Notes under the pieces: model-generated
Told to the model about the DNA's origin: nothing
What the model saw: only the letters and a program-made list of their open reading frames with translations
Databases searched by the model: none
Shown: positions 1 through 64,000 of the stretch, piece by piece
How positions within the stretch are numbered: position 1 is the stretch's first letter
Layout: the number at the start of each line of letters is the position of its first letter
Assembly: GCA_902583645.1 (NCBI GenBank)
Contig: CACHWQ010000001.1
Coordinates: 31,966 to 95,965, forward strand
Reading direction: 5' to 3'
DNA from: an uncultured Pelagibacteraceae bacterium
Lineage (GTDB): Bacteria > Pseudomonadota > Alphaproteobacteria > Pelagibacterales > Pelagibacteraceae
DNA length: 64,000 bases
Position numbers and translations under genes: made by a program

Positions 1-44
1 TCGGATAATTAAACTTATTATTCCACTTCATCCTTAATATTTTA

Positions 45-1103
45 TCAGGATATTTTTCTTTTATCTACTTGTGCATATGCACTTACCGGTGACGGTGTAT
101 CTGGATCCGGATCATCATCTTCATCTTTATTTTTTATGTTTTCTAGTGATCTATAAATTGATCGTGCATCTTTTCCAAAACTATCAACTACCGACATAGA
201 TTCCTCTAATTTTTTTCTTAATATAATTACATTATCAAAATGTCTTGAAAATCGAGTAGAGATAGTATTAAGGTCTTTAAAAATTTGTGTAGCATTTTTC
301 TGTAATTTTAAACTTGTGAACCCTAAATGAAATGATTGGATAAGTGCACATATCGTATTAGGACCGGCAATCGTAACTTTATATTTTTTTCTTAATTCCT
401 CAATTAGCAGTTCCTTTGTTTTAGGATCCCTATAACTCACAAGTTCTGCATATAAACCCTCTGTAGGTACAAAAATAATTGCAAAATCACATGTTACTGG
501 AGGATTAATATATTTCTGGTTAACAGTTTTTGATTTGGATCTAAATGCTGATGCAAGATCGTGCCGCGCAGATGAAAGAGCCTCTTTATCTTTATTTTGA
601 AATGCTTCATCAACCGCTTTATATTTTTCAATTGGCCAATGACTATCAATAGGACAAAGGACATCATTTTGAAGTTTTACTGCAAACTCCACTAGATCTC
701 TTGTTTCATCAGGTTTCATTTTTGCATTGGCTATATATTGAGATGCCGGGAGTAAGTCTTGCAGTAGCGTGGCTAAGCTAAACTCACTTAACCCACCATA
801 TTGTTTTACTCCAGCAAGAATTCTACTAAAATTATTTTGACTTGTTTGTATGTCTTCAACTTGTTTATTAAAGGAGGCCACTTTTTCATCTACCCTTGAT
901 AAAGTTCCCGTCATATCTTTTGCAACTTCTTTGCTCATATTACTAAAAGACTCGTTAAGTGAAACTTTTAATCCTGTGATGTCATCCTTAATTTTTGACA
1001 GTTCTGTAAAATCTTCTTTATTAGAGTGTTTTTGAAGTTTAAAAAATAAGTAAACGTTAAAAAACAATACAGCCACTAATAAAATAATTATTAATATATC
1101 CAT
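45..1103 (-). CDS. rmuC: RmuC-family DNA recombination protein
   Basis: 352-aa RmuC-like protein. This family is membrane-anchored or coiled-coil, carries a degenerate nuclease-like core, and limits recombination at inverted repeats in E. coli; its exact biochemistry is unsettled. An N-terminal transmembrane segment lies at about residues 3-21, followed by a predicted coiled coil (about 25-95). The RmuC core contains the typical VEFAVKL stretch, a FAIIFVPTEGLYAEL block and a NTICALIQSFHLGF block. The C-terminus is a short Asp/Pro-rich tail. It ends the minus-strand run, is divergent from a 41-codon ORF at 1135 and lies 139 bp from hisG. Length and core motifs look intact. Confidence 0.9.
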   Translation of the reverse strand: MDILIIILLVAVLFFNVYLFFKLQKHSNKEDFTELSKIKDDITGLKVSLNESFSNMSKEVAKDMTGTLSRVDEKVASFNKQVEDIQTSQNNFSRILAGVKQYGGLSEFSLATLLQDLLPASQYIANAKMKPDETRDLVEFAVKLQNDVLCPIDSHWPIEKYKAVDEAFQNKDKEALSSARHDLASAFRSKSKTVNQKYINPPVTCDFAIIFVPTEGLYAELVSYRDPKTKELLIEELRKKYKVTIAGPNTICALIQSFHLGFTSLKLQKNATQIFKDLNTISTRFSRHFDNVIILRKKLEESMSVVDSFGKDARSIYRSLENIKNKDEDDDPDPDTPSPVSAYAQVDKRKIS

Positions 1104-1134
1104 GATTCTATTATATGAGATAATATAGAATAAA

Positions 1135-1260
1135 ATGGAATTAGTAATTAAATTATTTGTGTTAATAAGTTTAATATTAGCTTTATATGTATTGATACGT
1201 AATTTTGATGTCTTAAAAATAATATTAATATATTTTAAAGACTTATTGTTTAGAAAATAA
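1135..1260 (+). CDS. candidate 41-aa single-span membrane protein
   Basis: ATG-started 41-codon ORF in the otherwise empty gap between rmuC and hisG, divergent from rmuC and overlapping the hisG 3' end by 18 bp in convergent orientation. The product has a hydrophobic N-terminal segment (about residues 4-22, rich in Leu/Ile/Val) and a basic C-terminus ending LLFRK, as expected for a small inner-membrane protein. I do not recognise a family. No clear Shine-Dalgarno is visible, so the call rests on the open frame, the hydrophobic pattern and the position. It could be a chance ORF in AT-rich DNA. Confidence 0.4.
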   Translation: MELVIKLFVLISLILALYVLIRNFDVLKIILIYFKDLLFRK

Positions 1261-1935
1261 CTTTATTAAACCCTGTAACCCTTTTTTACTTTTTGATTTT
1301 TTTGAGCTAATTAAGCAAGCTTGTGACTTAAGTATTTCACCATCACTTAAAGGTCTAAGGTGATTTTTTTTCATTGTAGTTCCTGTACTGGAAATATCGC
1401 TTACTAACATAGCAGTATCCATTGCGGGCATTAATTCTGTACTTCCTAAAGACTTTACAATAGTGAAATTTGTTACTCCTCGCTTATACAAAGCATCACG
1501 TGTAAGATTTGGATACTTCGTACCAATACGAATTAGTTTTTTGTTTTTTTTTCTATAATCTTCTGCAACTTCATCTAAATCTAAAGTTGTGAAAACATCG
1601 ATAAATTCTTTTCGAACAGCTAGCTGCAAAGTAGCAAAGCCAAATTTAAGTTTCTTTTCAACTCTTATATTTTTTTGAATATTTATCTCAGACTCCATCA
1701 GTAGATCAAAACCACTTATTCCTAAATCAATATTTCCTAAAGATAATTGATCAATAATTTCTCTAGCATGAAGAAATAATACTCTTATATTTTTTCTACC
1801 CTTAACTTTGGCTACCAACCCTCTTTCACCATCTTCTGTATAAATTTTTAAATTATTTTTTCTGAAAATTTTTTCAGACTCTTCTTTAAGTCTTCCTTTT
1901 GAAACAATACCTATATTAATAATATCTTTATTCAT
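1243..1935 (-). CDS. hisG: ATP phosphoribosyltransferase catalytic subunit, short form
   Basis: First enzyme of histidine biosynthesis: condenses ATP and PRPP to phosphoribosyl-ATP. At 230 aa it is the short HisG form, which lacks the C-terminal regulatory domain and needs HisZ for activity. Seen: N-terminal NIGIVSKGRLKEES, the GNIDLGISGFDLLME phosphate-binding region, and the LGSTELMPAMDTAMLVSDISSTGTT segment near residues 163-186. Its start overlaps the end of hisZ by 8 bp, so the two subunits are probably translationally coupled. It is the last gene of the tRNA-His-hisS-hisZ-hisG run. Confidence 0.95.
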   Translation of the reverse strand: MNKDIINIGIVSKGRLKEESEKIFRKNNLKIYTEDGERGLVAKVKGRKNIRVLFLHAREIIDQLSLGNIDLGISGFDLLMESEINIQKNIRVEKKLKFGFATLQLAVRKEFIDVFTTLDLDEVAEDYRKKNKKLIRIGTKYPNLTRDALYKRGVTNFTIVKSLGSTELMPAMDTAMLVSDISSTGTTMKKNHLRPLSDGEILKSQACLISSKKSKSKKGLQGLIKLFSKQ

Positions 1936-2989
1936 AAACTCCTAAATTTACTGCCGCTCCAACTGCTGGTATTTTTCTAAGACCTAAATTTTTTGAGGAC
2001 AATTCGTTATATCTTCCGCCTGCAATAAATGTTTTTGTCTTACCTTTTATTTTTACATCTATTGAAAATATAAACGAACTGTAAAACTCTACTTCTCTAC
2101 CTCTGCCGCTAGATGTCGAAAATTCAAATTTAAGATCTTTTTGGTTGGGTGTTGAAATAGGAAAAAATTCCTTTGAAACAGAAATGTTTAAATTATATTT
2201 TTTATAAAAAGCGTTTAGTTTTTTTGGTGCATCTTTTAAAGAACACTTAATTTTTAAAAATTCTTTAATTATCTTCGAACTTGTTTTTCCTGTTTTTGTC
2301 AATCTTGGATCGTTGATTTTTCTTTCATATCGTTCAATTATTTCCTCATATGTTCTTCCAGCAATCATTTTTTTTGGATATTCCTTTTTCATTTTCAAAT
2401 ATGTTTTGTGATCTCCAGCAACAATGAAGGGGTCTATATCTGAATTACTATCTAACCTTTTTAGTAACTGTGAAAAATATTCTTTATTCCAATAAAATTT
2501 GATAAGACGATCCTTCCATCTTTGGGGTATAGAAAGTTTTTGAATTAATAATTCGAATAGCTTGAAATTACCAATTTCAACCTTAGCTTTTTTAAAACCT
2601 GTTTTTTTTAAAACTTTTATAGATGTATCTATTATTTCTCTATCATCTTTATTTTCATCTTTAGATGAAAAAATTTCCATTCCTATTTGTTTTATTAAAA
2701 TATTTTTCTTGTTATAAGATTTTCTAAATGCACTGCCCATATAAAACACTTTTTCCTTATTAAATCTGTTTCCTTGAGCATATCGCAATACTGAGGAAAT
2801 TGTTAAATCTGGTCTTAAACATAACTCATCGCCGTTTGAGTTATAAAATGAAAATAGATACTTTCTAAAATTTTCCCCCGATCTTTGCAAAATGTATTTG
2901 GTTTCCAAAACAGAGTCGAGTTCAATTTTGTTAAATCCCTGCGATTTAATTAATGCAAGGATTTTGTTAGACGAATTTTTTGATTTCAT
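1928..2989 (-). CDS. hisZ: ATP phosphoribosyltransferase regulatory subunit
   Basis: HisZ, a histidyl-tRNA-synthetase paralogue that binds short HisG and provides its allosteric function. The protein has the class II synthetase fold: LCLRPDLTISSVLRYA (motif 2-like), the YMGSAFRKS stretch, and a C-terminal FIAGGRYNELSSKNLG motif 3-like segment. A longer frame opens at 3043, but its first 18 residues lie inside hisS and are Lys/Gln-rich without family character. I start at the internal Met at 2989 (353 aa), which overlaps the hisS end by 23 bp. Its pairing with the short hisG is the expected HisG-S/HisZ combination. Confidence 0.92.
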   Translation of the reverse strand: MKSKNSSNKILALIKSQGFNKIELDSVLETKYILQRSGENFRKYLFSFYNSNGDELCLRPDLTISSVLRYAQGNRFNKEKVFYMGSAFRKSYNKKNILIKQIGMEIFSSKDENKDDREIIDTSIKVLKKTGFKKAKVEIGNFKLFELLIQKLSIPQRWKDRLIKFYWNKEYFSQLLKRLDSNSDIDPFIVAGDHKTYLKMKKEYPKKMIAGRTYEEIIERYERKINDPRLTKTGKTSSKIIKEFLKIKCSLKDAPKKLNAFYKKYNLNISVSKEFFPISTPNQKDLKFEFSTSSGRGREVEFYSSFIFSIDVKIKGKTKTFIAGGRYNELSSKNLGLRKIPAVGAAVNLGVYE

Positions 2990-4364
2990 TGATAAAGTTT
3001 TCTTTTGGGATTGTAATTTGATTGTTTTCCCCTTTTGCGCCAAGCAAATTTTTTAGTGTAATAGTATTCTCTTTAAACTCGTTTTCTCCACAAATTACCG
3101 CTACCGGACATCCTCTTTTATTTGCATAAGTTAGTTGCTTTCCAAGATTTTTTTCACTATCTAAAAAAATTTCAGAGTTTATTCCGTTATCTCTGAGAAT
3201 TTTGAGTATTTCATAATAGTTCTTGAGGTATTTTTTATCCATTACGCAAACAATTGCTGGTTTCTTTCTATCTACTTCTATTTGTCCTAGCTGCAAAATT
3301 GCAAATAATAATCTATCTACTCCAACGCTAAATCCAGTGCCTGGAATGTCTACCCCTTTAAACCTTGATATTAGCTTGTTGTACTGACCACCTGAACAAA
3401 TGCTGCCGATATCAACCTCCTTGCCCTTATTATTAGTAATTTTAAATTTCAGATTAGTTTCAACACAGAATCCGTCATAATATGCGAGACCTCTTACAAT
3501 TGTGAAATTAGTTTTTACTTGATCGATATAATCTCCATAACTTAAAATCTCGTATAATTGCTCAATTTCGTTGATGCCCTCTAAGGTGAGTGAACTTTGA
3601 AAATTTTTCTTTAGTTCTTTAAGGTCTTTAATTTTTAAGAAATCGATTATTTGAGATGCTTGATCATCGCTTAAATTTGCACCTTTTGTAACTGCACCGC
3701 TTTTATCTTTTCTTTCTTTTTTCAATAAATCCTCAACACCTTTTAATCCAAAACCTGGTTTATCAAGCTTATCTATTGCTCTCATAACTTTAACTTGTTT
3801 TTCCTCTGGAATTTTTAAGTCTTGTATTAAACCCTGGATTATTTTTCTATTACTCACGTTAATGATAAATTGATCTTTTTTAAGCCCACAATTTATTAAA
3901 GTGCTTGCTATTAAATTGCATAATTCTGCATTTGATTGTGCTGAATTTACGTTTCCTACTATATCGCAATCTGCTTGAGTAAATTCCCTATAACGAGCGT
4001 TGCCAGCTTTTTCGTTTCTAAAAACATTTTGAATAGCATAACGTTTATAAGGTAGGGGAAGTTGTTGATTGTTCTGCGCAACAAATCTCGCTAGAGGACT
4101 TGATAAGTCATATCTAAGTGTAATATTTCTTTCTCCATCGTTAAAAGTAAATACATCAGACATAGGATTGCTATCATCATCTGCAAGAAATGATCCGATG
4201 TTTTCACTAATTTCAAAAGATGGTGTTTCCAATGGTTCAAAACCATATTTTATAAAATTTTCCTCAATTAACCTAAGAAGTTTCTTTTTGAGGTATAATC
4301 TTTTGTCCCATCTATCTTCAAAACCTGAAGGTAGTCCAGGTATGAGTTTTTTGTTTTTTTCCAT
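2967..4364 (-). CDS. hisS: histidine--tRNA ligase
   Basis: Charges tRNA-His. About 465 aa from the ATG at 4364. Class II motifs are visible: LRYDLSSPLARFVA, RYAIQNVFRNEKAGNARYREFTQADCDIVG (motif 2), the ATP/His loop GLAYYDGFCVE, and GTGFSVGVDRL (motif 3). The frame is open further upstream to 4412, but that part is the tRNA-His gene. No other Met occurs before residue 80 or so, so 4364 must be the start. This puts the ATG only 4 nt after the tRNA CCA, so the only SD-like bases (AGGG) lie in the tRNA acceptor stem. See findings for what this implies. Confidence 0.95.
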   Translation of the reverse strand: MEKNKKLIPGLPSGFEDRWDKRLYLKKKLLRLIEENFIKYGFEPLETPSFEISENIGSFLADDDSNPMSDVFTFNDGERNITLRYDLSSPLARFVAQNNQQLPLPYKRYAIQNVFRNEKAGNARYREFTQADCDIVGNVNSAQSNAELCNLIASTLINCGLKKDQFIINVSNRKIIQGLIQDLKIPEEKQVKVMRAIDKLDKPGFGLKGVEDLLKKERKDKSGAVTKGANLSDDQASQIIDFLKIKDLKELKKNFQSSLTLEGINEIEQLYEILSYGDYIDQVKTNFTIVRGLAYYDGFCVETNLKFKITNNKGKEVDIGSICSGGQYNKLISRFKGVDIPGTGFSVGVDRLLFAILQLGQIEVDRKKPAIVCVMDKKYLKNYYEILKILRDNGINSEIFLDSEKNLGKQLTYANKRGCPVAVICGENEFKENTITLKNLLGAKGENNQITIPKENFINEIKKFV

Positions 4365-4368
4365 TTTT

Positions 4369-4443
4369 TGGTACCCTGGCTTGGGATCGAACCAAAAACT
4401 AAAGTTCCACAAACTTTCGTGATAACCATTTCACCACCAGGGC
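4369..4443 (-). tRNA. tRNA-His (GTG)
   Basis: Full cloverleaf on the minus strand. The acceptor is GCCCTGG with ACCCTGG-complementary 3' arm (G1:U72 wobble), the D stem GTGA/TCAC, the anticodon stem AAAGT/ACTTT and the loop TTGTGGA with anticodon GTG at 4408-4410. The T loop is TTCGATC and the CCA is encoded (4369-4371). The discriminator is A73, not the C73 of most bacteria, a known derived feature of part of the Alphaproteobacteria. A -10-like TATAAA at 4454-4459 sits 10 bp before the mature 5' end. Transcription continues into hisS, whose ATG is 4 nt downstream. Confidence 0.95.
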
Positions 4444-4497
4444 CTTTCTTTATTTTATACTATTTTAGTTAATTTTAAATTTATAATATGATTAAAT

Positions 4498-4653
4498 TGC
4501 TAGCGTGCAGCCAGCATGGAAATGATGTCTGTGTGTATTTGCGATTTTGTAAATCGTATTAATCATATTTGAGTTAATTACCTGAAAAAACTTTAAATGC
4601 AACAATTAATTGTATAGGGATATGGAATTTAACCACTCATCCCTATTACAATT
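4498..4653 (-). ncRNA. candidate structured RNA downstream of csp
   Basis: The 226-bp gap between csp and tRNA-His holds three potential hairpins. 4608-4653 has arms AATTGTA(A)TAGGGAT / ATCCCTATACAATT with one bulged A. 4542-4556 is CGATTT/AAATCG with a 3-nt loop. 4498-4516 is TGCTGGC/GCTAGCA with a 5-nt loop when read on the minus strand, where one pair is G.U; on the plus strand the same pair would be A-C. That favours a minus-strand RNA. The patch around 4499-4550 is visibly richer in G/C than its surroundings. It could be the csp 3' UTR, a separate small RNA, or a leader of the tRNA-His transcript. No family recognised. Confidence 0.35.
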
Positions 4654-4670
4654 ATTGATATTCTAGAAAA

Positions 4671-4883
4671 TTAAGATTTCTTTTGAAGTTTAACAGCCGA
4701 AGGTCCTTTAGGTCCATCTTCTATTTCAAATTGTAGTTCGTCACCTTCATTTAGGAAACGAAGTCCTGCATCTCTGACTGCGCTTGCATGAACAAACACA
4801 TCTTTTTCTTTGTCTTCTCTTTCAATAAAGCCGTAGCCCTTTTTACCGTTGAACCACTTGACCTTCCCGTTTAATGTACTCAT
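4671..4883 (-). CDS. cold-shock domain protein
   Basis: 70-aa single cold-shock domain (Csp family), an OB-fold single-stranded nucleic acid chaperone. RNP1 is KGYGFIE and RNP2 is VFVHASAV, preceded by the [14 protein letters not shown] start typical of the family. The length is normal. The gene is unusually G/C-balanced for this window, as expected for a highly expressed gene. Upstream (4884-4990) is a leader with a short perfect inverted repeat AGCTAA-A-TTAGCT. A strong hairpin (4608-4653) lies just after the stop on the transcript. Which csp paralogue it is cannot be told. Confidence 0.93.
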
Positions 4884-4990
4884 ACTTATTTTACTCTTTC
4901 TTCTTATTGTTTACTTATAGCTAAATTAGCTGAAGACTAATTATTAGATTTTAAAATTTAATGCAAGTGTTTAATTATTATTATTTAAGG

Positions 4991-5063
4991 TGGGTCCCCC
5001 TGGAAACGAACCAGGTCCTAACGCTTTTCAGGCGTTCGTGCGCACCAGCTACACCAGAGACCC
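4991..5063 (-). tRNA. tRNA-Phe (GAA)
   Basis: Minus-strand cloverleaf. The acceptor GGGTCTC pairs with GGGACCC (one T-G pair), and the anticodon stem AACGC/GCGTT has loop CTGAAAA with anticodon GAA at 5027-5029. The T loop is TTCGTTT within CCTGG/CCAGG. The discriminator is A73. The 3' end reads ACC-T, so the final A of CCA is not encoded and must be added. The mature 5' end is 5 nt after the infA stop, so it is probably co-transcribed with infA and cut out by RNase P. Confidence 0.93.
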
Positions 5064-5068
5064 ATAGA

Positions 5069-5284
5069 TTAAAATCTAAAAATTATTCTTCCCTTAGTTA
5101 GATCGTAAGGTGTGACCTCTACAGTTACATTATCACCTTGAAGAACTCTAATTCGGTTTTTCCTAAGCTTGCCGGCCGTGTGAGCTGTGACTATATGATT
5201 GTTCTCTAGCTTAACTCTGAACATAGCATTTGGAAGCAGGTCAATAACTTTTCCTTTAAATTCCAACAAATCTTGTTTTGACAA
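5069..5284 (-). CDS. infA: translation initiation factor IF-1
   Basis: 71-aa OB-fold initiation factor that occupies the ribosomal A site with IF-2/IF-3. Family motifs are intact: [42 protein letters not shown] and [17 protein letters not shown]. It starts 2 nt after the hisD stop boundary on the other side (hisD follows downstream at 5287 on the same strand, upstream in transcription). tRNA-Phe follows 5 nt after the stop. In many Alphaproteobacteria infA lies a few genes from hisD; here the intermediate UPF0262 and phosphatase genes are absent. Confidence 0.97.
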
Positions 5285-5286
5285 AC

Positions 5287-6561
5287 TTAGTTTCTCCTTA
5301 TTCTAGATTTTATACTTTGAGTATGACCATGTAATTGTTCAAACTCGGAAAGAGTTATAGCTGGATTTGCAATTTTTTCTACCCCTAATTTACTCAAAGT
5401 TACAATTGATATTTTTTTAGTAAATTCATTTAAATTTAAACCTGAGCTAAATTTTGAAGACCCCGCAGTTGGCAAAACATGATTGGTTCCAACTGTATAG
5501 TCTGATGCGCTCATTGGAGTATTTGGTCCATTACAAATACTTCCAGCATTTTTAATCTTGTTTTCATACTTTTTAAAATTTTTTACGTTAAGCTCAAGAT
5601 GTTCTGGGGCTATTTCATTTATTGTTTCGATTATCTGTCTATCGTTCTGCACTAGAACAAATAAACCATTTTTTTTTAATGACTTTGAGGCTATTATTTT
5701 TCTTGGTAGGTTAGTTAAAATTTTTTTTATTTCTATAAAAACTTTCTTTATCAAATTTTTGTCTTTAGTGACTAGTATACATTGACTATCTGGGTCATGT
5801 TCCGCTTGAGAAACTAAAGATGTTGCAACTTGATATAAATCTGAATTTTTATCAGCAAGAACGCATATTTCAGATGCTCCAGCATACATTGTTTCTGTAC
5901 CCAAGATCTTTCCAGATAATTGCCTTTTAGCTTCTGCTACATACTTGTTACCTGGTCCAACAACTTTATTTACCTTTTGAATAAATGCTAAACTCGCAAT
6001 CGCTTGCGCTCCACCCATTGATAAAATTTCTTTGATACCTAATTTTTTTGCAGCATAAAGAACTGCAGGGTTTATTTTATTATTTATTTTTGGGGTCGCT
6101 AAGACTATTCTTCTTACGCCTGCTATTTTGGCAGGAATACAATTCATTAATAAGGTTGAAGGTAAGTTTCCAGGAACGTACACTCCAATTGAATCAATCG
6201 GAACAGATTTATATTCCAATTTATTATTGTATTTATCTACAAATTTTATCTTTTTAGAATTTTTGACTTGAAGTTTATGAAATTTAAAAATTCTTTCGTA
6301 AGCATAATCGATTGCTTTTTTAACATCTTTGTCTAAATGTTTTATTGAATTAATAATTTTTTTTTTTGAAAGGTTAATCTCCTTATTCTCTGAAAATTTA
6401 TTCTCATATTTTTTGAGAGCTTTAAACTTATTTTTTTTTACATCATTAATAATCTTATTAACAAGATCAACATCAGTATTATTAGAATTTCTCCTTTGAT
6501 CTAGAAAACTAATCAATTTATTATGTCCTGATCTATTACTATATTTTATAATTTTAATCAT
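5287..6561 (-). CDS. hisD: histidinol dehydrogenase
   Basis: 424-aa NAD-dependent, zinc-binding enzyme for the last two oxidations of histidine biosynthesis (histidinol to histidine). Seen: [46 protein letters not shown], the SEICVLAD segment, the QAEHDPDSQ stretch with its conserved acid/His pair, the APEHLEL motif and the C-terminal HGHTQSI His region. Full length. Its start overlaps the DUF2948 gene by 8 bp. With hisS/hisZ/hisG nearby, three histidine-pathway genes sit on one strand within 6.6 kb, separated by csp, tRNA-Phe and infA. Confidence 0.97.
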
Positions 6562-6952
6562 TTATTTTATTTTGATCCTCTAATACTGCCTCAACTATTT
6601 CTGCACTTAATGTTATAATTCCATTATTTGAAAATAATAGTGTTATTTCATAATTTTTATTATTTTTAAAAAGGTTGATTGCAGCTAATTCCACATAAGA
6701 GTCAACTTTACTTCGATCAATATTTTTTGATTTTGATTTTTCTATATATTCAAATTTAACTATACTTTTTACCTTTTCCTTTGAATTTTCTTTTTCTCTT
6801 GCAATTCTTTCAACTAAAAACAAAAAAATTTTATTTTTGGGTAAATATTTAATTTCATTAATTTTTACTTTTCCCCCCGCACAACATGCTGAAATCACTT
6901 GTAAATCTTGTGGTGATTGGGCAATAATTTTTTTAAGATATTTTTTAACCAT
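6554..6952 (-). CDS. DUF2948-family protein
   Basis: 132-aa protein assigned to DUF2948 mainly by position between murA and hisD, which is the usual place for this alphaproteobacterial family, and by its opening 'AQSPQDLQVISACCAGGKV', which resembles the family's 'A.D.edLavlSA..QDa..k' start. Function is unknown. No membrane segment or signal peptide is visible. The middle is Lys-rich and the C-terminal part alternates strands and charged turns. It touches murA (stop/start share one base) and overlaps hisD by 8 bp, so it is co-translated with both. Confidence 0.75.
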   Translation of the reverse strand: MVKKYLKKIIAQSPQDLQVISACCAGGKVKINEIKYLPKNKIFLFLVERIAREKENSKEKVKSIVKFEYIEKSKSKNIDRSKVDSYVELAAINLFKNNKNYEITLLFSNNGIITLSAEIVEAVLEDQNKIND

Positions 6953-8214
6953 TAAGATAGTCTTTTGATATTAGCGCCTACTTTTTTAAGTTTATTTTCT
7001 ATATGTTCATAACCTCTATCTAGATGGTATATCCTATTAATAATTGAATTTCCTTTTGCAACAATCGCAGCTATGACTAATGCCACGGAAGCTCTTAGAT
7101 CACTAGACATTAGCTCAGCGCCTTCAAAATTTGAATTTCCTTTAATTATAGCTTTATTTTTTATAATTGATATTTTGGCTCCTAGCCTTTTTAGCTCTCC
7201 AATATGAGTAAATCTATTTTCAAATATTTTTTCTTGGATAACTGATTTTCCATTGGCTTTACATAATAACGCCATAAATTGTGCTTGAAGGTCAGTTGGA
7301 AATCCATCGTATTCTTTGGTTTCTAAAAATTTTATATTTTTTATTTTCTTTGGTCCTTTAATGAAAATAGATTCATCAAAGGTTTTTATTTTTGCTCCAA
7401 TTTTTTTCAAAAGGTTTATTTCTGTTCTAATTATTTTTGGGTTTAAACCATTTATTTTAAGTTCTCCTTTTGATATTGCGGCTATAACACAAAAAGTACC
7501 ACATTCTATTCGATCTGCCATAACTGAATAGCTAACACTTTTTAATTTTTTTACTCCTTCAATTTCAACAGATCTTTTTCCTACCCATTTAATTTTTGCA
7601 CCAGCTTTGTTTAAAAAATTTGTTAGATCAATCTTAATTTCTGGTTCGATTGCACAATTTTTTAATATTGTTTTTCCCTCGGCTAATGTTGCTGCAAGAA
7701 TCGCATTTTCTGTCGCACCTACTGAAATTTGCGGAAACTTAATTACTGATCCTTTTAAACCTTTTTTCGCGTTTGCATAAATATATCCTTTTTTAATCTT
7801 ATGTTTCATTCCAAGTTTTCCTAAAGCATTTAAATGAAAATTAACTGGTCTAGCTCCAATTAAACAACCCCCAGGGAGAGAAGTGATTGCTTTTCTGTAT
7901 TTAGATATAAGAGGACCAAGAACCAGAATTCCAGCTCTCATAGTTTTTACAAGAGAATAAGAGGCAATTGTTTTAATATTTTTTTTTTTTATTATTACAG
8001 AATTTTTAACTTTATTTTTTTTAATACTAAAACCAAGAGATTTTATTAAATCTAACATTGTTGAGATATCTTTTACGTTGGGTAAATTTTCAATTTCTAC
8101 AGGCTCATCAAAAAGAATTGTGGCTGCTAAAATTGGCAGTGAAGCATTCTTGCTTCCCGAAAGCTTTACCGTTCCCTTAATTTTGCAGGGACCATTTATA
8201 AAAAATCTGTCCAT
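6952..8214 (-). CDS. murA: UDP-N-acetylglucosamine 1-carboxyvinyltransferase
   Basis: 420-aa first committed enzyme of peptidoglycan synthesis, transferring enolpyruvate from PEP to UDP-GlcNAc in the cytoplasm; the fosfomycin target. Seen: N-terminal GTVKLSGSKNASLPILAA with the conserved Lys-Asn pair, the catalytic loop LPGGCLIGARPVNFH with Cys117, and the TDLQAQFMAL and DLRASVALVIAA segments. The catalytic Cys is present, not the Asp of naturally fosfomycin-resistant enzymes. It is 2 nt downstream of dcd and adjacent to the DUF2948 gene. Confidence 0.97.
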   Translation of the reverse strand: MDRFFINGPCKIKGTVKLSGSKNASLPILAATILFDEPVEIENLPNVKDISTMLDLIKSLGFSIKKNKVKNSVIIKKKNIKTIASYSLVKTMRAGILVLGPLISKYRKAITSLPGGCLIGARPVNFHLNALGKLGMKHKIKKGYIYANAKKGLKGSVIKFPQISVGATENAILAATLAEGKTILKNCAIEPEIKIDLTNFLNKAGAKIKWVGKRSVEIEGVKKLKSVSYSVMADRIECGTFCVIAAISKGELKINGLNPKIIRTEINLLKKIGAKIKTFDESIFIKGPKKIKNIKFLETKEYDGFPTDLQAQFMALLCKANGKSVIQEKIFENRFTHIGELKRLGAKISIIKNKAIIKGNSNFEGAELMSSDLRASVALVIAAIVAKGNSIINRIYHLDRGYEHIENKLKKVGANIKRLS

Positions 8215-8216
8215 AA

Positions 8217-8771
8217 CTAGACTTTAGGTAAAGTAACTCCTTTTTGATCCATATATTTACCCTCACGGTCTGAGTAGGTGGTCTCAGGTTTTTCATTTCC
8301 CTTTAAAAAGATAAATTGGCATGCCCCTTCATCAGCATAAATCTTTGCTGGTAAAGGTGTTGTGTTCGAAAATTCTAGAGTAACATTTCCACACCAGGAT
8401 GGTTCTAGGGGTGTTACATTTACTATTATTCCACATCTAGCATATGTCGATTTTCCTAGACAAATCACCAAAACATCATTGGGAATTCTAAAATATTCTA
8501 CTGTACTAGCAAGAACAAAAGAGTTTGGTGGAATTATACACTCAGTACCCTTTTTTGTAACAAAACTAGTTGCTTTGAAATTTTTTGGATCAACAATTTC
8601 TGTATTTACATTTGTAAATATTTTAAATTCATTTCCCACACGTGCATCATAACCATATGATGATACACCATAAGATATACTGTTACCTCTTACTTGTTTA
8701 TCTTCAAATGGTTCAATCATTTTATGATCTATTGCCATTTTTTTAATCCACTTATCAGACTGGACTGGCAT
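8217..8771 (-). CDS. dcd: dCTP deaminase
   Basis: 184-aa dUTPase-fold enzyme converting dCTP to dUTP. Seen: [12 protein letters not shown], the [13 protein letters not shown] stretch, [31 protein letters not shown] (substrate-binding and catalytic Glu region) and the C-terminal [19 protein letters not shown] lid. Length fits the E. coli-type monofunctional enzyme. The ATG overlaps the stop of the upstream 33-codon ORF as TAATG, which suggests translational coupling. murA follows 2 nt later. Confidence 0.96.
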
Positions 8772-8872
8772 TATTTACTTTTTTTTTTTATTTTTTTTTG
8801 AAAAAGCTTTCTTTTTTTTAGATTTTTTTTAAGTGCTTGTTCAAGTTTAAGAAATTTATATTTTTTGATCAT
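8771..8872 (-). CDS. candidate 33-aa Lys-rich protein between a 67-aa gene and dcd
   Basis: 33-codon ORF that exactly fills the gap between the 67-aa gene and dcd. Its ATG overlaps the upstream TGA as ATGA, and its TAA overlaps the dcd ATG as TAATG. The product has 15 Lys in 33 residues: it starts [16 protein letters not shown] and ends KKKSK, with a Leu-spaced amphipathic first half and a basic second half. The long T-runs at 8781-8830 on the plus strand are Lys codons of this ORF. No family recognised. Double start/stop coupling is the main argument; random Lys-rich ORFs are common in this DNA. Confidence 0.55.
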
Positions 8873-9072
8873 TTGTCTTTTTTAGGATTCGTTAGGTCTT
8901 CAAGAGTAATCGTTTTAGAGATGTCATGCATTTTTGTCTCTTCTTTCTCTTTAATCAATCCATCTTTGGCAGCTCTTTTTGCTCTTCGCTCTGCAAGTTT
9001 TTTCTCTCTTTTAGCTTGCTTTTCCATAGCCTTCGCGCCTCTTGTAGATTTATAATCGTAGTGAATTCCCAT
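8869..9072 (-). CDS. 67-aa basic conserved-looking hypothetical protein
   Basis: Short cytoplasmic protein starting MGIHYDYKSTRGAKAMEK, followed by a Lys/Arg/Ala/Glu helix (about residues 14-45, AKREKKLAERRAKRAAKDG) and a C-terminal segment [13 protein letters not shown]. No signal or membrane segment. The charged helix suggests nucleic-acid or ribosome association, but this is inference only. It heads the run to the 33-codon ORF, dcd and murA, with an ATGA overlap at its stop. I do not recognise a named family, though the clear start, sensible composition and coupling support a real gene. Confidence 0.75.
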   Translation of the reverse strand: MGIHYDYKSTRGAKAMEKQAKREKKLAERRAKRAAKDGLIKEKEETKMHDISKTITLEDLTNPKKDK

Positions 9073-9153
9073 GACATTACCTGTATTTAAATATAACTTA
9101 TTTTCAGAAAAAATTAAGGCAATAATTTGAAAAAAATTTATTTATACACTATT

Positions 9154-9159
9154 TATAAT
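9154..9159 (+). promoter_or_regulatory. -10 element for tRNA-Thr
   Basis: A perfect TATAAT lies 8 bp before the mature 5' end of tRNA-Thr. No good -35 sits at 16-18 bp; a TTGAAA at 9127-9132 is 21 bp away. Confidence 0.5.
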
Positions 9160-9167
9160 TGTGTAAT

Positions 9168-9243
9168 GCCCCTTTAACTCAGGTAGTAGAGTATTTCAAT
9201 GGTAATGAAAAAGTCGTCCGTGCAAGTCGGGCAAGGGGCACCA
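9168..9243 (+). tRNA. tRNA-Thr (GGT) with unusual D and T loops
   Basis: Cloverleaf with a perfect acceptor GCCCCTT/AAGGGGC, D stem ACTC/GAGT, anticodon stem TTTCA/TGAAA, loop ATGGTAA (anticodon GGT), T stem GTCCG/CGGGC, A73 and encoded CCA. Two invariant tertiary positions are off: the D loop AGGTAGTA gives A at position 18 under standard numbering, and the T loop TGCAAGT has G instead of T at 55. G19 and C56 are kept. All stems are sound, so it is probably functional. The 3' end is 3 nt from the convergent stop of the TVP38-like gene. Confidence 0.85.
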
Positions 9244-9246
9244 TAC

Positions 9247-9969
9247 TTACTTTTTATAAAATATTCTTCTTAAAAAAATTGTAGTAATTATCAAAATAAA
9301 AAAAGCACCTAAAGGAAAATAAATTTCAGGAGAGAATATAATGTCCATTACTCCAGGTGGTTTTAAATTTTGACCAATAATTGTTTCTAAACCACTTCCT
9401 ATAGAGACGACTAGAAACACTTGTGGAATAATACCTATTAAGGTTGCTATAAAAAAATTTGTTACTTTTACGTTAAATAAGGTTGGCAATACACAGCTTA
9501 ATTGCCATGGAATGCCTCCAATAAACCTATATATTAAAAGATAAACAAATTCGGATTTTTTAAACTTTTCATCTAAATTTTCAAATTTATTTAAAAATTT
9601 TTCTCTAACAAAATCTTTTAAAAAAAAATTTGCAAAAATATACAGAAAGGATGCACCAACACTTAAACCTATAACAACAACAAGTGAACCAACCCATTTT
9701 CCTAAAATGAATCCTGCTAATAAAGCAACAGGAGACCCAAATCCTAAGAATGGAAAAACCCATAATATTGTGAAGATCAAAAAAAATAGAGATAATAAAA
9801 ATATGTTTTTTGTTTTTATTTTTGAAAAATATTCAATATTTTCTTTTATAAATTCATAGGAAGAAAGATCTTGCAAACTAAATTTAGAAAATAGGTAATA
9901 TAGAAATATTCCTACCACGGTCAAATAAAATAAACCAATATATATTTTAATTTTTTTTACTTTTTCCAT
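9247..9969 (-). CDS. TVP38/TMEM64-family (DedA-superfamily) membrane protein
   Basis: 240-aa polytopic inner-membrane protein of the VTT/DedA superfamily, thought to act in lipid scrambling or envelope maintenance. Several hydrophobic segments are seen, at about residues 9-27, 52-75, 77-112, 160-185 and 213-236. The characteristic core includes FPFLGFGSPVALLAGFILGKWVGSLVV and the conserved re-entrant region YRFIGGIPWQLSCVLPTLFNV, with the F/Y-R-x-x-G-x-x-P pattern. It is transcribed alone and converges on tRNA-Thr. Substrate is unknown. Confidence 0.85.
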   Translation of the reverse strand: MEKVKKIKIYIGLFYLTVVGIFLYYLFSKFSLQDLSSYEFIKENIEYFSKIKTKNIFLLSLFFLIFTILWVFPFLGFGSPVALLAGFILGKWVGSLVVVIGLSVGASFLYIFANFFLKDFVREKFLNKFENLDEKFKKSEFVYLLIYRFIGGIPWQLSCVLPTLFNVKVTNFFIATLIGIIPQVFLVVSIGSGLETIIGQNLKPPGVMDIIFSPEIYFPLGAFFILIITTIFLRRIFYKK

Positions 9970-10000
9970 AAATTTTAATCGTAATTGTAAAATGTTCTAT

Positions 10001-10029
10001 TTGCTATTTATATATTTAATTATTATAAA
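10001..10029 (+). promoter_or_regulatory. sigma70-type promoter for rpmH operon
   Basis: TTGCTA (10001-10006), a 17-nt spacer and TATAAA (10024-10029) fit a housekeeping promoter. The predicted start is about 28 nt before the rpmH ATG. No DnaA-box cluster is visible nearby. Confidence 0.6.
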
Positions 10030-10063
10030 GGGCGAAATTTATTAGAAAATTAAACCATATTTT

Positions 10064-10198
10064 ATGAAAAGAACATATCAGCCAAGTAGACTAGTTAGAA
10101 AAAGACGTCACGGATTTAGATCAAAAATGAAAACCGGAGGTGGAAGAAAGTTACTTGCAAGAAGAAGAGCAAAAGGGAGAAAGAAACTTACAGTTTAA
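10064..10198 (+). CDS. rpmH: 50S ribosomal protein L34
   Basis: 44-aa ribosomal protein, one of the most recognisable short genes: begins [19 protein letters not shown] and ends [11 protein letters not shown]. Typical length and nearly consensus sequence. Its TAA overlaps the rnpA ATG (TAATG). It opens the conserved rpmH-rnpA-yidD-yidC operon, with a promoter at 10001-10029. Confidence 0.98.
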
Positions 10199-10539
10199 TG
10201 AAGTTAAGAATTAGCTCATTATCTAAAAATGAGGATTTCAGATCTATTCTTAATGGAAAAAAAATAAACAACAAATATTCTACAATTTTTTTCAAAAAAT
10301 TAGATCATTTGAATTCAAAAAAATTAAATTTGAGTGTTATTGCAAAGAAAAAATTAGGTAACGCAATCATTAGGAATAAAATAAAAAGAAGAATTAAGAA
10401 TATTATGCGCTATGTAGCTCAAAATGTAAAAATAAATAGTGAATATTCCTACTTAATTATTGCAAAAAAAAATGTTTTTAATGATAGATTTGAAGATATA
10501 AAGACTGAGTTATTTTTAAATTTTAAAAAAATTAAATAA
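10198..10539 (+). CDS. rnpA: ribonuclease P protein component
   Basis: 113-aa protein cofactor of RNase P, which trims tRNA 5' ends. The sequence is strongly diverged and Lys/Asn-rich, but the hallmark RNR-like helix is present as KKKLGNAIIRNKIKRRIKNIMR (about residues 49-70), preceded by LNLSVIAKK and followed by YSYLIIAKK. It overlaps rpmH by 1 bp and is 3 nt from yidD. Position and motif together make the call secure. Confidence 0.95.
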   Translation: MKLRISSLSKNEDFRSILNGKKINNKYSTIFFKKLDHLNSKKLNLSVIAKKKLGNAIIRNKIKRRIKNIMRYVAQNVKINSEYSYLIIAKKNVFNDRFEDIKTELFLNFKKIK

Positions 10540-10542
10540 TTA

Positions 10543-10779
10543 ATGAAAAGTATCTTAATATTCATAATAAAAATTTATAAACGCTTATTATCGCCATACT
10601 TAGGAAATAGTTGTAGATATTTACCAACATGCTCAGATTACTTTATAGACAGCTTAAATGAGTACGGGATATTTAAGGGAAGCTTAATGGGTATAAAAAG
10701 AATTTTATCGTGTCATCCAATAAAATTTCTAGGTGGTGGTGATGGGTTTGATCCAGTTTTAAAAAAAAAGGATAAATAG
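10543..10779 (+). CDS. yidD: membrane protein insertion efficiency factor
   Basis: 78-aa YidD family protein assisting YidC-dependent insertion. Signature CRYLPTCSDYFIDSLNEYG and the downstream SCHPIKFLGGGDGFDPV are present, including the Cys residues typical of the family. The N-terminal amphipathic segment ILIFIIKIYKRLLSPYLG fits its membrane-peripheral location. Located between rnpA and yidC as usual, 4 nt before yidC. Confidence 0.97.
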   Translation: MKSILIFIIKIYKRLLSPYLGNSCRYLPTCSDYFIDSLNEYGIFKGSLMGIKRILSCHPIKFLGGGDGFDPVLKKKDK

Positions 10780-10783
10780 AAAC

Positions 10784-12454
10784 ATGGATACCAAGAATGT
10801 AATTGCAGCTATATCATTAAGCGCAGCAGTAATAATATTATATGGTTTATTTTTTGCACCACCGCCAAAAGAAATAAATAATTTAAATCAAGAAAAGACT
10901 GTTTTAAACTCAGAGGCACCAGAACTTGATAGTAGTGATAAATTTATAGAAATTTCAAGAGAAGAGGCAGTTAAAGAAAGTGAAAGAGTAAAATTTGAAA
11001 ATGAAAATATTAAAGGTTCAATTTCCTTATTAGGTGGAACAATCGATGATTTAGTTTTTAAAAATTACACAGAAACTTTAGACGGTAAAAATAAAATCAC
11101 ACTACTGCATCCAAAAAAATTTGGTCAAGGTTACTATGTTGAAACAGGATGGGTCAGTAGTAGTAAAAATATTGATTTGCCGAGTTCTCAAACTGTTTGG
11201 AAAGTTGAAGGCAATGAAAAACTTGCTCCTAATCAACCAGTAACCTTAACTTGGAGCAACAAACAAGGTATTAATTTTAAAAAAAAAATTAAAATAGATG
11301 AAAAATTTTTATTTTCTATTGATCAAACAGTTATTAACAAAACTGATAAATCTTATGATTTTTATTCTTACGGTCAGATTATTCGTAATAAAGCACCTGA
11401 AATAACTAATTTTTATATTCTTCATGAGGGACTTATCGGTGTTTTTGACGAACAATTAGTGGAAGAAGATTATGAAGATATTAAGGAAAAAAAATTCTCT
11501 AAAAACGCAAACACTGGTTGGCTTGGAATCACAGATAAGTACTGGATAACAACGCTTATTCCAGATGAGAATAAGTCTTTTAGAGCAGATTTCGATTTCA
11601 AAGATAAATTTAGGGCGAACTTTATTGAGACGAAACCTCTTGAACTGAGTCCAAATGCAACTGTTTCAAGTAATGTAAGAGTTATAGTTGCAGCAAAAGA
11701 AGTAGATGTAATTGATGGATATGCGGAAAGTTCAAACATTGCAAAATTTGACCTGGCGATTGACTGGGGCTGGTTTTATTTTTTCACAAAAAACTTTTTC
11801 TTTGCAATAGATTATTTTTTTAAACTTACTGGAAACTTTGGAATTGCTATAATTTTAATTACAATTTGTATAAGAATATTATTTTTTCCATTAGCAAATT
11901 ATTCTTTTAGATCCATGGCTAAAATGAAAGTTTTGCAACCTGAAATGACAAGACTTAAAGAATTGCACAAGGATGACAAAATGAAACTACAGCAAGAGAT
12001 GATGGCATTATATAAAAAAGAAAAAGTAAACCCAGTCTCTGGTTGTTTGCCAATTTTTATACAAATACCATTCTTCTTTGCAATTTATAAAGTTCTTTTC
12101 GTCACTTTAGAAATGAGACACCAACCATTTTATGGTTGGATTGAGGATTTGTCAGAAAGAGATCCAACATCAATTTTTAATCTTTTTGGTTTAATACCCT
12201 GGGATCCTCCATCATTTTTGATTATTGGTGTTTGGCCTTGTCTTATGGGTTTGACAATGTATTTACAACAAAAATTAAATCCTACGCCACCAGATCCAAT
12301 ACAGCAAAAAATCTTTATGTTTTTTCCTTTATTTTTAACAATTATCTTGGCGCCGTTTCCATCTGGTCTAGTTATCTATTGGACAATAAACAACGTATTA
12401 ACTATGGCTCAACAAGTTGTGATCATGAAGCAGACTAAAGTAAAAACTACCTAG
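10784..12454 (+). CDS. yidC: membrane protein insertase YidC
   Basis: 556-aa Oxa1/YidC-family insertase. There is an N-terminal TM (about residues 6-26), a large periplasmic beta-domain (about 30-320), then the conserved five-TM core. In the core are YFFTKNFFFAIDYFFKLTGNFGIAII, the cytoplasmic hairpin MKVLQPEMTRLKELHKDDKMKLQQEMMALYKKEKVNP, PIFIQIPFFFAIYKVL and a final FPSGLVIYWTINNVL. It is the Gram-negative long form and inserts membrane proteins with or without SecYEG. argB begins 5 nt after the stop; the engB gene often found here in Alphaproteobacteria is absent. Confidence 0.97.
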   Translation: MDTKNVIAAISLSAAVIILYGLFFAPPPKEINNLNQEKTVLNSEAPELDSSDKFIEISREEAVKESERVKFENENIKGSISLLGGTIDDLVFKNYTETLDGKNKITLLHPKKFGQGYYVETGWVSSSKNIDLPSSQTVWKVEGNEKLAPNQPVTLTWSNKQGINFKKKIKIDEKFLFSIDQTVINKTDKSYDFYSYGQIIRNKAPEITNFYILHEGLIGVFDEQLVEEDYEDIKEKKFSKNANTGWLGITDKYWITTLIPDENKSFRADFDFKDKFRANFIETKPLELSPNATVSSNVRVIVAAKEVDVIDGYAESSNIAKFDLAIDWGWFYFFTKNFFFAIDYFFKLTGNFGIAIILITICIRILFFPLANYSFRSMAKMKVLQPEMTRLKELHKDDKMKLQQEMMALYKKEKVNPVSGCLPIFIQIPFFFAIYKVLFVTLEMRHQPFYGWIEDLSERDPTSIFNLFGLIPWDPPSFLIIGVWPCLMGLTMYLQQKLNPTPPDPIQQKIFMFFPLFLTIILAPFPSGLVIYWTINNVLTMAQQVVIMKQTKVKTT

Positions 12455-12459
12455 AATTG

Positions 12460-13305
12460 ATGGACCTTAAAAAAATTTTACCTGAAAATGGTCCGCCAAT
12501 AGATCAGGTTTCTAAATATATTGAAAAATATAAAAATGATTTGATAGTTATTAAATACGGAGGAAATGTTTTTATTGATAGAAATATTTTTAATAATTTT
12601 ATCGAAGACATTAGTATTTTAAATAAGTTAGGTTTATCAATTGTAGTAATCCATGGTGGTGGTCCTCGAATTAAAAGGGAGCTGGATAAATCAAATATAA
12701 CTTCTAAGTTTATCAGGGGTTTGCGTGTTACAGATGCAAAAGTAATAAATATTGTTGAAAAAGTATTAATCGAATTTAATGAAGATATAGTTTCCTCTTT
12801 AAAAGAAAAAGGTGTTAAAGCTATATCTTTAAATACAAAGCAGAACTGTGTAATTGAAATAATTCCAGAGGATAAGGAGCTGGGATTTGTTGGAATACCA
12901 GACAAAATTAATGTTCATATAATTAAGGACAAAATTGAAAATAATTTAATTCCAATAGTATCTCCACTTGGACTTGGAACTAATAACCAAGCATATAATA
13001 TAAATGGGGATAATGCTGCTGGGGCTATAGCAAAGTCTCTTAAGTCACGAAGGTTATTGTTAATGACAAATGTTGAAGGAGTATTGGATAAAAATAAAAA
13101 ACTGATACAAGAAATATCCACATCTGAAATTTTAGAAATGATTAAAAATGGAACTATCACTGAAGGCATGATACCTAAAATAAATACATGTTTAGATGCA
13201 ATAAATAATGGTGTTACTGCTGTTGCTATTATTGATGGAAGAAAAAAGCACTCCGTTCTATTTGAAATTTTCTCAGATAAAGGTTCAGGAACTTTAATTA
13301 GATAA
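12460..13305 (+). CDS. argB: acetylglutamate kinase
   Basis: 281-aa amino-acid kinase phosphorylating N-acetylglutamate in arginine biosynthesis. Seen: IVIKYGGNVF (phosphate-binding Lys/Gly-Gly), IVVIHGGGPRIKRELD, the KFIRGLRVTD segment, NINGDNAAGAIAKSL and the C-terminal EGMIPKINTCLDAINNGV with its conserved Lys. The ATG at 12460 is chosen over an in-frame TTG one codon upstream. It heads an amino-acid/cell-wall run with the HAD phosphatase, dapD and dapE. Confidence 0.97.
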   Translation: MDLKKILPENGPPIDQVSKYIEKYKNDLIVIKYGGNVFIDRNIFNNFIEDISILNKLGLSIVVIHGGGPRIKRELDKSNITSKFIRGLRVTDAKVINIVEKVLIEFNEDIVSSLKEKGVKAISLNTKQNCVIEIIPEDKELGFVGIPDKINVHIIKDKIENNLIPIVSPLGLGTNNQAYNINGDNAAGAIAKSLKSRRLLLMTNVEGVLDKNKKLIQEISTSEILEMIKNGTITEGMIPKINTCLDAINNGVTAVAIIDGRKKHSVLFEIFSDKGSGTLIR

Positions 13306-13314
13306 TTATTTAAA

Positions 13315-13986
13315 ATGGAAGAGCTTAAAACTAAAAAAAATTTATTATTAGATTTAGATGGGACTGTTTATCAAGATTTAGAGGCTGTTTTTGGACAGGT
13401 TTCTAGATTAATGACAAAATATATTTCTGAAAAATTAAATATAGACTTAACTAAAGCCAAAGAATTACAAACCAATTATTTTTACAAATATAATACTAGT
13501 CTCAATGGATTGATGATACATCACGATATTCCGCCAAAAGAATTCCTAAAATATGTTCATAATATAGATCTTTCCTTTATGAAGAAAGATACAGTTTTAA
13601 GAGAACAATTAGAGAATTTAGATATGAGAAAGTTAATTTTTACAAATGGAAGTACTGATCATGCAAAAAATGTGCTTAGCCATTTGGGTATTGAAGATTT
13701 ATTTGAGGGAATATTTGATATCAGCGATGCAGAATATAGACCTAAACCCGAACCGAAAGCATTTGATTTGATGGTAAAAAAATTTGGGATAGATCCAAAT
13801 AATACAATTTATGTAGAAGATATTGCTAAAAACTTATCAATAGGCAAAGAAAGAGGTTGCACAACTGTTTGGTTAATAAATGATGAGCAGTGGGGTAAAA
13901 TGGAGTCCGATAAGGATTACATTGATTATAAAATTGAAAATCTATCTTTATTTTTAAAAGAAATAAGGTTATTAAAAAGTAAATAA
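13315..13986 (+). CDS. HAD-family pyrimidine 5'-nucleotidase
   Basis: 223-aa haloacid-dehalogenase-superfamily hydrolase of the pyrimidine-5'-nucleotidase subgroup found between argB/engB and dapD in Alphaproteobacteria. Motif I is LLLDLDGTVY (nucleophile Asp plus acid/base Asp), motif II KLIFTNGSTDHA, motif III YRPKPEPKAFD (Lys) and motif IV IYVEDIAKNLSIGK, so the four HAD motifs are in order. It probably dephosphorylates pyrimidine nucleotides or related small phosphates; the real substrate cannot be told. 3 nt separate it from dapD. Confidence 0.85.
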   Translation: MEELKTKKNLLLDLDGTVYQDLEAVFGQVSRLMTKYISEKLNIDLTKAKELQTNYFYKYNTSLNGLMIHHDIPPKEFLKYVHNIDLSFMKKDTVLREQLENLDMRKLIFTNGSTDHAKNVLSHLGIEDLFEGIFDISDAEYRPKPEPKAFDLMVKKFGIDPNNTIYVEDIAKNLSIGKERGCTTVWLINDEQWGKMESDKDYIDYKIENLSLFLKEIRLLKSK

Positions 13987-13989
13987 AAT

Positions 13990-14817
13990 ATGACTATTGA
14001 AAAAATTATAAATGAAGCTTGGGAAAATAAAGATCAAGTAAATCAAGATTCAGATCAATCTTTAAAAGATGCAATTAACCAGGTTATAAGTGATTTAGAT
14101 AGTGGTAAATCTCGTGTTGCAGAAAAGATTAATGGTGAATGGAAAACTCATCAACATCTTAAAAAAGCAATTATGTTGAGTTTCAAGATTTATCCCATGG
14201 AAAATTTAAATGGTCCATACAGTAGTTGGTATGATAAAGCTCATTTATTAAAAGGTAAAACTGCAGGCTGGACAAAAGAGCAACATGAAGCTGCGGGCTT
14301 TCGTATGACGCCAAATAGTCCCGTACGTCCTGGGTCTTTTATTGGAAAGAATGCCGTTCTTATGCCTTGTTATGTAAACATAGGTGCGTACGTTGGAGCA
14401 GGAACAATGATGGATACCTTCAGCCGTGCTGGGAGCTGCTGTCAGATTGGAGAACATTGTCATATATCAGCTGGATCAGGTATTGGTGGAGTTTTAGAAC
14501 CAGCTCAAGCTCTTCCAACTATAATTGAAGATAACGTTTTTGTTGGAGCAATGTCTGAGGTTGTTGAAGGTGTAATAGTTGGAGAAGGATCAGTTTTAAG
14601 TATGGGAATGTATATAGGTCAATCAACAAAAATTGTTAATAGAAAAACTGGTGAAATATCTTATGGAAAAATTCCTCCTTATTCTGTAGTTGTTCCTGGA
14701 TCTTTACCTGATAAGAATAATCCAACTGCACCATCACTAAGTTGTGCGGTAATAATTAAACAAGTTGATGAAAAAACTAGATCAAAAACATCAATTAATG
14801 ATCTTTTAAGAGAGTAA
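13990..14817 (+). CDS. dapD: tetrahydrodipicolinate N-succinyltransferase
   Basis: 275-aa left-handed beta-helix acyltransferase in the succinylase branch of lysine/diaminopimelate synthesis, using succinyl-CoA. Hexapeptide repeats run through GSFIGKNAVLMPCYVNIGAYVGAGTMMDTFSRAGSCCQIGEHCHISAG and GVLEPAQALPTIIEDNVFVGAMSEVVEGVIVGEGSVLSMGMYIG. Complete length. It is 3 nt from the upstream phosphatase and 2 nt from dapE. Confidence 0.98.
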   Translation: MTIEKIINEAWENKDQVNQDSDQSLKDAINQVISDLDSGKSRVAEKINGEWKTHQHLKKAIMLSFKIYPMENLNGPYSSWYDKAHLLKGKTAGWTKEQHEAAGFRMTPNSPVRPGSFIGKNAVLMPCYVNIGAYVGAGTMMDTFSRAGSCCQIGEHCHISAGSGIGGVLEPAQALPTIIEDNVFVGAMSEVVEGVIVGEGSVLSMGMYIGQSTKIVNRKTGEISYGKIPPYSVVVPGSLPDKNNPTAPSLSCAVIIKQVDEKTRSKTSINDLLRE

Positions 14818-14819
14818 AA

Positions 14820-15977
14820 ATGCAAAAAATTAATGAGCTTCAATTAGCTAAAGAGCTAATAAGGTTTCCATCTATAACACCAACGGATGCTGGTGTGATG
14901 AGATTTTTAGAAAAGAAATTAAAAAAACTTGGTTTTAGAACAAAAATATTAGAATTTAGAGAAAAGAAATCTAAACCAGTAAAAAATTTATATGCCAGGT
15001 TGGGAAATAAAACTCCAAATTTTTGCTTTGCAGGACATTTAGATATTGTGCCTCCAGGTAATATTAAAGACTGGACTGTTAATCCTTTTAGGCCATCGAT
15101 TAAAGCAGGTCATCTTATCGGCAGAGGTGCAAATGATATGAAAAGTTCTGTTGCAGCTTTTGTTTCTGCTGTGAGTATATTTTTAAATAATAAAAAAAAG
15201 TTTAAAGGATCAATTAGTTTTTTAATTACTGGGGACGAGGAAGGTGATGCAATTAATGGAACAAAAAAAGTTATAGACTATCTTAAAAAGAAAAAGGAAA
15301 AAATTAATTTTTGTTTAGTGGGTGAGCCTACTAATCCAAATAGATTAGGTCAAATGATTAAAATAGGTCGTAGAGGTAGTTTAACTGGGATACTCACAAT
15401 ACTTGGTATTCAAGGACATGTTGCTTATCCACATAGAGCAAATAATCCTTCAACAACATTAATAAAAATTTTAAATGAATTAAAAAATATTAGATTTGAT
15501 AAAGGTACAAAAAATTTTCAACCATCAAACTTAGAAGTTACGAAAATAAATATAAATAATCATGCTGACAATGTTATTCCAGGGCAAGCTGAAGCAACTT
15601 TTAATATTAGATATAATGATAAACATTCATCAAGTTCTTTGAAAAAAAAACTTAATAAAATCTTCTATAAAATTAGTAAAAAAAATAAATCTAAATTTAA
15701 AATACAATATAGAGTATCTGGCGAAGCATTTTTAACAAAACCAAACGCTACAACATTTATGATTCAAAATATTGTAAAAAAAATAACCAAAATAAAACCA
15801 AAACTTTCTACGACTGGTGGAACTTCAGATGCAAGATTCATAAAAAGTATATCTCCATGTTTAGAATTTGGATTAGTTGGAAAGACTATGCACAAAGTTG
15901 ATGAAGCAGTATCTTTAAGTGATTTGAAAAAATTAACAAAAATTTATTCTTTAATTTTAGATAAGTATTTTTTGTGA
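14820..15977 (+). CDS. dapE: succinyl-diaminopimelate desuccinylase
   Basis: 385-aa M20 di-zinc peptidase that hydrolyses N-succinyl-LL-DAP. Metal and catalytic motifs: FAGHLDIVPPG (His/Asp), GRGANDMKSSVAAFV, TGDEEGDAINGT (Glu pair), LVGEPTN, the dimerisation-lid His in GIQGHVAYPHRA, and GTSDARFI/MHKVDEAV at the C-terminus. It follows dapD by 2 nt. The stop TGA overlaps the GTG start of the next gene, tying the pathway to the deacetylase-like enzyme. Confidence 0.97.
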   Translation: MQKINELQLAKELIRFPSITPTDAGVMRFLEKKLKKLGFRTKILEFREKKSKPVKNLYARLGNKTPNFCFAGHLDIVPPGNIKDWTVNPFRPSIKAGHLIGRGANDMKSSVAAFVSAVSIFLNNKKKFKGSISFLITGDEEGDAINGTKKVIDYLKKKKEKINFCLVGEPTNPNRLGQMIKIGRRGSLTGILTILGIQGHVAYPHRANNPSTTLIKILNELKNIRFDKGTKNFQPSNLEVTKININNHADNVIPGQAEATFNIRYNDKHSSSSLKKKLNKIFYKISKKNKSKFKIQYRVSGEAFLTKPNATTFMIQNIVKKITKIKPKLSTTGGTSDARFIKSISPCLEFGLVGKTMHKVDEAVSLSDLKKLTKIYSLILDKYFL

Positions 15978-16900
15978 AAACTGCAATAATTTCATCAGAC
16001 ACGTCTATAAATCATTTAACAGGTGATGGTCATCCAGAGCAACCAAAAAGAGTTTTGGCAATCACTGAAAAACTAAAAAAACAAAAAAATTTAATTTGGG
16101 ATACGCCAAGTAATTTTAATCATAATATTTTAAAAAAAGCTCATGATGAAAATTATATCAATATGATTCAAAAAAGCTTCCCAAGTGAGGGAATTAAATT
16201 TTTAGATGGTGATACAATTATCTCCCCGGGAAGTAAAGATGCTACAATAGATGCTGTAGGATCTGTAATTAAAGCAATTGATGGTGTTGAAACTAAAAAA
16301 TTTAAAAATGCTTTTTGTGCAGTACGTCCTCCAGGTCATCATGCAGAAAAAGATAAAGCGATGGGTTTTTGCATTTATAATAATTGTGCAGTTGCAGCAC
16401 ATTATCTTATTGAGAAATTTAATTATAAAAGAATAGCTATATTTGACCCAGATGTTCATCATGGAAACGGAACACAAGATATTTTTTATGATAATAAAAA
16501 TGTTTTATACTTATCAACTCACCAATATCCATTTTACCCTGGAACCGGTAGCGACAAAGAAAAAGGAAATCATAATAATATTTTTAATGTTCCTCTACCA
16601 GCCGGAACTAATAGCGAGAAGTACATGAATGCATTAGATAAAGTTTTGGATAAATTAGTAAAATTTAAGCCAGAATTTTTAATTTTTAGTATGGGTTTTG
16701 ATGCAAATATTGCTGATCCACTTGCTCAATTTGAATTACAATCTGAGGATTTTTATGAAATAACAAAAAGAACTCTTAAAGCAACCAATGAATTTACAAA
16801 TGGTAAAGTAATATCAGTATTAGAAGGTGGATATGACCTTAATGCTCTTGCAGAAAGTGCCTTTAATCATGTAAACGCTTTAACTGAAAATAAAACATGA
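15974..16900 (+). CDS. histone-deacetylase-family protein
   Basis: 308-aa zinc-dependent amidohydrolase of the HDAC/AcuC/acetylpolyamine-amidohydrolase superfamily. GTG start overlapping the dapE stop. Active-site elements: RPPGHHAEKDKAMGFC (tandem His 122-123), FDPDVHHGNGTQDIF (zinc Asp/His about 158-170), GFDAN and the C-terminal VISVLEGGYDLNAL. Bacterial members remove acetyl groups from acetyl-lysine proteins, polyamines or other amides; the substrate is not predictable here. The following SET gene starts inside its stop (ATGA), implying coupled translation. Confidence 0.92.
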   Translation: MKTAIISSDTSINHLTGDGHPEQPKRVLAITEKLKKQKNLIWDTPSNFNHNILKKAHDENYINMIQKSFPSEGIKFLDGDTIISPGSKDATIDAVGSVIKAIDGVETKKFKNAFCAVRPPGHHAEKDKAMGFCIYNNCAVAAHYLIEKFNYKRIAIFDPDVHHGNGTQDIFYDNKNVLYLSTHQYPFYPGTGSDKEKGNHNNIFNVPLPAGTNSEKYMNALDKVLDKLVKFKPEFLIFSMGFDANIADPLAQFELQSEDFYEITKRTLKATNEFTNGKVISVLEGGYDLNALAESAFNHVNALTENKT

Positions 16901-17367
16901 AGTTATATAAAATAAAAAAATCAAATATTGATAAAAAAGGTCTTTACGCTACGAAAAATATTAAAGCTGGTACTAGAATAATTCAATATAAAGGAAAAAT
17001 TATAACTAATAGTGAAGTTGAGCGAAACCCTAAATACGATAATGACAAAGATATATATTTATTTGATATTAATAAAAGATATTCACTAGATGGGGATTAT
17101 TCTTGGAATGTGGCTAAAAATATTAATCATAGTTGCAATCCAAACTGTGAGGTTGATGGTACAGGATATAAAATCTATATAACTTCAATTAAAGATATTA
17201 AAAAAAGTGAAGAACTTACTTATGATTATGGATTTTCATATGACGAGGATTATAAACAGTTTCCGTGCAAATGTCGCGCAAAAAATTGTTGTGGTTATAT
17301 AGTTCGATCAGAAAGTCGATGGAGAATAAATAAAAAATTTAGAAAAACCTTTAGAATTAATAAATAA
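16897..17367 (+). CDS. SET-domain lysine methyltransferase-like protein
   Basis: 156-aa protein that is essentially a single SET domain, an S-adenosylmethionine-dependent lysine methyltransferase fold. Seen: an N-terminal GLYATKNIKAGTRIIQYKGKII strand pair, NINHSCNPNC (residues 75-84, the pseudoknot motif), SEELTYDYGFSY with the catalytic-site Tyr, and a post-SET Cys cluster at 124, 126, 131 and 132 that could bind zinc. Target protein unknown. It overlaps the HDAC-like gene by 4 bp and converges with truA (11-bp overlap of 3' ends). Confidence 0.92.
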   Translation: MKLYKIKKSNIDKKGLYATKNIKAGTRIIQYKGKIITNSEVERNPKYDNDKDIYLFDINKRYSLDGDYSWNVAKNINHSCNPNCEVDGTGYKIYITSIKDIKKSEELTYDYGFSYDEDYKQFPCKCRAKNCCGYIVRSESRWRINKKFRKTFRINK

Positions 17368-18097
17368 CCTTTTTGAGAAATAAACCATAAGGTGGTGCTG
17401 GGGGAGCACATAATGCTCTTTTTTTTGATAAAGTTATATCTTTAAATTTCTTAAAATCCCATTTTCCTTCTCCTAGATATTTAAGACAACCCACCATTGA
17501 TCTGACCTGAGTTTGAAGAAATGATTTAGATTTAAATTCGATAGATATTTGATTTTTTTTTTTTAATATATTTACCTTCTCTAAAGTTCTTATAGGGCTT
17601 TTTGCCGAACATGATGAGGCTCTAAAAGTTGAAAAATCTCTTTTTCCCATTAAAAATTTTGCACCTTTTTTAACATTTTCTAAATTAATTTTTTTTTTTA
17701 TATGCCAACCTCTATTTTTGTTAATAATTGGTATGCTTTCTCTATTAAAAATTATATATTGATAAATTCTAGCTTTAGCTGAAAATCTAGAATGAAAATT
17801 TTCATTTCTTTTTTTTATATTTAATATGGAAATAAAATTTTTATTTAGCAAAAAATTTAATCTGTTTAGGAATTTATTAATATCTAATATTTTATATTTC
17901 GTATCAAAGTGAGCAGACTGTGAAATTGCATGAACACCAGCATCTAATCTTCCTTGACCTACAACAAATATTTTTTCTTCCAGGATTTTTTTTAAGGAAT
18001 TTTCAATGGTTTTCTGAACTGATTTACCTTTTGGTTGAGATTGCCAACCAATAAAACCTGTTCCAACATACTCAATAAGAATCTGATATCTAAACAT
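17357..18097 (-). CDS. truA: tRNA pseudouridine(38-40) synthase
   Basis: 246-aa TruA, which modifies U38-U40 in the anticodon arm. Seen: YVGTGFIGWQSQPKGKSVQKTIE, the catalytic Asp in GQGRLDAGVHAISQSAHFDT, NFHSRFSAKARIYQYIIFN and the C-terminal SFLQTQVRSMVGCL. It overlaps the fmt end by 8 bp, forming a def-fmt-truA translation-related operon that is common in Alphaproteobacteria. Confidence 0.97.
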   Translation of the reverse strand: MFRYQILIEYVGTGFIGWQSQPKGKSVQKTIENSLKKILEEKIFVVGQGRLDAGVHAISQSAHFDTKYKILDINKFLNRLNFLLNKNFISILNIKKRNENFHSRFSAKARIYQYIIFNRESIPIINKNRGWHIKKKINLENVKKGAKFLMGKRDFSTFRASSCSAKSPIRTLEKVNILKKKNQISIEFKSKSFLQTQVRSMVGCLKYLGEGKWDFKKFKDITLSKKRALCAPPAPPYGLFLKKVIY

Positions 18098-19019
18098 TAT
18101 TTAGATTTGACCCTTTTAAAATTTTAGATCCAAGTAAAAATTCTCTTATTTTTTGAACTTTTTTTCCCTCTCTCTGAATTTCAACTATTTTTAATGATCT
18201 TTCCTTACATCCTATCTCTAGATTTTGGCTTAAAACAGTTCCTGGCTCACCCTTTGAATTTCCTATCTCAGCTTTAAGAATTTTATATCTTTCTCCTTTA
18301 TAGATAAACCATGCTCCTGGTGTTGGAAATAGCCCGTTTACTAATCCTAATATTTCATCTGCACTAAGACTCCAATTTATCATTCCCTCCGCCTTTTCAA
18401 TTTTTTTTGCATAAGTTGCTTTGTTATGTTCTTGTTCAACAAAGTTTGCTTTATCATCAATTATATCATCTATATCATCAAGTATTTTTTCTGAAGCTAT
18501 TAGTGACAGTCTTTCAGATATGACCTCAGCATTGTCTTGTTTTTTGATATCAGTTTCATACCTTTTAGTTACGGGACCAGCATCTAGCTTATTAATTATT
18601 TTCATAATACTTATTCCAGTTTTGTTATCTAGGTTCATTAAAGCTCTCTGAATTGGTGCAGCACCTCTCCACTTAGGCAAAAGAGATGCATGAATATTTA
18701 TAAATCCTTTTTTCGTTAAACTCAGAAAATTTTCAGGTAATATCTTCCCGTAGGCAACTACAATTGCAAGATCTGCATTTAATTCCTCGATAAAATTATA
18801 TTCTACTAAATTACCTTTTAAAGTTTCAGGTGTTCTAACTTCGATATTTAAAGTCTCGGCCATAAGATGAACAGGTGATTTTTGAATTCTCATTCCCCTA
18901 TTAGATTTCTTTGGAGGCTGAGTGTAAACGACAGATACTGGATATCCATTTTGATACAAAGATTTTAAAATGGGAACAGCAAAGATTGGGGATCCCATAA
19001 ATAAAATTTTTTTTAACAT
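18090..19019 (-). CDS. fmt: methionyl-tRNA formyltransferase
   Basis: 309-aa enzyme that formylates initiator Met-tRNA using 10-formyltetrahydrofolate. Seen: FMGSPIFAVPILKSL, VVYTQPPKKSNRGM, VVAYGKILPENFLS, the catalytic INIHASLLPKWRGAAPIQRALM (Asn/His) and the C-terminal tRNA-binding domain starting near INWSLSADEI. It begins right after the def stop (no gap), consistent with coupled formylation and deformylation functions. Confidence 0.97.
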   Translation of the reverse strand: MLKKILFMGSPIFAVPILKSLYQNGYPVSVVYTQPPKKSNRGMRIQKSPVHLMAETLNIEVRTPETLKGNLVEYNFIEELNADLAIVVAYGKILPENFLSLTKKGFINIHASLLPKWRGAAPIQRALMNLDNKTGISIMKIINKLDAGPVTKRYETDIKKQDNAEVISERLSLIASEKILDDIDDIIDDKANFVEQEHNKATYAKKIEKAEGMINWSLSADEILGLVNGLFPTPGAWFIYKGERYKILKAEIGNSKGEPGTVLSQNLEIGCKERSLKIVEIQREGKKVQKIREFLLGSKILKGSNLNNV

Positions 19020-19544
19020 TTAAACTACAATTCTATCCGTATTTTGTCTTGTTTTTGAAAGTTTTTTTATAATAAGGTCTTTTTTTAATTTTGATAAAAA
19101 ATCTATAATTAATTTTCCATCTAGATGATTGATCTCATGCTGAATACATGTAGACAGAAGATTATCACAATTCATATTTTTTTTTTTTCCGTCAATGTCT
19201 ATGTATTCAATAAGACATGTTTTTGGTCGCTCAATCTCAATAAATGTATTAGGTATAGATAGACAACCTTCTTCATATTTAGATTTTTCATTACTTAAAT
19301 TTTTAATTACTGGGTTGATAAAACATAATGGTTTTCTCTGATCATCTTTTTGCATAACATCCAATACAATAATTCTTTTTGGTATACCTATTTGAATAGC
19401 AGCTAACCCTATTCCTTTATGATGGTACATTGTTTCAAATAAATTTTGAATTAATTTTTTTTCTTCTCTACCAATCTTTTGAATATCTTGAGATTTTTTT
19501 CGTAGTGCTTCATCTGGAACTGTAATTAATTTTTTGACTGTCAT
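19020..19544 (-). CDS. def: peptide deformylase
   Basis: 174-aa metalloenzyme removing the N-terminal formyl group from nascent proteins. Three signature motifs: GIGLAAIQIGIPKRI (motif 1), EGCLSIPN (metal Cys) and the helix IQHEINHLDGKL (HExxH-type His pair). Full length. First gene of the def-fmt-truA operon, 12 nt after the large secreted-protein gene upstream. Confidence 0.97.
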   Translation of the reverse strand: MTVKKLITVPDEALRKKSQDIQKIGREEKKLIQNLFETMYHHKGIGLAAIQIGIPKRIIVLDVMQKDDQRKPLCFINPVIKNLSNEKSKYEEGCLSIPNTFIEIERPKTCLIEYIDIDGKKKNMNCDNLLSTCIQHEINHLDGKLIIDFLSKLKKDLIIKKLSKTRQNTDRIVV

Positions 19545-19556
19545 GATTTAAGATTA

Positions 19557-21311
19557 TTATACTTTTACAGGAATAACTTGAAGAATAATATCATTTCTAA
19601 TTTTATCAATATTTAACTTATTTAAGGTACTTATGATAAAATATAATGTTTCCGTGCCAAGATCTTTTAAATTATCCTCGCCAATAATCTCAACTAATCT
19701 AAGTAAAATCATAGCGATTTCCCGGTCATTTATCATTACTTCTATGTCAGTAGGTATATTTGATTTATTTAACTCCAGCATGCTCTCATATTTTTCGGAA
19801 ACCTTAATGCCGTCAGAGATCAAAGACTCTATTAAAATATTGTCCTTGATTGAAAAGAAATATTTCTTATTTTTTTTTATTTTTTTTAACATTTTATCCA
19901 AATCTTTTTCAGTTTTTTCTTTAGAAATTTCTCCATAGAAATAATTTATCAATTTAGATTGATGTAAGATTTTATTATTATATTTAATTTTAAGTTTCTC
20001 ACCTCCTGATTTAGCTAATTGCAGCTCATAAAATTCAGAATATTTAGAGGAAATTTTATCTTCATCAATGGTTTGTACTAGTCTACTAAGCTCTTTATCA
20101 AAAGCATTGTTTAAATTATCGTCATCAAATTCTTTTTTTAGTATTTCAAGTAGTTTAATTTGGTTATCTGGGTCTTTAGAAACTAAGAAAGCTTGATATA
20201 TTAGTGCTCTTGCCTCATAATTGGGTAAAAGTTTATATGCGTCAGTAGCTGATATTATTTGATAAATATTGAATTGGAATCTGGTATATAAATCTAATAA
20301 ATCAGTCTCTTTATAACTCCCATCATTAGTAGCTTTTTCAAATGATTTTATTTTTTCTCGATCTTCTAAATCAATATCACTTACCTTTGTTAAAAGATTA
20401 TTCGATGAAAGGTACCGCCAAATTATTTTTTTTGTGTTTTTGTCTGGTTCGAACAAAAAATCTTTTATTGATAAATATGACAGGTGAAAATTTAACATAC
20501 TTTGCTCGGATATAGTTATCTCTGGATCATCAGTATATCCCATTAAATAATTGAAACTTTTATCAAAAAAATCATCCTTGAAGCCACTTTCTTTAAGTAG
20601 ATCATATTGGAGTTGGGCTATTTCTTTCTGATCTTTATGTATTAAACAATAAATTTTATACTTTAAAATATAATCGATGTTTGGAACAATTTTCATGATA
20701 GAAAATAATTCACAAGACTTATTAATTTTTCCAAGAGATAAGTTCTTATCTAAGTAGTATTCAGCAAGTTTATTGTTAAATTCTCCTGTGTTATTTTTAA
20801 TAATAAAATCTTTAATTAGATTTAAATCATCATTTTTAATTAACCATTTGATTTTTAAATCAATAAATTCACCAGTGTCAATATTATTTGACGGAGGGAA
20901 AGCATTTGTGAGTATCAGCTTTTTATAAATATTTTTAGCATCATTGGATAATTTAATTTTATGAATTTTTTCAATAAGCTTAATTATTTTATCACCATCA
21001 GAGAGCTCCCACATATTAAGATTCAAATCATTATCAGCTGGATCGTAAAGACCAACTAACTTCAAATCATAAGCTTCTAATTTTTCCTCCTCTTCTACAT
21101 AAAGTAAATTTGGAGTATCGTTTTTGATATTTGATAATTTATTATTATTTTCTTTAATTAATTTATTTTCTTTTTCAATTTTATCTTTATTCTTTATATT
21201 CTCTAAGTCCCAAATATCAATTGGCTCATCTGAATATGAGCTATTAGAAATAAATAAGACAAATAAAAATAAATTAAGTAACTTTTTATTTGATAACTTT
21301 AAAAGTCTCAT
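19557..21311 (-). CDS. secreted 584-aa protein of unknown function
   Basis: No family recognised. The N-terminus has a basic start and hydrophobic core (about residues 10-24, LLNLFLFVLFISNSSYS) followed by DEP, a standard signal peptide, so the protein is probably periplasmic. The rest is largely helical and rich in Lys, Leu, Asp and Asn. Repeated patterns of short amphipathic helices (for example LIYQAFLVSKDPDNQIKLLEIL) suggest TPR- or HEAT-like alpha-solenoid repeats, which is inference. It overlaps the upstream 61-aa membrane gene by 26 bp, and def-fmt-truA follow 12 nt later. Confidence 0.8.
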   Translation of the reverse strand: MRLLKLSNKKLLNLFLFVLFISNSSYSDEPIDIWDLENIKNKDKIEKENKLIKENNNKLSNIKNDTPNLLYVEEEEKLEAYDLKLVGLYDPADNDLNLNMWELSDGDKIIKLIEKIHKIKLSNDAKNIYKKLILTNAFPPSNNIDTGEFIDLKIKWLIKNDDLNLIKDFIIKNNTGEFNNKLAEYYLDKNLSLGKINKSCELFSIMKIVPNIDYILKYKIYCLIHKDQKEIAQLQYDLLKESGFKDDFFDKSFNYLMGYTDDPEITISEQSMLNFHLSYLSIKDFLFEPDKNTKKIIWRYLSSNNLLTKVSDIDLEDREKIKSFEKATNDGSYKETDLLDLYTRFQFNIYQIISATDAYKLLPNYEARALIYQAFLVSKDPDNQIKLLEILKKEFDDDNLNNAFDKELSRLVQTIDEDKISSKYSEFYELQLAKSGGEKLKIKYNNKILHQSKLINYFYGEISKEKTEKDLDKMLKKIKKNKKYFFSIKDNILIESLISDGIKVSEKYESMLELNKSNIPTDIEVMINDREIAMILLRLVEIIGEDNLKDLGTETLYFIISTLNKLNIDKIRNDIILQVIPVKV

Positions 21312-21471
21312 TAGGTATTAATTTTTCAATTTTTTTATTTGGTGCAGGAAAATTAATTTGATCTAACATTATTAATATAAGACAAAAAACTAAAAAAAAT
21401 AAAATAACTTTAATTGATAATTTAATATAATTATTAGACTTGCCAATACTTGTTTTTTTATAAAAATGCAT
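21286..21471 (-). CDS. 61-aa single-span membrane protein
   Basis: Small protein with a polar basic N-terminus (MHFYKKTSIGKSNNY), one transmembrane helix at about residues 18-39 (SIKVILFFLVFCLILIMLDQIN) and a short Pro/Lys-rich tail. Orientation would leave the tail periplasmic. Its 3' end overlaps the start of the 584-aa secreted-protein gene by 26 bp, so the two are probably translated together and may work together at the inner membrane. It is divergent from aroK with a 61-bp shared promoter region. No family recognised. Confidence 0.65.
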   Translation of the reverse strand: MHFYKKTSIGKSNNYIKLSIKVILFFLVFCLILIMLDQINFPAPNKKIEKLIPNETFKVIK

Positions 21472-21532
21472 ATAACGTTTATTAATTTCAAATTAAGACA
21501 AATTTGTGTTTTTTCAACACTGAAATTATACT

Positions 21533-22051
21533 ATGAAAAAAAACCTAGTATTAATAGGAATGATGGGTTCCGGTAAATCAACAATAGGAAAAGAAATTTC
21601 CAAAAAAAGCACCCTTAAATTCAAAGATACTGATCAATTAATAGAAAATAATCAAAAAATGAAGATAAGAGATATTTTTGATGAGAAGGGAGAGTTTTTT
21701 TTTAGGTCTATTGAAGAAAAAATAGTTTTAAAAACTTTGAAATTGACTGATCAAGTAATCGCTCTTGGGGGTGGTTCATTTTTAAATAAAAAAATAAGAT
21801 TGGAAGTTTTGAGAAACAATATTTCAATTTGGTTAAATTGGAAAAATGATATTATTTTGCAAAGAATAATGAAAAGTAAAAAAAGACCGAAATTGGACTT
21901 TTTAAGTAATAAAGACATTTTGAGATTAATTAATTTTAGATCAAAGATATATTTTAAAGCGGATTTTAAAGTTAATTGTGATAATTTAAATAAATTTCAA
22001 ATATCAAGAAAAGTTTTAAAAATTTATGAAAACAAAAAAAATAACGATTAG
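21533..22051 (+). CDS. aroK: shikimate kinase
   Basis: 172-aa kinase that phosphorylates shikimate in aromatic amino acid synthesis. Walker A is GMMGSGKST (residues 8-16), the shikimate-binding DTDQLIE and FFRSIEE with the conserved Arg are present, and ALGGGSFL is the Gly-rich loop. The lid region KSKKRPKLDF holds the expected Arg. The 3' end overlaps aroB by 26 bp. The order aroK-aroB is standard. Confidence 0.96.
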   Translation: MKKNLVLIGMMGSGKSTIGKEISKKSTLKFKDTDQLIENNQKMKIRDIFDEKGEFFFRSIEEKIVLKTLKLTDQVIALGGGSFLNKKIRLEVLRNNISIWLNWKNDIILQRIMKSKKRPKLDFLSNKDILRLINFRSKIYFKADFKVNCDNLNKFQISRKVLKIYENKKNND

Positions 22052-23132
22052 TACTTTCGAGGGAAAATACCCAATATTAATTGGAAAAAATATTAGCTCA
22101 AACACTGGAAATCTTTTAAAAAAAAATAAGATTTTTTCATCAAAAGTTTTGTTGGTTGTTGATAAAAAAGTTCCACTTGAGATGATAAAAAAAATAAAAA
22201 AATCAATAAAAGAAAAAAAAAACTTAATATATTTAAAATCTAATGAAAAAAATAAATCACAGAGTAACGTTGATAAGATTTTAAGTGTACTATTAAAAGA
22301 AAATTTTAATCGAAATGATTGTCTAATATCAATAGGTGGTGGGATTATAGGAGATCTATCAGCATTTAGTGCAAGCATATTCAAAAGGGGACTTATTTAT
22401 GTAAACATACCAACCACATTGCTTGCTCAAGTAGACTCTTCTATCGGAGGCAAAACCGGAATTAACTCAAAATTTGGAAAAAATCTTATTGGTACTTTTT
22501 ATCAACCCAAGCTTGTTATATCAGATATTTCTTTTCTTAAATCGCTACCAAAAAGAGAAATTATTTGTGGTTATGCGGAGATTTTCAAACATTCATTAAT
22601 TTCAAATAGATCTTTTTTTAATTTTTTGAACAAAAATATTAAAGAGATTTTAAAATTTAAAAGTCCTTATATTGAAAAATCAATTTATAAAAGTTGTATA
22701 ATTAAAAAAAAGATAGTTGAGAAAGATTTTAAAGAAAAGAACTTAAGAAAAATTTTAAATTTTGGTCATACGTTTGGGCATGCTTACGAAGCTTCCTTGG
22801 GATATTCATCGAAACTTAATCATGGCGAGGCGGTGATACTAGGTATATCTAGTGCAGCTACGTTTAGCCAGGATAACAAAATTTTAAATAATAATGATGC
22901 TAAATTAATTTTTAAACATATTGATAGAATAAGTAGTAAATTTTCTTTGAGAAATTTTTTTAAAAAAACAAATATAAAAAAAATAGTAAAATTTATGGCC
23001 ACTGATAAAAAAAACTTTGATGATAAAATTAACTTAATCTTAATTAAAAAAATTGGAAATGTAAATTTTAAGTATAAATTTAGCTTAAAAAAAATAGAAA
23101 AGTTTTTTCTTAATTATTTTAGAACAATTTGA
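22026..23132 (+). CDS. aroB: 3-dehydroquinate synthase
   Basis: 368-aa NAD- and metal-dependent cyclase converting DAHP to 3-dehydroquinate. Seen: SIGGGIIGDLSAFSASIFKRGL, NIPTTLLAQVDSSIGGKTGIN, GKNLIGTFYQPKLV, GYAEIFKHSLI and the metal-binding LNFGHTFGHAYE / LNHGEAVILG His residues. Full length. Translation starts inside the aroK 3' end. It converges on bolA (19-bp overlap of 3' ends). Confidence 0.97.
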   Translation: MKTKKITISTFEGKYPILIGKNISSNTGNLLKKNKIFSSKVLLVVDKKVPLEMIKKIKKSIKEKKNLIYLKSNEKNKSQSNVDKILSVLLKENFNRNDCLISIGGGIIGDLSAFSASIFKRGLIYVNIPTTLLAQVDSSIGGKTGINSKFGKNLIGTFYQPKLVISDISFLKSLPKREIICGYAEIFKHSLISNRSFFNFLNKNIKEILKFKSPYIEKSIYKSCIIKKKIVEKDFKEKNLRKILNFGHTFGHAYEASLGYSSKLNHGEAVILGISSAATFSQDNKILNNNDAKLIFKHIDRISSKFSLRNFFKKTNIKKIVKFMATDKKNFDDKINLILIKKIGNVNFKYKFSLKKIEKFFLNYFRTI

Positions 23133-23374
23133 ATAGAATGAATATAGTTTTTCAATTCCAATTCTAAAATCTTATAAATTGTTTTAGTTGAATTGATTTT
23201 ACTCATGTTAGTAAGTTCTTTTGATTTAATAAAAAGCTTAAGATGAAATTTATTTTTTTGGAAATTTTTATGTTTTAAATGTAAATAAGTTTCGTCCTCA
23301 ATAACTATTTCATCTATTGCTAAACGAGATGAAATTTTTTTTTTAATTGTGTCATTAAGTTTATTTATATTCAT
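23114..23374 (-). CDS. divergent BolA-family protein
   Basis: 86-aa protein with the BolA-like layout: an N-terminal helix, the strand pair VIEDETYLHLKH, the strand KFHLKLFIKSKELTN, then helix KTIYKILELEL and a final strand IHSIQIVL. BolA proteins partner monothiol glutaredoxins in Fe-S/iron handling. Position next to the J-domain/cobS/cobT genes matches Alphaproteobacteria and supports the call. The usual Arg-His before the last helix is replaced (INSTKTIY), so a common Fe-S ligand is missing. Divergent from the J-domain gene. Confidence 0.7.
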   Translation of the reverse strand: MNINKLNDTIKKKISSRLAIDEIVIEDETYLHLKHKNFQKNKFHLKLFIKSKELTNMSKINSTKTIYKILELELKNYIHSIQIVLK

Positions 23375-23397
23375 AAAAATATATGTATTATTATATC

Positions 23398-23925
23398 ATG
23401 AAAACTATATGCGATTGGAACAATTGTTTTGAGCCTGGAGAATACCGTGCTCCTATAGAAAAAGATAATTCCAAAAACTATAGACTTCTTTGTCTTAAGC
23501 ATGTCAAAGAGTTTAATCGAAATTGGAACTATTTTGCAGGAATGTCGGATACCGAGGTAATAGATTTTTTAAAATCTGACATGACATGGCATAAAAAAAC
23601 TCAAAGTTTTAGTTCATCAGATAACTTTTTTAAGGTTTTATGGAATAATGTATTAAATGATGGGATAGAAAAAACAAGTCTAAAAGATCAATTTATTAAA
23701 AATAACAAAATTAATTTTAACCATAACGATATCAAAGCCTTTGGTATTTTAGGAGTTAAAGTGGGATTAAAATGGGATAAAATTCAAGAAAAGTTTAAAA
23801 AACTTGTCAAAAAATTTCACCCTGATATTAATGCTGGAGACAAAAGCTTTGAAGAAAAATTAAAGTTAATTACTCTGGCTTACACGCAATTAAAAAACAC
23901 ATATAGGCAAAAAATTGGAAAATAA
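23398..23925 (+). CDS. J-domain protein of the cobST neighbourhood
   Basis: About 175 aa from the ATG at 23398; an earlier in-frame ATG at 23383 adds only MYYYI. The N-terminal part CDWNNCFEPGEYRAP...LCLKHVKEFNRNWNYF has paired Cys and Cys/His that could bind zinc. The C-terminal part is a J domain with KKFHPDINAG (HPD about residue 141), which would stimulate an Hsp70. This two-part protein is found upstream of cobS in many Alphaproteobacteria. It overlaps cobS by 11 bp, so it may be the chaperone partner of the CobS/CobT complex; that role is inference. Confidence 0.88.
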   Translation: MKTICDWNNCFEPGEYRAPIEKDNSKNYRLLCLKHVKEFNRNWNYFAGMSDTEVIDFLKSDMTWHKKTQSFSSSDNFFKVLWNNVLNDGIEKTSLKDQFIKNNKINFNHNDIKAFGILGVKVGLKWDKIQEKFKKLVKKFHPDINAGDKSFEEKLKLITLAYTQLKNTYRQKIGK

Positions 23926-24889
23926 TTTAAATATAAAACCAGATATAAAAATATCAGTAAATCAAACTTTTGGGATTGATAGTGATATGGAAATAGAGGC
24001 GTTTTCAAAAAGAAATGATTATGTTCCCGAAATAGATAAAAATTATATATTTGATAAAGATACAACCTTGGCAATTTTATCTGGCTTTGCATTTAATAAG
24101 CGAGTTTTAATTCAAGGATACCACGGGACTGGAAAATCAACTCATATCGAACAAATAGCAGCCAGATTGAATTGGCCATGTGTAAGAATAAATTTAGATA
24201 GTCATGTAAGTAGAATTGATCTAATCGGAAAAGATGCAATCACACTTAAAGATGGAAAACAGATAACAGAGTTTAAAGAAGGTATATTGCCTTGGGCTAT
24301 TCAAAACTCAATTGCTCTAGTATTTGATGAATATGACGCTGGTAGACCAGATGTGATGTTTGTAATTCAAAGAGTATTAGAAGCAGATGGAAATTTTACC
24401 CTACTTGATAAAAATAAAGTTATTAAACAAAATAAATATTTTAGACTTTTTGCTACCACAAATACTGTTGGTCTAGGTGACACAACAGGTCTATATCATG
24501 GTACTCAACAAATTAACCAAGGCCAAATGGATAGATGGAATATAGTAAGCACTTTGAATTATTTAAGTTTAGAAAAAGAAATGGAAATAGTTCTAGCAAA
24601 AAATAAAAATCTTAATAACAGCAAGGGAAAAGAAAAAATAGCAAACATGATTAAAGTAGCGTCACTTACAAGAAAAGGGTTTGTTGCAGGAGATATCTCT
24701 ACAGTTATGAGCCCTAGAACGGTGCTGCATTGGGTTGAAAATACAGATATTTTTAAAGATGTTGGTTATGCATTTAGAGTTACGTTTCTTAATAAATGTG
24801 ACGAGGTTGAGAAGAACATTATATCTGAGTACTACCAAAGATGTTTCGGTGAAGAATTGCCTGAATCTCTGGTTAATATTCATACCTGA
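23915..24889 (+). CDS. cobS: CobS-like AAA+ cobaltochelatase subunit
   Basis: 324-aa AAA+ ATPase of the CobS/MoxR type. N-terminal [23 protein letters not shown] matches CobS, Walker A is GYHGTGKST (68-76), then [23 protein letters not shown], Walker B VFDEYDAG and sensor [10 protein letters not shown]. In B12 producers CobS and CobT drive CobN to insert cobalt. The start is a TTG overlapping the J-domain gene; the N-terminal homology supports it. It shares one base with cobT. No CobN is in this window. Confidence 0.93.
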
Positions 24890-26688
24890 TGAGTAAAGAA
24901 AATAACATTAAAGAAAAATTCAAAATTGCATTGGCCTCGACAGAAAAAGCAATTTCTGATGATTATTTAAAAAAAACTCTTAAAAACAAAAAAGTCTCAA
25001 AAGATTTAAATTATTTTGAAATTGATACGTTAAATACTAAGGAAGAATTTATTAAATACAGAGCTGAGAGTGATAGCAGGGCCTTATTAAAAAAATTTTC
25101 TGATGAAGATATTTTAAATTTAAATTATCCAAGAAATTCATCATGTAGATCACTATACGAATTTTCAGAAAAAATTCGATGTGAATTACTTGGTTCTGAA
25201 ATGCTTAGAGGGACCAAATTAAATTTTTTGGAAAACTATGAAAATTACTTATCAAAAGTAAAAGCTGAATATGTTCAAAATAAAGAGGATGTAAAAATAT
25301 CTGACGCTTTTGAGATTTACATGCTAAAGAATCTTTTTGAGCTAAAATTGAGTAAAAATTCTGAAAAAATTTTAAGCTTTTGGGATAAAGATTTAAAGTT
25401 AGCTTTCGATAAATATATTCAGTTTTTTAAAGAAAATTTAAATAACCAGAAAAAATACAATTTAAAAATATCTGAAATTCTTAAAGATATGGATCTCTTC
25501 GATAATAGTGATGAAACTCAAAATAATGCTGATAATCAAGATAATGAGCAGAAATCGGAGAATAATAATGATAGTCAGGAACAAAATTCAGATCAGGATC
25601 AAAATTCTCATGAAGATCAAGCGGATAGCCAGGGTAAAGATACTGAGTATGATTTTACGGAACATCAGCTTGAGGAAAATTTGGTGGACACAGATAGTGA
25701 AAAAGAAAATTCTGAGAATTTAATGCAAAAGATGAAAAGTGAAAATTCAGACTTAGAATATAAAATTTTTACTTCAAAATTTGACGAGATTGCAAAAGCA
25801 GAAAATCTCGAGAATTTAGATGAAATTATAAAATTAAGAAAAAATTTAGATCAGCAACTAGTAAGTTTTCAAGATTTGATAACGAAATTAGCAAATAAGT
25901 TGCAAAGACAATTGCTTGCCAGTCAAAAGAGGGCATGGGAGTTTGATCTTGAAGAGGGTTTATTGGATACATCTAAGCTTACAAGGGTGATAATAGATCC
26001 ATATAGCTCTTTATCATTTAAAAAAGAAAAGGATTATGAATTTAAAGATACTGTTGTAACTTTACTAATTGATAATTCTGGTTCAATGAGGGGGAGACCA
26101 ATTACAATTGCAGCTTTATGTGCAGATATTTTATCAAGAACTTTAGAAAGATGCTCTGTAAAAGTGGAAATTTTAGGTTTTACAACAAAAAATTGGAAAG
26201 GTGGTCAATCTAGAGAGTATTGGAACAGAAATAAAAAACCTAAATCACCTGGGAGACTAAACGACCTTAGACATATAATTTATAAAAGTGCTGATATACA
26301 GTGGAGAATAAGTAAAAATAATTTAGGACTTATGTTAAAAGAAGGATTGCTCAAAGAAAATATAGACGGCGAAGCCATAAACTGGGCTTTTAATAGATTG
26401 AAAAAAAGAAGAGAAGAAAGAAAAATTTTAATGGTTATTTCTGATGGTGCACCAGTAGATGACTCAACATTGTCTGTAAATTCTGGGGATTTTCTGGAAA
26501 AACATCTTAAAAAAACTGTAAAATATATAGAGACGAAAAGTGATATAGAAATTTTAGCAATTGGAATAGGTCATGATGTATCTAGATATTACTCTAAAGC
26601 AATTAAGATAAGTGATGTACAGGAGTTAGGAGATGTTATGATAGAACAACTTAGTGGATTATTCATAAATAAAAATACAATACACTGA
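24889..26688 (+). CDS. cobT: CobT-like VWA-domain cobaltochelatase subunit
   Basis: 599-aa partner of CobS. The N-terminal half is helical and contains [17 protein letters not shown], typical of CobT. A low-complexity Asn/Asp/Gln/Glu-rich linker spans about residues 205-265. The C-terminal part is a von Willebrand A domain with the MIDAS motif DNSGSMRG (about 394-401), followed by [21 protein letters not shown] sequence. MIDAS integrin-type domains couple AAA+ activity to the substrate subunit. Ends against the convergent regB-like gene with no gap. Confidence 0.92.
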
Positions 26689-27975
26689 TTAAATTTTTTT
26701 TAGATCTTTATTTTTCCATTCAATAACAACTTTTGCTCCTCCAAGAAATTGTGAATTTTTAAATTTTACCAATGCAAAATTTTTTTCTAGTAAAGTTTTT
26801 CCTATAAAAGTGCCCAATCCTAGTCCTTGTTTTGAAGAATTCGCAGTATCTAAAGTCCTTATGTACGGTTCACCCAGTTTGTCTTTATCGATCAAATCTT
26901 TCGGAAATCCATCTCCATCATCTGCAATTACTATTTTTGTTTTACCTTCAGTGTTTGCAACAGAAATATGAATTTTTTTTCTAGAAAACTTATTTGCATT
27001 ACCAATGAAATTTCTTAAACCATAAATTATTTCAATGGACTTACTAAAAATTATTTTATCACTAAATTTTTCTAAATTTACTTCAAATTTTTTATTACTA
27101 ATTTTTTCGAAAGATCTAACTATTTCATTAATGTAATCACCAATATTTAAATTGGTATTTAAAAATTCATCTTCAACTTTTGGATTTAAAGATAATTTTT
27201 TTAATATTTCACGACATCTTATACTTTGTGAGATTAATAAATCTAAATCCTTTTTAATTTTTTTATTATCCTTAAAATCTTTTTGCATTTCTTTAACAGT
27301 CAAAAGGATTGTTGATAAAGGAGTTCCTAATGAATGTGCTGCAGCTGCAGCTTGTCCTCCCAAAGATAATAACTCGTTTTCCTTAGACATAATTTGTTGT
27401 AATTTGTCAAAAGCCTTTTTTCTTTTTCTATTTTGTTCTCCAAACTGGACAGCAAAATATACTAAAAATAATAATCCTATTAAAATCGAAATTGGTATCG
27501 CGTATAAATAATAATTTGGAACATGAAAATGAATTTCACCTGGATGGGGAAGCTTGAAGTGAAAAAAGGTTAATATAGTTAACAGAGTAATTGTTAAAAA
27601 AACTAAAACTACTGAACTTTTTATTTTAAGATATTGAGATGAAAATACTGCTGGAATTATTATTAAAAAAATGAAAGGATTTGTTATTCCTCCAGTCAAA
27701 TAAAATAAAAAACCAAGCTGCAAAATATCGTATATCAAATAAATTAATGATAAATTATTACTTATCTGATTTTGTTTTACTTTAAACTGTAAGAATATAT
27801 TTGTTAAAACACCAATACAAATAATACTAAGACAAGGGAGATAATTAAATTTAAAATTTAAAATGAATTGTACTATAAAAATTGACAAAATTTGACCAAT
27901 AAATGCTATCCACCTTAGATTTACATATGTAGATTTATTTAATGTATAAATTTCAGAATTATCAAAAAATTTCAT
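26689..27975 (-). CDS. regB: RegB/PrrB-type sensor histidine kinase
   Basis: 428-aa membrane redox-sensing kinase. Six hydrophobic segments fill residues 20-180 and include the quinone-site motif GGITNPF (95-101). The H-box is LGGQAAAAAHSLGTPLSTI with phospho-His 214, near identical to RegB. The redox-active Cys of the family is at 254 (RCREIL). ATPase boxes: NFIGNANKFS (N), IADDGDGFP (G1) and GLGLGTFIG (G2). Known RegB/RegA systems control respiration and carbon genes. No regA-type regulator is adjacent. It lies 2 nt downstream of gyrB. Confidence 0.9.
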   Translation of the reverse strand: MKFFDNSEIYTLNKSTYVNLRWIAFIGQILSIFIVQFILNFKFNYLPCLSIICIGVLTNIFLQFKVKQNQISNNLSLIYLIYDILQLGFLFYLTGGITNPFIFLIIIPAVFSSQYLKIKSSVVLVFLTITLLTILTFFHFKLPHPGEIHFHVPNYYLYAIPISILIGLLFLVYFAVQFGEQNRKRKKAFDKLQQIMSKENELLSLGGQAAAAAHSLGTPLSTILLTVKEMQKDFKDNKKIKKDLDLLISQSIRCREILKKLSLNPKVEDEFLNTNLNIGDYINEIVRSFEKISNKKFEVNLEKFSDKIIFSKSIEIIYGLRNFIGNANKFSRKKIHISVANTEGKTKIVIADDGDGFPKDLIDKDKLGEPYIRTLDTANSSKQGLGLGTFIGKTLLEKNFALVKFKNSQFLGGAKVVIEWKNKDLKKI

Positions 27976-27977
27976 TA

Positions 27978-30062
<2,085 letters not shown>

Positions 30063-30197
30063 TTATTATTTTTGACAAATCTATTGGCCTACATACCCCT
30101 CAGATACCATTAAAATCAATGCTGATTTAAGCATAAAAATAAAAATTTTGTACTTTGTAGATATTGACAATAAACAAGAATTTATGTCACTGTATTT

Positions 30198-30287
30198 TGG
30201 CGGAGAGAGTGGGATTCGAACCCACGAAAGAGTTGCCCCTTAACACGCTTTCCAAGCGTGCGCCTTAAACCGCTCGGCCATCTCTCC
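30198..30287 (-). tRNA. tRNA-Ser (GGA)
   Basis: Class II tRNA with a long variable arm. Acceptor GGAGAGA/TCTCTCC, anticodon stem CACGC/GCGTG with loop TTGGAAA (anticodon GGA), T stem GTGGG/CCCAC around TTCGAAT, discriminator G73 (a serine identity base), and encoded CCA. It starts 13 nt after the stop of the SGNH-hydrolase gene on the same strand and marks the boundary of the glycan cluster. Confidence 0.95.
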
Positions 30288-30300
30288 AGTAGATAAAGTA

Positions 30301-31398
30301 TTAATTTCCAAAATTTAATTTATCTATTATCTCAGCTACACATTTATATAATCTTCTATATCCCTTTCTATTGGGGTGTCCATCATATTTATAGAATAAA
30401 TTCGGATTATTTTCGAAGCCACAATGAAAATGTTTATCCGTTAAACCAGTGATAAATTTTTCTGCATAGACTGAATTATAATTTTTTCCTTTATTATGAA
30501 TTTCATCCAATGTCTGTATCTGGATAAATATAATATCTTTACCATATTTATTTACTAAATTTCTTATTGAATTGAAATTTTTAGTAATTTTTTCATTTTG
30601 TGATTTATAGAATTTGTTTTGTAAAAAATCTCTTGGAATTCTTATAATATAAAGATTTGCTAATGAATTTTTAATTTTTCTTCTTATTTTTTTCCATGTT
30701 AATTTGCTTTTTTTATCGTCTCTATATTTTTTTAATTTTTTAAGAAAATTGGTTGGATCTTTTTCCTCTAGTGGAAAACCATAAAAATTTTCAGGTCCTT
30801 TGCAGTAGTTATGATTTTCTAAACATTTTAAATTTTGTTTAGAAAAATTAAATGGATCTCTGGTTATATCTCCACCTATATATAATACAATTACTTTTTC
30901 AATATCATAATGCTGATCTATATGTTTTTCTAAAAGTTCAAATTGTTGCGGACCTGTTCCGAAAATTCCACCGTTAATAACTTGGTAATTATTTACTTTA
31001 CCTCCAAAATAATTTACCCAACTAGGTGCCCCCATACCTTCAGTAAATGAGTCACCTAAAAATAAAATTGAAGGTTTGCCTGAATAAATATCATTATCCT
31101 GTACTAATCCAAAGTTATTAGTCTTTATTTTGTAGGAATATTCTTTAATAAACTCATTATTTAAATCAAAAAAAACTTCATGCCTGACTGATAAATTAGG
31201 TTCAAATTTAAAGAAGTTATCTATATTTTTGAATATTTTTCCTTGATCCCAAAGTCTATATATTACTTTGTAATATTTATTCACATAATGTTTTGGTAAC
31301 ATAAAACTTAAAGATATTTCCAAAACAACGAGTATAAAAAATAAACTGGATACTACTAAAAGAAAATTTTTATTTTTTTTCATCAAATTTTTAATCAA
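30301..31398 (-). CDS. membrane-anchored SGNH/GDSL hydrolase-like protein
   Basis: 365-aa protein with an N-terminal membrane anchor (about residues 11-34) and a periplasmic SGNH-type domain. Block I is FLGDSFTEGMG (nucleophile Ser 117), a Gly block occurs in INGGIFGTGPQQ, block III-like IVLYIGGDITRD provides the Asn/Asp position, and the catalytic Asp/His pair is in YDGHPNRKGYRRL near the C-terminus. Such proteins often add or remove acyl groups on surface glycans. It overlaps the upstream gene by 4 bp and closes the glycan cluster. Confidence 0.75.
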   Translation of the reverse strand: MIKNLMKKNKNFLLVVSSLFFILVVLEISLSFMLPKHYVNKYYKVIYRLWDQGKIFKNIDNFFKFEPNLSVRHEVFFDLNNEFIKEYSYKIKTNNFGLVQDNDIYSGKPSILFLGDSFTEGMGAPSWVNYFGGKVNNYQVINGGIFGTGPQQFELLEKHIDQHYDIEKVIVLYIGGDITRDPFNFSKQNLKCLENHNYCKGPENFYGFPLEEKDPTNFLKKLKKYRDDKKSKLTWKKIRRKIKNSLANLYIIRIPRDFLQNKFYKSQNEKITKNFNSIRNLVNKYGKDIIFIQIQTLDEIHNKGKNYNSVYAEKFITGLTDKHFHCGFENNPNLFYKYDGHPNRKGYRRLYKCVAEIIDKLNFGN

Positions 31399-32270
31399 CT
31401 TATAATTTTTTTAATTTTACTTAATCGTCTTTTAATATTTTTTTTTTGTTTATTAATGAACCTTTTAAATGGGTTATATTTTAAATCTCTCTTAGCTAAA
31501 ATAGGACTATCTATATTATGTAACCAAGTTCTTTCATTATTTAAGATTGCCCAATCACATTCATATGCGGATATGGAATCCAAGTTATGCTTTTTACACA
31601 ACAGAGAAAAAACACTTTGATCATGTCTGTTTTCTATAAATCCCTCTAAATTTTGAATTTTTGAGGGAGAATCATCTATTAACTCAAACTGATTATAAAA
31701 TACTTCAAGCCATTCATTTAGGAAGTGTAGTGACTCATCAGTTTTTTTTATAAAAAAACATCCTGCCCAATACTGAGAAGATTTGATAATATTTCTATCA
31801 TTTAAAAAATTATAATGTTTAAGTAAATCAGCTTTAGTATATTTTTGTTCTTCGCGAATTGGAAAATTTATATTCTCTAAATTGCATTTTAATTTTGAAT
31901 GATATTGAAAAGGTAATAGCCATCGATCTTTTTGTTCGATCAATCTTATATAATTATTAAACTTCTTGATGTTTTTTTTTAAAATATGACAACCTACATC
32001 CATATAATTTATAACATCACCATAACTCATTTGATTTAAAATATTTCGAATTATAAGTGGTTTCCATACCCAATAGCCAAAACCTCTTTTTTTATTTTTT
32101 TTTACAAATCTATAAATAGTTTCTTTGGTATTTTTATCTAAATTTTCAAATGATATTACTCTTACATCATCGTAAAATTTTGATTCTGTTGCTTGAGTTT
32201 TTAAACGGTTAGCGCTTCTTTTCAAATCTGAGCTTGCAAAAGCAAATAAGATAATTTTATTTTTATACAT
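31395..32270 (-). CDS. putative GT-A-like glycosyltransferase (YWVWKP-type)
   Basis: 291-aa soluble protein. The diagnostic-looking stretch is KRGFGYWVWKPLIIRNIL followed by GDVINYMDVGCHI, whose D-x-G could serve as the metal-binding acidic motif of a GT-A fold. Proteins with this stretch are found in capsule and O-antigen loci and are treated as glycosyltransferase-like, but activity is rarely proven. The C-terminus is strongly basic (about residues 267-291). It overlaps galE by 8 bp and the SGNH gene by 4 bp, so it belongs to the same operon. Confidence 0.55.
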   Translation of the reverse strand: MYKNKIILFAFASSDLKRSANRLKTQATESKFYDDVRVISFENLDKNTKETIYRFVKKNKKRGFGYWVWKPLIIRNILNQMSYGDVINYMDVGCHILKKNIKKFNNYIRLIEQKDRWLLPFQYHSKLKCNLENINFPIREEQKYTKADLLKHYNFLNDRNIIKSSQYWAGCFFIKKTDESLHFLNEWLEVFYNQFELIDDSPSKIQNLEGFIENRHDQSVFSLLCKKHNLDSISAYECDWAILNNERTWLHNIDSPILAKRDLKYNPFKRFINKQKKNIKRRLSKIKKIIS

Positions 32271-33261
32271 TTAAAAATTTCTTATTGATTTTTTTTTCCC
32301 ATTTTATTGCACTTTTTAAAATTAGATAAATGTTATTATACTTGGGCTTCCATTTTAGTATTTTTTTTAATTTAGTTATATTTGCGTAAATATGGGCAAT
32401 ATCATTACGTCTTTTTTTTTGATATCTAATGACTACGTTTTTTTTAATTTTAAGAAAAATATCTACAATTTCTTTAACAGAGTATCCTTTTCCATATCCG
32501 CAATTAAGAATTAAAGATTTTTTATTATTAGATATTTTTTTTAATGCAAGAATATGTATTTCAGCTAGATCAGATACATGTATATAGTCTCTAATACAGG
32601 TGCCATCTCTTGTATTATAATTATTTCCAAATATATTTACTTTTGGATTTAACTTTGTTGATTGTATAGCTAAATTTTTAATTAAATGGCCGTGTGATTT
32701 TTCAATTTCTCCAATTTTTCCTGATTTGCTAGCTCCAGCAACATTGAAATATCGTAAAATTCCATATCTAAAATTATATTTTTTTGAATATTTTTTTATT
32801 ATCTCTTCGCTTTTATATTTTGTAAATGCATAATAACTTTTAGGATTAGGTTTTTTTCTCTCATCTACTGAACCTTTGGTGTTTCCGTAAATTGAGCAAG
32901 ATGATGAAAAAACTATATTTTTTACATTTGTACCCCTGCAAGCTTTAACTAAATTTAAAGTACCACCTACGTTATTTTTATAATATTTTTTTTTATATTT
33001 TTCACTTTCATTAATATTTAAATATGCTGCCAAATGTATCACCGAATTTATATTATTTTCTTTAATCGTTTTTGATAATTTGCTTAAGTTTTTTATATCT
33101 CCTCTTATAAATTTAGCTTTTTTATTTATAAGTTTTTTATATCCTGTGATCAAATTATCAAAAATAAATACTTTTTTATTATTTTTGATTAATAATTCCA
33201 CAATATGACTTCCAATATAACCAGCACCACCGGTTATAAGAATTTTATTTTTATTATACAT
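32263..33261 (-). CDS. galE: UDP-glucose 4-epimerase-like NAD-dependent epimerase
   Basis: 332-aa extended SDR enzyme. Rossmann motif TGGAGYIGSHIVE, FDNLITGY, DIKNLSKL and HLAAYLNINESE; catalytic SSSCSIYGN and YAFTKYKSE (YxxxK). The substrate-side block RYFNVAGASKSGKIGE and RDYIHVSDLAEIH match GalE. It likely interconverts UDP-glucose/galactose or their N-acetyl forms for the surrounding glycosyltransferases. The sequence is unusually Lys/Asn/Ile-rich even for this window. Confidence 0.9.
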   Translation of the reverse strand: MYNKNKILITGGAGYIGSHIVELLIKNNKKVFIFDNLITGYKKLINKKAKFIRGDIKNLSKLSKTIKENNINSVIHLAAYLNINESEKYKKKYYKNNVGGTLNLVKACRGTNVKNIVFSSSCSIYGNTKGSVDERKKPNPKSYYAFTKYKSEEIIKKYSKKYNFRYGILRYFNVAGASKSGKIGEIEKSHGHLIKNLAIQSTKLNPKVNIFGNNYNTRDGTCIRDYIHVSDLAEIHILALKKISNNKKSLILNCGYGKGYSVKEIVDIFLKIKKNVVIRYQKKRRNDIAHIYANITKLKKILKWKPKYNNIYLILKSAIKWEKKINKKFLNV

Positions 33262-33277
33262 ATAATTTATAAAAATA

Positions 33278-34075
33278 TTAATTATCTATAAATCTCCAAG
33301 GCCATTCTAGAAACTTAGTTTTTTTTCTGAACCAAAAAGATAAATATCTTTCAGCTAAATAAGCATATAGCCTTTCTGAGTCGTAGCCATAGAGATTTTT
33401 AAATCCAAAAGTTTTCTCACAAGCAAAAAGCCAATCAAACAAATCTTTAAACCATTCGTTCAATATATGATTTTTTGAAATAACCATTATATGGGGATTA
33501 TATTCATTGTTGTTATTCACATAATTTTTAAAATCGTTTACTTGATCATGTTTAACTAATTCTATTGCTTTTTCTAATCTTCCATAGCCGTGGTGCATAT
33601 CAAAATGTATTTTTATTGTCTCTTTATTTTCATTAAATAATAAACTTGGGTTTTGAAGTATATTTCTCCAACCTCTTTTTATTATTTTCATTTTTTTAGC
33701 TCCCGAAACTTTAATTGGCTTACATAGTATAGCATCAAAATCTGTCCAAGAAGGATCAGCTTCAACAAGCATATGCGACTTTAGGTTATCTCTATTAATT
33801 TCAACACCTGCTGACTCTTGTTTAATCCAATATCTTCTTTTTTGACAAAAGCCAATCCACTTATCATCATTTAAATTTAACAAGTTTTTCCAATACCAGT
33901 AATGAAAGGTCAGTTCAGAATAATATTTTTCTTTATCAAATATATTTTGTTTAATATCAGATTTTTGATAATTTTCGTGCGAGAAATTTTTTCCAACAGA
34001 ACACAATTTATAACTTGAGTTCTCTAAAAACTGAATTCTTTTATTAGTTACACAATAAATATCAAGATTATTCAT
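33278..34075 (-). CDS. DUF4422-like putative glycosyltransferase
   Basis: 265-aa protein with the DUF4422 pattern: N-terminal YCVTNKR, then SELTFHYWYWKNLLNLNDDKWIGFCQKRRYW (residues about 51-81), equivalent to the family's 'CELTglYWiWKN...iGl.HYRRyf', and a later WLFACEKTFG...YAYLAERYLSFWF C-terminal block. DUF4422 proteins are exopolysaccharide-locus glycosyltransferases. It lies 16 nt upstream of galE and is divergent from the FkbM gene. Confidence 0.7.
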   Translation of the reverse strand: MNNLDIYCVTNKRIQFLENSSYKLCSVGKNFSHENYQKSDIKQNIFDKEKYYSELTFHYWYWKNLLNLNDDKWIGFCQKRRYWIKQESAGVEINRDNLKSHMLVEADPSWTDFDAILCKPIKVSGAKKMKIIKRGWRNILQNPSLLFNENKETIKIHFDMHHGYGRLEKAIELVKHDQVNDFKNYVNNNNEYNPHIMVISKNHILNEWFKDLFDWLFACEKTFGFKNLYGYDSERLYAYLAERYLSFWFRKKTKFLEWPWRFIDN

Positions 34076-34141
34076 AAATTATTTTATTACATATATTTTG
34101 TTGTAGATAAAACTAAATTTTCATAATAATTCTATTTATAG

Positions 34142-34891
34142 ATGGCTTCAAAATTACTCAAAAAAATTGTGGGTGCTGCAGGTTATAAACTTTTTGATAA
34201 AAACTATGTAGAAAATAGTAGATTAATAAACCAATACTCATCCTTAAATATTAGAGAAATACTTAAATTTTTTTTTGAAAAAAAAGAAATTTCATCTTTA
34301 ATACAAATTGGCGCTAATGATGGTGAAAGTTTTGATGAATTATCAACATTTATTAAAAAATACCAGATTAATTCAATTCTTGTTGAGCCGATAGATGAGC
34401 ACTTTCAAAAACTTAAAAACGTATATTCATCTTTAAACAATGTACTCTTAGAAAAAGTAGCAATTTCTGAAGATGATAAAAAAAAATATCTTTATTCAGT
34501 TAAAAAAGAGGTGAGACAAATTTATGGGTCTCATGCAAAAGCGATAAGCTCATTTGACTTTAATCATCTTACTAAACATGGAATAAAAAAAAAACATATT
34601 GAAAAAGTTGAGATTAATACAAGCTCTATTAAAAGATTAATTGAAAAATACAAATTAGATAAAGTTGACCTATTTTTTTGTGATGCAGAAGGATACGATG
34701 GACAAATTATTTTAAGTTTCTTAAACTGCTCCATTAATTGTAAAATAATTGTTTTTGAATTTATTCATATTGAAAATAAAATTTTAAAAACATTAGTTAA
34801 TAACCTAGAGAAAGAAAATTTTCGATTATTTCCAATAAATGAAAACCTTGTTTGTGTAAAAAAAAATATTGAAATTCTCTTGAAAGATTAA
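34142..34891 (+). CDS. FkbM-family methyltransferase
   Basis: 249-aa SAM-dependent methyltransferase of the FkbM type. Motif I is LIQIGANDGESFDE, followed by SILVEPIDEHFQKL, ISSFDFNHLTK and INTSSIKRLIEKYKLDKVDLFFCDAEGYDGQIILSF (motif with the conserved D-x-E-G). These enzymes usually O-methylate sugars in surface polysaccharides. It is the only plus-strand gene in the glycan cluster and its stop overlaps the convergent GT17-like gene by 4 bp. Confidence 0.88.
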   Translation: MASKLLKKIVGAAGYKLFDKNYVENSRLINQYSSLNIREILKFFFEKKEISSLIQIGANDGESFDELSTFIKKYQINSILVEPIDEHFQKLKNVYSSLNNVLLEKVAISEDDKKKYLYSVKKEVRQIYGSHAKAISSFDFNHLTKHGIKKKHIEKVEINTSSIKRLIEKYKLDKVDLFFCDAEGYDGQIILSFLNCSINCKIIVFEFIHIENKILKTLVNNLEKENFRLFPINENLVCVKKNIEILLKD

Positions 34892-35697
34892 TCTAAAATA
34901 TAGTCTTTATACTTAAACTTGTTATCGATTAAATATTTAGGAAGATTTTTATCTAAAGAAACTTTTTCATATTCGTGCCCTCTTTCAAAAAGATCTATTT
35001 TTTTTTCAATTTTTTTTTTTATAATGTCAACTGATGAGTATTTGCTGTCTGCAAATTCTGAGTGAGCAAAGGTTCTTAATTTTAATGAAATTTTTTCAGG
35101 GGACATTACGTTGTTGAAATGCCACCCACCATCTTTGAAAATTTGAATGCTTTTCTCCTTATCAAACCGTAAAAAAGAATAACTCATATTTTTTGATTTT
35201 ATTTTTTGTCTCATAAAATCGATAGATTTAAGATTTTTTTTCATACAAACTCTAGTACCCTCCCAGGGAGACTCATATTTATTAAATAAATTAAATTTAT
35301 AATTAAAACAATTTTGGAGAAAAATTCCGTATTTTTTTTTTAAATAAAAATTTTTTAACAAGTAAGGGCTGGGTATTTCGTCAGGATCCGAAAAAAAAAT
35401 ATAGTCATTATCCTCAAAACTACTTAATTTTTTTAATAGATATTCTCTTTGAAAAGCTTGATTTTGCCAAATATTATTCTTTTCTGGGAATGGTTCCTCT
35501 AATAAAAAATATTTTACTTTGTCTTTGTTAAAATAGTTTTGATTTATAAAATTACTTTTTTTTTTTCTATTTCTATGATCGTATTTAGACTCGCATATAA
35601 TAAAAAAGTCTACAAAATCATTTAAAATATTATATCGAAGATCAAACATAAAATTATTATCAAAAAAAGTTATGCAATCAATAATTCTACTTTTCAT
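34888..35697 (-). CDS. glycosyltransferase family 17-like protein
   Basis: 269-aa protein resembling GT17 (the family of bisecting GlcNAc-transferase and bacterial relatives). Seen: IIDCITFFDNNFMFDLRYNIL (family-like start), FIICESKYDHRNRKK, NIWQNQAFQREYLL and FFSDPDEIPSPYLL, which contains the acidic DPDE metal-binding motif. KDGGWHFNNV is the usual C-terminal motif. It likely transfers a sugar to a surface glycan. It abuts the oxidoreductase gene upstream. Confidence 0.8.
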   Translation of the reverse strand: MKSRIIDCITFFDNNFMFDLRYNILNDFVDFFIICESKYDHRNRKKKSNFINQNYFNKDKVKYFLLEEPFPEKNNIWQNQAFQREYLLKKLSSFEDNDYIFFSDPDEIPSPYLLKNFYLKKKYGIFLQNCFNYKFNLFNKYESPWEGTRVCMKKNLKSIDFMRQKIKSKNMSYSFLRFDKEKSIQIFKDGGWHFNNVMSPEKISLKLRTFAHSEFADSKYSSVDIIKKKIEKKIDLFERGHEYEKVSLDKNLPKYLIDNKFKYKDYILD

Positions 35698-36713
35698 TAA
35701 TTAAGCCATTCATTCATTATTTTTGTATTTATAAACGTTTCTTCAAAATTCATACCTGGATATTTAACCTTAAAGTTTTTTTCTAAAATATTTTCGGAAA
35801 ATTTTTCAATTTCATAAGCATAAATGCTTTTGTTAGAACTTATATTAAACACCTCATTATGCTTTCCTTCTAAAAATATTTTTGATGGTTCACCATGCCA
35901 AGTATCTTCTATTTTTATGGTTCCTTCCTCACCTTTTATGATCGTTTTTTTTCCTAGATTATTTTGAAAAGATGTTCCGATATAAGATACAAAACCATTA
36001 TCAAAATTAAGTGTAGCAAATGAATTTATATCAACGCCAGTTTTATAATAATCTAATTTTTTGTCTTTTACTTCAACTTTTTTAAAATTAGATTTTAAAG
36101 ATGCTATTAAAATACTCATAGAAGACGGATAACAACCAAGGTCTAATATAGCGCCACCCCCAAGATTTTTATTAAATAATCTATTGTTTTTATTAATTGT
36201 TTTTTTTTTTGTAAAAAAAAATAAAAATTTTTTTTTCATTAGATTAATTCCATAGTACGATTTCATTTCAATCAAATTACCAATATAATTATTCTTTATT
36301 AGTTCAATCACTTTAGCCAACTGAGGATGATACCTATACATAAATGCTTCAGCAAAAAATATTTTATTATTAAAATTATTTTTTAAATTTTTTATCTCTT
36401 CTAGACTTATTACAGCAGGTTTTTCTGTAATGACATTTTTGTTACTTTTAAAGCATTTTGAAATATATTCATAATGCATAGAATGTGGAAGGGTAATATA
36501 AATAATATCTATATCACTACATTCAATTAAATCATTATAATTTGAAAAACAATATTTTTTATCTAAATTAAATCTTTTTTTAAATTTATCTAGTTTGTCA
36601 TTGTTTTTACTGGCGATGCCTTTCAATTTTGCATTTCCCACGCTTTTAAATCCTTCGATAAAACTTTCTGCAATATTGCCTAGTCCTAGCACTCCCCAGC
36701 TTATTTTTTCCAT
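35697..36713 (-). CDS. Gfo/Idh/MocA-family oxidoreductase
   Basis: 338-aa NAD(P)-dependent oxidoreductase. Rossmann GLGNIAESFIEGF, then YITLPHSMHYEY, the conserved EKP in VITEKPAVISLEEI (catalytic Lys) and LGGGAILDLGCYPSSM in the C-terminal sugar-binding half. Such enzymes make keto- or amino-sugar precursors in glycan loci; the exact substrate is unknown. It touches the GT17-like gene and lies 2 nt downstream of lepA, so the glycan genes may receive lepA read-through. Confidence 0.88.
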   Translation of the reverse strand: MEKISWGVLGLGNIAESFIEGFKSVGNAKLKGIASKNNDKLDKFKKRFNLDKKYCFSNYNDLIECSDIDIIYITLPHSMHYEYISKCFKSNKNVITEKPAVISLEEIKNLKNNFNNKIFFAEAFMYRYHPQLAKVIELIKNNYIGNLIEMKSYYGINLMKKKFLFFFTKKKTINKNNRLFNKNLGGGAILDLGCYPSSMSILIASLKSNFKKVEVKDKKLDYYKTGVDINSFATLNFDNGFVSYIGTSFQNNLGKKTIIKGEEGTIKIEDTWHGEPSKIFLEGKHNEVFNISSNKSIYAYEIEKFSENILEKNFKVKYPGMNFEETFINTKIMNEWLN

Positions 36714-36715
36714 TT

Positions 36716-38521
36716 CTATTCTTTATTAATTTTTAAAACACCTATAAATGCTTCTTGAGGTATTTCTACTTTTCCAAACTGCTTTGATCTTGCTTTACCT
36801 TTTTTTTGTTTATCCAACAATTTTCGCTTTCTATCACGCGCTCCTCCTCCATGTATTTTAGTCAATACATCTTTTTTAAAACCTTTTATTGTTTCTCTAG
36901 CAATAATTTTTCCCCCTATCGCTGCTTGAATAGGTATCATAAAATTGTGTCTTGGTATTAGATCTTTCAGTTTTTCACATACTTCTCTGCCAATAGTTTG
37001 GGCAAAATCTTTGTGCACCATCATTGCTAATGCATCTACAGGCTCTGTGTTTACCAATATTGACAATTTAACTAAATCTCCCTCTTTATGGTCAATTATC
37101 TCGTAGTCAAAGCTAGCGTATCCACTTGTAATTGATTTAAGTCTGTCATTAAAATCAAAGACAACTTCATTTAGAGGTATTTCATAATTTAAAACCGCTC
37201 TATTTCCTGAATAATTTAAATTTGTTTGTACACCTCTTTTACTTTGGCATATTTTTATAATTGATCCAAGATACTGGTCTGGAGTTATTATTGTAGCTTT
37301 TATCCATGGCTCCTCTATTAATTTAATCGATGTAGGATTTGGTAAATTTGATGGATTTTGTAAGTCAGTAATTTTACCATTATTTAAATGAACTTTATAA
37401 ACAACTCCTGGAGTAGTTGTTAAAAGATTTATATCAAATTCCCTCTCCAGTCTTTCAGTTATAATTTCTAAATGTAAAAGCCCGAGAAATCCACACCGAA
37501 AACCTAAGCCTAAAGCCGAGGAAGATTCTGGCTCATAAGAAAAACTTGAGTCGTTTAGCTTAAGTTTAGCTAAACCATCTTTTAATTTCTGATATTCAGA
37601 GCTGTCCACTGGAAATAGGCCACAAAATACAACTGGTTTGCTTGGCTTAAATCCTGGTAAAGCTTGTTTTAAGGGTTTGGATGTTTCGCAAATTGTATCA
37701 CCTACTTTAGTTTCAGATAAGTTTTTGATACCTGTGATTATAAAACCTATCTCACCAGAGTTTAACTCCTCTACATCTTTGGGTTTTGGGGTAAAAACGC
37801 CTACTTTTTCAACAACATATTCTTGATCTGTTGACATCATTTTAATTTTCATATTTTTAGTAATTTTTCCGTCTATAACTCTTACAAGAGTAACAACTCC
37901 TAAATAGGAGTCGTACCAACTATCTACCAAAAGACATTTAAGATCATCATTTTTGTTGCCCTTTGGGGGAGGTAAGATTTTAATAATTTTCTCTAAAATT
38001 TCGTCTATGCCTTCACCAGTTTTTCCTGAACATGGCACAGCATTTAATGTTTCAATACCAATTACATCTTCTATTTGATTTTTTGTTTTGTCTATTTCTG
38101 AAGCTGGTAAATCAATTTTATTGAGAACTGGAATTATCTCATGATCAATTTCCATTGCTTGGTAAACATTTGCAAGTGTTTGTGCTTCTACTCCTTGAGT
38201 ACTATCTACAATTAATATTGATCCTTCACATGCATAGAGAGATCTGCTTACCTCATAACTGAAGTCTACATGTCCTGGTGTATCTATAATATTTAAAATA
38301 AAATTTTTTCCCTCTTTTGATTTATAATTTAATTTCACGGTTTGAGCTTTAATAGTAATGCCTCTTTCTCTCTCAATATCCATGGAGTCAAGAACTTGTT
38401 CTTTCATCTCTCGTTCTGTTAATCCTCCACACCTATGAATTATTCTGTCTGCTATTGTAGATTTTCCATGATCGATATGCGCGATAATTGCAAAATTTCT
38501 TATATTATCAATTGTAGACAT
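36716..38521 (-). CDS. lepA: elongation factor 4
   Basis: 601-aa translational GTPase LepA/EF4. G1 is AHIDHGKST, then [28 protein letters not shown] (G3), NKIDLP (G4) and SGKTGEG. The C-terminal part has the LepA-specific [38 protein letters not shown]. Complete. It lies 3 nt downstream of pheT at the end of the translation-gene run. Confidence 0.98.
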
Positions 38522-38524
38522 TGT

Positions 38525-40933
38525 TTACGATCTTACTTTTGCACCAGATTTTGTCTCAACTGTTGAAATAATTAATTTATTAATTTTTTCTAAATCATGA
38601 TCATTTAATGATTTTTCCATAGATTGAATCGTAACATTTAAAGCAATCGATTTTTTACCAGATGGAATATTTTCTCCCTCATATAAATCAAAAACTTTTA
38701 CATCTCTTATTAAACTATTATCTATCTCTGAAATAATTTTAACTAATTCTTGAACTTTAAAATTTTTATCTATGATAAATGCAAAATCTCTTTCTGATTT
38801 TTGAAAATCTGAAAATTGATATTTCATTTTTTGATCTTTTAGTTTGTCTTTACTCATTTTAATTCTATCAAGATATATTTCGAATAATACAAGTGCTTCT
38901 GTTTTGATTTCTAATTTTTGTAAAATATTTGGATGAAGTTCCCCAAAGTAAGCAATCGGGATTCTTTCATCAAGGTTTTGATTTATAGATCCTGATTTAC
39001 CTGGATGATAATAGCTTGGCGCCTTAGATGTTATGTTAAATTTATTTTGATCAAGCCCTATTTCACCTAAGCTTTGAATTGTATCTCTCTTGGCGTCAAA
39101 AACATCTAATTTTCTGTCTTTTTCTATCCAATTAAGTCTAGATACTAGTCCTGATCTCAATGCACCGATTACTATCTCTTGTTGACCAGGTTTATTTCCA
39201 TAAAATGCGGGTCCAATTTCAAATAATGATATATCCTTTATATCTCTATCGAGATTTTTCTTTAAATAAAACAACAAGTTTGAAAAAATTGAGCTTCTCA
39301 AGACATTCAAATCAGAACTTATTGGATTTACTATTTCCACACCTTGTTTTTCTTCTTTAAGCATGTCGTTTATACGTGAATCTGTAAATGACCAAGTTAT
39401 AGTTTCATAATAGCCTTTAGAGGCTACAGATCTTTGTAAAAGATGGAATAATTTTTGTTGTTTATTAAGTGTTGGTTTTTTTCTAGTTTTCTCAGGTATC
39501 TCCGTTTTGATTTTATCGTAACCTTTAATTCTTACTATTTCCTCCACAATATCTATTGCTTGAGCTATATCATGCCTCCAGGACGGCACTGTAAGATTTA
39601 GATGTTCTCTATTTGGTTTTACCAAAAAACCTAAATCTTTTAATATTTTAATCATTTCATTACTTTTAATTTCAAATCCAGTAATTTGTTTAAACAAATT
39701 TAGTGGAAACTTTACATTTATATTTTTAAATTTTTCATTTTTTACAACATCTATTTTACTAACAGTTCCGCCACAGATTTTTTGAATTAATTCTGCAGCT
39801 TTAATAAGTCCCTCCTCTATTGAATTAGGATCTATTCCTCTTTCAAATCTAAATTTAGCATCCGTATCAAGTCCAAGCCTTTTAGATGTTGATCTTATTG
39901 ATTTTGGTTCAAAATATGCTGATTCTAAAAGAATATTTGTTGTTCCTAATTCTGTTCCAGACTTAGTGCCACCAATAATTCCTCCAAGACCTAAAACACC
40001 TAAATTATCAGATATAACACACATGCCTTCGTCTAATATGTATTTTTTATTATCTAAAGCATCTAATTTTTCGCCTTTTTTAGAATTTCTTACAATAATA
40101 CCCTTATCAATTTTATCTGCATCATATGCATGAAGTGGCCTATTTAGGTCTATCATTACATAATTAGTTATATCGACTACCGCTGAGATGGGCTTTTGGC
40201 CTAAAGATAATATTTTATCTTTAAGCCATTTTGGACTTTCTGTATTCTTTATTCCTTTAATTAAACAACTACCAAATGAAGTGCATCCTTGATTTTTCTC
40301 TTTTGTAATTTTTACCTTGATTTTCTGTGGACCTGAGAATTTAATTTTATATAATTTTTTTTGTTTAAGTTTGCCAGCACCAGCTGCTGCTAAATCCCTC
40401 GCTACACCTTTTACTCCAAGACAATCAGCTCTATTTGGAGTTATTGAAAGATCTATAACTTTAGGGCCACTATTTTTAAAATATTTTTTTCCTATCTGGT
40501 TGCCATATTTTTTTACATTTAAATCTATTATCCCTTCACTCTCATTTGATATATTTAATTCTGACTCAGAACAAAGCATTCCATATGAGGTTACTCCTCT
40601 AATCTTGCTAACTGATAATTTCAATTGATTTTTAGGAATGATTGTTCCTGGTGGAGCATATACAGTATATAAATTATTTTTTGCATTTGGTGCACCGCAA
40701 ACAACTTTTACTGTTTCACTTTTTCCTATATCAACGTCACATAATCTTAATCTATCTGCATTTGGGTGTTTTTCTGCATTTACAATTTTAGCTACAATAA
40801 AATCATCAAATTCAGATGTCTGATTTTCAAAACTTTCAACTTCTAAACCTATGTTTGTTAATTTATCAATAATCTTATGATCGTTTAACTTTGTATCTAA
40901 ATGATCTTTCAACCAATCAACCGCAAATTTCAT
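38525..40933 (-). CDS. pheT: phenylalanine--tRNA ligase beta subunit
   Basis: 802-aa beta subunit of the heterotetrameric PheRS. Domains in order: EMAP/OB-type tRNA-binding domain ([29 protein letters not shown], residues about 43-71), B3/B4 editing domain with [10 protein letters not shown] and [19 protein letters not shown]5 domain, catalytic-like class II domain, and the C-terminal FDX-ACB anticodon-binding domain ([16 protein letters not shown]). Its ATG overlaps the pheS stop by 4 bp. Confidence 0.97.
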
Positions 40934-41997
40934 CTACTCAATCCCCTATAGTTCGAAGGAACATCAAGAGGATCAAATCCAAAATGACTTATCCACCTAT
41001 AATCTGTTTCGAAGAAAGCTCTCAAATCATTTATTCCATATTTTAGCATTGCCAATCTATCTATACCTATGCCAAATGCATAACCTTGATACTTCGAAGC
41101 ATCTACTTTTACGTTTTTTAAAACATTTGGATGGACCATTCCACAGCCTAAAATTTCTAACCATTTATCGCCCTCTCCAATAATTATTTTTCCATCTTTT
41201 AATTGGTAACCTATATCGACCTCTGCCGATGGTTCTGTAAATGGGAAATGACTTGGTCTAAACCTCATTTTAATTTTGTCTACTTCAAAGAATTCTTTTA
41301 TAAAATGATTTAGACATCCTTTTAAATGTCCCATATTAATATTTTTATCAATGTGAAGACCTTCTACTTGATGAAACATTGGAGCGTGTGTTTGATCACT
41401 GTCAGATCTATAAGTTCTGCCTGGTGCAATTATTTTAAATGGAGGTTTACCTTTCATCATAGTTCTTACTTGCACTGGGGAAGTATGAGTCCTCAATAAA
41501 AATTCTTTTTTATGATCTAAATAAAAAGTATCGTGCATGTCTCTTGCTGGATGGTTATCTGGTGTATTGAGTGCGGTAAAATTATTATATTCATTCTCAA
41601 CATCAGGACCTTCCTCGACACTGAAACCTATTTCTGAAAATATTGACGATATTTCATCAATAACTTGTGACACTGGGTGTATTTTACCTTGAACAAAACT
41701 TCTTTCTGGCAAGGTTACATCAACTTTTTCATTTTGAAGTCTTGAATTAATTTGTTCAACTTCAAAATCCTTAATTTTTTTTTCAATTACAGTTTGAATT
41801 TCGTCCTTTGCTGAGTTCAGTTCAGATGCAAATTTTTTTCTTTCATCTGATGAAATATTCGATATTTTTTTAAATTCATTTGTAATTTTTCCATTTTTAC
41901 CGAATAATTCTGACTTAATTTGATTTAAATAATCAAGACTTTTATTTTCTTTAAGTTTTTTAAGATACTCTTCTTTGATTTTTAAAATATCAGACAT
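40930..41997 (-). CDS. pheS: phenylalanine--tRNA ligase alpha subunit
   Basis: 355-aa catalytic subunit of PheRS. Motif 2 region [61 protein letters not shown]; and motif 3 [18 protein letters not shown]. The N-terminal coiled coil (residues 1-90) binds tRNA. It follows rplT by 43 nt. No tRNA-like or attenuator leader could be recognised in that short gap. Confidence 0.98.
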
Positions 41998-42040
41998 TAA
42001 TGTAGAATATTTCTTAGTCTAAGAAAAACAATAGAGAAGA

Positions 42041-42397
42041 TTAGTTTAATGCTGCTTGAGCCTTTTTAACTATAGTTTTAAAAGCCTCTGGGTTATCATA
42101 TGCTATTTCTGCTAGAATTTTTCTATCAAGTTTAATACCGGATTTATTAAGTCCATTGATAAATTTTGAATAAGTTAAGCCTTCAGATCTAACTCCTGCA
42201 TTAATTCTCTGTATCCACAAAGACTTAAATTCTCTTTTTTTATTTCTTCGATCTCTGTAAGCATATTGCATTGCTTTTTCCATTGCCTGTCTCGCAACTC
42301 TGATAGTATTTTTTCTTCTTCCCCACTGACCTTTTACTGCTTTAAAAACTTTCTTATGCTTAGCTCTACTTGTTACACCTCTTTTTACTCTAGCCAT
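42041..42397 (-). CDS. rplT: 50S ribosomal protein L20
   Basis: 118-aa ribosomal assembly protein. Starts [20 protein letters not shown] and continues with [47 protein letters not shown], near consensus. L20 also regulates its own operon in other bacteria. It is 2 nt after rpmI in the usual infC-rpmI-rplT order. Confidence 0.98.
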
Positions 42398-42399
42398 AC

Positions 42400-42606
42400 T
42401 TATCCTCTTAAATTATATGGCATATAAGATTTTACAATTTTACCATCTTGTTTTGCCATTATAGTTGTACCTCTTTGTTTTCTTATTTGTGAATTTGTTC
42501 TTTTTATCATACCGTGTCTTTTACCAGCTTGCGGCATTACTACCTTTCCCCTTGCTGTTATCTTAAATCTTTTTTTTGCTGAGCTTTTAGTTTTTAATTT
42601 TGGCAT
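42400..42606 (-). CDS. rpmI: 50S ribosomal protein L35
   Basis: 68-aa ribosomal protein: [21 protein letters not shown], the HGMIKR segment, and a C-terminal YMPYNLRG. Normal length. It is 53 nt after infC and 2 nt before rplT. Confidence 0.97.
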
Positions 42607-42659
42607 ACGTGGGCGATTTTATACAAATATTATAATTAATTTACAACATAAATTATTGG

Positions 42660-43205
42660 TTATAATGGCTGGATTACCATTATCATCTGCTTTCCATCAA
42701 ATTTAGGCTGAAGTTCTATTTTTCCAACAGAAGACATGTCTGTTTTAATTTTTTCCATTAGCTCATTTCCAAGATGGGTATGCTGCAGTTCTCTTCCTTT
42801 AAATCTAATTGTAAATTTTACTTTGTCCCCTTTAGTGAGAAACTTTTGAGCGTTTTTTATTTTAAATGAATAATCGTGAACTTCTGTGACAGGTCTTAAT
42901 TTAATTTCTTTTAAATCTACTTTTTTTTGTTTTTTTTTTGCTTTATTTGCTTTTTTTTGCGCATCATATTTAAATTTACCCATATCCATGATTTTGCAAA
43001 CTGGAGGTTTGGCATTAGGTGAAATCTCTATTAAGTCCAATCCCTCTTCTCTTGCAATTGAAATTGCTTCAGTTGTATTTAAGATTCCTAAGTTTTCACC
43101 ATCACTAGAAATTACCTGAACTTCTGAAGAATAAATTCTATTATTAGACCTTGGGCCTCTATCTTTAGTTCTTCTCTGGAAATAATTTTTTTTATGATCT
43201 GCCAC
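42660..43205 (-). CDS. infC: translation initiation factor IF-3
   Basis: 181-aa IF-3, which prevents subunit joining and proofreads initiator tRNA. N-domain: RSNNRIYSSEVQVISSDGENLGILNTTEAISIAREEGLDLIEISPNAKPPVCKIMDMGKFKY. C-domain: EIKLRPVTEVHDYSFKIKNAQKFL and FRGRELQHTHLG. A GTG start at 43205 is used, following the thrS stop with no gap. Some infC genes use rare AUU starts for autoregulation; here GTG is at least non-standard. Confidence 0.97.
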   Translation of the reverse strand: MADHKKNYFQRRTKDRGPRSNNRIYSSEVQVISSDGENLGILNTTEAISIAREEGLDLIEISPNAKPPVCKIMDMGKFKYDAQKKANKAKKKQKKVDLKEIKLRPVTEVHDYSFKIKNAQKFLTKGDKVKFTIRFKGRELQHTHLGNELMEKIKTDMSSVGKIELQPKFDGKQMIMVIQPL

Positions 43206-45125
43206 TTAATTTGGGGATACTTGATTTAATGCAGAATATTTTTTAATAAAGTCTTTGAGTTTCATGTTTTCTTGTTTTTTATTATCTAATTGTCTTATAG
43301 TTACACTGTCACTGTCAACTTCTTTTTTACCACAAATTAGTAAAACTGGCACTTTAGTCAAAGAATGTTCTCTAATTTTGTAATTAAGATTATGATTTTT
43401 TAAATCTACTTCACAATTTAATCCTTCATCTCTAAGTTTGTTGGCTACATCTGTAGAGTATTTATCAAATTCATCTGAGACTGGTATTACAACTATTTGA
43501 AGAGGACTAATCCAAAATGGAAGTTTACCTGCATAGTTTTCAATCAGAATTCCAATGAATCTTTCTAATGATCCAAAAAGCGCCCTATGAAGCATTACTG
43601 GAACTTTTTTTGTTCCATCTTTGTCAACAAATGAAGCGCCCAATCTTTCAGGTAAGTTTAAATCTACTTGTAAAGTTCCACATTGCCAATCTCTTCCTAT
43701 TGCGTCTCTTAATACAAATTCAATTTTTGGACCATAAAATGCCCCTTCGCCTTTATTAATCGTGTATTCTAACTTAGTTGCCTTCACAGCGTCTAGTAAA
43801 GCTGCTTCAGATTTATCCCATACTTTATCGTCCCCAACCCTCACCTCGGGTCTATCTGAATATTTTAATATTACGTTTTTAAAACCTAAATCTTTGTAAA
43901 TATCTAATATCAAGTTTGTTACACTTAAAGACTCTTCTGTAATTTGTTCCTCTGTACAAAAAATATGAGCATCGTCTTGGGTAAATGCCCTGACTCTCAT
44001 TAGCCCATGTAAAGCTCCTGAGGGTTCATATCTGTGCACTTTTCCAAATTCAGACATTTTTAAAGGTAAATCTCTATAACTCTTTAATCCTTGATTAAAA
44101 ACTTGTACACATCCGGGGCAATTCATTGGTTTAATTGCAAATACTTTTTCATCTGGAGTAATTGAAGTATACATGTGTTCTCCAAATTTATCCCAGTGAC
44201 CAGACTTCTCCCAAAGAGATCTATCTAAAATTTCTGGTGTATTTATTTCTTTATATCCAGCTTTTTTCTGCCTATCTCTCATATAATCAATAAGCTTTTG
44301 AAATAAACTCCATCCTCTTTCATGCCAGAAAACTGATCCTGGACTTTCTTCTCTGAAATGAAAAAGATTCATTTCTTTTCCAAGCTTTCTGTGATCTCTT
44401 TTTTCAGCCTCTTCTATTCTTTTAAGATATGTTTCTAAGTCTTTTCGATTGGCCCAGCCAGTTCCATAAATTCTTTGAAGCATTTCATTTTTTGAGTCGC
44501 CACGCCAGTATGCTCCTGAAACTTTTGTCAATTTAAAAGCTTTGCCAATTTTTCCAGAGGATTCTAAGTGTGGGCCTCTACATAAATCATGCCAAGTATC
44601 ACCATGATGATAAATTGTAAGTTCCTCATTTTTAGGTATACTTTCAATTATTTCAGCTTTATATTTTTCACCAATTTTTTTAAAATGACTAATTGCTTTT
44701 TCTCTTTCCCATACTTCTCTTTTTGTTTTCACATCTTTGTCAACTATGTCTGACATTCTCTTTTCAATTTTACTCAAATCCTCACTTGTAAAAGGTTCCT
44801 TCCTCGCAAAATCATAGTAAAAACCGTTTTCAATTACTGGACCGATAGTTACCTGTGTTCCTGGATATAATTCTTGTACAGCCATAGCCATTATATGAGC
44901 GGTGTCATGTCTGATAACTTCTAATCCCTCAGGATCCTTAGATGTAAAAATTTTTACAGAACTATCCTCTTTAATAGTATGGTATAAATCTCTTAGTTCT
45001 CCATTTACACTCATTATTAGAGCTTGCTTTGCCAGTGATTTACTTATTTTTTCCGCAACCTCAGAACCAGTTACAGGTTTATCAAACTTTATTGTTTTTC
45101 CATCCGGTAGTGTGATATTTGCCAT
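43206..45125 (-). CDS. thrS: threonine--tRNA ligase
   Basis: 639-aa class II synthetase. Domains: TGS (residues 1-60), the SAD editing domain with HDTAHIMAMAVQELYPG and HHGDTWHDLCRGPH (zinc-binding His/Cys editing site), catalytic core with AIKPMNCPGCVQVF (zinc Cys), LPLKMSEFGKVHRYEPSGALHGLMRVRAFTQDDAHIF (motif 2), and the C-terminal anticodon-binding domain. Complete. It is upstream of infC and 1 bp from the glycosyltransferase gene. Confidence 0.98.
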   Translation of the reverse strand: MANITLPDGKTIKFDKPVTGSEVAEKISKSLAKQALIMSVNGELRDLYHTIKEDSSVKIFTSKDPEGLEVIRHDTAHIMAMAVQELYPGTQVTIGPVIENGFYYDFARKEPFTSEDLSKIEKRMSDIVDKDVKTKREVWEREKAISHFKKIGEKYKAEIIESIPKNEELTIYHHGDTWHDLCRGPHLESSGKIGKAFKLTKVSGAYWRGDSKNEMLQRIYGTGWANRKDLETYLKRIEEAEKRDHRKLGKEMNLFHFREESPGSVFWHERGWSLFQKLIDYMRDRQKKAGYKEINTPEILDRSLWEKSGHWDKFGEHMYTSITPDEKVFAIKPMNCPGCVQVFNQGLKSYRDLPLKMSEFGKVHRYEPSGALHGLMRVRAFTQDDAHIFCTEEQITEESLSVTNLILDIYKDLGFKNVILKYSDRPEVRVGDDKVWDKSEAALLDAVKATKLEYTINKGEGAFYGPKIEFVLRDAIGRDWQCGTLQVDLNLPERLGASFVDKDGTKKVPVMLHRALFGSLERFIGILIENYAGKLPFWISPLQIVVIPVSDEFDKYSTDVANKLRDEGLNCEVDLKNHNLNYKIREHSLTKVPVLLICGKKEVDSDSVTIRQLDNKKQENMKLKDFIKKYSALNQVSPN

Positions 45126-46279
45126 TAATTAAATAATTTTTTGTATTCTGAATAAGTATTTAAACACATTTTTTCAATATTAAATCTATTTATAACATTC
45201 TTTCTACCTTCTTTACCCATTAATTCCAGAGTTAAAGTGTCAAGATTTATAATCTCATTAATTTTTTTTGACAATGATTCTACATTTCCACTCTCAAATA
45301 ATATTCCAGTTTTATTGTCGATTATAGTTTCATTTGAACCCCCAATGTTACTAGCAATTATAGGTTTTTTCATTGATTGAGCCTCTACAGAAACTCTTCC
45401 AAAAGCCTCTGGTTCTATAGAGGATGAGATTACAATATCTGCTAACATATAAGCAGCTGGCATATATTCACAATTTTCAATGAACCTAAAATCATTAGTT
45501 AGATTGTACTGTTCAACTAATCTTTCAAGTTTTTTTTTATAGACTGTTCTGCCTTGGTCGTTGCCTAAGATAACTGCTGTAAAGTTCACATCTGAATTTA
45601 AATTTTTGAATTTGTTGATTGCCTCAATAAATAACTCTTGGCCTTTCCATGATGTCAACCTACCTGGTAAAAGAATTACCTTACTATTATCTTCTATTTG
45701 CCAAAGGGTTCTCAATTTACTAACACTATTTTTTTTTAGATTTTCTTGATCAAAATATTCAATATTTATACCTCTAAAAATAACAAGAAATTTTTTTTTT
45801 GAATTCAGGAACTTAAGATAATTTTCGTTTATATGTGAAAAAATAAAATTTGATCCAGCAATTAATAAGTCTGACCTTACCATGACAGAATTATAAAATT
45901 TTTTAATGTTAGTACTAAAATTATAAGTCCCATGAAAAGTTGTAACAAGTTTTCTAAATGTGAGCTTTGTTGCAATTAAACATGACCAGGCTGGCGCTCT
46001 ACTTCTAGCATGAACAATATTTATATTAAGGAATAATATAATTAAAGTTAAAATAATACTGTTTAATAATATTAAAATTGGATTTTTCGAGTGAACAGGT
46101 AGCTTAATTATTTTTACTTTTTTTTTGTCTACATACTTTAAAAGTTCTCCACCGCTCGTAGCTATATATGACTTGCAATTTTGTTCATACAAATAATGCG
46201 CTAAGTCATAACATCCAGTTTCTGCGCCACCAAAGCCCAATTTTGGTATAACTTGTAAAACTTTTATTTTAGAAGACAT
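45125..46279 (-). CDS. GT4-family glycosyltransferase
   Basis: 384-aa GT-B glycosyltransferase. N-domain: VIPKLGFGGAETGCYDLAHYL and VHARSRAPAWSCLIATKL; C-domain: VILLPGRLTSWKGQELFIEAI (donor-binding) and the E-x7-E signature SSIEPEAFGRVSVEAQSMKKPIIASNIGG. It probably builds lipopolysaccharide or another surface glycan. It lies immediately upstream of thrS, sharing one base, away from the main glycan cluster. Confidence 0.92.
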   Translation of the reverse strand: MSSKIKVLQVIPKLGFGGAETGCYDLAHYLYEQNCKSYIATSGGELLKYVDKKKVKIIKLPVHSKNPILILLNSIILTLIILFLNINIVHARSRAPAWSCLIATKLTFRKLVTTFHGTYNFSTNIKKFYNSVMVRSDLLIAGSNFIFSHINENYLKFLNSKKKFLVIFRGINIEYFDQENLKKNSVSKLRTLWQIEDNSKVILLPGRLTSWKGQELFIEAINKFKNLNSDVNFTAVILGNDQGRTVYKKKLERLVEQYNLTNDFRFIENCEYMPAAYMLADIVISSSIEPEAFGRVSVEAQSMKKPIIASNIGGSNETIIDNKTGILFESGNVESLSKKINEIINLDTLTLELMGKEGRKNVINRFNIEKMCLNTYSEYKKLFN

Positions 46280-46321
46280 TGTCTAATGTTATATATTAAG
46301 AAATTACTCTAATAAACTTTT

Positions 46322-47086
46322 ATGACAAAATATAAATACCTCAAAATAAAGAATAATCAGAAAATAAGATATTTAAGTAATAATTATACAAATAATCTTT
46401 ATGTTGTTTTCTTGCACGGTTTTATGTCTGATGTTGAGGGAGAAAAACCAAAAACTTTTTTAAGGTTCTGCAAAAAAAATAAAATTGGATTTATAGCAGT
46501 TGAATATTCTGGGCATGGAAAATCATCTGGCAAGTTTACGAGAGGAAATATTAGTAAATGGACTAATGATACCAGATTAGCTATCAAAAGATTAGTTAAA
46601 AAAAACAATTTTATATTAATAGGTTCAAGCATGGGTTCTTGGATATCTACAAACCAATTCAAATTTTTCTCAAAACAAATAAAAGGATTTATTGGTATTG
46701 GTTCTGCCCCTGAGTTTTTAGAGAGAGTTATGTGGAAAAAATTTTCGAAGAAAATGAAAAGAGAAACCATCAAAAATGGAGTTTATCATTTAAAACATGG
46801 TGAATATGAGTATCCTATTACTTTTCAACTCATTAAGGACGGAAGAAAAAATAAAGTATTGCACAAAAGAATAAGTTTAAAAATTCCAGTTACTTTATTC
46901 CATGGTAAAAAAGATGATACAGTTCCAGTAGTTTACTCACAGAAACTCCTTAAAGTTTTTAAATTTGCACAAAAAAAAATAGTCATAATAAAAAATGGTG
47001 ATCACAGCTTATTTAAAAAGCAGTTTAAGTTGAAAATTTTAAAAGAATTAAAAAATATTATTAAAAATTATAAAAATTCTAACTAA
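46322..47086 (+). CDS. alpha/beta hydrolase
   Basis: 254-aa alpha/beta-hydrolase-fold protein. Oxyanion-side HGFMSDVEGEK, nucleophile elbow GSSMGSW (Ser in GxSxG form), acid in HGKKDDTVPV and His in NGDHSLF. Acyl-group or ester substrate unknown; resembles serine aminopeptidase/monoacylglycerol-lipase-like hydrolases. Divergent from the GT4 gene and convergent, with a 4-bp overlap, with the epimerase-like gene. Confidence 0.88.
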   Translation: MTKYKYLKIKNNQKIRYLSNNYTNNLYVVFLHGFMSDVEGEKPKTFLRFCKKNKIGFIAVEYSGHGKSSGKFTRGNISKWTNDTRLAIKRLVKKNNFILIGSSMGSWISTNQFKFFSKQIKGFIGIGSAPEFLERVMWKKFSKKMKRETIKNGVYHLKHGEYEYPITFQLIKDGRKNKVLHKRISLKIPVTLFHGKKDDTVPVVYSQKLLKVFKFAQKKIVIIKNGDHSLFKKQFKLKILKELKNIIKNYKNSN

Positions 47087-47958
47087 GTAATTATTTTATT
47101 AATATGATTTAAACCTTCAACATATGTGGGAAATTTAAAGTCATAATTAAAAAACTCTTTTACTTTCTTGTTGCTTACCTTTTTGGAGTCATTGTAGAAA
47201 GCTTTTAACATTTCGCTTTCAATGTCCTCTAACTTTATTTCTTTTGGTTCAGGTAAATTTAAAATTTTTGCACCATATTTCATTACGTCTTCGGAGGATG
47301 TAGGTTTGTCATCTGAGACATTATAAACTTCACCTTTTTTAAATTTATTTAGTGATATAAATAATAAGTTTGCAATATCCTCAACATGTATTCTTGAAAA
47401 AAATTGATTTTTTTTTCTTATAATACTTCCATTACCTGATTTAATTCTTTCTAATACATTATTCTTATTTGAATAGATTCCTGACAATCTAAAAATTTGA
47501 AGTGGTATTTTATGTTCTTCATACATTTTAAGCCAACCATTCTCTACTGCCAATCTTTCAATGCCATTTTTGGATTTTGGTAAAGTTTCACTTTTTTCAT
47601 CTACCCACTCTCCCATATGATCTCCATAAACACTTGTTGCAGACAAATATGTTATCCACTTAATATTTTGACTAAGAAACTCTTTTGAAAAATATTTTAA
47701 AACTAAATCGTTTTTATCCTTTGGAGGTATGGATATTAAGAAATGGTCAGAATTATCTAATTCTTTAAATATATTTTTGTCTATCTTTTCGTTATTAAAT
47801 TCGAAATTTGAAATTTTTTGACCTAAAAAATCAATATCACCACTTGCCTGTCTAGTAGTTATTGAAATATTCAATTTATAATTTTCTGATATTAGCTTTT
47901 TAATAAATTCTTTAGCAACTTGTCCAAATCCAAAAAAAAAGATATTGAGTACTTTCAA
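47083..47958 (-). CDS. NAD-dependent epimerase/dehydratase-like protein
   Basis: 291-aa short, atypical extended-SDR protein. It starts IFFFGFGQVAKEFIKKL (Rossmann GxGxxA), has the catalytic-region ITYLSATSVYGDHMGEWVDEKS and IFRLSGIYSNKNNVLERI, and INRIHVEDIA-like FSRIHVEDIANLLF. It resembles YeeZ-type SDRs of unknown function. The Tyr-x-x-x-Lys pair is not in its classical form. It is 1 nt downstream of gltB. Confidence 0.8.
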   Translation of the reverse strand: MKVLNIFFFGFGQVAKEFIKKLISENYKLNISITTRQASGDIDFLGQKISNFEFNNEKIDKNIFKELDNSDHFLISIPPKDKNDLVLKYFSKEFLSQNIKWITYLSATSVYGDHMGEWVDEKSETLPKSKNGIERLAVENGWLKMYEEHKIPLQIFRLSGIYSNKNNVLERIKSGNGSIIRKKNQFFSRIHVEDIANLLFISLNKFKKGEVYNVSDDKPTSSEDVMKYGAKILNLPEPKEIKLEDIESEMLKAFYNDSKKVSNKKVKEFFNYDFKFPTYVEGLNHINKIIT

Positions 47959-47959
47959 T

Positions 47960-50900
47960 TTAACTTACTTCTTTTACCATTGATTTTGAAGAAATAGGAT
48001 TTTCTAATTTATCCAACATCTCTTTAGGACAAACTTGTAGGAAATTAGTTAATTCATTTTCGAAGTTGTTTAAGATATTTTTTGAAATTTCAGATCCAGT
48101 ATATTTCACATGCTCTTTAATTAACGATTTTAAATAATTTTTCCAGTAATCTGTTTCTGGAATTTGCCATACCACTGTTTCAGAATTAACTTTTTTACTA
48201 AATAATTTATTCTTGTCATAGACAAAACCCATTCCCCCTGTCATGCCTGCAGCAAAATTATCACCTACGTCACCTAAAATTACAACGGTTCCACCAGTCA
48301 TATACTCACAACCATTGGAGTCACATCCTTCAATTACAGAAATTGCTCCAGAATTTCTAACTGCAAATCTTTCTCCTGCTTTACCGGAAGCATACAATTT
48401 ACCAGAGGTAGCTCCATATAATACAGTATTTCCTATAATGGTGTTTTCATAAGACTTTAAGTTGCTCTCATCAGAAAGTTTAATTGAGACTATTGCTCCA
48501 GATAAACCCTTGCCAACATAATCATTTGCATCACCTTGCAAATTTAAAGTTAAGCCTTTTCCTCCAAATGCTCCAAAGGATTGTCCAGCAGATCCAGCAA
48601 AATTCAGATTTAAGAAATCATCTTCTAACTTTTCATAACCAAACTTTTTATATAAATTATGAGAAATTCTTGTACCTACAGCCCTATTGGTATTTTTAAT
48701 TTTAAATACTTCGTCTATTTTCTCATTTTTATGAATTTTCTTTTCAATTGATGGCCATATTTCTTGATCAAGAGTATCAGGAACAAAATTTATTAGTTGA
48801 TTTTCGCAATAACGTTTATTTTTTCCACTATCTGCTTGAACAAACAAAGGGTTTAAATCCAAATCATCTAAATTTGGTGATCCTTTGCTTACTTGTCTCA
48901 ACAAATCAGTTCTTCCAATTATTTCATTAATCGATTTAAAGCCTAATTCAGCTAAAATCTCTCGGACCTCATTAGCTATAAAAGTAAACAAATTTACTAC
49001 TTTGTCAGGCGTACCACTAAATTTTTCTCTTAATTTGTCATCCTGAGTGCAAACACCTACCGGACAAGTATTAGAATGACATTGACGTACCATGATACAA
49101 CCCATTGCCACCAAAGCAGTAGTTGCTACGCCATATTCCTCAGCTCCCATCATGGCTGCAATTACAATATCTTTTCCAGTTTTAATTCCTCCATCAGTTC
49201 TTAATGTTACCGTGTCTCTCAAATTATTTAGTGTTAATACCTGATTAGCTTCAGTTAATCCCATTTCCCATGGTATTCCTACGTATTTAACACTTGTTTG
49301 CGGAGATGCTCCAGTACCTCCATTGTGACCAGAAATTAAAATTATATCAGCTTTTGCTTTAGCTACACCGGCTGCGATTGTTCCTATTCCTGATGATGCT
49401 ACGAGTTTTACACCAACTCTTGCTTTCGGATTAATTTGTTTTAAATCATAAATTAATTGCGCGAGATCTTCAATTGAATAAATATCATGGTGTGGTGGAG
49501 GAGAAATCAAGGTTACACCTGGAGTCGAATGTCTCAATCTTGCTATTTCTTTTGATACTTTAAATCCTGGTAATTGACCTCCCTCTCCTGGTTTAGCACC
49601 CTGGGCAATTTTGATCTCAATTTCGTTACAATTATTTAAGTAATTTATTGTTACACCAAATCTTGCAGAAGCTATTTGTTTTACTCTAGAGTTCGCACTA
49701 TCTCCATTATCCATTTTTTTAAATCTTACCTCATCTTCGCCACCCTCACCGCTACATGAGGCACCCTTAATACGATTCATTCCTATTGCTAGCGTTTCAT
49801 GCGCTTCTTTTGACAGAGCTCCATGAGACATGCTTCCGCTTCCAAATCTTTTAAGTATATTTTCTACTGGTTCTACTTCTGAAATATCTATTGGATGTTT
49901 TAAATATCTTTTTCTAAAATCAATAAGATCTCTTAAATTTATCGGTGGCAAGTTATATATTCCTTCAGCGTACTTTTTGTAAGCTTCATATGAACCTGAA
50001 GTGACAGCGCTTTGTAATAAATGTATTAATTTACCTTGGTACTGATGTGTTTCACCATTTTTTCTGTAACGATAAATACCTCCAATAGGTAATACTTTAT
50101 CTTCATTGCTAAATGCTTTTTCATGGATTGACCTTAGTTTCTTTTCAATACCACTTAAACCAATTCCTGAAATTTTTGAAATAACTCCTGGGAAATACTC
50201 CGAAACAATTGTTCTACTTAAACCAACTGTTTCAAAGTTGCATCCTCCTCTATAAGAACTGATTACTGAGATACCCATTTTCGACATTATTTTTAGAAGT
50301 CCACTATTTACAGACTTTATATATCTACTAACACATTCCTCGTATTCAAATTTACCAAAAAGTTTTTTTTCAAATCTTTGGTATAGGCCATCTAACGCCA
50401 AATAAGGATTGACAGTGGTGGCACCTACCCCAATTAGTGTTGCAAAAGAATGAGTATCCATTGCTTCCCCTGTTTGAACATTTATTGATACATATCCCCT
50501 TAATTTATGTTTTATCAAATAAGTGTTCACTGCACCCACTGCTAACAACATAGGAACTGGCAACCTGTCATCTGATATATTTTTATCTGATAGTACTATT
50601 TGCGTTGACCCTTGTCTTACAGCAATCTCTGAATCCTTTCTTATTCTTTCTAAAACGATATCTATACTTTCTTCTTTTTTAAAAGTGCAATCTACAGATT
50701 TGATTTTTTTCTTAAAAAAATTATTAAATTTTAAGAATTGAGAGTTTGATAATATAGGACTGTTTAATACATAAATATTATCTTTAGTTAAATTATCAAA
50801 ATTTAAAATATTACCCAAATTTCCAAATCTAGTTTTTAGACTCATAACTTTATTTTCTCTTAAAGAGTCAATTGGAGGATTTGTTACTTGACTAAAATTT

Positions 50901-52465
50901 TGTCTAAAGAAGTGATATAAAGGTCTATATTTATCTGATAGCACTGCTAATGGTGTGTCATCACCCATAGAACCTGTTGCCTCTTTTGAGTCTTCTGCCA
51001 TTGGGTGTAAAATTAATTCTAAATCCTCAAGACTTACTCCAAACGCATACTGTCTTTTTTTGAGTTCGTCTCCTTTAAAAAATGGTTTTTCCTCACCCAT
51101 AGCCAATTTTTTATCTAGGTCAACAATTTGATTATTAAAATGTTTGTAATCTTTAGCTAAATAGTTTTTAATTTTTTCGTTTGTAAATAATTTGCCTTTT
51201 TCAATTCTTACTCCTATTATTTCACCAGGTCCTAATCTTCCTTTGGTTACAATTTTCTTTTCATCAATATCTATCATTCCTGTCTCTGAACCTGCAAATA
51301 AAAAATTATCTTTGGTAACAGTATATCTTAATGGTCTTAGACCATTTCTGTCGGTAGCTGCAATGACCCATTCATTATCTGTGGCTGCAATTGCTGCAGG
51401 TCCGTCCCACGGCTCCATAGTACTGTTTAGAAAATTAAACAATCTTTGATGATCTTTTGGAAGAACTTCGCTTTTTTTTGACCATGCGTCAGGTATCAAC
51501 ATAAGTTTTGCCAAAGGAGCAGGTTGTCCAGAAATATTTAATAATTCAAATACATTATCCAGAGATGCTGAGTCTGAATTTCCTGGTAAAATTACAGGTT
51601 TTAAATTTTCAACGTCCTCAAATATTTCGCTAGACATTTCTTGTTCATGAACTTTCATCCAATTTACATTTCCTTTAAGAGTATTTATTTCTCCATTGTG
51701 AGCTAAGGATCTAAAAGGTTGAGCAAGATCCCAACTTGGAGCTGTATTTGTTGAAAATCTTTGGTGAAAAATTGCATACCTTGAAACAAATCTTTCGTCT
51801 GCTAAATCAGGATAAAAATCAGATAATGCCTCTGCTAAAAACATACCTTTATAAATGATGGATTTAGAGCTGAAGGAACAAATATAAAAATTATCTAAAT
51901 GATCTTTCCTTACATTATTCTCTATTTTTCTTCTTGTCTCATAAAGTTTTATTTCTAAAGCCTTGCCTGATAATTTTTGATTGTTATGTCTAAATAGAAC
52001 TTGGGTAATTTCAGGTCTAGTTTGTTCTGCTTTTTCTCCTAAAACTTTTGTACTAACAGGAACTTGTCTCCAACCATAAATATTAAAATCATTTTGAGTC
52101 AGCTCTTTTTCAACTAATGTTCGACAACTTTCTTGAGCCTGATAATTGTTTCTTGGTAAAAATATCATACCAACACAAATTTCTGAATTATCATAGAAAT
52201 GTCCGGTTACTTCTATTTTTTCCTTGAAGAATTCTTTTGGGATTTCAACGTGAATGCCTGCTCCATCCCCAGTTTTACCATCAGCATCCACAGCACCTCT
52301 GTGCCATACTGCTTTTAAGGCTTGAATTCCATATTCAACTACTTTTCTTGATTTCTTACCTTCAGTCGATGCAACTAAACCTACTCCACATGCATCATGT
52401 TCCATATTCTTTGAATAAACATTATTTTTTTCAAGTAGTTTTTTATTTTTAAAATATCTTTTCAT
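47960..52465 (-). CDS. gltB: glutamate synthase large subunit
   Basis: 1501-aa NADPH-GOGAT alpha subunit, which makes two glutamates from glutamine and 2-oxoglutarate. The glutaminase nucleophile is Cys26 (HDACGVGLVAS) after a 25-residue leader that is probably cleaved. The central and FMN domains contain the GGEGGEDEVRF and GHNGGTGASPQTSVKY stretches. The 3Fe-4S Cys cluster is CIMVRQCHSNTCPVGVC, and a C-terminal Gly-rich beta-helix (GXXG repeats) ends the protein. Starts in the gltD stop (TAATG). Confidence 0.98.
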   Translation of the reverse strand: MKRYFKNKKLLEKNNVYSKNMEHDACGVGLVASTEGKKSRKVVEYGIQALKAVWHRGAVDADGKTGDGAGIHVEIPKEFFKEKIEVTGHFYDNSEICVGMIFLPRNNYQAQESCRTLVEKELTQNDFNIYGWRQVPVSTKVLGEKAEQTRPEITQVLFRHNNQKLSGKALEIKLYETRRKIENNVRKDHLDNFYICSFSSKSIIYKGMFLAEALSDFYPDLADERFVSRYAIFHQRFSTNTAPSWDLAQPFRSLAHNGEINTLKGNVNWMKVHEQEMSSEIFEDVENLKPVILPGNSDSASLDNVFELLNISGQPAPLAKLMLIPDAWSKKSEVLPKDHQRLFNFLNSTMEPWDGPAAIAATDNEWVIAATDRNGLRPLRYTVTKDNFLFAGSETGMIDIDEKKIVTKGRLGPGEIIGVRIEKGKLFTNEKIKNYLAKDYKHFNNQIVDLDKKLAMGEEKPFFKGDELKKRQYAFGVSLEDLELILHPMAEDSKEATGSMGDDTPLAVLSDKYRPLYHFFRQNFSQVTNPPIDSLRENKVMSLKTRFGNLGNILNFDNLTKDNIYVLNSPILSNSQFLKFNNFFKKKIKSVDCTFKKEESIDIVLERIRKDSEIAVRQGSTQIVLSDKNISDDRLPVPMLLAVGAVNTYLIKHKLRGYVSINVQTGEAMDTHSFATLIGVGATTVNPYLALDGLYQRFEKKLFGKFEYEECVSRYIKSVNSGLLKIMSKMGISVISSYRGGCNFETVGLSRTIVSEYFPGVISKISGIGLSGIEKKLRSIHEKAFSNEDKVLPIGGIYRYRKNGETHQYQGKLIHLLQSAVTSGSYEAYKKYAEGIYNLPPINLRDLIDFRKRYLKHPIDISEVEPVENILKRFGSGSMSHGALSKEAHETLAIGMNRIKGASCSGEGGEDEVRFKKMDNGDSANSRVKQIASARFGVTINYLNNCNEIEIKIAQGAKPGEGGQLPGFKVSKEIARLRHSTPGVTLISPPPHHDIYSIEDLAQLIYDLKQINPKARVGVKLVASSGIGTIAAGVAKAKADIILISGHNGGTGASPQTSVKYVGIPWEMGLTEANQVLTLNNLRDTVTLRTDGGIKTGKDIVIAAMMGAEEYGVATTALVAMGCIMVRQCHSNTCPVGVCTQDDKLREKFSGTPDKVVNLFTFIANEVREILAELGFKSINEIIGRTDLLRQVSKGSPNLDDLDLNPLFVQADSGKNKRYCENQLINFVPDTLDQEIWPSIEKKIHKNEKIDEVFKIKNTNRAVGTRISHNLYKKFGYEKLEDDFLNLNFAGSAGQSFGAFGGKGLTLNLQGDANDYVGKGLSGAIVSIKLSDESNLKSYENTIIGNTVLYGATSGKLYASGKAGERFAVRNSGAISVIEGCDSNGCEYMTGGTVVILGDVGDNFAAGMTGGMGFVYDKNKLFSKKVNSETVVWQIPETDYWKNYLKSLIKEHVKYTGSEISKNILNNFENELTNFLQVCPKEMLDKLENPISSKSMVKEVS

Positions 52466-53904
52466 TATGCAACTTTGATTTTTGAAATTTCCTTTTGTTT
52501 TAAATATTTAATAATTGATTCAGCAGCATCTCTTCCATCTTTAATAGCCCACACTACTAAAGATGCTCCCCTCACAATATCACCTGCTGCAAAAACTCCT
52601 GGAACATTAGTTTCTAAAGTTGCAAAATCAGTTTTAATTGTTCCCCATTTTGAAACTTGAAGATTATTATTATCAAAAAGTTTTGGAAGATCTTCTGGGT
52701 CAAATCCTAATGATTTTATAACCATATCAGCATCTAAATTAAAGCTGCCATCATTCTGTATCTCGGGTTTTCTTCTTCCAGTATCATCTGGTTCACCTAG
52801 CTTAATTTTATTAACACTTATTTTTTCTATTTTGTTGCTTCCATGAAACTCTTTAGGGCTCGATAACCATACAAACTCTACACCCTCTTCCTCAGCGTTA
52901 GCAACTTCTCTAGAGGATCCTGGCATATTTTCTTTGTCTCTTCTATATAAACACTTTACAGATTTTGCATTCTGTCTAACAGCAGTTCGAACACAGTCCA
53001 TTGCTGTATCACCGCCTCCAATGACAACTATATTTTTTCCCTCAGCATTTAAAGTACCATCATCAAATTTTTCAACTTTGTCACCTAAACCTTTTTTGTT
53101 TGAAGCGGTTAAAAATTCCATGGCAGGAAAAATATTATTTAAATCACTACCAGGAATATTTATTTCTCGAGGTTTATAAACTCCAGTAGCAATTAATATT
53201 GCATCATGCTTTTCCCTTAATTGATCTAGAGTTGCATCCTTACCAACTTCAAAATTTTGGACAAAATTTATTCCACTTTTTTTAAGAAGCTCTGTACGTC
53301 TTTCAACTACAAATTTTTCTAATTTAAAATTTGGTATTCCATAAATTAATAATCCACCAGCTCTATCATAACGATCATATATTGTTACTTGATATCCTAA
53401 CTTTCTTAGTTGCTCACCGCATGCTAAACCTGCGGGGCCTGATCCAACAATTCCAACACTTTGTTCTAACTCAGATTTTACATTTATAGGTTTAACCCAT
53501 CCATTTGCCCAGGCATTTTCTGTTATAAATTTTTCTACTGAGCCTATTGTTACTGTGCCGTGTCCAGATTGTTCTATAACGCAATTCCCTTCACACAACC
53601 TATCCTGAGGACATATTCTTCCACAGACTTCTGGCATATTATTTGTACTTTGTGATAATTGATATGCCTCTTCCAATCTTCCTTCTGCAGTGAGTTTTAG
53701 CCAATCTGGGATATTATTGCTTAACGGACAATGAACCTGGCAAAAAGGAACTCCACATTGAGAACACCTGCTTGATTGCTCTTTTGCCTTATTGCTTATA
53801 AACTCATCATATATCTCATTAAAGTCATCTTTTCTTAAATCGACTTCTCTTTTAGGTGGATTTTGCTGACCTATTTTAACAAATTTAAGCATTTTATCTG
53901 GCAT
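52465..53904 (-). CDS. gltD: glutamate synthase small subunit
   Basis: 479-aa GOGAT beta subunit that passes electrons from NADPH to gltB. N-terminal Fe-S Cys set: RCSQCGVPFCQVHCPLSNNIPDWL and CGRICPQDRLCEGNC. FAD motif GSGPAGLACGEQLRKLG, NADPH motif GGGDTAMDCVRTAVRQ and the FAD-side GVFAAGDIVRGASLVVWAI. It shares one base with gltB. The 175-bp gap to uppP includes an inverted repeat (53972-54005). Confidence 0.97.
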   Translation of the reverse strand: MPDKMLKFVKIGQQNPPKREVDLRKDDFNEIYDEFISNKAKEQSSRCSQCGVPFCQVHCPLSNNIPDWLKLTAEGRLEEAYQLSQSTNNMPEVCGRICPQDRLCEGNCVIEQSGHGTVTIGSVEKFITENAWANGWVKPINVKSELEQSVGIVGSGPAGLACGEQLRKLGYQVTIYDRYDRAGGLLIYGIPNFKLEKFVVERRTELLKKSGINFVQNFEVGKDATLDQLREKHDAILIATGVYKPREINIPGSDLNNIFPAMEFLTASNKKGLGDKVEKFDDGTLNAEGKNIVVIGGGDTAMDCVRTAVRQNAKSVKCLYRRDKENMPGSSREVANAEEEGVEFVWLSSPKEFHGSNKIEKISVNKIKLGEPDDTGRRKPEIQNDGSFNLDADMVIKSLGFDPEDLPKLFDNNNLQVSKWGTIKTDFATLETNVPGVFAAGDIVRGASLVVWAIKDGRDAAESIIKYLKQKEISKIKVA

Positions 53905-53971
53905 AATTTGATGGCTTATATACTAACATAAACTATTTATAAACGTTAAATAGGACAGCATGTTTTACCTA

Positions 53972-54005
53972 TTTTATCAAAAAAACTTCATATTTATTGA
54001 TAAAA
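53972..54005. promoter_or_regulatory. inverted repeat between gltD and uppP
   Basis: TTTTATCA and TGATAAAA separated by 18 bp form an 8-bp inverted repeat in the divergent gltD/uppP region. It could be an operator or an RNA hairpin in a leader. No regulator can be named. Confidence 0.3.
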
Positions 54006-54079
54006 TTCGTTTTTTGCATACCACATATTTGCTCAAGTTATTGCTTCATTTCAAGAATATATAGAATACAAGAAATTTA

Positions 54080-54850
54080 ATGTTTTTTGATTTTTTTGAG
54101 ATTTTTCTACTTTCAGCAATTCAGGGTATATCTGAATTTATTCCTGTGAGTTCATCAGCTCATTTATTTCTAATTTCTGATATCTATAATTTTAATGTCC
54201 AATCTTTGCTTACAGATATAGGCTTACATTTAGGTTCGTTATTAGCGATAATTACTTACTTTCACTCAGATTTAAGAAATATTTTTAAAAACAAAAATTT
54301 ACTTTTCCTAATGATATTTGGTTCAGTGCCAGTTATTATTATTGGAGCAATACTTTACCAGACAAATTTAATCTCATATTTAAGAAATATTGAAATTATA
54401 GCTTGGACAACATTAATTTTTGCAATTTTATTATATTTTGCTGATAAAGTTAAGGTAGATAAAAAATTAAATGCAAAAAAATTAGATTTAAAGACTATTT
54501 TCATAATTGGTTGCTTTCAAATATTAGCTCTTGTTCCAGGTGTAAGTAGATCTGGTATTGTTATAACAGCAGGTAGATTTCTAAGGTTTGATAGATATGA
54601 CTCTACAAAAATTTCATTTTATCTTTCTATTCCAGTAATTGCTGGAGCTAGTTTTCTTGGATTAAAAGATTTATATAAAGAAACTGTAGATTTCAACGCT
54701 ATAATTTTATTCACTGTGCTCCTTTCTTATTTGTTTTCGTATTTTACAATTAAATACTTTTTAATATTTATTAAAAAGTTTGATCTTAAATTTTTTGTCG
54801 TTTACAGAATTTTGTTATCTATTTTACTATTTAGTATTGTTTATTTTTGA
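54080..54850 (+). CDS. uppP: undecaprenyl-diphosphatase
   Basis: 256-aa polytopic membrane phosphatase that recycles the C55 lipid carrier for peptidoglycan and surface glycans. Signature motifs SAIQGISEFIPVSSSAHL (residues about 12-29) and LVPGVSRSGIVITAGRFLRFDRY. Seven to eight hydrophobic segments. Its 3' end overlaps the convergent EamA gene by 24 bp. Confidence 0.95.
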   Translation: MFFDFFEIFLLSAIQGISEFIPVSSSAHLFLISDIYNFNVQSLLTDIGLHLGSLLAIITYFHSDLRNIFKNKNLLFLMIFGSVPVIIIGAILYQTNLISYLRNIEIIAWTTLIFAILLYFADKVKVDKKLNAKKLDLKTIFIIGCFQILALVPGVSRSGIVITAGRFLRFDRYDSTKISFYLSIPVIAGASFLGLKDLYKETVDFNAIILFTVLLSYLFSYFTIKYFLIFIKKFDLKFFVVYRILLSILLFSIVYF

Positions 54851-55723
54851 TGTCGGTAAAATTTGGGATAATATCACTGCAAATAAAATTAAAAAACATC
54901 CAATTATATTATTAAATTTCAAAAATTGATCCAAGATTATCCATCCAGCTATAGCTGCAAAAACACCCTCTAGAGAATAAATAATAGCAGCAGGAGCCTC
55001 TTCAATATTTTTTTGTGCATACATCTGTAAAGTAAATGCAATACCACCTGATAATGCTCCCGCATACAATATAGAGCTTAGCTCGAGCAATATGTTCGAT
55101 AAAATTACTTCTTCAAATATAAATGCGAAAAAAATTGATAATGAAAAAACAAATGCAGCCTGTAATGCTGCATAAAAAACTGGTATATTGAAGTTTTGCA
55201 TAAATTTGCCTGCAAAGATTATATGTAAAGCCCAAAAAATTGAACACAATATTACAAGAGCGTCACCTAACATTATTTTTGCATCAGAAAAATCTGTCAG
55301 GAGATAAACACCAACTATACAAAGTGCTATTGAAGGCCATATACTCCAATGGACTTTTTCTTTGTAGATAATGAATAAAATAATAGGCACAAAAGGCACA
55401 TAAAAAACAGTAAAAAAAGCAGCATTTGCAATATTAGTATACTGTAGTGCAGCTTGCTGTAAGAAAGTTCCTAAAAAAAGAGAAACTCCCATAAAAATTA
55501 AATATTTAAAAAACAATTTTGAATTATTTTTTATTTCTTTTTTAATCTTATTTTTTTCTATTAAAATTGCGAAAGGCAGTATTGTTAAAAAGCCAACAAA
55601 AAATCTTGAGGAATTAAAAGTCAGTGGACCTATATTATCCATTCCAGTGTCCTGAGCTATAAATGCTGTTCCCCAAATAAAAGTTGTGATTAAGGCGCAG
55701 AACATTGAAAATGATTTTTTCAT
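54827..55723 (-). CDS. EamA/DMT-family transporter
   Basis: 298-aa inner-membrane protein with about ten TM helices in two EamA repeats. Seen: TFIWGTAFIAQDTGMDNIGPLTFNSSRFFVGFL (first repeat start), QQAALQYTNIANAAFFTVFYVPFVPII, and second-repeat ALHIIFAGKFM and SLEGVFAAIAGWIILDQ. DMT transporters move amino acids, nucleotides or other metabolites; the substrate here is unknown. Lies 18 nt downstream of the dioxygenase gene, possibly in one operon. Confidence 0.92.
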   Translation of the reverse strand: MKKSFSMFCALITTFIWGTAFIAQDTGMDNIGPLTFNSSRFFVGFLTILPFAILIEKNKIKKEIKNNSKLFFKYLIFMGVSLFLGTFLQQAALQYTNIANAAFFTVFYVPFVPIILFIIYKEKVHWSIWPSIALCIVGVYLLTDFSDAKIMLGDALVILCSIFWALHIIFAGKFMQNFNIPVFYAALQAAFVFSLSIFFAFIFEEVILSNILLELSSILYAGALSGGIAFTLQMYAQKNIEEAPAAIIYSLEGVFAAIAGWIILDQFLKFNNIIGCFLILFAVILSQILPTSKINNTK

Positions 55724-55741
55724 TTGATTAAAAAATTAAGA

Positions 55742-56860
55742 TTAGATTAATCCATTAATTTTGCACACACTATCAAAGTCTTCCTTGTTTATGTAGCAGC
55801 CTTTCATTTTTCTCTTACCATTAAATGATCCTCTGCCGTGCAAAACTCTCCAATTATTGAATATCAATAGCTCACCGGGATTTAAAATATGTCTCCACTG
55901 GTATTGTTTTGAATTAGCTAAATTGTCAAACAAACTTATTGCTTCATAAAAAATTTTAGTAAGTTCTGTGTTTAATCTAAAAGGAGCTCTGTCATAATTA
56001 TTAAAACTAATTTGAGTTATTTGATTTTTATCATCTAATTTTATTATAGGTCTTTTAGCCTCTAAAATAACTCCGTCACCAGTATAATTTCCAGGCACCT
56101 CAATTTTTGTTAATGCATTGTATAGTACATTATTTTTCGCCTTGATAGTTTCTGCAATCTTGAGTCCATCAACCATAATCGAATCTCCACCTCTTGCATC
56201 ATATTCACAACACAAAAGTAGTTGTAGGCCCGGAGCATCATTGCTATATGTTGAGTCTGTGTGTGGTCTTAATTCCTCGTTAGTATATGCACTATCAGCC
56301 ATGTCAGCATTTGACTCAAAACTCCATAAACCTCCAAAAATTGAATTTCTAACATAACCAATTTTATTTGCTAAAAACTCAACTGAGGACATATCTTTTT
56401 GACAATCTTTTATCACTGCAAATCCAAAAGAATGCAATTTTGTTAGTAAATTTTTAAAACCTTCAACACTCATAATATTTTTATAATTTATAAATATATC
56501 CTTTTTAATTTCTTTATTTTCCCAAATTTTAATTTGATTTTTATCATATGAATAATTTTTAGAGTTTTTGTATAAAAATTCTGATGAATATTGAATATTA
56601 TTAGAGTTATCAGACCAAATAATATCAATGTATTCACCTTCATTAGAAACGTTTGCATTTTTAATTTTTATTTTTGGATTTAATTTCGCAGTAAACGTTT
56701 TTCTTTGATTGCTTCGTTCATCCCAATTGCTTTCGTCTTTTGCATGATCTCTTAGCCATATATTAGGAAAAATATCCTCGGATTTGTTTGAAAAAAATAC
56801 TTTGAGTCCTTCGTTCAAGACTTCAATTTTATCGACATAATTAGATCTATTTTTGGTCAT
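55742..56860 (-). CDS. gamma-butyrobetaine-hydroxylase-like Fe(II)/2-oxoglutarate dioxygenase
   Basis: 372-aa oxygenase. The N-terminal small domain has the IWLRDHAKDESNWDERSNQRKTF pattern (conserved W-L-R-D) of BBOX/trimethyllysine dioxygenases. The catalytic TauD-like domain carries the iron ligands LRPHTDSTY (HxD, residues about 201-206) and distal His in WRVLHGRGSF. It probably hydroxylates a quaternary-amine or similar substrate. The EamA transporter next door might import or export that compound; this is inference. Confidence 0.9.
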   Translation of the reverse strand: MTKNRSNYVDKIEVLNEGLKVFFSNKSEDIFPNIWLRDHAKDESNWDERSNQRKTFTAKLNPKIKIKNANVSNEGEYIDIIWSDNSNNIQYSSEFLYKNSKNYSYDKNQIKIWENKEIKKDIFINYKNIMSVEGFKNLLTKLHSFGFAVIKDCQKDMSSVEFLANKIGYVRNSIFGGLWSFESNADMADSAYTNEELRPHTDSTYSNDAPGLQLLLCCEYDARGGDSIMVDGLKIAETIKAKNNVLYNALTKIEVPGNYTGDGVILEAKRPIIKLDDKNQITQISFNNYDRAPFRLNTELTKIFYEAISLFDNLANSKQYQWRHILNPGELLIFNNWRVLHGRGSFNGKRKMKGCYINKEDFDSVCKINGLI

Positions 56861-56881
56861 TTTTCAATGTAAAATTATATC

Positions 56882-56998
56882 ATGATATTAAAAATGTTTA
56901 ATAGAATAATACTCTTGAATAAAGACCAAAATTTGGATGGTAGATTTTGGATACAATCCTCATTATTAAAAAAATACTTAACATCTTTAAAATATTAA
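56882..56998 (+). other. weak 38-codon ORF and hairpin upstream of tRNA-Arg
   Basis: An open frame from ATG 56882 to TAA 56998 would encode 38 aa of mixed composition, in the gap between the divergent dioxygenase gene and tRNA-Arg. Inside it, CCAAAAT (56926-56932) and ATTTTGG (56944-56950) form a 7-bp hairpin. No Shine-Dalgarno or neighbour coupling is seen, so it may be neither gene nor RNA. Confidence 0.15.
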
Positions 56999-57034
56999 AT
57001 ATTTATATATATTTTAAAAAAAAAATGTTAACTT

Positions 57035-57111
57035 GCGCCTGTAGCTCAATTGGATAGAGCGCTTGGCTACGGACCAGGAGGTTCTGGGTTCAACTCCTAG
57101 CAGGCGCACCA
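57035..57111 (+). tRNA. tRNA-Arg (ACG)
   Basis: Cloverleaf GCGCCTG/CAGGCGC acceptor, D stem GCTC/GAGC, anticodon stem CTTGG/CCAGG with loop CTACGGA (anticodon ACG, whose A34 is normally deaminated to inosine), T stem CTGGG/CCTAG, A73 and encoded CCA. Upstream is only AT-rich DNA. An 11-nt gap separates it from a 27-codon ORF. Confidence 0.95.
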
Positions 57112-57122
57112 AAAGATTAAAT

Positions 57123-57206
57123 ATGAAAATATCTTTACAAAAATCTGTTTTTTTATTTTTTTTTATCGTTTTGCTATTCTTATTATTAACTACTTTTATA
57201 ATTTAA
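57123..57206 (+). CDS. candidate 27-aa single-span membrane peptide
   Basis: 27-codon ORF between tRNA-Arg and the thioesterase gene. The product is MKISLQKS followed by about 19 Phe/Leu/Ile/Val/Thr residues, a textbook single transmembrane helix. It ends 3 nt before the thioesterase ATG and starts 11 nt after tRNA-Arg, so it would be the first ORF of the transcript. No clear Shine-Dalgarno. T-rich DNA readily encodes hydrophobic runs, so the evidence is positional and modest. Confidence 0.4.
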   Translation: MKISLQKSVFLFFFIVLLFLLLTTFII

Positions 57207-57209
57207 TTT

Positions 57210-57623
57210 ATGTCAGATAATTTTGAACAAATAAGCACTAAATCTGGTTTTATGAAACACAATGGTGGATTGTTGGTAAAAAAAGTATCTGAAAATGAAT
57301 TCCAATTTAAAGCTAAAGTCACTTCAAATCACCTCAATAGAGCTGGAATAACTCATGGTGGATATATAGCTTCAATAATTGATGCTGGTTGTGGTTCGGC
57401 AGCACATAGATCAGTCGAAAATATTCCGTGTGTTACGATATCTTTAGATATTAAATTTATAGCTCCAACGAAAGATGGGGATGAAATTTTAGGTAAAGCA
57501 ACTATTTCAAAAAAAACAAAATCAATGATTTTTTTAATTTGTAATTTAGAATGTGATGGCAAAGTAACAGCCACAGCCTCGGGAGTATGGAAAATTTTGA
57601 GGAATAAATCCTTTCCTAAGTAA
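57210..57623 (+). CDS. PaaI-family hotdog thioesterase
   Basis: 137-aa hotdog-fold acyl-CoA thioesterase. Seen: HLNRAGITHGGYIASIIDAGCGSAAHR (the HGG-type active-site region with the helix carrying the catalytic acid) and VTISLDIKFIAPTKDGDEILGKATI. Such enzymes hydrolyse short- or aryl-acyl-CoAs. Full length. A weak hairpin plus T-run (57700-57721) follows. Confidence 0.92.
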   Translation: MSDNFEQISTKSGFMKHNGGLLVKKVSENEFQFKAKVTSNHLNRAGITHGGYIASIIDAGCGSAAHRSVENIPCVTISLDIKFIAPTKDGDEILGKATISKKTKSMIFLICNLECDGKVTATASGVWKILRNKSFPK

Positions 57624-57699
57624 GGGTAGCTATTAATTTTAATTCTGCTAAAATAATTTTTATAAATTCTTAAAATGAGAACTTTTTATAGACCGATTC

Positions 57700-57721
57700 G
57701 GACTTGTTTTAGTCCATTTTT
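57700..57721 (+). terminator. weak intrinsic terminator after the thioesterase gene
   Basis: Hairpin GGACT-TGTTTT-AGTCC (5 bp) followed by A and five T. Short stem, so low confidence; fits the end of the tRNA-Arg/thioesterase unit. Confidence 0.3.
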
Positions 57722-57778
57722 GTTCTAAAGAGGTAACAACATATAGTAGTCAATTACAATCATATACAAATTATAGAA

Positions 57779-60262
57779 ATGAGTAAAAACAAAATAGTTG
57801 CAGTCCTTGGTCCTACAAATACAGGAAAAACATTTCTTGCTATTGAAACTATGTTGTCGTTCGACAGTGGAATGATGGGGTTTCCGTTAAGACTTCTAGC
57901 TAGAGAAGTGTATGACAAGGTAGTAAAAAAAATTAATCCTAGCAAGGTTGCTTTAATAACTGGGGAAGAAAAAATAATACCTTCTAATGCAAAATATTTT
58001 TTCTGTACTGTAGAGTCAATGCCAATAGATAAGAGATTAGAATTTGTTGCGATAGATGAAATTCAAATGGCAAGTGATCATGAAAGAGGTCACATATTTA
58101 CTGATAGATTATTAAATTTAAGAGGAGAAAAAACTACAATGTTCATGGGATCAAGTTCTATGAAGAATATCATTGATAAGCTTGAAGAGGATGTTGAATA
58201 TATTGATAGAAAAAGACTTTCAAAACTTACATACTCTGGGCATAAAAAAATTTCCAGAATAGAGAGAAAAAGTGCAATAATTGCTTTTTCTGCTGAAGAA
58301 GTTTACGCAATTGCTGAATTAATCAGGAGACAAAAGGGCGGAGCAGCAATTGTAATGGGTTCATTAAGTCCTAAAACTAGAAATTCACAAGTAGAACTTT
58401 ATCAATCAGGAGATGTGGATTATTTAGTTGCTACTGACGCTATTGGAATGGGAATAAACATGGATTTGGATAATGTTTATTTTTCAAATTTAAAAAAATT
58501 CGATGGAAAAAAACTTAGAAGATTAAAAGTTTCTGAAATAGGACAGATTTCAGGTAGAGCAGGAAGATATTTAAATGATGGTTATTTTGGTATTACTGGT
58601 GATTGTGGTGAAATCAGTGCGGAGGAAGTAGAACTACTAGAAAATCATAAATTCGATAATATCCATACAATTTACTGGAGAAATACAAACTTAAATTTTA
58701 AAAAAGCAAATAACTTAATTAAATCTCTTGAAGAGAGACCAAATAAAACATGGCTTAAAAGAATACCTGAGTGTGAAGACGAAAAAGTCTTAAAACATAT
58801 TTTAAAAGATATCGAAAAATTAGAAATTTATAATAATGAAAATGAACTTAAGTTACTTTGGGAATGTTGCCAAATACCTGATTTTGTAAAAAAAACTTAT
58901 GGAAATCATTTAGAGGTTGTTGGAAAAGTTTTCAATTTTTTAAGAGAAAAACCGGGAAGAATTTCTAATACTTATATGAAACAACAACTATCAAGTTTGG
59001 ATAAGCTCGAAGGAAATGTAGATTCTATTTCAAATAGAATAGCGAATGTTAGAACTTGGTCGTATGTATCAAATAAAATAAATTGGGTTGAAAACCAAGA
59101 CTACTGGGTTGAAAGAACAAAGAGCCTTGAAGACAAGTTATCTGATAGACTTCACGACGAATTGATCAAAAGTTTTATAGATAAAAGGGCGAGTGTATTA
59201 GCTAAAGGTTTAAAACAAGATATCACGCTTGATACAAAAATTTTAGAGGGAAAAAAAGTAATGATTAATAACCAATTTATTGGACAGCTAAAGGGTTTAA
59301 AACTAGAGTTAGATTATAAAGTTGGAGCATTTGACACGGATATTAAATCATTAAAAAAAGCTGCCAGACAAAATGTTGGGCCTGAAATTATCAGTAGAAT
59401 TAAAACTATAATAATAGAAAATAATGTAGAGCTAAAAAATGACTTAAAAATTTATTGGAATGGATTCCCTATAGCGCAACTAGCAGTGGGTAAGGATTAT
59501 CTTAATCCAGATGTAAGATTAATAATAGATGATATGATTGAGAGCAATGATCAATTAGAGCTATATAAATATTTAGTATCCTGGATAAATAAAAAAATTA
59601 ATGATGAATTAACTAATTTAATAGAACTAAAAAATTTAAAAAATCAAAATCCACATATAAGAGCTTTAGCATATAGAATTTATGAAAGTAGCGGTGTTGT
59701 AAAAAGGGAGGAAGTTAAAAACTTTATTAACAAGCTTGAACAAAATGACCGTAAACTATTAAGGTCAAAAGGGGTTAGATTTGGAAGATATCATATATTT
59801 CTATTTAAGCTTTTTAAACCTAAAGCTGTCTCTTTAAGGATATTACTTTGGAAAAATTTTAACCAAAAATATCTAGATTTAGAACCACCGCAATTTGGGT
59901 TAAATTTCATCAACGAGGTTAAAAAATTAAATAAAGACTTTATGCTGATGTGTGGATTTGAAAAATTTGATAGTTATTATGTAAGAATAGATATACTTGA
60001 AAGACTATTTTTAATGATTATAGAAACAAATAAAAAAGATATTAAAGAAATCAAACTAGTTCCAGATATGTTAAACTTGTTGGGTTGCAATAAAGAAAAT
60101 TTCCTTAAATTGATGGAAAAAATGAATTATATTTCATCTTTCAAAAATCAAGAAACTTACTTTAAATATAATTTGAAAAAAAGTTTCAAAAAAATTGAGA
60201 AAAATAAAAATAGTAATGATGATAATCCCTTCAATATTTTAAAAGAAATAAGGATTAAATAA
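57779..60262 (+). CDS. Suv3-like DExH helicase
   Basis: 827-aa superfamily 2 RNA helicase of the mitochondrial-Suv3-like type found in Alphaproteobacteria. Motif I GPTNTGKTFLA (residues 10-20), motif II DEIQ (about 92-95) instead of DEAD, motif III MGSSSM, motif V ATDAIGMGINM and motif VI QISGRAGRY. A long C-terminal region (about residues 300-827) is family-specific and helical. The start overlaps nothing; its TAA overlaps the TerB-like ATG. It likely acts in RNA turnover or structure remodelling. Confidence 0.93.
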   Translation: MSKNKIVAVLGPTNTGKTFLAIETMLSFDSGMMGFPLRLLAREVYDKVVKKINPSKVALITGEEKIIPSNAKYFFCTVESMPIDKRLEFVAIDEIQMASDHERGHIFTDRLLNLRGEKTTMFMGSSSMKNIIDKLEEDVEYIDRKRLSKLTYSGHKKISRIERKSAIIAFSAEEVYAIAELIRRQKGGAAIVMGSLSPKTRNSQVELYQSGDVDYLVATDAIGMGINMDLDNVYFSNLKKFDGKKLRRLKVSEIGQISGRAGRYLNDGYFGITGDCGEISAEEVELLENHKFDNIHTIYWRNTNLNFKKANNLIKSLEERPNKTWLKRIPECEDEKVLKHILKDIEKLEIYNNENELKLLWECCQIPDFVKKTYGNHLEVVGKVFNFLREKPGRISNTYMKQQLSSLDKLEGNVDSISNRIANVRTWSYVSNKINWVENQDYWVERTKSLEDKLSDRLHDELIKSFIDKRASVLAKGLKQDITLDTKILEGKKVMINNQFIGQLKGLKLELDYKVGAFDTDIKSLKKAARQNVGPEIISRIKTIIIENNVELKNDLKIYWNGFPIAQLAVGKDYLNPDVRLIIDDMIESNDQLELYKYLVSWINKKINDELTNLIELKNLKNQNPHIRALAYRIYESSGVVKREEVKNFINKLEQNDRKLLRSKGVRFGRYHIFLFKLFKPKAVSLRILLWKNFNQKYLDLEPPQFGLNFINEVKKLNKDFMLMCGFEKFDSYYVRIDILERLFLMIIETNKKDIKEIKLVPDMLNLLGCNKENFLKLMEKMNYISSFKNQETYFKYNLKKSFKKIEKNKNSNDDNPFNILKEIRIK

Positions 60263-60690
60263 TGTTTGATATATTTGATAAAAATAAAAAAGAAGGAAAA
60301 AAAGATAATAATTTATTTATAAATATTGGTGCTCTTTTAATACACGTTGCCAAAATTGATGAAAATTATTCGGAAAAAGAAAAAAAAATAATCAAAAAAA
60401 CACTATTAGAACTTGGGTTATCCAATGATGATTTAGAAAATATTTTCAAAAAATCAGAGGAAGTTGAAAAAAATTCTAATCAAATCCTTGAATTTACTAA
60501 AGAAGTAAAAAATAAAGATGAGGCTTTTAAAATTAAAATAGTAGAGGCGTTATGGAAAATTATTTACGCAGATAATATTTCTGATATGTATGAAGCAAGT
60601 CTAATGCGACGATTAACTGGTTTGCTTTACATAGATTCTAAAATAGTAGGGGATATTAAAAATAAAGTTAAAACAAGTTTTGATAAATGA
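60262..60690 (+). CDS. TerB-domain-like protein
   Basis: 142-aa cytoplasmic protein with the TerB/DjlA-N-like helical core: [32 protein letters not shown], then [35 protein letters not shown]. TerB domains bind metal or partner proteins; function here is unknown. In related Alphaproteobacteria an S4 RNA-binding gene often lies between the helicase and fdxA; that gene is absent. Coupled on both sides (TAATG start, ATGA to fdxA). Confidence 0.8.
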
Positions 60691-61013
60691 CATACTTAGT
60701 TAACGACAAATGTATTAAGTGTAAACTAACCGACTGTGTTGATGTTTGCCCAGTTGATTGTTTTTATGAGGGAAAAAATATGCTTGTAATTAAACCTGAT
60801 GAGTGTATAGATTGTGGCGTTTGCGAACCAGAATGTCCTGTTGACGCTATAGTTCCAGATACTAACGAAGGCACAGAGAAATGGTTAGAGATAAATACAA
60901 AATATTCAGAAATTTGGCCAAACATAAACAAAAAAAAAGATCCACCAAAAGATCATAAAAAATTTGAAAATGAAGAAAATAAATTTGAAAAGTATTTTAA
61001 AGAAAACCTTTAA
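60687..61013 (+). CDS. fdxA: ferredoxin (3Fe-4S/4Fe-4S)
   Basis: 108-aa FdxA-type 7Fe ferredoxin. Cys pattern [18 protein letters not shown] and [16 protein letters not shown], followed by the usual C-terminal extension ([15 protein letters not shown]). It moves single electrons in unspecified reactions. The 3' end overlaps the start of the carD frame by 50 bp; it overlaps terB-like by 4 bp. Confidence 0.95.
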
Positions 61014-61839
61014 AAAAGATAAAGCTCCTAAGAAAAAAAAGAGCAAAATTCTTAAAAAAAAAACGAAAAAAAAAGTCGTTAAAAAAATTTTAAAAAATAT
61101 TAAGATCCAAAAGGATAAAGTTAAAAAAAAATTACCTGTAAAAAAGGCAACTGAAAAATCAGCAAACCCAAATTTAAGAATTCTCAAACAAAATGAACAA
61201 AAACCTGAAATTAAAAAAATTAAAAAACAAGAAACTGAGAAAAAAGAGTTTAAGCCAAAAGATTACATTGTTTATCCAAAGCACGGTGTTGGTCAGGTTC
61301 TGTCGATAAGTACAAAAATGATAGGAGGGATTGAGGTGCAGTGTTATGATGTAAAATTTGAAAAAGATAAAGCAGTAGGACTTTTGCCAATTAATAAACA
61401 ATCTCATTTAAGACCTTTATCAACCGTAAATCAAATTAATAAATCTATATCGATACTAAAAAGTAAGCCAAAAATAAAAAGATCAATGTGGAGCAGAAGA
61501 GCTCAAGAATATGAACAAAAAATTACATCTGGTAAAATATATGAGTTGGCAGAAGTAGTAAGAGATCTTAATAAAGGAGACGATATAATGGTTGACCAGT
61601 CATATAGTGAAAGACAGCTTTTTGAAAAAGCTTATGAAAGAATACTTTCTGAGTTCCAGATTGTACTAAATTTATCGTATGATGAAATTCAAAAAAAATT
61701 AAATAAAGCGCTTAAAAGAAATTTAGAAAACCAGGCTAAAGCTTTACCTGCATCTACAAATAAACAAACCTCTAGCGAAAATTCTGAAGATGACAATTCT
61801 AATGAGGATTCTGAAATAACAGAGGATAACCAAGGATAA
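60964..61839 (+). CDS. carD: CarD-family transcription regulator with Lys-rich N-terminal extension
   Basis: 291-aa CarD/CdnL-type RNA-polymerase-binding protein that stabilises open promoter complexes. The RNAP-interacting domain begins at about residue 99 ([15 protein letters not shown]) and includes the DNA-binding [14 protein letters not shown] and AEVVRDL helices. Ahead of it is a roughly 95-residue Lys/Ala/Val-rich tail (for example [15 protein letters not shown]), and the C-terminus is an acidic Ser/Asn/Glu/Asp tail. An in-frame second ATG at 60970 is also possible. The frame overlaps fdxA by 50 bp. Confidence 0.92.
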
Positions 61840-61842
61840 AAA

Positions 61843-61879
61843 AAAACGCTTCTCACACGTGCGTTATGAGAAGCGTTTT
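61843..61879 (-). terminator. intrinsic terminator shared by convergent carD and the 21-codon gene
   Basis: 13-bp perfect stem AAAACGCTTCTCA / TGAGAAGCGTTTT around an 11-nt loop, with nine T on the minus strand and four on the plus strand. It is strongest for the minus-strand 21-codon gene but may also stop carD. Confidence 0.85.
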
Positions 61880-61893
61880 AATTCAAGAAAAAA

Positions 61894-61959
61894 CTATCTT
61901 CTTTTTTTTCTTCTTTTTTTAGCTTTTTTCTTTTTAGCTTTTTTTCTTCTTTTAGCCAT
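61894..61959 (-). CDS. 21-aa Lys/Arg protein gene with complete expression signals
   Basis: ATG at 61959, TAG at 61894-61896. The product has 11 Lys, 6 Arg, 3 Ala and the start Met: it begins MAKRRKKAKKKK and ends KKRR. An AAGGGAG Shine-Dalgarno (61966-61972) is 6 nt before the ATG. Upstream are a hairpin and a consensus promoter; downstream is an intrinsic terminator. No family recognised; a histone-tail- or ribosome-like RNA/DNA-binding peptide is plausible from charge alone. See findings. Confidence 0.7.
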   Translation of the reverse strand: MAKRRKKAKKKKAKKRRKKRR

Positions 61960-61980
61960 CTTTAGCTCCCTTATTGTTAC

Positions 61981-61998
61981 GCGAATCATTTGATTCGC
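61981..61998 (-). promoter_or_regulatory. 5' UTR hairpin of the 21-codon gene
   Basis: Perfect 8-bp stem GCGAATCA/TGATTCGC with a 2-nt loop (or 7 bp with a 4-nt loop), just upstream of the Shine-Dalgarno. Confidence 0.6.
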
Positions 61999-62008
61999 TG
62001 TTTGTTAC

Positions 62009-62037
62009 AATTTATTTTTTTAATGAACTTATGTCAA
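62009..62037 (-). promoter_or_regulatory. sigma70 promoter for the 21-codon gene
   Basis: Read on the minus strand: TTGACA (62032-62037, perfect -35), 17-nt spacer, TAAATT (62009-62014, four of six to consensus). Predicted start near 62001, giving a leader of about 42 nt. It faces away from the acyl-CoA synthetase stop. Confidence 0.7.
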
Positions 62038-62147
62038 ACGTTTAATTAATTACAAAAATTTTAGTATTGAAAAAAAAACTATAAATTTTTTTTTATAATA
62101 TGATTGTTAAAAAGATAAGAGTTTATGCGAATAATATGCAAATATTT

Positions 62148-63833
62148 TTAATTAGTTTTATAAAGTTTATCTAAATCTTTTTTATAATTTTCTAGGATAA
62201 CTTTTCTTTTTAACTTTAAAGTTGGCGTTAACATTCTATTTTCAATTGTAAATTCATTATAAATTATTATAAATTTTTTTATTTTTTCAATTAAAGACAA
62301 GTTTTTATTGGTATTTTCAATAAATTTTATAATTTCATCTTCATTTATATTTTTTTCCACAACAATTAGTGCAACAAGATAATTTTTTTTGTCACCATAA
62401 ACAAAACTTTGTTTAATATTTTCATTTAAACAAAGAAGATTTTCTATTTTTGTTGGAGAAATATTATCCCCACCCAAGCTAACAATTAATTCCTTTTTTC
62501 TATCTGTAATTTTTAAATTTCCCTCTTTATTGATTTCACCAATATCTCCTGTATATAGCCATCCATTTTTTATTATTTCATCTGTCTCTTTTTTTTTATT
62601 CAAATAACCAAGCATTACATTTTCTCCTTTTATTAAAATTTCCCCGTCCTCTGCAATTTTGACTAAGTTTGTCTTGAAAGGAGGACCCACTGTCTCGACC
62701 TGAATTTGGCCTGGAATATTACAACTAACTACTGGCGATGCTTCCGTTAAACCATAACCCTGTAGTGTTGGAAGACCAATAGAATTTAAAAATTCTCCAA
62801 TTTTTCTATCAAGTGCACCGCCGCCAGATACGAAAGCTTGCAAGTTTCCCCCGAACTGTTTTTTAACTTTTTTTCTGACTAATGCTTCGCAGAAAAAATC
62901 TATTAACTTTTCATGATATTTTAGTTTAATTTTTTTAAGTTTTTTTGTGCCAAATTCAATTGTGAGATTTATTAATTTTTTTTTAATACCTTTCTGCTTA
63001 TTAAAATTAATATAAATTTTATTAAATAAATTTTGATAGAATCTGGGAACAGCTGTCATGATTGTTGGTTTTGCTTCTGACATATTAGTTAGTAATTTCT
63101 CTAAACTCTCTGCATAAAATACTTTAGCTCCAATTAAAATCTGAACAAACTGAACTGTATGCTCATAAGAATGCGACAATGGAAGCCAAGTGAGAAATAC
63201 CGGGTCTTTTTTTTTTATTAAAGGCAAAAGTAAATCATAGGCTCCTTCACAGTTTGCTAAAATTCCACCATGACTTAATATAACTCCTTTAGGATTTCCA
63301 GATGTTCCAGAGGTATAAATTATACAGGCTGGTGTATTTCTTTTTAATTCATTGTTAATTATTTTATCATTCAAATTTTCATTGAAAATATCTGTTATTA
63401 ATAAACTGTTCACATCTATTTTTTCAAAAGAAATTATTTTAATTTCACTATGATTTATAAAATCTTTAATTTTTTTAAATTGAGAGTTATTTGAAACAAT
63501 TATTAAAGTTGGCTTGCAATCTTCTAGAATATATTTGTAATCATTTTCTGAGTAAGTTGTAAATATTGGTACAGATATTCCACCCGCATTCATTATTGAA
63601 ATATCCGATATTAACCAATTTGGATTATTTTCTGAAAGGATTAAACACTTGTCACCAAATTTTATTAATGTTCTTAATTTATTTGAAAGCTTATGAATAC
63701 GTTCAGATACATCATTCCAGCTATAAATTGTTTTTTCAGTTTTCAACGAATTTAAAAAAGATTTAGTACTATCCACTTCACTTAATTTTTTAAAAAATAA
63801 TTCAACAAGACTGTTTATTTTTGATATTTTCAT
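62148..63833 (-). CDS. long-chain acyl-CoA synthetase (AMP-binding)
   Basis: 561-aa ANL-superfamily ligase activating fatty acids to acyl-CoA. Seen: IIYTSGTSGNPKGVILSHGG (phosphate-binding P-loop, about residues 170-190), LPLSHSYEHTVQF, GYGLTEASPVVSCN and GWLYTGDIGEINKEGNLKITDRKKELIVSLGG (A8 hinge), followed by PTKIENLLCLNENI. It looks full length. The ATG is only 4 nt after the CCA of tRNA-Leu and no Shine-Dalgarno precedes it; the next Met is far inside the protein. Confidence 0.95.
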   Translation of the reverse strand: MKISKINSLVELFFKKLSEVDSTKSFLNSLKTEKTIYSWNDVSERIHKLSNKLRTLIKFGDKCLILSENNPNWLISDISIMNAGGISVPIFTTYSENDYKYILEDCKPTLIIVSNNSQFKKIKDFINHSEIKIISFEKIDVNSLLITDIFNENLNDKIINNELKRNTPACIIYTSGTSGNPKGVILSHGGILANCEGAYDLLLPLIKKKDPVFLTWLPLSHSYEHTVQFVQILIGAKVFYAESLEKLLTNMSEAKPTIMTAVPRFYQNLFNKIYINFNKQKGIKKKLINLTIEFGTKKLKKIKLKYHEKLIDFFCEALVRKKVKKQFGGNLQAFVSGGGALDRKIGEFLNSIGLPTLQGYGLTEASPVVSCNIPGQIQVETVGPPFKTNLVKIAEDGEILIKGENVMLGYLNKKKETDEIIKNGWLYTGDIGEINKEGNLKITDRKKELIVSLGGDNISPTKIENLLCLNENIKQSFVYGDKKNYLVALIVVEKNINEDEIIKFIENTNKNLSLIEKIKKFIIIYNEFTIENRMLTPTLKLKRKVILENYKKDLDKLYKTN

Positions 63834-63837
63834 ATTT

Positions 63838-63922
63838 TGGTGGGCGAAGAGAGAATCGAACTCTCACTTCTTACGAAACACGATTTTGAGTCGTGCGCGT
63901 CTACCAGTTCCGCCATTCGCCC
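63838..63922 (-). tRNA. tRNA-Leu (CAA)
   Basis: Class II tRNA: acceptor GGGCGAA/TTCGCCC, anticodon stem CACGA/TCGTG with loop CTCAAAA (anticodon CAA), variable arm, T stem GAGAG/CTCTC around TTCGATT, A73 and encoded CCA (63838-63840). The acyl-CoA synthetase ATG (63833) follows after 4 nt. No promoter was picked out in the 78 bp left upstream in the window. Confidence 0.95.
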
Positions 63923-64000
63923 TATTTTTAAACAATTAATTTTATTTAAATGAATAGTATAAAAAGTTATTTTGTAATAAAACCAAAAAATGTTCAAAAA

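Follow-up and report, generated by a model that had tools for sequence, protein, structure and literature searches.

A conserved gene for a 21-residue lysine/arginine protein convergent with carD in Pelagibacterales, and its likely kinship with histone-H1-like proteins

Introduction

Bacterial histone-H1-like proteins, among them the C-terminal domain of AlgP, the tail of PhaF, Chlamydia Hc1 and Hc2, and Bordetella BpH1, carry lysine/alanine(/proline) repeats with nearly no acidic residues and are predicted to bind DNA by charge. Hc2 varies in length with its repeat number, between 165 and 237 residues (PMC2848022), and AlgP comprises 352 residues (PMC9239181). A basic disordered module of HMGA/H1-like type also belongs to Myxococcus CarD, where it is allied to a CarD-type RNA-polymerase-binding protein, and histone H1 can replace this basic domain (PMC8156234).

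Here we analyzed a 64,000-nucleotide stretch of DNA (the window) from an uncultured Pelagibacteraceae (SAR11) bacterium, contig CACHWQ010000001.1, in which a sequence-only reading had proposed that a genuine Lys/Arg protein has a small, complete transcription unit of its own. Conservation of both the open reading frame (ORF) and its signals supports that proposal. With 21 residues, against 165-237 in Hc2 and 352 in AlgP, the window protein differs from H1-like proteins in having no other domain, no proline, and no family-model match. It is also arranged differently from the Myxococcus module, which is C-terminal and has AT-hooks: in SAR11 the small protein is separately encoded and convergent with carD, and the extension of CarD itself is N-terminal. 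Our comparisons argue for a conserved protein-coding gene whose product is likely a miniaturised histone-H1-like protein that would bind the chromosome by charge alone, a reading to which we assign a probability of roughly 0.58.

Results

Architecture of the transcription unit

All signals of the proposed unit are present on the minus strand where the sequence-only reading had placed them. These comprise a -35 element TTGACA (62032..62037), a 17-nt spacer, a -10-like element TAAATT (62009..62014) that is weakly kept across loci, a Shine-Dalgarno sequence AAGGGAG (61966..61972) lying 6 nt 5′ of the ATG, and a 21-codon ORF (61894..61959; ATG 61959, stop TAG 61896-61894) encoding MAKRRKKAKKKKAKKRRKKRR, for which conservation and amino-acid-level purifying selection are described below. 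The unit ends in an intrinsic terminator (61843..61879) with a 13-bp stem (61879-61867/61855-61843) and nine T (61846-61838). The 5′ hairpin (61981..61998, minus strand; GCGAATC-AAAT-GATTCGC) exists as well, but RNAfold gives it 7 bp around a 4-nt loop instead of the 8 bp first read. Within it lies CGAATC (61992..61997, minus strand), invariant in the alignment and close to where transcription is predicted to begin; it includes a GANTC, a methylation site of the CcrM type, and the 3′ arm holds a second GANTC.

The 21-mer contains 17 lysines or arginines (81%), no aspartate or glutamate, three alanines, and no proline. Its convergent neighbor is carD (CdnL-type; 60964..61839, plus strand, taken from the ORF list with a listed TTG start), which encodes a K/R-rich N-terminal extension, and the T-run of the mini-protein terminator meets the carD stop codon (61837-61839). 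Named by eye from the ORF list, the neighbors of the unit are a ferredoxin, carD, and an acyl-CoA synthetase, together with a tRNA; none is ribosomal.

Chance background for a lysine-rich ORF

Sixty dinucleotide shuffles of the window produced no ATG ORF of 15-60 aa in which K/R made up 60% or more, whereas the same filter applied to the real window returned only the mini-protein ORF (in two start versions) and one 15/16-mer without a Shine-Dalgarno sequence near 42967. This second short K-rich ORF, MMRKKKQIKQKKNKKK, lies at 42964-42967 on the minus strand and has no ribosome site. Shuffles understate the background because they break up A-runs, and a looser filter (12-60 aa, 50% K/R) recovered extra K-rich ORFs of 12-20 residues in about one-third of SAR11 loci. 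Since real SAR11 DNA thus holds other K-rich ORFs in its A-runs, we judged chance by conservation, which is the stronger evidence.

Conservation beside carD in Pelagibacterales

A scan of genome contigs with the CarD core yielded at least 577 confirmed relatives, and we retained the best 80 loci, to which Pelagibacteraceae contributed 53 and Rhodobacteraceae (in the wide sense) 27. Among these best 80, a K/R-rich small ORF of 21-32 codons with a GGGA-type ribosome site lies 3′ of carD on the opposite strand in 53/53 SAR11 loci. A strict DNA pattern (Shine-Dalgarno sequence plus MAKRRKK) matched 156 of 397 genomes of the order, with none from the reversed control among the matches listed. From the 241 genomes that the pattern missed we then searched 30, including eight of the sister family f2, for CarD and obtained a locus in 26 (none from G164, G038, G118, or G100). 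These 26 loci held 24 ATG ORFs, one ORF with a GTG start (L137), and one frame shift (L129), so that 25 were intact.

Counting the window's own locus, an intact ORF of the mini-protein kind convergent with carD is therefore present in 79/80 Pelagibacterales carD loci (1 + 53 + 26), a figure that pools two genome collections in which the same genome may occur under two names. The conservation in other SAR11 genomes that the sequence-only reading had named as a check was found for the -35 box, hairpin, start, composition, and terminator; the -10 element is conserved only loosely (58-86% per column in the CGAATC-anchored alignment). In L129 (genome G389), the frame shifts in an A-run near the 3′ end of the ORF and runs into the terminator, representing either a real loss or a homopolymer error. 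In another locus, L051, positions 1-1723 of contig PAFP01000061.1 are an exact inverted copy of the region with two copies of the unit, probably an assembly artefact.

Beyond the order, the gene was not seen beside carD in the 27 Rhodobacteraceae loci or in 19 other alphaproteobacterial loci (from 30 genomes searched, 11 of them without a carD found), over spans of ~1.5-3 kb around carD and less at contig ends (225 bases in L074). Loose-filter arginine-rich ORFs in L056, L059, L063, L069, and L073, together with four ORFs of 18-22 residues in L153, L156, and L163, were taken as chance, having neither lysine-rich repeats nor a leader; the L069 ORF (18 residues, arginine-rich, directly 3′ of carD on the opposite strand) also has no ribosome site. 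Across 385 genomes of the class, the strict DNA pattern, which needs MAKRRKK and misses variants, gave three matches, all in the window's family. Among 147 genomes of the order, a 23-position profile model recovered 9 and missed the window's own, and a 45-position model found 0 of 190, missing even G000 and G001, which are known to hold the gene; because they miss known carriers, these models say nothing on absence. A protein search with the 85-residue f2 form returned two matches among 7,990 scored candidates and was uninformative. With the broad searches blind in this way, absence outside Pelagibacterales rests only on the carD neighborhoods. Among the open-access papers listed in literature searches (subscription papers lying outside them), none was seen to describe this protein, and the main text of a survey of SAR11 structured RNAs makes no mention of carD (PMC2704228).

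Codon changes point to a protein

The set from the window's family (f1) comprised 72 ORFs, representing 50 distinct DNA sequences and 39 distinct proteins. Their 1,776 residues after Met1 include 950 K, 441 R, 309 A, 35 T, 23 P, 9 G, 6 S, and 3 V, with no acidic, aromatic, or amide residue among them. Codon differences across 13 nearest-neighbor pairs revealed 19 synonymous changes, 3 K/R swaps, and none of any other kind (p ~4e-11), against a random-change expectation for these pairs of 15-19% synonymous, ~64% other, and 8-14% stops. A looser count over all pairs, which are not independent, gave 99 synonymous, 7 K/R, and 10 other changes. At codon 4, arginine is encoded by AGA, CGA, or CGT, and at codon 5 by AGA or CGT. 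The arginine cluster at the C-terminus is well preserved, with AGA as the final codon in 68/72 f1 ORFs. Spacing between the hairpin and the ATG differs among loci in all three phases, and the ORF changes in length by whole codons only. Synonymous-dominated codon change coupled with whole-codon length variation indicates that selection acts on the protein, and by this pattern of change the unit encodes a protein, not a small RNA.

A non-coding small RNA, or a leader whose ORF is incidental, would account for the strong 5′ hairpin, the terminator, and the short predicted transcript. A small non-coding RNA would be free of coding constraint, whereas here constraint is evident at the amino-acid level, in the mostly synonymous codon change and the whole-codon steps in length. 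There is also no downstream gene to attenuate, the unit stopping at its own terminator and converging on carD, and Rfam at gathering score yields only tRNAs in the window, with no family at the unit either there or in seven relatives. We consider this alternative extremely improbable. An operon or leader-peptide reading was likewise rejected, the unit being monocistronic and convergent with carD. Sub-threshold Rfam matches over the unit in L039 (Yfr10, suhB) and in L032 (rhtB, on the other strand) were dismissed as chance.

Leader and terminator structures across loci

Folding analysis revealed a predicted hairpin at or beside CGAATC in every locus, with a fold z below -2 in 72/79 and below -1 in all. 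The CGAATC arm itself is paired over at least 6 bp in 61 of the 79 loci, and in those 61 the next pair outward exchanges among G-C, A-U, and G-U (two being unpaired there). The 75 nt after the stop have a folding energy of -18.2 or lower in 79/79 loci, and a T run of at least 5 is present in 77/79.

In L051, L052, L135, L138, L141, and L142, RNAfold pairs a CTCC just 3′ of the hairpin with a GGAG at or near the ribosome site, and this modeled pairing may possibly confer translational control in these genera. The f2 leaders (L143-L149) are longer than those of most SAR11 loci and share a common block, AACCTCTAAC(T/G)AAAC, before the ribosome site.

An invariant GANTC and predicted cell-cycle control

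CGAATC is identical in all 79 aligned loci and in L129 (80/80), while the flanking columns vary. The locus finder was anchored on CGAAT[CT]; no locus was lost for want of this anchor, the sole drop being L129, owing to its ORF. The spacing could be measured in 77 loci (two of the 79 contigs end too early), and in 76 of them TTGAC precedes CGAATC by 39-41 bp; in the remaining one, L005, scoring picked up a chance TTGAC that lies nearer, its own lying at 40 by eye. In the clade of genera g2, g3, and g4 with L051 and L052, a stem of the TCACTTAA/TTAAGTGA kind is found instead, and CGA is unpaired in the minimum-energy model in 8/9 loci with CGAATC still invariant. Since the hexamer persists even where the hairpin re-pairs without it, CGAATC likely has a function beyond the hairpin. 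Conservation does not extend to the second GANTC: the 3′ arm often reads GATTT, or the hairpin is re-paired.

Within the window, GANTC occurs 93 times against 177.7 ± 13.1 expected, about half, in line with the depletion published for CcrM-bearing alphaproteobacteria; a CcrM homologue has also been reported in SAR11 (PMC3973325), and cultured Pelagibacter shows near-complete GANTC methylation with a replication-linked pattern (PMC9516812). GcrA is encoded in 26 of the 31 genomes searched, the window's own included. An N6/N4 methylase, a candidate for the GANTC enzyme, scored above the cut-off in 13/14 genomes, and the own genome, an 82%-complete assembly, yielded no more than a methylase fragment below the cut-off, located where a contig ends.

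A published criterion for GcrA/CcrM promoters places GANTC within -40 to +40 of the start (PMC7987155); in the unit, GAATC falls just after the start, as predicted from sequence. GcrA/CcrM-controlled Caulobacter promoters are likewise sigma-70-type with a GANTC within 40 bp of the start, and mipZ also has two juxtaposed GANTC sites, as in the window's hairpin (PMC3667746), but we have seen no report of such a gene as a GcrA target. Given the invariant GANTC, the GcrA gene, and the published SAR11 GANTC methylation and CcrM homologue, GcrA/CcrM cell-cycle control of the mini-protein gene is predicted. A wider regulon sharing the hairpin motif or this promoter spacing was considered and rejected: CGAATCA-N0-12-GATTYG occurs at one place only in the own genome (1.06 Mb, 82% complete), and TTGACA-N32-36-GAATC gave 10 matches in 7 genomes, five of them the unit itself, against 10 in the reversed control.

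A length series reaching H1-like repeats

Genes at the same place and in the same orientation in other f1 genera encode 31 residues in g3 (three loci), 35 in g2 (one locus), and 37, 50, and 58 in g4. In the sister family f2, proteins of 76-91 residues were found in 7/7 carD loci, for example MEELKVIFAKARKKAKKKAAPKK followed by KKAAPKK-type repeats, and these genes share the carD side, the orientation, and the CGAATCA element with the window's family. The f2 proteins contain 286 K, 152 A, 51 R, and 42 P in the 534 residues after the first 8, to which their acidic residues are confined. K/A/P-rich, hardly acidic low-complexity repeats are seen in both f2 and g4 proteins, a composition shared with the bacterial H1-like proteins; length varies at the SAR11 locus as it does in Hc2 (PMC2848022), and DNA binding by charge is predicted for both. 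An alignment of the short forms to the beginning of the long ones, AK-RKKAKK, is possible.

The 21-mer alone is not a typical H1, as it has no proline and only three alanines. It matched no Pfam family (up to E 10), no NCBIfam model, and no PDB chain (up to E 10), low complexity weakening such searches, and the longer forms gave no match or chance matches only (five proteins tested in all). In view of this result, the H1 label rests on composition and synteny, and we do not file the mini-protein under Hc1, Hc2, or AlgP.

Phylogenetic analysis of 101 distinct CarD sequences (L040, L142, and L143 being left out as duplicates) placed f2 outside f1. Within f1, one clade unites the forms of 29-58 residues and a second those of 21-24, and Pelagibacter is divided between forms of 25-35 and of 21-24 residues, in a tree whose bootstrap is not settled, whose first f1 forks are unresolved, and whose outgroup branches are long. 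With the tree in this state and the outgroups lacking the gene beside carD, any direction of length change is tentative. The simplest reading makes the short forms products of shortening, probably on more than one occasion; alternatively, the repeats could have grown in f2 and g4.

Tiny proteins of almost only basic residues also include eL41 (25 residues, mostly basic, eukaryotic/archaeal) and the bacterial bTHX. The mini-protein could accordingly be a tiny ribosomal or RNA-binding protein of this sort, a short basic helix in an rRNA groove made together with ribosomes, and its eL41-like size and charge and well-kept C-terminal arginine cluster would agree with this. Unlike eL41 and bTHX, however, the homologous locus in relatives extends to KAAPKK-type repeats of 50-91 residues, a feature that fits disordered H1 tails but would not fit a fixed groove in rRNA. 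No ribosomal gene was among the neighbors seen, and the lack of a Pfam, NCBIfam, or PDB match also speaks against a ribosomal protein, though low complexity tempers that point. We regard this alternative as unlikely.

A further alternative is that the peptide serves as a counter-ion for polyanions or organises polyphosphate. The even spacing of polyphosphate granules depends on AlgP, an H1-like protein with KPAA repeats (PMC9239181), but 21 residues leave no room for a second, granule-binding domain, and we rate such a role very unlikely. The kinship with histone-H1-like proteins remains our preferred reading.

The CarD extension

The sequence-only reading had noted a Lys-rich tail on CarD and a speculative functional link to the nucleoid or RNA polymerase. 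The Lys-rich segment is real, but it is an N-terminal extension distant from the unit: ~99 residues with 42% K/R (60970-61266, plus strand, counted from ATG 60970). Measured from the first ATG of the open frame, and hence maybe overlong, K/R-rich N-terminal extensions have a median of 97 aa in f1 (73 loci) and 117 in f2 (7 loci, L149 being counted as 0). Similar extensions occur in three other alphaproteobacteria, L150-L152 (81, 96, and 87 residues), that of L151 carrying H1/AlgP-like KPAAKK repeats, and elsewhere the extension is short: 5 Rhodobacteraceae have a median of 14 aa, and the 16 other outgroups span 10-35 aa. These K-rich and once KPAAKK-type CarD extensions, along with the longer H1-like relatives of the mini-protein, tentatively strengthen the nucleoid link, and a shared origin of mini-protein and extension is possible.

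The same extensions would fit a trans-acting partner of CarD and RNA polymerase, the free mini-protein supplementing CarD's K-rich extension at promoters. The two genes are convergent neighbors in the Pelagibacterales loci seen, the long K/R-rich extensions recur in f1, f2, and L150-L152, and the substitution of histone H1 for the basic domain of Myxococcus CarD (PMC8156234) also counts in its favor. Adjacency, however, partly reflects the choice of loci, which were found via carD, and the opposite orientation of carD and the unit means that they are not co-transcribed. We consider such a partnership quite unlikely.

Discussion

The GANTC site and the H1-like relatives are additions to what the sequence-only reading had seen. 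In the mechanism that we propose, the unit would give a short monocistronic mRNA made around replication, GcrA/CcrM timing its transcription to the replication cycle and the 5′ hairpin likely protecting so short a message. Translation would yield a 21-residue polycation that neutralises and compacts DNA with no sequence preference, coating or condensing it alongside HU/IHF, a family of which the own genome encodes three members. The short forms would then derive from a longer H1-like protein by repeat loss.

A broader proposal, possible but doubtful, would unite these features: an H1-like protein pared to a 21-residue polycation, its synthesis tied to replication through the invariant GANTC (GcrA/CcrM), would be the free counterpart of CarD's H1-like tail, with one charge-only module serving both DNA packing and RNA polymerase.

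SAR11 bacteria are among the ocean's most numerous cells and have one of the most streamlined genomes, yet a polycation of 21 residues retains a promoter, hairpin, and terminator of its own there. If this is a chromatin protein, it is to our knowledge the smallest one. As far as we know, most annotations and proteomes probably lack it, since its ORF is likely too short for gene callers and its product would be shredded by trypsin. Should a DNA-packing role prove true, the gene would show how little protein a chromatin tail needs, and its relatives would provide a natural length series with which to measure that. A published comparison found no ctrA in Pelagibacter (PMC2877005), and the invariant GANTC lets one ask clearly whether SAR11 times the synthesis of a chromatin protein by GcrA/CcrM.
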